DNA of 21,532 bases from a virus. Positions 1 to 21,532 of this stretch are shown here, one piece after another; positions within the stretch are counted from its first letter, which is position 1, and every line of letters begins with the position of its first letter. Made by a program: the position numbers and the translations under genes. The stretch covers positions 1 to 21,532 of IMG/VR virus record IMGVR_UViG_3300037504_000467; one strand, 5' to 3'. Below the pieces are notes generated by a model, which was not told where the DNA came from, did no database searches, and saw only the letters and a list, made by a program, of their open reading frames with translations.

Positions 1-2
1 GT

Positions 3-2807
3 AATAATTCTGTACCCGCCCCATTTAATGATTCATCATTGTACTATATGATAAGATTGAATGATCGTGAATTTCAACTTTCTGCTTCTAGAGATGATGC
101 GGTTGCAGATAGACCTACACCTATAATTCCATCTAATACGGGAACAAAACAGTCGTTTGTTGGTAGAATCAAGAACACCTTTACCGCATTCTCAGCAAGA
201 GAAGTAAGAATTTATTGGAAGCAACATTTTCCTGATGAAAGAGTCGTGTTGACTTACCCAACACCTGTGACAATATCAGGTGTTCAAAACATGATTGATT
301 TTATCAACGGTTATTCTGCATATATGGAAAGTCTAGGATTTGACTTTACTGATGAAAGTGGATTTAATAGAGACCCGTCTACTGGACGAGTTTTCAATTG
401 GCAATATGAAACTGAAAAGTTAATAGAATTCTTGTATCAGACAAGAAACGCCCGTCAACAGTTGGTCGATAACTACCCATCTACACCAGACGCGGCAACA
501 AACTCTTTTGTAAGTGATAATGTTATTACATGGGTAACTGGTACAAGAGTTACACTTTCTACTGATGGTGGTATTTTACCAGCAGAGTTTGACAATCCAA
601 TACCTTCTGCAATACCATACTATATCATTCAATCTGCTACAAACGGTAGATTCCAATTAGCCGCTAGTCCGGCTGACGCCAAGGCGGGTAGAGCAATTCC
701 ATTCTCAGATAATGGAACCGGTAAAGTTATAGTGACTCTTTCAAAGAGCCAAGATCGAAGACCTCTTATCGTCTTAAATCCACAGCAACGACAAGTATTT
801 ATAGATCATAATACTGGAATTATTTCAAATGTGTTTGCTGGAGAAAACCTTGATATTGTAACCAATCAGAGAATTTATGATGTTGATGGTCAAACCTTGA
901 CGGTTGATGATTTGCAGGTCAGTAGAAGAGATGTAAGATCATCAATTGAACTTTCTATTCAGCGTCTGGAACAGAATGAAGCTAATTTTGCAAACGCTAG
1001 AGTGATGGCAGGATTGCATATTTTCTTTGATGGTTTTGAACATGTTCTTCAATTTAGAGACTACTCATCCGATGATACTTTGATTTATGATAGTTTCTTA
1101 GGTTTGAACACTCCTAGATTCTTACTTGAATTTGATAGACAAACAAACTTTACACTAAGACCCAACGTTGGGGGTGCTGTTGTATTTGAAAACTCCCAGA
1201 TTCAGAATATTGAATCTGCTATTGAAGAATTGAGAAATGCATACAGTACATACACTTCAAAAGAGGGTGATGTTACTACTGAAAGAGTTAGAGGAGCTTT
1301 GGGATACCGAGGCCCTGATGACTATGCTGATGATCTTGCAATCACTGATAAAACCCAGTTTGCTTTCTATAGAGGTTTGATACAACGTAAGGGTACAAAT
1401 TTTGCTGCGGAAGCATTTACAAATCAACTAGCGTTTGAGAATGTAGAAATCGATGAGTTCTGGGCTTATCGCCTAGGGTCATTTGGTGATTCAAAACAAA
1501 AAGTTTATCCAGAACTTCAACTGTTACCAGATGATCTTGAAAATAATGAACTAAGATTTGAATTTGTTCCATTGTCCGAAGAGCCATCTAACCCAACATT
1601 CTTACCAATTTCATTGACAAATGATAGCAGATGGTATGATGCGCCAGATCAAGTTGAAAAACTTGATCCAAGAGATAGGTTCTATATTAATCTAGCAGTA
1701 GGTCAAAGAATTGAAAATGCTCTACTATATCAGCAAAATGTTGTAGATGTTGATCCAACTCCTACTCCAACACCACCAGTGACTCCTACTCCAACTTCAA
1801 ATAACACGCCAACAGCAAGCGTATCACCAACTCCCACACCGGGCTCTTCACCTACACCAACACCTGCGCCTACACTTACACCTACACCAACTATTACACC
1901 TTCACCAAGTGAATTACCAGCACCAGAATTCGCAGGTGCTACTGAAATTGATGTGCGTGGTTCAAATGGTGATCCAGTAACTTTCAATGCTAGAGTTGGA
2001 TTTGAAATAAACAATAATGGTCAGGTAAGTGCATTTGTAAGTAATGCTTCACTTTCTACAACCGTTGTACCTAACAGATGGTGGCCAAACGCACCGCAAA
2101 CGAATATAGGCGATGAACATGAAATTGAAATTGTACTAAATTCTGGCACCTTGTTAACTACCTCTCCATTTACTGGCGCTACCGGTCCTAATAACTTTGT
2201 TCCATTATCTTTCAATAGAACAATAGCGGTAAATGCAAGCGGTGGTGGAGATACGGAAACCGCAGAAGGTTATATTAGAATCCGAAATATTTCTAATCCT
2301 TCAAAAATTGACAGTATTGATTTCTTCTTGAGTGTTGAAATTGATGATGGTGGTGGCGCTGGCGGCGGTGGTGGTGATGAGTGTTTCATTGCCGGTAGTA
2401 AAGTAATGATGGCAAATGGTCACCTAGTTAATATTGAAGATATCAAGATTGGTGATAAGGTATTCGGTAAAGACGGTGCCGAAAATACCGTTCTTGATGT
2501 TACTGAACATTCTACTACAGTAAGAGAATTGGTTTCTATAAATGGCTCTGATCCATACGTAACAACCTCACATCCATTCTTGACTACTGACGGTTGGAAA
2601 GCATTTGACGCTGAAAGAGCATCTGAACTTCATCCAGAACTAGAAATAAGTCAACTTGATGAAGGTGACAGACTGATTAAATACAATAACGAAACAGAAG
2701 AAATTACTTCTATGATTTTTGCAAAAACACTTACAAAAGTGTACAATCTAAACGTAGACGGTGATGATACTTTCGTTGTAAATGGATTTGTGGTTCACAA
2801 TAAGTAA
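3..2807 (+). CDS. Large tail/baseplate structural protein with C-terminal Hint domain (5' partial)
   Basis: The frame is open from the first bases of the window, so the true start lies upstream; the TTG at 39 is not needed as a start. About 580 visible residues form a virion-protein-like region that contains a repeated motif, YY-I-(8 residues)-FQL-AS, near residues 13-35 and 205-230. Such motifs are common in marine phage tail proteins. Then come a Thr/Pro tract (residues 585-639), a beta-rich domain (about 640-781), a Gly linker and a Hint domain starting at Cys794. The gene sits immediately upstream of two further Thr/Pro-containing tail-type genes and gp15. I infer a baseplate or tail-fibre role. 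The visible N-terminal part could be one section of a giant tail protein that is undivided in relatives. The structural class is fairly sure; the exact position in the virion is not. Confidence 0.7.
1755..1919 (+). repeat. Thr/Pro-rich low-complexity tract, first tail gene
   Basis: About 55 codons of alternating Thr, Pro, Ser and Val (PTPTP type), encoded by degenerate repeats of ACA/ACT and CCA/CCT. It separates the N-terminal structural region from the beta-rich domain. Similar tracts occur in the next two genes and nowhere else in the window. Such sequence normally acts as an extended linker. Confidence 0.9.
2382..2807 (+). other. C-terminal Hint / bacterial-intein-like self-processing domain
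   Basis: Roughly 140 residues with all the Hint landmarks. Block A starts CFIAGSKV and continues through [10 protein letters not shown]. Block B is [13 protein letters not shown], with its TxxH histidine. Block F/G is [17 protein letters not shown] followed by VVHN. It is preceded by a run of eleven residues that is almost all Gly. No homing endonuclease is present. The terminal His-Asn is followed by a single Lys and then the stop, so there is no Cys, Ser or Thr at +1 and essentially no C-extein. Canonical splicing is therefore not expected. Known bacterial intein-like (BIL) domains without a +1 nucleophile carry out autocleavage or transfer the N-terminal part to another nucleophile. Domain identity is confident; activity is inferred. 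Confidence 0.88.
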
Positions 2808-2812
2808 TCAAA

Positions 2813-5416
2813 ATGACTGATAAGATTATAACATTAAATAAACCAGCCGATGCAGCTTATATAATCTGGAGGAACTTTCCACCAGATAGTACCCCTCGTC
2901 AGCTTACTGAAGGTCAAGATTATGAATTCTTGAGTAATTATGTCATTCGATTCATCGGTCCTTTTCTTGAGGCTGGTGTTTTTGATTCTGAAGATAATAT
3001 CATTAATGTATCTACCTTGCAGTATAACTATGATGCTCAGAATCCGGCTGTATTGATTGATAGAAAGGACGGTATTGTTATTACAGAAGTTCCAATTTGG
3101 AACCCTGCAAGACAACAATATGACCCAAAAGCAATTTATGCAGTTGACTTTAGAAAACCTGCTGATCCTGCTAGGTATAATAACAAAATTCAAACAAATA
3201 CCGATCCAGATGTAAATTTTTGGGATAGTAGATTTGTAAACAAAGTGTGGTTTGATGTTAGTAAAGAGTATTATTTCCCTTATGATGATAAAAATCTAGA
3301 ACCAAACTTGGAAACTAGACTAAGAAATTGGGGTAAACTTGCTGAGTTTGGAGAGATAAATGTTTATCAATGGACTGAATCTAATGTGCCCCCTGCACAA
3401 TATGATGTTCTTGCGGAGGAAGAAGAAACAGATGATTCTATCCCTCTAGAGCAAAGAAAAACTGGTAGAAGTAGAAAAGTACTTTATCGAAACGATGGTA
3501 CATTTGATGATCCGATTTGGGTCATTGAAGAAGATCAGATTTTTGAAATAATTTCTGATTTGGTAACTAATATTTCTTATCCTGAAACTTTTTCAGACTT
3601 GGATAATAATCCAAGACCCGGCAGCGTTGAAGTTTATATAAACGGTGTTTTAAATGAAGATTATACATTCTTCGATCAAACAAGCTTTAAAGTATTTGTG
3701 GAAAGTGTAGGCTCAAAAAAAATAATTCATGTAATTAGAAGAGCTACAAATCCTACTCAAGAGCAACTGGAAAACAGAGAGTACAAATTTGATACACCAT
3801 ATTCAATTGTTGAAAAGATCAATTCTACTACAGGTAATCCAGAAAATTTTTACTATTTCTGGGTAGAAGACAAACTTACAAAGATAAAAATAAAAGGTGG
3901 GCCAACTAGCAGCATCACGTTTAGTGCTGTTAAAGATGCTTTGCAGAATATTTCAACTCCTTATTTGATTCCTCTAAATCCAATAGACTTAGCAGCCACT
4001 GGATTTGCTGATATTTTTATTACAAATAGTCCTAGAACTGAAGATAGTGAGTCATTTGAATTTCCTTTTGCAATGAATCAATTGGTTGTGAGAGGCTTGA
4101 ATGAAATAGTAAGTCCCGATGACAGATATGTATTAAGGTTTACAAGAGATTTTACTTTAAGAGATAAACTTAAGTCATATATTTTGCCAACACCTACACC
4201 AAGTGTTACACCTACTCTAACACCTACACCAAGTGTTACATCATCTATTACTCCAACACCAACTGTTGGAGTTACTACTACGCCAACAATTACACCAAGC
4301 AGAACCCCTACACAAACACCAACAACCACTGTTGGGTTTACTGGTACGGTTACGCCGACACCATCAGTTACCTCGACTCCTACACTTACACCAACACCAA
4401 CAGTCACAACATATTTAACACCGACAGTTACCCCAACAATGTCGGTTACACCATCACCTACATTTACGCCAACTCCAACTATTACGGCTTCTATTACACC
4501 AACACCTACTTCTACGCCTAGAATAGAAAGTGGTATTTCTGATCTTCAGAAGAAAAACGTTCATTGGGAATGGAAATTAATTCGTGAAAAACAATTTACA
4601 AAAATTGATAGAAATCTTTGGAATGAAATTATTGAAGCATTGGTTGGCTTTGAATATACAGGTGGGCCAATTGAAGGACCAGAAGTTTCTTTGACGCCTA
4701 CACCTACTGTTACACCAACACCATCTCCATCACCCGTTGGAGTCACAGTAACTCCTACAATTACACCATCACGCACACCAACTCTAACACCTCCTGCAAC
4801 AGCAACACCTACTGTTACACCGTCAAGAACAGGTACGCCAATTGCGCCAACACCATCAAGCACCGTTACACCAACAAGAACTCCAGCAGTTACACCAACA
4901 CCATCACCGGGTCCGGTGGGGGCACTAAGCAATCCGGGCACAATTTCCGAAACTTCTACAACACCATTTGGAAGTCTTGGGGGAACTGCTACCATATTAT
5001 TCCGTATTTTGAATAATGGTTTGATAATTGTGACAGAAACTTTTACTTTCTTTGGTCCAAATTCACCATCACCAATAACTACAGAATATAATTGGTGGCT
5101 ACCGACTGCCAATGTAACTGCTTTTCAACCCGGCACTCTGTATGATGTTGAAGTGAATATAGTTGGTAGTAGTGGCGATTCTACCCCACCATCTTCATGG
5201 TTGAGTGGAGCTTCAGCTCCACTTGGAACACGTTTAGATATAGATGGTAGTACTGCTCTTGTTTGGTCTCAATCTAGTTTCAGAAACAGAGGTACAGCAG
5301 GTGTATATACCACAAGAACTATTAATTTCCAAGTAATAATAAGAGAAAAATCTGATCCTAACAGTACGCAACGACTTACTTTCAACATGAATTTGGCAAC
5401 AGAAGTGCAGCCATGA
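2813..5416 (+). CDS. Tail/baseplate structural protein with two Thr/Pro tracts and C-terminal beta-rich domain
   Basis: 867 residues, starting 5 nt after the previous stop with no convincing ribosome-binding site, which suggests translational coupling. Residues 1-458 are aromatic- and Asn/Asp-rich virion-type sequence without a recognised catalytic motif. Residues 459-569 are a Thr/Pro tract. Residues 570-627 (around [11 protein letters not shown] and [12 protein letters not shown]) resume ordered sequence, and 628-702 are a second Thr/Pro tract. Residues 703-867 form a beta-rich domain related to the one in the preceding gene (shared WW motif, a YDVEV/HEIEI strand, and an I-R-x-(I/K)-S-(N/D)-P turn). 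There is no Hint domain. Probably part of the same tail organelle as both neighbours; the exact T4 counterpart is not identifiable by eye. Confidence 0.7.
4187..4519 (+). repeat. Thr/Pro-rich tract 1 of second tail gene
   Basis: About 111 codons of Thr-Pro-Thr-Pro, Ser-Val-Thr-Pro and similar units. This is the longest such tract in the window. It interrupts otherwise ordered sequence, with [10 protein letters not shown] before it and [16 protein letters not shown] after it, so it looks like an insertion into a domain boundary or loop rather than a natural end. Confidence 0.9.
4694..4918 (+). repeat. Thr/Pro-rich tract 2 of second tail gene
   Basis: About 75 codons of the same Thr/Pro/Ser/Val composition. 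It joins a short ordered segment to the C-terminal beta-rich domain and ends in a PSPGPVG turn. At the DNA level it shares many short identical words (ACACCAACACC, GTTACACC) with the other tracts. Confidence 0.9.
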
Positions 5417-5444
5417 CTTGCATTATAACCACCATGTAAGAACT

Positions 5445-5452
5445 AATAAATA
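5445..5452 (+). promoter_or_regulatory. NATAAATA late-promoter-like box, 5 nt before ATG
   Basis: AATAAATA matches the T4 late consensus TATAAATA at seven of eight positions and fits the relaxed NATAAATA reported for marine T4-like phages. It ends 5 nt before the start codon at 5458. In T4 the box lies at about -13 to -6, so transcription would start at or next to the A of ATG. It could be chance in AT-rich DNA. Confidence 0.35.
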
Positions 5453-5457
5453 TAAAC

Positions 5458-6084
5458 ATGACTGATAGAGATAAAAGACTTCCAAGCTTAGATAGAATTC
5501 TTTATGATGAAGCATTTGGAACAGACACCCGATTTGGTTTAGGACCAGATCAAATATTCGTTGATCCCGATTTAGCAAGATCAACTATTATTGCTATTCT
5601 TAATGACCCAAATAGGGAATTTGATGGTGTAGATATTGATAATTTTATCAATAATACTCTTAACTTCTCAACACCTGAAGATATTGTTAATACGATGAAT
5701 GCTATCTATGATACTTTTAGTCCAGAAGATGTTAACTTTATTTTTTTCCAAGTATTACAAGATGCATTTTCAACAAAACAAGAATTTGAAGAGTTTTTCA
5801 AAACTTCATGGGTTGCTCTAGAAATAAATCAGAATTTTCAAAATCCTGAACCTGTTACACCCAGAAATTTGAATCTACAACCCGGTGGAGCGTGTTTTAT
5901 AGAGGCGCCTACACCATCTCCAACTACGTCACCAACACCTACTCCTCAAGTTTCTGTAACACCTAGTTTAACAGTCACACCAAATGCAACGCTGACCCCA
6001 ACACCTACAGTTACACCAACTGTTACATCAACCCCTAATCTTACTCCAACAGTGACCCCAACAGGCTCAGGGCCGGGGGTCTAA
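5458..6084 (+). CDS. Small tail/baseplate-type protein ending in a Thr/Pro tract
   Basis: 208 residues. Residues 1-140 are an ordered, acidic, helix-rich region (starting RLPSLDRILYDEAFG, then repeated acidic-aromatic helices such as IDNFINN and EDVNFIFFQVLQDAF). Residues 151-208 are a Thr/Pro/Val tract that runs to the stop. A short GGACFIEA stretch precedes the tract and vaguely recalls the start of the Hint block A two genes upstream; this is probably coincidence. The gene has no clear Shine-Dalgarno sequence; only 41 nt separate it from the previous gene. From memory, the LPSLxRxLYDE type of segment lies inside very large tail proteins of marine T4-like phages, which would make this the split-off end of one. 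Function unknown beyond a probable structural role. Confidence 0.68.
   Translation: MTDRDKRLPSLDRILYDEAFGTDTRFGLGPDQIFVDPDLARSTIIAILNDPNREFDGVDIDNFINNTLNFSTPEDIVNTMNAIYDTFSPEDVNFIFFQVLQDAFSTKQEFEEFFKTSWVALEINQNFQNPEPVTPRNLNLQPGGACFIEAPTPSPTTSPTPTPQVSVTPSLTVTPNATLTPTPTVTPTVTSTPNLTPTVTPTGSGPGV
5908..6081 (+). repeat. Thr/Pro-rich C-terminal tail of third tail gene
   Basis: About 58 codons of Thr, Pro, Ser, Val and Asn, running to the stop codon with no domain after it. The other tracts lead into ordered sequence; this one ends the protein. Confidence 0.88.
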
Positions 6085-6086
6085 AG

Positions 6087-6094
6087 GATAAATA
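6087..6094 (+). promoter_or_regulatory. NATAAATA late-promoter-like box, 5 nt before gp15 ATG
   Basis: GATAAATA ends exactly 5 nt before the gp15 start codon, the same spacing as at 5445-5452. Initiation at the T4 late spacing would put the first transcribed base at the ATG. An AAAGGA Shine-Dalgarno element (6083-6088) overlaps the box and would serve read-through transcripts. Confidence 0.4.
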
Positions 6095-6099
6095 GTTAC

Positions 6100-6870
6100 A
6101 TGGCTAATACACCGAAAGATACATCATTAGAGAATTATTACTACGCAGAGCAGCTAAGACACCATATTGTTCAATTTATGGCGGTCTTCTCAGGTCTTAA
6201 AGTTTCTGTTGGTAAAAACGATTTCAATTCTCAAACTAATCTTATAGAAGTTCCTATTGTATATGGCAGTAGGGATAGAGTTGTATCGCATATCTTTTCT
6301 GATAATACACAAAATAAGATGCTAAGATTACCTATGATGAGCGCACAGCTAACTGGTATGGAAATTGCACTTGAGCGCCTGACTGGTCAAGGTCAAGAAA
6401 GAAAAGAAGTAAAGTTAAAAAGAGGGGGCATCATTCCTGATGATCTACAACAACTAACCACTCTTCAATCTATTCCATACCGTGCTCAAATGGAACTTTT
6501 TATCCACACTACCAATACTGATCATCAATTTCAGATGCTTGAGCAAATACTATTACTATTCGATCCATCTCTTCAGATTCAAGTATCTGATGCATATGGT
6601 AACAGACAAAGCATAGTCCAAGTATTTCTAGAAAACATAACACTAGATGAAAACTATCCGGCAGGAAATGACAATAGAATTATTTCTGCCACACTAAATT
6701 TCAGCTATGTTTTCTATCTTACCCCGCCATCTAATCTAAAAGATGAAATCATAAAAAGCATTAAAATTCGTCTTCAAGCCCTCAATCAATTAGACAGTGA
6801 TCCGGCTGCTCTAAATGACGGAAAAGTCGATCCTTTTATCATTTCTACCATCGGCGCTCCTAAACAGTAA
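6100..6870 (+). CDS. 15: Tail completion and sheath stabiliser protein gp15
   Basis: 256 residues, close to T4 gp15 (272). T4 gp15 forms the hexameric ring that caps the contracted or extended sheath and joins the tail to the head. The recognisable pattern is EVPIVYGSRDRV near the N-terminus (T4: VPITYASKEHF), then a central IPYRAQMELFIHTTNTDHQF followed by QMLEQILLLFDPSLQ (T4: MIYELSIFTRYEDDMFQIVEQILPYFQP). A C-terminal beta strand ends in FYLTPP (T4: WMYPP). The start is supported by AAAGGA 11 nt upstream. It is immediately followed by gp18, as expected for the T4 tail module, although gp16 and gp17 (terminase), which separate 15 and 18 in T4, are absent here. Confidence 0.88.
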   Translation: MANTPKDTSLENYYYAEQLRHHIVQFMAVFSGLKVSVGKNDFNSQTNLIEVPIVYGSRDRVVSHIFSDNTQNKMLRLPMMSAQLTGMEIALERLTGQGQERKEVKLKRGGIIPDDLQQLTTLQSIPYRAQMELFIHTTNTDHQFQMLEQILLLFDPSLQIQVSDAYGNRQSIVQVFLENITLDENYPAGNDNRIISATLNFSYVFYLTPPSNLKDEIIKSIKIRLQALNQLDSDPAALNDGKVDPFIISTIGAPKQ

Positions 6871-6896
6871 ATTTTCTAAAAAACAGATACAACCCT

Positions 6897-6904
6897 CATA
6901 AATA
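6897..6904 (+). promoter_or_regulatory. Late promoter for tail sheath gene
   Basis: CATAAATA in the 74-nt gap before gp18. The predicted start at about 6910 gives a leader of some 35 nt containing AAGGAGAA (6931-6938). This is ordinary late-gene geometry. Confidence 0.6.
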
Positions 6905-6944
6905 GTAGTAACACAATAAAAAATTATTGTAAGGAGAATTAATA

Positions 6945-9071
6945 ATGGCAACTTTAGTAAGTCCGGGTGTAGCTGTAGACGTAATTGACGAATCCTTTTT
7001 CATTCCGGGTCGTCAAGCAACAGTTCCACTAATTTTTATTGCAACGGCTGATGACAAAACACAGCCAGATGGTGTAACACCAGCTTTGGGAACTTTTGAA
7101 AATAATGTCGTAAGAACAGTTACTGGTATTAGTCAGTCCCTACAGCTATACGGAACACCACGCTTCTTGACAGATTCTGCGGGACAGCCACAACACGGCG
7201 ATGCCCGTAACGAATACGGTCTAGATGCACTAAACAAATTCCTAGAGATTGGTGATCGTGCTTTCGTTGTACGCGCTAACGTAAACCTTGACGATATCTA
7301 TGAGAATGTCAAGGCTCTATGGAACAACAAAATTCTCGATGCGGGTGATCTACTCAACGAACTAGTTGCCAATTTTATCGATGAGTACAACGAAGCTAAC
7401 GGACTAGTCCCTGCAAGCCCCGGATTCAGAGAGTCAGTTACTGGTACAGAGCTAAAAACTCTTGTAAACGAAGCACTTGCTCCCGTGTTTGCTTGCTATT
7501 CATTCTCTTCAACACAATTCCAGCAAGATTTTCTACAAGATCACACAATTGATCTAGCTGGTTTTCAAGAGGTTATTTTTGACAACACAGGTGGAAATAT
7601 CACAGGTGCTGATGTTACTGGTCTGAACAATGACTCTACTCTATATGGTTTTGAAATTGAAATCGCAGACAACGGTGGGGTAAATACCTTCGTTGTTCAA
7701 GTAGCGGGTCAAGATGCTCAGACCTTCGCAGAGCTAGTCTCTGAAATCGAAACTGCAATTCAAGCAGTTACAGGAGACGCTGGTACAGTCGTAGAAATTA
7801 TTGCGGGAAGAATTCGTATCACTTCTGGACTAGCAGGAGCTACTTCAAGTGTAGAAATAATTTCTGATGGTTCAAGTGGTACAACACCACTCTTTGCAAA
7901 TACCAACTTGTTTGAGTCTTTTGCACCACCAGTTCAAGGTCAGGGTCCAGACCCACTAGATATCTACACAGACGATTTTACAGTAATCGTTGGAACATAC
8001 GACGGTCTAGATGCTTTAATTGATCAGTGGAACTCTGGTAGCGTTGTAGCTACAGAATTCACGCCTAACGAAGCTGAAGGTCTACTATTGACAGCAGCAG
8101 GAGACTTCGATAACACCCTTGAGTTCCGTAATGGTACTTCTTTAGGTGCTAACGATGCTTCTCGTCGTGTAGAAATTGTACAGCAGCTTCAGGCAGCGAT
8201 CAACAATCCTGATAACTTGGTTCGCTCTGAAAGATTCGATTTCAACCTTGTAGTTTGCCCCGGTTATTGGGAAACAACCGATGAGCTTCTAAGACTTGCG
8301 CAGGACATGGAAGGTGAAGTATTCGTAATCGGTGATACACCATTCAATCGTCCCCCAACGGGTCCAAACGGTATCGTAGACTGGTCTGCGGATAACAAGG
8401 TATTTAGTAACCTAGTTGCTTATTACTACCCACACGGCCTTTCTTCTAACACAGACGGTGCTACAATCATGACAAGTGCAGCAGCATCTGCTCTTCGTGT
8501 TTACGCACTAAACGATCAAGAAGGTGAGCTATGGTTCGCACCAGCCGGTCCAAACCGTGGTGTTGCAAACCATCTAACAGCGATTGGCTATGTCTCTGGA
8601 ACTCTAGGAACAGCGACAACGTTTGTTCAAAATGATATCGACCAAGGAACAAGAGACACACTCTTTGGAATTGATATCAACTACTTCACAAACCTATTTG
8701 ACAGAGGTATTATCGTGCTATCACAAAATACAACACAATCTGCCGCATCTGCTCTAGATCGCGTAAACGTGTCTCGCTTGGTAGCGTTCGTTCGCAGAGA
8801 ACTACGTCGTAGACTCTTCGACTTCTTGTTCGAACCAAACGATACTCTAACACGCCAGAACGTGAAAGCGGCTACAGATAGCTTCTTGAACGAGCTTGTT
8901 GGTAGACGAGGATTGTTCGACTTTGCCACACAGGTCGATGAGAACAATAACCCACCATCTGTCGTGGATCGTAGTGAGCTTGTCGTAGACATTGCTCTTA
9001 AACCAACACGAGCAGTAGAATTTGTCTTGGTAGACTTGAGAATTGTTCGAACAGATGCAGTTATTCGATAA
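6945..9071 (+). CDS. 18: Tail sheath protein gp18
   Basis: 708 residues (T4 gp18 has 659). It polymerises around the tube and contracts during injection. The N-terminus SPGVAVDVIDESFFIPG is the conserved sheath start. The C-terminal third carries the sheath core: FNLVVCPGYWE, an acidic patch with GEVFVIGDTPF, a long run with APAGPNRG, an FDRGIIVLSQNT segment, then FVRRELRRRLFDFLFEPND and the final strand VEFVLVDLRIVRTDAVI, which matches the sheath handshake strand. A strong AAGGAGAA ribosome-binding site and a late promoter precede it. A bidirectional terminator begins about 20 nt after the stop. Arg codons here favour CGT/CGC more than in the neighbouring tail genes, in keeping with high expression. 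Confidence 0.95.
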   Translation: MATLVSPGVAVDVIDESFFIPGRQATVPLIFIATADDKTQPDGVTPALGTFENNVVRTVTGISQSLQLYGTPRFLTDSAGQPQHGDARNEYGLDALNKFLEIGDRAFVVRANVNLDDIYENVKALWNNKILDAGDLLNELVANFIDEYNEANGLVPASPGFRESVTGTELKTLVNEALAPVFACYSFSSTQFQQDFLQDHTIDLAGFQEVIFDNTGGNITGADVTGLNNDSTLYGFEIEIADNGGVNTFVVQVAGQDAQTFAELVSEIETAIQAVTGDAGTVVEIIAGRIRITSGLAGATSSVEIISDGSSGTTPLFANTNLFESFAPPVQGQGPDPLDIYTDDFTVIVGTYDGLDALIDQWNSGSVVATEFTPNEAEGLLLTAAGDFDNTLEFRNGTSLGANDASRRVEIVQQLQAAINNPDNLVRSERFDFNLVVCPGYWETTDELLRLAQDMEGEVFVIGDTPFNRPPTGPNGIVDWSADNKVFSNLVAYYYPHGLSSNTDGATIMTSAAASALRVYALNDQEGELWFAPAGPNRGVANHLTAIGYVSGTLGTATTFVQNDIDQGTRDTLFGIDINYFTNLFDRGIIVLSQNTTQSAASALDRVNVSRLVAFVRRELRRRLFDFLFEPNDTLTRQNVKAATDSFLNELVGRRGLFDFATQVDENNNPPSVVDRSELVVDIALKPTRAVEFVLVDLRIVRTDAVIR

Positions 9072-9092
9072 GGATAATTGACATGCAAAAAG

Positions 9093-9113
9093 AAAGGGGG
9101 CTTAGCCCCCTTT
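9093..9113. terminator. Bidirectional rho-independent terminator between convergent genes
   Basis: GGGGGC (9096-9101), loop TTA, GCCCCC (9105-9110), extended by AAA/TTT pairs and followed on the plus strand by seven T. On the minus strand the stem is followed by TTTCTTTTTG. It lies in the 44-nt gap between the ends of gp18 (9071) and the opposing gene (9116), so it can stop transcription from both sides. Confidence 0.93.
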
Positions 9114-9115
9114 TT

Positions 9116-9892
9116 TTATTTCTTCAGAAGTGGTTTTATTTTCTGATCGTAGTAGCTTTCCAAACGAGAATCTAATCTCTTTTTGTTTTCAGGACTTAGA
9201 TTGTTTGCAAAACCAGTGTTTTTTCCGCTTGAATCTTTAGAGAGAATACCTCTTGCAATCTTCTTGAATTCATCCATGTTTTCACCAAAGCTTTCTTTTG
9301 CAAGTTGGCGGATAGCCATTTTAACAGTGGCTTTTTTGCCTTCATCGGAAGTTTCTTGTTGTTCTTTTCTAAGCATTTCAGTCATTTCTTTGAACTCTTT
9401 AATCTTTTCGTTCAAGTCACTAACCATTTCCTTATACTTGTTTTCAAAAGATTTGCTGGTATTGTCTTCTTTATCTTCTTCATATTTTGTCTTGATTTCA
9501 GAAGGATTTTCAGTATCAAAATAAGTTTTCAAATATTCTTGAATATTGGATTTTACACCTTGAGTAACTTCACGATTTTTTGCCAAGAAAGAATCAATTT
9601 CACTTCTGATAGGAAGTGGTTGTGTGGTATCAACTACCAAGCACATTTCGTTTGAATCTTTCTTTTTTCCTAGTCTGATAATGTCAGAATCAGAAGGTCT
9701 AATGACCATGCACAAATCAATATTGCTGTTCTTAATAAGTCTTCCAATATGAAATTCAATTCTATCATCATCGCAGTCAACATGACCGTTGTCGATTCTA
9801 TCAATTATTTTTTGAAAGATAACATCACTGTTAACAGAAGTATTAGAATCTCTAATGACTTTTTCAGATAAAAAAGTTCTAAAACTACCCAT
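9116..9892 (-). CDS. Putative capsid-internal protein with capsid-targeting-like N-terminus
   Basis: The only minus-strand gene. A start at the second ATG (9892, 258 residues) is preferred over the ATG at 9904: GGAGA lies 6 nt before the former, and a late-promoter-like box at 9923-9916 would leave almost no leader for the latter. The N-terminus MGSFRTFLSE-K resembles the T4 capsid-targeting peptide MKTYQEFIAE-A of internal proteins, which gp21 protease cuts after a Leu/Ile-x-Glu motif. The rest is soluble: a mixed N-terminal half with acidic and aliphatic stretches (around DDRIEFHIGRL and DLCMVIRPSD), then a long highly charged predicted coiled coil (about 140-190) and a Lys-rich end. No enzyme motif is recognised. 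I infer a late-expressed protein packed inside the head and ejected with the DNA. The gene is confident; the role is tentative. Confidence 0.72.
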   Translation of the reverse strand: MGSFRTFLSEKVIRDSNTSVNSDVIFQKIIDRIDNGHVDCDDDRIEFHIGRLIKNSNIDLCMVIRPSDSDIIRLGKKKDSNEMCLVVDTTQPLPIRSEIDSFLAKNREVTQGVKSNIQEYLKTYFDTENPSEIKTKYEEDKEDNTSKSFENKYKEMVSDLNEKIKEFKEMTEMLRKEQQETSDEGKKATVKMAIRQLAKESFGENMDEFKKIARGILSKDSSGKNTGFANNLSPENKKRLDSRLESYYDQKIKPLLKK

Positions 9893-9915
9893 GGTATTCT
9901 CCATTATTATACTTA

Positions 9916-9923
9916 TATTTATT
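9916..9923 (-). promoter_or_regulatory. Minus-strand late-promoter-like box
   Basis: On the minus strand the sequence reads AATAAATA. T4 late spacing would start transcription near 9910, giving a leader of about 18 nt with GGAGA before the preferred start codon at 9892. It diverges from the gp19 late promoter about 40 nt away. Confidence 0.5.
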
Positions 9924-9964
9924 GACTATACCTTTGGTTTTAGAGAAAAATATTACGCACTTCT

Positions 9965-9972
9965 TATAAATA
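9965..9972 (+). promoter_or_regulatory. Late promoter for tail tube gene
   Basis: Perfect T4 late consensus TATAAATA. It is followed by a leader with AGGAGA (9993-9998), 7 nt before the gp19 start codon. Confidence 0.78.
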
Positions 9973-10005
9973 ATTAAAAGAAAGAACCCTTTAGGAGAAA
10001 GTACT

Positions 10006-10599
10006 ATGGCTCTAATTTCAGATTTAGGTGTAGATGGTGGCGGAATTGCTCAGCCGCGTCTAAAGCACAAGTGGGCAGTCACCTTCCAGAATATGGCAGG
10101 AGATGAAGAGCCTCTACGTCTACAGGCTATTACAGCAGATAGACCAAAGCTTCAGTTTGAAGAAATTGTTCTTGACCGTTACAACTCAAAAGCGTATGTT
10201 GCAGGTAAGCATGTATTTGAGCCTATCAACGTTACCTTTGAAGACGATCTAAACGGTGGTGTAACTGCCGCTCTACAAGCACAGCTTGAACTACAACAAA
10301 ACATTATTGGCTTGAACAGTGCTCCGAGATTACCTTCTGCGACAGCAGGTCAAGATTATAAGTTTGCAATCAAGATGGACCTTCTTGATGGTAACACACA
10401 AGTTGTAGAGTCATTTGTTCTTGAAGGTTGCTTTATTCAGAACATTGACTACACTGATCTAGATTACGCAGCAAGTGAATCTGTAAAAGTTACTGTTACA
10501 TTCCGCTTTGATCTTGCGCGTCAGAACGTTAACCCAGACGGTGTTTCTGGTAAGGCTACTGGCGGTGCTGGTTCAACCGGGAACAACTTCGTAATCTAA
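10006..10599 (+). CDS. 19: Tail tube protein gp19
   Basis: 197 residues (T4 gp19 has 163). It forms the inner tail tube through which DNA passes. The conserved tube pattern is visible: PRLKHKWAVTFQNM as the first strand, LEFEE-like PKLQFEEIVLDRYNSKAYV, then FEPINVTFEDDLNGGVTAAL, and the C-terminal LEGCFIQNIDYTDLDYAASESVKVTVTFRFDLA. A perfect late promoter and a strong ribosome-binding site precede it. Five of seven Arg codons are CGN, unlike most neighbouring genes, which use mainly AGA. The gene stands between the minus-strand gene and the stem-loop cluster, so it is probably transcribed largely as a single-gene late message. Confidence 0.93.
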   Translation: MALISDLGVDGGGIAQPRLKHKWAVTFQNMAGDEEPLRLQAITADRPKLQFEEIVLDRYNSKAYVAGKHVFEPINVTFEDDLNGGVTAALQAQLELQQNIIGLNSAPRLPSATAGQDYKFAIKMDLLDGNTQVVESFVLEGCFIQNIDYTDLDYAASESVKVTVTFRFDLARQNVNPDGVSGKATGGAGSTGNNFVI

Positions 10600-10600
10600 C

Positions 10601-10666
10601 ACTATATACTTATAGTAAAGATGAAAATGTGGTTAGGTGGCGAGCTAGGGGTGGTGTCCTAGCTCG
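10601..10666 (+). other. Two stem-loops downstream of gp19
   Basis: First: ACTATA (10601-10606), loop TACT, TATAGT (10611-10616), directly after the gp19 stop. Second: CGAGCTAGG (10641-10649), 8-nt loop, CCTAGCTCG (10658-10666), a perfect nine-pair stem in a locally GC-rich stretch. With the third hairpin next to it the gap is almost fully structured. It may be 3' end protection of the tube message, a processing site, or a small structured RNA. Confidence 0.6.
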
Positions 10667-10674
10667 GTTGGTGA

Positions 10675-10696
10675 GAGGCCCTCTTCGGAGGGCCTC
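10675..10696 (+). terminator. Stable UUCG hairpin, probable terminator or mRNA-stabilising end
   Basis: GAGGCCCTC, loop TTCG, GAGGGCCTC: nine perfect pairs closed by the exceptionally stable C(UUCG)G tetraloop. The downstream sequence ATTGTTTATAA is only moderately T-rich, so release may be inefficient. The T4-type late promoter for the next gene starts 7 nt after it. Confidence 0.72.
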
Positions 10697-10702
10697 ATTG
10701 TT

Positions 10703-10710
10703 TATAAATA
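10703..10710 (+). promoter_or_regulatory. Late promoter for second tube-like gene
   Basis: Perfect TATAAATA. It is followed by AGGGAA (10722-10727) 6 nt before the ATG at 10734. This geometry also fixes the start of the next gene. Confidence 0.75.
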
Positions 10711-10733
10711 CTATAAATTGTAGGGAAATATTC

Positions 10734-11870
10734 ATGCCAACAAGAAGCTTTACAACATTCAGAAGATTGTCAGGTGTTGAACGAGATATAGCTGATGATT
10801 TTGGTGGAACACAGCAACCTAAACTGAAATTTAATTTCACTGTAACTTTTAAATTCAGATCACCAATCACCATTCCAAATCTTGGTAACCAAGAAGAAAT
10901 AACACTTGATGAACTTACTTTCGCACTTAAACAAGCAGCAAGACCAAATCCTACTATTGTTTATCAGGATGTTAACTATTATAACTATCGAACAAAGGTT
11001 GCTACAAGAACAGACTTTGGCACGATGCAGTTAACGTTCTATGATGATAATCAAAACTTAGCACATAGTTTGTTCGAAACATACCTTAAAGCTGTTAGTC
11101 CAATAGCGAATCTTCCAAAAAGAGACGCCAGTTTATTGGATGAAAATGCAAGAGGTGCCAAGAATATTTTGTTTAATAATGATGGAATAAGTGATAACTC
11201 TACAATTTCACAGGGAGCGTCATCTTCTATTGGACCACTTCCAAATGACGCTGGAAGATTTGGCGTTATCGAAGATATTACAATAAGACACTTTTATTTT
11301 AATCCACTTAATACTAATCCCGATAGAAACGTGCCAGAACAATCACCACTGGCTAGAGCCAGTTTACCAAGAACCAGCGGGGGCTCTGTTTTTAATCCCG
11401 TAGGTCAGGTTGTTAATCAAGTAGAAGGATTAATAGGTGGGGGTGCGCAGGATGTTAATCCGACAAGTGTTGCAACTGCCACACCAAACTATATTCAATA
11501 TGTAGAGTATCAGTTTTTAAATCCTAAAGTAATTAACATGACACTTGATGAACTTGATATGGCACAGTCAGACGTTAGTACTGTTTTAATGAATTTTGTA
11601 TACGACTCTGTGTTTATCAATGCTCCAGAAACAAATGAACAACCACAGTTAATTCCAACACCAGATAATAAAACTATATCTATTGATGATGTTAGGGCTC
11701 AGGTTACTGATCTACAAAGACTCATTAGACGAGTTAGAAGACTGGATACAATTCCAGATATATCTGTACTTGAAACTGCTGGTGTTATTGTTCCACCTAT
11801 ATCTGGAACTTTACCTGATATTGATTTACCTATCCCACAGATAGACTTACCGGATGTGTTTGACATTTAA
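10734..11870 (+). CDS. Second tail-tube-like protein, probable baseplate-tube junction protein (gp54/gp48 type)
   Basis: 378 residues. The ATG at 10734 is chosen because of AGGGAA and the late promoter; the longer frame to 10629 would translate the terminator hairpins. The N-terminal KLKFNFTVTFKF, central TIVYQDVNYYNYRTKVATRTD, then MQLTFYDDNQNLAHSLFETYL, and C-terminal FLNPKVINMTLDELDMAQSD with VSTVLMNFVYDSVFI follow the same order as in gp19, so I read it as a tube-fold paralogue. It is enlarged by an insertion of about 110 residues and a C-terminal tail rich in Ile, Pro and Asp (IDLPIPQIDLPDVFDI). T4 gp48 (364 aa) and gp54 (320 aa) are tube-like proteins that start tube growth on the baseplate and have similar lengths. 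The choice between them, or a tail terminator role, is open. Confidence 0.7.
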   Translation: MPTRSFTTFRRLSGVERDIADDFGGTQQPKLKFNFTVTFKFRSPITIPNLGNQEEITLDELTFALKQAARPNPTIVYQDVNYYNYRTKVATRTDFGTMQLTFYDDNQNLAHSLFETYLKAVSPIANLPKRDASLLDENARGAKNILFNNDGISDNSTISQGASSSIGPLPNDAGRFGVIEDITIRHFYFNPLNTNPDRNVPEQSPLARASLPRTSGGSVFNPVGQVVNQVEGLIGGGAQDVNPTSVATATPNYIQYVEYQFLNPKVINMTLDELDMAQSDVSTVLMNFVYDSVFINAPETNEQPQLIPTPDNKTISIDDVRAQVTDLQRLIRRVRRLDTIPDISVLETAGVIVPPISGTLPDIDLPIPQIDLPDVFDI

Positions 11871-11872
11871 CA

Positions 11873-12313
11873 ATGGGCTGGAAACAGAATTACTATAAAG
11901 TTAAAAACCCTGAAAAATACATGGGAGACGTAAAAAACGTCTTCTACCGTTCTTCATGGGAAGAAGAAGCTTTTAAATTCTGTGATAACAATCCTAATGT
12001 TTTAAAATGGGCTTCTGAAGAAATAGCTATTCCATATATGTGTCCCACGGGAAACGGCGGACTTAGACCTGCAAAATATTATCCTGATTTGTATATGGAA
12101 TATAGAAATGCTTCAGGACAGGTATGTAGGGAAATTATAGAAATAAAACCAAAGAGTCAAACAAAACCATCAAGAAAAAGAAACCCTAAAGTTAAGATGA
12201 TGGAAAATGCCATGTTTATGAAAAATCAATTGAAATGGCAGGCTGCTGATCAATGGTGTAAAGAAAGAGGCATAAAATTCAGGGTTTTACATGAAAAAGA
12301 TCAATTCAAATGA
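11873..12313 (+). CDS. 4: Head completion protein gp4
   Basis: 146 residues (T4 gp4, also called gp50/65, has about 150). In T4 it is needed to finish DNA-filled heads before tail joining. The N-terminus KQNYYKVKNPEKYMGD and then VFYRSSWEEEAFKFCD matches the gp4 signature (T4: KQGYYSPKNPEKYKG, YRSSWE). The family has a PD-(D/E)xK nuclease-like fold: E30-32 in SSWEEE, D72 in PDLY and E90-x-K92 in EIKPK are in place, so the putative active site is intact. It starts 2 nt after the preceding stop without a strong ribosome-binding site, which points to coupling. Confidence 0.88.
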   Translation: MGWKQNYYKVKNPEKYMGDVKNVFYRSSWEEEAFKFCDNNPNVLKWASEEIAIPYMCPTGNGGLRPAKYYPDLYMEYRNASGQVCREIIEIKPKSQTKPSRKRNPKVKMMENAMFMKNQLKWQAADQWCKERGIKFRVLHEKDQFK

Positions 12314-12322
12314 ACCTAAAAT

Positions 12323-12330
12323 GCTAAATA
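12323..12330 (+). promoter_or_regulatory. Possible weak late promoter (CTAAATA type)
   Basis: GCTAAATA matches TATAAATA at six of eight positions. Its position, about 20 nt before a GAGGAT ribosome-binding site and 34 nt before a GTG start, is right for a late promoter. Confidence 0.35.
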
Positions 12331-12364
12331 TATGTAAGATCAAAAGAATTTGAGGATTTCTATT

Positions 12365-13645
12365 GTGAAAAAGAAGTTAAAAGAAACAGCCGCAGCAGGC
12401 GCCACCGGAGCCGGCTCTATCGCTGTAAGAACAGATAATAGTAGGTTAGGGGGTATGCAAACTCGCATGTCACTAAAAGACTTTATGTTAGATTTTTACG
12501 GTAGATTAAACAATAGAAACAAATTTCATCAAGTAAAACTTGAAAGCATTTCAAACTATGAAAATCTAACAGAATCTACCAGATATCCGTTTCAATTGAA
12601 TAGCACACTCTCTAAAATGAGTGCAGCAGAAATTGATGGCTCTTACGAAAAGAAAGATACTGTTTCTTTTGGTGTAGAAGATGATAATGGTAACATCATG
12701 GTGGTTACCGTCCCTCTAACACAAGCCGAAAGCTTTGAAAGAAGAGTAGCACAAACTCTTGCAGATGTTCTTGAATTCAAGAAAACTGGCCGTGGTGAGG
12801 ATAAAAACCTTGCAGAGCTACTCTATGAATTAAAAGACGAGTTTACCATTGTTGACGCTCAGTTTCCTACTATTCCAAAAGATGCAATTTACAATGCTGA
12901 TGAAATTAGTACTCTTCCAGAGTCAGACGAAGATATGGGAATGGAAGATGATAATGATGAAGGTATTGAAAGTGATGAAGAGGGCCTTGATGATCTTGAA
13001 GGTGAAGAAGATGAGCTTGAAGGTGAAGAAGACGATCTTGAAAATTTGGATGATGAAGAAGTAGGTGATGATTTTGATGAAGAAACCGACAAGGAATCCC
13101 TTTTAAAGTCTGTTCTTGCAATGATTAACACACAGAACGAAAAAGAAATTGCACAAGCTAATGCAGAAGCTGAAAAGGCAAAAGCGCGTCAAGCTGAAAT
13201 GGCTATGAAATCAGCACAAGGTGCATTAGAAAATGAAGAAGAAATGATCGCGGCCGAGGCTGAAATGGAAGCCGAAAAGGACAGAGAAAAAGAAGCCAAG
13301 AAAATGGCAGAACTTGCAAAATATAAGTACAAGCAACAAAAGGGCTTGGGAGAAGGCTTCTCACCATTCTTCAGAGACGTTCTTCTTGAGTTTGATCCAA
13401 ATGATACCCCACAAACACTTAGAAGACAAATGACAACTGTCAGACAGAAGTGGCAGCCCGATCCCGGTGACAGTGATGAAACCAGAAGATATAAGCAAAA
13501 CCAACTTCAATTGGCTATGAGAAAGTTAAGAATAGAACTACAAGCCGCTAGACAAAGAGAAGAATATCAAAAGTCTCAAGAAGACCAAGAACAGCAACAG
13601 CAACAGCAACAAAATCAACAACCAGATCAAGAACAGGGTTTATAA
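12365..13645 (+). CDS. Acidic coiled-coil virion- or assembly-type protein with J-like C-terminal segment
   Basis: 426 residues from a GTG start at 12365, chosen because TGAGGAT lies 7-13 nt upstream; the TTG at 12350 precedes that site. Order: a small Ala/Gly-rich N-terminus (MKKKLKETAAAGATGAGS); a folded region to about 180; a very acidic tract (about 182-243) with the duplicated unit LEGEEDE; an Ala/Glu/Lys/Met helical coiled coil (about 255-325); a C-terminal module (about 330-395); then a Gln-rich tail with seven consecutive Gln. The C-terminal module resembles a DnaJ J-domain, with a WQPD in place of the HPD loop between two basic helices. It lies between gp4 and a very basic small protein. 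An acidic coiled-coil composition also fits a scaffold. Function unknown. Confidence 0.6.
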   Translation: MKKKLKETAAAGATGAGSIAVRTDNSRLGGMQTRMSLKDFMLDFYGRLNNRNKFHQVKLESISNYENLTESTRYPFQLNSTLSKMSAAEIDGSYEKKDTVSFGVEDDNGNIMVVTVPLTQAESFERRVAQTLADVLEFKKTGRGEDKNLAELLYELKDEFTIVDAQFPTIPKDAIYNADEISTLPESDEDMGMEDDNDEGIESDEEGLDDLEGEEDELEGEEDDLENLDDEEVGDDFDEETDKESLLKSVLAMINTQNEKEIAQANAEAEKAKARQAEMAMKSAQGALENEEEMIAAEAEMEAEKDREKEAKKMAELAKYKYKQQKGLGEGFSPFFRDVLLEFDPNDTPQTLRRQMTTVRQKWQPDPGDSDETRRYKQNQLQLAMRKLRIELQAARQREEYQKSQEDQEQQQQQQQNQQPDQEQGL

Positions 13646-13646
13646 T

Positions 13647-14138
13647 ATGAAAATCGATAATGTTTTAGTAGAAAATTTATTTGAGGGTGACGATAGAGTA
13701 ATCGTTCAAGAAGCTTTTGACTTTATGGAAAAGTTTGAAGTTATTTCTAAAATGGTTAAACAACTACGTGAAGCTGATCTTAACGATCCTAAAGTTATTA
13801 AAACAATTACCGAAGCTGAAACACTCGTCAAAAAAATAAATGAATCATTCAATGACGAAAGCGTTCTAGTTATTTCTGAGGCTGTACAAAGACAGTTTAG
13901 ACGATACGGTGATAGCTTCAAGCGTCAATATCGTTGTACAACTGGTGATAAAGCTGGTAGATTGGTTACCTCGCCTGAAAAATGTGGTATTCGAAAAGAC
14001 CCCAAAAGAGTAAGGATGGGTAAAAGAGCTGCTAGAGCTAAAAAAGGACAAAGAATCAGAAAAAGCTTATTCACAAAGAGAAAAACACAATCAAAAAGAC
14101 TTTCACGTTTAAATAAAGTACTACGTGGGGATAAGTGA
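13647..14138 (+). CDS. Small protein with strongly basic C-terminal half, possible prohead-core or nucleic-acid-binding protein
   Basis: 163 residues, starting 1 nt after the previous stop. Residues 1-80 are acidic and helical. From about 82 the sequence turns extremely basic: RRYGDSFKRQYRC97, GRLVTSPEKC113, then a run of Arg/Lys (MGKRAARAKKGQRIRKS and KRKTQSKRLSRLNKVLRG). The two cysteines, 16 residues apart with GR-V-SPxxC between them, recur from memory in small conserved proteins of many T4-like marine phages. I do not know an assigned function. The paired acidic-basic layout next to an acidic coiled-coil protein could reflect packing into the prohead core. Ribosome-binding site weak (AGGG). 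Confidence 0.6.
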   Translation: MKIDNVLVENLFEGDDRVIVQEAFDFMEKFEVISKMVKQLREADLNDPKVIKTITEAETLVKKINESFNDESVLVISEAVQRQFRRYGDSFKRQYRCTTGDKAGRLVTSPEKCGIRKDPKRVRMGKRAARAKKGQRIRKSLFTKRKTQSKRLSRLNKVLRGDK

Positions 14139-14139
14139 T

Positions 14140-14634
14140 ATGTATTTTAAAAGTCCGCAGGAATTAGTAGAATTTTTTAACAAACTTGACTTGGAGAAAT
14201 CTACACTCGTTTTCAAGGAAAGTAAAGAACAAATAAAAGAAGAAAAAGACTGCGCTTGCAAAGGCGCAGGTACTTGTCAATGCGGACCTAAAAAAGAAGT
14301 TTCTGAAAAAGTAGACGTAGATTTAAGCAATGCTACAGAAGTTTTAGTAGAATCTTTTTTTGATGAAGAATCCTTTGATTTAAAACTGACAGAAGATAGC
14401 GAAAACGTGTTTTATGTTTCTGATTTTGAAGCTGTACAAGATGCATGTGGAACTGGTAAAATCGTTTTACCAAACAGAACACTATTTATGAACATGTGCG
14501 AAATGGAAAATAAAGCTAAAGTACATCTTGATATTGTTATCGAAGGTCAAAAAATTGATCAAGTAGAATTTACTCTTGATCGCACCACCGAAAAGCCTTA
14601 TTTACAAATAAGCAAAAATCATTTATCTTCCTGA
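14140..14634 (+). CDS. Unknown protein with CxC-x5-CxC cluster
   Basis: 164 residues from the ATG at 14140, 1 nt after the preceding stop; a GTG at 14125 inside the previous gene is less likely. A short helical N-terminus (SPQELVEFFNKLDLEK) is followed by a Lys/Glu linker containing Cys38, Cys40, Cys46 and Cys48 among Gly and Lys, which looks like a small metal-binding knot or a flexible thiol cluster. The remainder is a mixed alpha/beta domain (VLVESFFDEESFDLKL, then VHLDIVIEGQ and VEFTLDRTTEKPYLQI). It matches no family I can name. It is the last gene before an apparent promoter and the switch to replication genes. Confidence 0.55.
   Translation: MYFKSPQELVEFFNKLDLEKSTLVFKESKEQIKEEKDCACKGAGTCQCGPKKEVSEKVDVDLSNATEVLVESFFDEESFDLKLTEDSENVFYVSDFEAVQDACGTGKIVLPNRTLFMNMCEMENKAKVHLDIVIEGQKIDQVEFTLDRTTEKPYLQISKNHLSS
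14601..14629 (+). promoter_or_regulatory. Sigma70-like promoter before the oxygenase-like/replication block
   Basis: TTTACA (14601-14606, five of six to the -35 consensus), a 17-nt spacer, and TATCTT (14624-14629, four of six to the -10). It lies at the 3' end of the preceding gene. It would start transcription near 14636 and feed the block beginning at 14676. No NATAAATA box occurs here, consistent with early expression. Confidence 0.42.
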
Positions 14635-14635
14635 T

Positions 14636-14651
14636 CTAATACATATATTAG
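14636..14651 (+). other. Short 5'-leader hairpin
   Basis: CTAATA, loop CATA, TATTAG: six perfect pairs, just after the preceding stop codon. It falls at the predicted 5' end of a transcript from the promoter at 14601-14629, and could protect the message end or weakly attenuate read-through. The ribosome-binding site TAAGGGAG follows at about 14662-14670. Confidence 0.4.
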
Positions 14652-14675
14652 TTATTAATTTCTAAGGGAGTTCGT

Positions 14676-15311
14676 ATGGACTATAAATCTCCATTTCTTG
14701 TTTTGGAGGAGTTTGCTTCACCGTTACAATGTGAAGACATGATTGAAAGACTTAACCACACCATTCCAAACACTGATCAAAAAGGCAATCCCGCAGTAAC
14801 ATACAAAGGCAACAGACTCTCTGAAATGAGAGTCATGGAAGTTTTTAAAGAATATCTTCCTAGTATTGAAAGTTATTATGGTTTTGAAACCAAAACAACC
14901 ACACCTTTTGTATTTGAATGGTATCCTACTGGATTTCTTGGTCAGAAGGCCACCTGTGAGGGAAGTAAATTTACAGGTAAAAAGAACGAAAAGACTTCTT
15001 GGAAGAAAATAAAAGACTACGACTTTACGGTTGTTATATTTCTAAACGATTATAATGGTAATACTGACTTTGATATAAATTTTGAAGTCAGAGGCGGTAA
15101 ATTAGAGTTCCCTACACATGGATTTGGTTTTAATCCGCAAAGAGGCACAATGATTGTCTATCCATGCTGCCCTAATTTTATAAATGCCATTGCGCCTGTT
15201 GAATTGGGCGACCTTAATGTGGTAAGATTTCACATTATCGCAAAAGAAGAGTATGTGTATAAAAGTGAAAACTTCCCCGGTGGTTATAAGGAATGGTTTG
15301 ATAACTTGTAA
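14676..15311 (+). CDS. 2OG-Fe(II) oxygenase-like (prolyl hydroxylase fold) protein, probably lacking metal ligands
   Basis: 211 residues with a TAAGGGAG ribosome-binding site. The overall plan is of the P4H-like 2-oxoglutarate oxygenases: an N-terminal FLVLEEFASPLQCEDMIERL start; FVFEWYPTGFLG (79-89), which normally leads into the HxD motif; a core strand FTVVIFLNDYN (117-127); GGKLEFPTHGFGFNPQRG (140-157), MIVYP, and FINAIAPVELG (168-178), where the distal His normally sits; then NVVRFHII with Arg184 at the place of the 2OG-binding basic residue. The HxD position reads QKATCEGS and the distal His position is Asn170. No H-D-H triad is visible, so it may be a binding protein rather than an enzyme. 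Such homologues are common in marine T4-like phages; their substrates are unknown. Confidence 0.68.
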   Translation: MDYKSPFLVLEEFASPLQCEDMIERLNHTIPNTDQKGNPAVTYKGNRLSEMRVMEVFKEYLPSIESYYGFETKTTTPFVFEWYPTGFLGQKATCEGSKFTGKKNEKTSWKKIKDYDFTVVIFLNDYNGNTDFDINFEVRGGKLEFPTHGFGFNPQRGTMIVYPCCPNFINAIAPVELGDLNVVRFHIIAKEEYVYKSENFPGGYKEWFDNL

Positions 15312-15313
15312 TT

Positions 15314-15373
15314 ATTCTCCTTTTGTGATATTCTTAGCAATGTTTTAAGCTTCTATTATTCTAAAAGGAGAAT
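15314..15373 (+). promoter_or_regulatory. Inverted repeat that can sequester the dsbA ribosome-binding site
   Basis: ATTCTCCTTTT (15314-15324) is the exact reverse complement of AAAAGGAGAAT (15363-15373). The right arm contains the AAGGAG Shine-Dalgarno sequence of dsbA. Eleven consecutive pairs across a 38-nt loop would hide the ribosome-binding site in transcripts that read through from the upstream gene. A TATTAT element (15354-15359) in the loop could be the -10 of a weak promoter yielding transcripts without the left arm. Confidence 0.55.
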
Positions 15374-15377
15374 TATA

Positions 15378-15686
15378 ATGAGTACAGTAGAAGATTTCAC
15401 CCTCCCTTCCAATCCTGAGGATATCAAACGAATCAAAAACGCAATCATGGAAGCTTCTGCTCAGAAGCAAATGATTAAAGATCGTCAGGAAGCAATCAAA
15501 GATATCAAAAACGATCTTAAAGAAAGATATGACCTTCCCCCAAAGCTTTTTGGTCAACTTGTAAAAGCGCATCATGATCAGTGTTATGATGAAATGACCG
15601 TAGAGCACTCCAAGTTTGAGCTTACTTATGAAACTCTCATGGGCCTTGAATCCGTCTCTGATGATGAGGAAGACGAGGACGTTTAA
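15378..15686 (+). CDS. dsbA: DsbA-like double-strand DNA-binding protein (late transcription accessory)
   Basis: 102 residues (T4 DsbA has 89). T4 DsbA binds double-stranded DNA and stimulates late transcription. The family pattern is clear: an acidic N-terminus, then IKNAIMEASAQKQMI (T4: IKEASDHKLKI), EAIKDIKNDLKERYDLPPK (T4: ELIKDIRIRAKDELGVDGK), LFGQLVKAHHDQCYDE (T4: MFNRLLALYHKDNRDV), and an acidic tail (SVSDDEEDEDV). A strong AAGGAG site 7 nt before ATG can be masked by the upstream inverted repeat. The stop overlaps the polymerase start by 1 nt (TAATG), so translation is likely coupled to gp43. In T4, dsbA lies beside rnh and gene 33; here polymerase and clamp stand between dsbA and rnh. 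Confidence 0.83.
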   Translation: MSTVEDFTLPSNPEDIKRIKNAIMEASAQKQMIKDRQEAIKDIKNDLKERYDLPPKLFGQLVKAHHDQCYDEMTVEHSKFELTYETLMGLESVSDDEEDEDV

Positions 15687-18600
15687 TGACCTATATCTCC
15701 GCTTTACTTTCTGAAAACAGAAAATATGTAAAGGTATGGGAACGTAATGAAAATGGGGAGCGCGTATGCAAAAAGTACGATGCTCCCTTTTATTTTTACG
15801 TAGAAGATGAAGACGGTGAGTTTGAAGACCTTTACGATGGTAAGAAGCTATCTAGGCTGGATTATGATTCAGCCCGTGATTTCTTTGATGCCAGAAAAAA
15901 GTTTGAAGAAAAGAAACTCAAACTTTATGAGTCTGATATTCCACCCGAATACAAAATTTTAGCGGAACATTATTTTAATAGTAATATTGGAAAACTACAT
16001 GTTACCTTCTATGATATTGAAGTTGACTATGATAAGGATAAAGGCTTCTCAAGCCCTACAAATCCATATGCACCGATAAATTCTATTGCTTTGTATCATG
16101 AATACAGTGATAGAACAGTTGTTCTAGTTGTCCCGCCTAAAACAAGAAAAGGTTATACTCATGGCGATCTTCCTGATGATATCAAAGAAGGTGCTGAGGT
16201 TATTGTCTGTAAAGATGAAAAAGAATTGCTGAAAATCTTTTTTGAAGAGATTGAAGACACCGATATCATTAGCGGATGGAACAGCGACATGTTCGATAAT
16301 CCCTATGTCTATGAAAGAGCTAAACTGATCTTTGGTGAAAAATTTGCAAACAGAATTTGTTTTGATGAATCTAGAGAACCATACTATAGAGAAATTGAGA
16401 TTTATGGCAATATAAACAAAAAACTGTGTATCCATGGTAGGGTAAGTCTTGATTATATTGATGTATACAAGAAATTTGAAATGTCTGAAAAACCTAGTTA
16501 TGCGCTAGAAGCTGTTTCTGAAGATGAACTACCACATCTACCAAAACTATCTTATACTGGTTCACTGTATGACTTATACAGAAATGATTTTGAAGAGTTC
16601 ATTCGATACAACATTCGTGATACCTTGATTCTAAAGGGGTTGGAGCAAAAGAAGAGATATATCAAACTAGCTATACAAATGTCTCATTCTGCAACATCAA
16701 AAATTGAAGATGTTTTGGGAACTACAAAAGTTGCTGAAATGTCGGTTCTTAACTATTGTCACTACAATCTTGGAAAGATTATTCCTGATTATAAACCACC
16801 AGAAGGTTTGAGCGGTGACAAATATGAAGGTGCTATAGTTCTACCACCAAATGTAGGAATGCACGAATGGATTGCATCCCTTGATATAGCATCTCTATAT
16901 CCTTCTACAATGCGATCATTGAATATCAGCCCAGAAACCATTACAGGACAGTTCATAGAAGGGGCTGACGCATACAAAGAGATATTTGAGGAATCGGATA
17001 AGGATATTTCTTTTAAAGAAGAGAAGAGTGGTAAGTTCTATACTGCGCCTGCAAAGAAATGGAAAACTTTTCTGAAGAAAAATAACTGGACCGTAAGTGG
17101 GTGCGGGACCACTTTTCATCAAGATTACGATGGTGTCATTCCGTCTGTATTAACACAGTGGTTTACTGAAAGAAAAGAATACAAGAAAAAAATGTTTGAA
17201 GCTTCTCAACGTGGAGATAAAGAAGCTCAAGAATATTACGATAACATGCAGTATATCAAAAAGATTCAATTAAACTCCATGTATGGAGCTACCGGTAATA
17301 AGTATTTCAAATTCTATGATGTTAGACTGGCAAAATCTACCACATTGTCTGGTAGAGAGATTCTCATGCACATGGTTAAAAAGGTTGCAGAAAAACTTAA
17401 TGGAAATTACGAATGGCCATCTAAGTCAATTTATTACGGAGATTCTGTGGCCCACGATACCAAAATTTATATAGCTCCTAATCATGATGTAAAAATAAGT
17501 GAGCTGTTTACCTCAGTTGATGACAGTATTGGGGATCGTGAATACTGTTATCCAAAAAATGTAAATGTATTGACTTATAGCGAATCGAAAAATAAAACTG
17601 TTTTTCGTCCTATAAAATATGTAATGCGTCATAAATGTAATAAAAAAATGTATCGCGTGCATTTGAATAATTATCAGTATGTAGATGTAACCGAAGATCA
17701 CTCATTGATTGGATATAAAAACACCAAGCAACGTAAGAAAAATGAATCACATTTGGTTGAACTAAAACCAACAGAGTTTGGCAACTCAATCAACAGTCTT
17801 GTCTATTTACAAAACATTCCAAGGGAGTCTGATGATATAGAGTCACTTAATTACAGCAAAGAAGTGTATGAATTTTTGGGTTATGTGATTGGAGATGGAT
17901 ATTGTGGTCCAATTGCTGAAAACGGTCAGCACGCGGGTGTTGGGCTATCCATAGGCACTCAAGATATTAATGAGGTTGAAACTAAGTTACTTAGTCCTCT
18001 TAAAAACCAAGGATTGGTTACGTCTTGGCATGTTAAACCGAATGGGCACGATGTTCGGATATGCGGAACTGCTATTGCGAGACTAGTAAGACAATCTGTA
18101 TATGCTGAGGGGGGTAAAAAATCTATCCCGAGCTGGATGCATAAAGAGAGCAGAGAGAACATTTGTTCATTTTTAAGAGGTTATTTTTCAGCAGATGGGA
18201 CGTTGACTAAGGGAATGCCAGTGCTGTGCAGTACTAATTCTGAATATTTAGAAGAGGTTCAAAAATTACTTTTTCTGTGTGGTATTTCTTCTACGATATG
18301 TCAGGAAAACCGTGTTAATTCATACAACGGGGTCAGCAGTGGAACCTATACAAAACGTTTAGCAGTAAAACAGCGAGATATCTTTGCCGAAAGAATTGGT
18401 TTCATTCTTGATCGTAAGCAAAATAAAATAAACACTAAAACGGGTAGATATTTTAGCTATCAATCAAAGTTTGATTTTGCGATTCAACAAATACAAAAAG
18501 TAGAAGAAATTGAGTATAGTGATTATGTCTATGATATTGAGGTAGAAGACACACACACGTTCTTTGCTAATAACGTGTTAGTTCATAATACAGACAGTGT

Positions 18601-19402
18601 GTATTTTTACACAAGGGCCAATAGCAAAGAAAAGTCCCGATTGATCGCAAATAAGCTATGTGATATAGTAAATAAATCTTACCCCGGATTTATGAGAGAC
18701 GCTTTTAACTGTGATGATAATCATGATAAACTAATCAAAGCAGAGCAAGAAATTGTTTCTGACCGAGGCATTTTTATAAAAAAGAAATACTACATTCTTC
18801 ATTTGGTCAGTAAAGACGGTAAAGATGTTGACGAAATGAAGAACATGGGAGTGCCTATTAAAAAGACTACACTTCCCAAGGAAATAAAAATTGAACTAGA
18901 AAGCTACATAGAAAGGTTGTTAAAAGGTGAATCTTGGGATATAATAGGACCGGAGATTGTCGCTTATAAAGACAAGATAAAGAATCTTGACAATCCTCTG
19001 GTATTGGGTTTGCCTACGGGCGTCAAAAAAGTAGAGCATTATACAGAATTATTTAATAGTAACGACCCTAATCTTAAATCATTACCGGGACACGTAGCTG
19101 CATCTATACTTTGGAATAAGTCTCTAAATGTTTATGGTGACAAGGAAAGTCCAAAGATTATTTCTGGTAGCAAGATAAAGGTATTCTATTTGAAGAATAA
19201 GATTGACAGGTTCAAAAGTATAGCCGTTCCTAAAGAACTCTCCGAACCACCAGAATGGTTCCTTAAACACTTTGAACCTATTATAGATAAAGACGCCCAA
19301 ATCACGAGGCTAGTAGACAATCCTATGAAGATCATGATATCGGCAGCAGGATTAAAAGTTCCAACGAAGAAAAAGATATTATTTGAAAAGGTATTCGAAT
19401 GA
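15686..19402 (+). CDS. 43: Replicative DNA polymerase gp43 (family B) containing an intein
   Basis: 1238 residues as translated, 856 after removal of the 382-residue intein (T4 gp43 has 898). Replicates phage DNA with 3'-5' proofreading. Exo I is FYDIEVD (Asp110, Glu112; T4 D112/E114); Exo II is IISGWNSDMFDNPYV; Exo III is YNIRDTLIL. Polymerase motif A is SLDIASLYPS (Asp400), motif B is around KKIQLNSMYGATGNKYF, and motif C is YGD-TDSVY, split by the intein between Asp586 and Thr969. All catalytic residues are kept. The C-terminus ends in KKKILFEKVFE, a plausible clamp-binding tail as in T4 gp43. ATGA overlaps the gp45 start. Activity should depend on intein splicing, since both motif C aspartates flank the insertion. 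Confidence 0.96.
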   Translation: MTYISALLSENRKYVKVWERNENGERVCKKYDAPFYFYVEDEDGEFEDLYDGKKLSRLDYDSARDFFDARKKFEEKKLKLYESDIPPEYKILAEHYFNSNIGKLHVTFYDIEVDYDKDKGFSSPTNPYAPINSIALYHEYSDRTVVLVVPPKTRKGYTHGDLPDDIKEGAEVIVCKDEKELLKIFFEEIEDTDIISGWNSDMFDNPYVYERAKLIFGEKFANRICFDESREPYYREIEIYGNINKKLCIHGRVSLDYIDVYKKFEMSEKPSYALEAVSEDELPHLPKLSYTGSLYDLYRNDFEEFIRYNIRDTLILKGLEQKKRYIKLAIQMSHSATSKIEDVLGTTKVAEMSVLNYCHYNLGKIIPDYKPPEGLSGDKYEGAIVLPPNVGMHEWIASLDIASLYPSTMRSLNISPETITGQFIEGADAYKEIFEESDKDISFKEEKSGKFYTAPAKKWKTFLKKNNWTVSGCGTTFHQDYDGVIPSVLTQWFTERKEYKKKMFEASQRGDKEAQEYYDNMQYIKKIQLNSMYGATGNKYFKFYDVRLAKSTTLSGREILMHMVKKVAEKLNGNYEWPSKSIYYGDSVAHDTKIYIAPNHDVKISELFTSVDDSIGDREYCYPKNVNVLTYSESKNKTVFRPIKYVMRHKCNKKMYRVHLNNYQYVDVTEDHSLIGYKNTKQRKKNESHLVELKPTEFGNSINSLVYLQNIPRESDDIESLNYSKEVYEFLGYVIGDGYCGPIAENGQHAGVGLSIGTQDINEVETKLLSPLKNQGLVTSWHVKPNGHDVRICGTAIARLVRQSVYAEGGKKSIPSWMHKESRENICSFLRGYFSADGTLTKGMPVLCSTNSEYLEEVQKLLFLCGISSTICQENRVNSYNGVSSGTYTKRLAVKQRDIFAERIGFILDRKQNKINTKTGRYFSYQSKFDFAIQQIQKVEEIEYSDYVYDIEVEDTHTFFANNVLVHNTDSVYFYTRANSKEKSRLIANKLCDIVNKSYPGFMRDAFNCDDNHDKLIKAEQEIVSDRGIFIKKKYYILHLVSKDGKDVDEMKNMGVPIKKTTLPKEIKIELESYIERLLKGESWDIIGPEIVAYKDKIKNLDNPLVLGLPTGVKKVEHYTELFNSNDPNLKSLPGHVAASILWNKSLNVYGDKESPKIISGSKIKVFYLKNKIDRFKSIAVPKELSEPPEWFLKHFEPIIDKDAQITRLVDNPMKIMISAAGLKVPTKKKILFEKVFE
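17444..18589 (+). mobile_element. Intein with LAGLIDADG homing endonuclease at the polymerase YGD/TDS site
   Basis: 382 residues, Ser587 to Asn968 of the gp43 reading frame. Block A is SVAHDTKIYI; block B is VTEDHSLIGY with the TxxH histidine; the endonuclease motifs are LGYVIGDG (731-738, Asp737) and LRGYFSADG (830-838, Asp837), both with their catalytic acid; block F is VYDIEVEDTHTFFANN and block G is VLVHN followed by Thr969 as the C-extein nucleophile. All splicing residues (Ser1, block B His, penultimate His, terminal Asn, +1 Thr) are present, so both splicing and homing look intact. This is the known pol-c insertion site of family B polymerases. Ten of 17 Arg codons are CGN, whereas the polymerase exteins use mainly AGA/AGG, which suggests horizontal arrival. 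Confidence 0.95.
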
Positions 19403-20115
19403 AACTATCAGAAAATACAATTGATATGATCGTAAGAGCGGTTAACTTGGCCAACACCCTTGAAGTCGAAGGTCTTATTTTCGATAAAGAAGGCGTGCGG
19501 GGCTATAATGATGACAACGGTGTTTTGATTGCAGCCTTAGATGACTTCGATTTTGAATTTGAAACAATGGGGCTGTCTCGTTTGAGTTCTTTGAAAAACA
19601 AGATCAGACTACTTGAGCGATTTGAAGAGCCAATTATAGAAGCCGTACAAAAGAAAGATAGTGATATTATAGAACGATTGAAGTTCTCAGATGGAGGCAG
19701 TATCAGTTTCGATTTTCGTTGTGCGTCTGTAAAAACAATTATGGATATTCCAACTAAAAAACTTAACACAAAGCCTCGTATTTCTTTCAACATTACAGAT
19801 GAAGATGTGGCCAACCTTGTTAAAAGCATGAATGCAATGCGAACTCAGAACATGACCATGCAAGGTAATGAGGATACCGTTATAGTAAAATTTTCAGATG
19901 ATTCTGGTGATATGCTAAAGGTTAAACTAGAAAGTTCTCCCGCTTATCATGACGATACATTGGATAGTTTTTCCATAACTACTAAAATCAAGAAAATGAT
20001 ACCGATCTTTAAGCAGGCTGCTCAGAACAAAAGTTTTACTGTAAATATTATTGTAAACGATATTATGTATCTAACTATAGATGATATTGACGTATTGGTG
20101 ATTCCAGAGGTATAA
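19399..20115 (+). CDS. 45: Sliding clamp gp45
   Basis: 238 residues (T4 gp45 has 228). The trimeric ring that tethers the polymerase and, in T4, also activates late promoters through gp33/gp55. It starts MKLSENTIDMI (T4: MKLSKDTTALL) and shows the two-domain clamp layout: LDDFDFEFETMGLSRLSSLKNKI in the first half, which parallels the T4 IDFDVAIYDLNGFLGILSLV segment, then PRISFNITDEDVANLVKSMNAM, which parallels the second-domain helix, and final strands ending VLVIPEV. It overlaps the polymerase by 4 nt (ATGA). No clamp-loader genes (44, 62) lie between 43 and 45, unlike T4. Confidence 0.86.
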   Translation: MKLSENTIDMIVRAVNLANTLEVEGLIFDKEGVRGYNDDNGVLIAALDDFDFEFETMGLSRLSSLKNKIRLLERFEEPIIEAVQKKDSDIIERLKFSDGGSISFDFRCASVKTIMDIPTKKLNTKPRISFNITDEDVANLVKSMNAMRTQNMTMQGNEDTVIVKFSDDSGDMLKVKLESSPAYHDDTLDSFSITTKIKKMIPIFKQAAQNKSFTVNIIVNDIMYLTIDDIDVLVIPEV

Positions 20116-20117
20116 AA

Positions 20118-20660
20118 ATGAGCAATTGGTTTTCAAGATTACTAGGTAAAGAAGAAAATATTGACGATAAAGTAAATGAAAGGCTTCAAGAACTTTTGAA
20201 GTCGGACGCTTTTGATGAACTATTAGAACAAAAAGCAAAAGATAATTTAAGAAAAGAAAGAGAACAGCGACAAATAGAGATTGCAAAAGAAAAGCGCGAA
20301 AGTCAGAAAAAAATCGAAGAAGCTAAGAAAAATTTAAACTATCTTAGCAAAGAGCTAAAAGAAAGCAGCGAGCCTCATGTTACTATTGTCAGCGGAAAAT
20401 TCTCAAAAGAGAATGGTTTGGAAATTGAACTAGATTGGAACGATGCCTTTATTCGTTACCTGAAAGCGAGTGGGATTACTGCTGAAAACGATGAGGAAAT
20501 CGTCAGAAAATGGCTTGCAGCACTTTCAAAAGATATAGATCGTCAAGTTACCGCTGAAAATTATTTAAGTAATGGCGTGGACTCTGAAGAGACCTTTGAA
20601 GGTGACTTTTTTGAAATGATAGGACAAATAAACGAAGATGAAGAAAAACCTTCTCATTGA
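20118..20660 (+). CDS. Unknown coiled-coil protein between clamp and RNase H
   Basis: 180 residues, 2 nt after the clamp stop, with AGAGG about 8 nt before ATG. The N-terminus MSNWFSRLLGKEENI is amphipathic. A highly charged Lys/Glu/Arg coiled coil (about 35-85) is followed by a small domain with VTIVSGKF, LEIELDWNDAFIRYL and EEIVRKWLAAL, and then an acidic tail. From memory, the LDWNDxFIxYL plus VxKWLAxL pattern occurs in conserved proteins of unknown function near replication genes of marine T4-like phages. There is no enzymatic motif. The position in an overlapping replication operon suggests a role at the fork or in clamp-dependent transcription. Confidence 0.6.
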   Translation: MSNWFSRLLGKEENIDDKVNERLQELLKSDAFDELLEQKAKDNLRKEREQRQIEIAKEKRESQKKIEEAKKNLNYLSKELKESSEPHVTIVSGKFSKENGLEIELDWNDAFIRYLKASGITAENDEEIVRKWLAALSKDIDRQVTAENYLSNGVDSEETFEGDFFEMIGQINEDEEKPSH

Positions 20661-21532
20661 TGGCAACAACTTATTATATCGAACATTTTTCGCAAATAAC
20701 AGAAGTGGTGAACCCGAGGAAGTTGTAATAGGTTTGTGTATTCATTCTGCCATCACCACAATGAACATGTATTTTAACCAGTACAAAGTAGATAATATTG
20801 TATTGGTATTCGACTCTAATTCATGGAGAAAAACGTATACTAAAGATTTATCAAAGTGTGTAACAAATAAAAAATACAAAGCACATCGCAGGGATGATAA
20901 ATCCCCCAAAGAAAGAAAAATGCTACAAATATTAGACGAGCATATTGATGAATTTTATGATATTATTAAGAATCAAACAAGCATCATAGCTTTAAGAGAA
21001 CCACTTCTTGAAGGCGATGATTTAATTGCAGCATACATAAGGATGCATAGAGAAGAAGAGCACTATGTAATAAGCTCTGATAAAGACATGATTCAGTTAT
21101 TACGGTATGAAAATGTTCATGTAATTGACCCAATTAAAAATAAAGAAAGAGACTTGAAAGAATGGAATGATGACGCAAGACTTTTTCTATTTGAAAAGTG
21201 TATTAGAGGCGAGAGTAAGACCGGGGATAACGTTCAATCGAGCTACCCCCGCCTTAGAAAAGATAGACTTATAAAAGCTTATAACGATAAGTATGAGCTA
21301 CAAAATGTGATGAACCACACATTTGAACAAACAGAGTTAGATGAAAATGGAGATGCATTCACAGTAACTTATACAACAAAAGACTTATTTAGAGAAAATG
21401 TATTATTAATGGATTTGACTGCACAACCAAAGAAAATAAAGAAATTAATGGCCAAGGCAGTTATTGAAGGTAAGGAAAATAGAGGTAAATATAACCACAT
21501 AAAATTCTTGAAATTTTGTTCTAAAAATGAAT
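20638..21532 (+). CDS. rnh: RNase H / FEN-like 5'-3' nuclease (3' partial)
   Basis: 298 complete codons to the window end; no stop is reached. T4 RNase H (305 aa) removes RNA primers and short flaps from lagging-strand fragments. The FEN/PIN metal-binding acids are all visible: Asp8 in NLLIDGNNLLYR, Asp59 in IVLVFDSNSWR, Glu125, Asp127 and Asp128 in LEGDDLIAA, Asp148 and Asp150 in ISSDKDMIQLL, and Asp197 in GESKTGDNV, the counterpart of T4 GDKKDNV. A basic helix with YKAHRR supplies substrate contacts. The ATG at 20638 lies 23 nt inside the preceding gene, so translation is coupled. Assignment to rnh rather than another FEN-like phage exonuclease rests on length and on dsbA/clamp context. Confidence 0.86.
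   Translation, partial: MKKNLLIDGNNLLYRTFFANNRSGEPEEVVIGLCIHSAITTMNMYFNQYKVDNIVLVFDSNSWRKTYTKDLSKCVTNKKYKAHRRDDKSPKERKMLQILDEHIDEFYDIIKNQTSIIALREPLLEGDDLIAAYIRMHREEEHYVISSDKDMIQLLRYENVHVIDPIKNKERDLKEWNDDARLFLFEKCIRGESKTGDNVQSSYPRLRKDRLIKAYNDKYELQNVMNHTFEQTELDENGDAFTVTYTTKDLFRENVLLMDLTAQPKKIKKLMAKAVIEGKENRGKYNHIKFLKFCSKNE

Follow-up and report, generated by a model that had tools for sequence, protein, structure and literature searches.

The window, the whole 21,532-nucleotide stretch analysed here (IMG/VR record IMGVR_UViG_3300037504_000467), opens inside a long plus-strand reading frame, ORF1, which is followed by ORF2 and ORF3 (Table 1). The three frames are successive segments of a single giant structural protein belonging to XacN1-like jumbo phages. 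It measures 3313 aa in XacN1, in which its gene lies behind those for the baseplate wedge, and 3138 aa in RAS14. ORF1 matched phrog_10938 (virion structural protein, E 3e-18) and was 40% identical to XacN1 ORF325; in a sister IMG/VR contig (L003) it reaches 2409 aa or more, and the window covers its last 934 residues only. The initial annotation had spoken of a tail protein, which is right in substance: the product is a giant structural protein of the baseplate region. Further along, a lone minus-strand ORF (9116-9904) lies between the tail sheath and tail tube genes; its only match was a weak, terminase-small-subunit-like one.

Table 1. Coordinates of the ORF1-ORF3 region in the window, and host proteins of related terminal Hint domains in other IMG/VR loci
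Feature	Position or locus	Strand	Basis or remark
ORF1, C-terminal 934 aa of giant baseplate-region structural protein	3-2807	+	open at 5' end of window
Conserved part of giant protein	3-1748	+	homologues in XacN1, RAS14 and jumbo-phage relatives from IMG/VR
Pro/Thr-rich linker	1749-1913	+	inserted at a site where relatives run on
Beta-rich terminal domain of ORF1 (predicted)	1914-2345	+	fold prediction without confidence
Gly-rich linker (12 residues)	2346-2381	+	part of ORF1
BIL-type Hint domain, Cys794 to Lys934 (141 residues)	2382-2804	+	profiles, predicted fold, conservation
Cys794, predicted acyl-shift nucleophile	2382-2384	+	Cys in 23/23 terminal relatives
Block B, T854-T-S-H857	2562-2573	+	His in 23/23 terminal relatives
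H932-N933-K934-stop	2796-2807	+	HNK-stop in 17/17 terminal clusters; His-Asn 2796-2801, Lys 2802-2804, TAA 2805-2807
ORF2, continuation of giant protein	2813-5416	+	5 nt past ORF1 stop, different frame; homology to relatives
ORF3, last conserved piece plus Pro/Thr tail	5458-6084	+	residues 2945-3085 of XacN1 ORF325
Host: lambda gpI-type tail tip assembly protein, directly upstream of gpJ-like gene	L013-L017, L077		phrog_32
Host: Phage-tail_3/gpJ-type protein	L083
Host: DUF4815 protein	L075
Host: beta-repeat protein	L012
Host: several tail fibre proteins			fifth host type beside the giant baseplate protein of the window

The ORF1-ORF2 junction was unbroken in 9/9 relatives examined (XacN1, RAS14 and seven from IMG/VR, the near-identical L057-L059 being three of these seven). 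The window phage has a cassette there, consisting of the Pro/Thr linker, the beta-rich domain, the Gly linker, the Hint domain, a stop and a start. ORF1 is conserved as far as the beginning of the Pro/Thr linker, and ORF2 sets in where the next domain of the relatives does, indicating that hardly any ancestral sequence, if any, disappeared. No Hint domain of this family was found in the record of a 315-kb relative; the lineage can therefore probably do without the module. ORF2 has Pro/Thr linkers and a terminal domain of its own, and neither it nor ORF3 carries a Hint domain. Long Pro/Thr-rich stretches occur within or at the ends of all three pieces (approximately 1749-1913, 4166-4540, 4650-4970 and 5887-6081), and those of ORF2 and ORF3 are also present in some relatives. 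The terminal domains of ORF1 and ORF2 aligned at 26% identity, with 39 of 2000 shuffles scoring as well, a result that is no more than suggestive of homology; a two-sequence model of the domain was useless (pLDDT 43), and searches with the ORF1 copy returned no match except sister contig L003.

The initial annotation had proposed that ORF1 ends in a complete Hint domain with one residue after the terminal Asn. Every element was located: the Gly linker, Cys794, blocks A and B, the terminal His-Asn, Lys and the stop. Two Pfam profiles scored above their cut-offs (Hom_end_hint, 44.5 bits against 32.1; Vint, 27.3 against 27), as did the NCBIfam profile of the intein C-terminal region (intein_Cterm, 20.2 against 15.6). 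An AlphaFold2 model built from a 23-sequence alignment had the Hint fold at a mean pLDDT of 91.6. Its nearest solved structure was Tetrahymena BIL2 (6y75, Z 19.8), followed by the gp41-1 intein (Z 17.4) and the C. thermocellum bacterial intein-like (BIL) domain 2lwy (Z 16.9); 81 chains among those compared reached Z >= 8, and the top-ranking ones were all Hint domains. As modelled, the C-terminal domain of ORF1 belongs to the Hint superfamily. Within it, the sequence marks of A-type BIL domains were all present (Cys1, T-x-x-H, C-terminal His-Asn and a +1 residue other than Cys/Ser/Thr). The best single-sequence PDB match was the BIL domain 2lwy (4e-6), but a profile search ranked DnaB inteins first. 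The window also encodes a family B DNA polymerase (15686-19402) with a LAGLIDADG intein at YGD/TDS that ends VHN-Thr, and thus holds both an ordinary intein and a terminal Hint domain.

Relatives of the ORF1 Hint domain were collected from IMG/VR with two scan patterns, one ending at HN and the other within block B, so that the block-B motif FLTTDGW was selected for. After removal of near-duplicates, 17 clusters were terminal, and all of them stop exactly at HNK; a Cys/Ser/Thr nucleophile at +1 was present in 0/17, and Lys in 17/17. Neither pattern includes the Lys, and its invariance is therefore not an effect of the search patterns. Since both AAG and AAA encode it and all of TAA, TAG and TGA follow it, the Lys is conserved at the protein level. 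The residue after His-Asn, whose conservation the initial annotation had left to homologues, is thus always Lys followed by a stop. Among 23 aligned terminal copies (pairwise identity 29-95%, median 41%), only 17 positions were invariant, including Cys1, the block-B His, His-Asn and Lys. An assembly or sequencing error as the origin of the stop in ORF1 is unlikely, as all relatives end at the same residue and L003 agrees with the gene end (8377/8378 bases identical across the shared part). L003 and the window phage may be one virus population, so this agreement argues against misassembly but does not represent independent evolution.

Hint copies at internal positions had Lys, Cys, Arg, Ser or Ala at +1, Lys being the commonest (9/21); a survey of PT-HINT domains in 148 genomes of one phylum yielded no useful background for this position. 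At least four Hint domains stand in series within one protein in L025 and L091 (IMGVR_UViG_3300032223_002055), with two junctions formed by a single Lys (VHNK-CFIAG), and L024 and L026 each have two in tandem. The Hint domains of L112, L024 and L026 directly precede the same DPIAQ(T/S)F-type domain, with HN-Cys in one phage and HN-Lys in the others; by sequence, the domain has apparently switched in nature between a form that splices and one that cleaves.

The terminal Hint family caps at least six unrelated types of host protein (Table 1). 'Fibre' is used here as a working name, taken from sequence character and gene setting, for proteins that match no named family. In the Hint-bearing fibres the Hint Cys lies 0-2 residues past the end of the fibre domain, and 11 Hint-less paralogues stop 2-7 residues past the same domain. 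The Hint domain is therefore an add-on at a natural C-terminus. In L018 two neighbouring fibre-type genes (3398-4495 and 4904-6305) both have HNK-stop ends.

This range of hosts bears on two explanations suggested by the ORF1-ORF2 break. The domain might be a decayed cis-splicing intein whose C-extein was lost through the stop and a frameshift, as it lies exactly where a chain that is whole in the relatives is interrupted. However, it is not placed as an intein would be, since it comes together with an extra domain and a Pro/Thr linker. The HNK-stop form is also found again on unrelated hosts and is under purifying selection (see below). We rejected a former cis-splicing intein between ORF1 and ORF2 on these grounds, and consider the decay scenario highly improbable. 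Alternatively, the ORF1 thioester could be ligated in trans to the ORF2 N-terminus and so make the giant protein whole again: the two pieces are adjacent in one chain in the nine relatives, and ORF2 starts Met-Thr, so that Met removal would expose a Thr. Against this, ORF2 starts at a domain boundary, where non-covalent association would suffice, and most other hosts of terminal Hint domains are not known as split proteins. Moreover, the genes that follow other terminal-Hint genes have T, K, S, A, R, N or P as second residue, with no conserved nucleophile. Ligation to the product of the next gene was rejected as a general mechanism because of this unconserved N-terminal residue, and for ORF1 itself we give it very little credence.

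The dN/dS ratio of the Hint domain was mostly 0.07-0.35 and usually below that of the host-protein portion of its gene (sequence pairs separated by very few changes carry no information here); judged by these ratios, the domain is under purifying selection. The block-F Asp was found in 0 of 34 rows with Lys/Arg at +1 and in 5/9 copies with Cys/Ser at +1, counts that ignore relatedness; a few labels in this tally were re-read by eye, and internal copies marked 'Y' read VYN. The pattern fits a loss of splicing with cleavage retained. Domain position 129, often the block-F His in inteins, is Asp, Asn or Ser in this family, and the C-terminal chemistry may consequently be slow. The departure of block F from that of inteins could also be expected if the domain stayed in the virion as a cap, whether structural or inactive. 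A mere cap would have no need of a catalytic set, whereas Cys1, the block-B His, His-Asn and Lys stay fixed in an alignment that varies at most of its columns, and dN/dS is low; retention as a cap is accordingly improbable.

We place just on the probable side of even the proposal that the domain is an active, non-splicing Hint of BIL type that occupies the C-terminus only for a time and then cuts itself off, so that a trimmed tail protein remains. Self-trimming is the best-supported explanation because the Hint domain sits on a natural C-terminus, is under purifying selection and lacks a +1 Cys/Ser/Thr. After folding, the block-B Thr and His would promote an N-to-S acyl shift at Glu793-Cys794, and the resulting thioester would be hydrolysed or taken by a nearby amine. 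With neither a +1 Cys/Ser/Thr nor a block-F Asp, it could not be passed on as in splicing, and cyclisation of Asn933 could free Lys934 only. The Hint domain would then depart and the tail protein end at the Gly-rich linker, resembling the natural end of the Hint-less paralogues. BIL domains without a +1 nucleophile give mainly cleavage products (PMC7664689). The analysis establishes what the domain is, its predicted fold, how it is conserved and placed, and that it is under selection; we infer that cleavage occurs, in this order of steps and with hydrolysis as the main outcome. The strict conservation of the terminal Asn and Lys is unneeded for simple N-terminal trimming. Hedgehog Hint domains, for their part, work without a terminal Asn.

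The invariant Lys, being hard to explain by simple trimming, is the main reason for keeping conjugation in play. Here an amine would attack the Cys794 thioester to give an amide- or isopeptide-linked tail protein, the Hint domain acting as a built-in ATP-free ligase; the amine could come from a Lys side chain on an adjacent tail subunit, from the host surface or from the +1 Lys itself. The closest structure, Tetrahymena BIL2, is reported to attach the ubiquitin-like domain ahead of it to the side chains of Lys through isopeptide bonds (PMC8616854), but a similar fold does not prove the same reaction. Lys at +1 is invariant in terminal copies and the commonest residue in internal ones, as if it had an active-site role, though a structural role could also explain it. 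Several copies have flexible Gly/Ser-rich linkers ahead of the Cys, but neither the residue at -1 nor the linkers are conserved among copies. We regard conjugation as possible though unlikely, and the fuller proposal, that the phage terminal Hint with its invariant Lys is an ATP-free virion ligase bonding tail proteins covalently to the amine of a lysine, be it its own +1 Lys or one on a neighbouring tail subunit or a host surface group, as somewhat more doubtful still. The reading offered by the initial annotation therefore stands in its Hint/BIL identity, upheld by profile, fold and active-site conservation, and in trimming as the favoured outcome; the covalent attachment that it also raised takes its case from the nearest structural relative, and nothing was found that specifically favours acceptors of the lipid or small-molecule kind.

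HNK-type terminal Hint domains were not found with three queries against 50,697 cultured phage records. A looser search of cultured phages (E up to 1) gave, among the 30 of 104 records listed, weak matches only, mainly enzyme inteins. The closest candidate in culture is a 317-aa protein of Providencia phage PSTNGR1, encoded next to a tail fibre gene (L140, 5554-6507); it has a C-terminal Hint-like domain in which the Cys is present and the terminal His-Asn absent. Phage inteins are known chiefly as selfish elements that reside in enzymes of replication, nucleotide metabolism and packaging. In the literature searched, lying largely outside subscription journals, only inteins in enzymes were found when Hint domains on tail proteins were sought, and no published description was found of a recurrent, selected, strictly terminal Hint with an invariant Lys on tail proteins. 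Uncultured phage proteins already bear the label 'Hint domain' in databases, and the superfamily whose chemistry is involved is an established one. What emerges is that Hint domains have repeatedly been adopted as the C-terminal part of tail proteins, contractile and lambda-type, and kept under selection. The recurrence of the lysine-ended form on unrelated tail proteins suggests that these proteins trim their own ends or attach them chemically. Cleavage would be a new maturation step for tails, and transfer would be a natural protein ligation chemistry on the virion and a possible tool; the one-residue invariant Lys tail is a specific and easily tested clue.

Among known systems, the A-type BIL domains described by Amitai, Dassa and Pietrokovski (C. 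thermocellum, 2lwy) share with the ORF1 domain the Hint fold, Cys1, the block-B His, the terminal His-Asn and the lack of Cys/Ser/Thr at +1, and block F has Asn, not Asp, in both. The described A-type domains, however, are flanked on either side by further sequence of the variable bacterial proteins that contain them, whereas the ORF1 domain forms the end of a phage tail protein, closing with HN and Lys. Tetrahymena thermophila BIL2 (BUBL1 locus; 6y75/6tmm) aligned over 138 residues at 25% identity; it lies between ubiquitin-like domains, is Zn-dependent and is a reported conjugator, and the likeness is one of fold only. Class 1 inteins, such as that of the window's DNA polymerase, have the fold, Cys/Ser1 and blocks A, B and G in common, but splice by means of a +1 Cys/Ser/Thr and a C-extein, in place of which ORF1 has Lys and a stop. 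The Hedgehog Hog Hint (1at0, Z 15.2) is also C-terminal, with the upstream protein as thioester donor; a sterol-recognition region lies behind it, whereas a single residue follows the ORF1 domain, which retains an invariant terminal HN. PT-HINT domains of polymorphic toxins are related in sequence (26.2 bits, below the Pfam cut-off of 27.7), but ORF1 has no downstream toxin domain to release. Finally, phage tail spikes carry removable C-terminal chaperone domains, which are analogous as self-removing C-terminal modules but unrelated to Hint domains in fold and chemistry.
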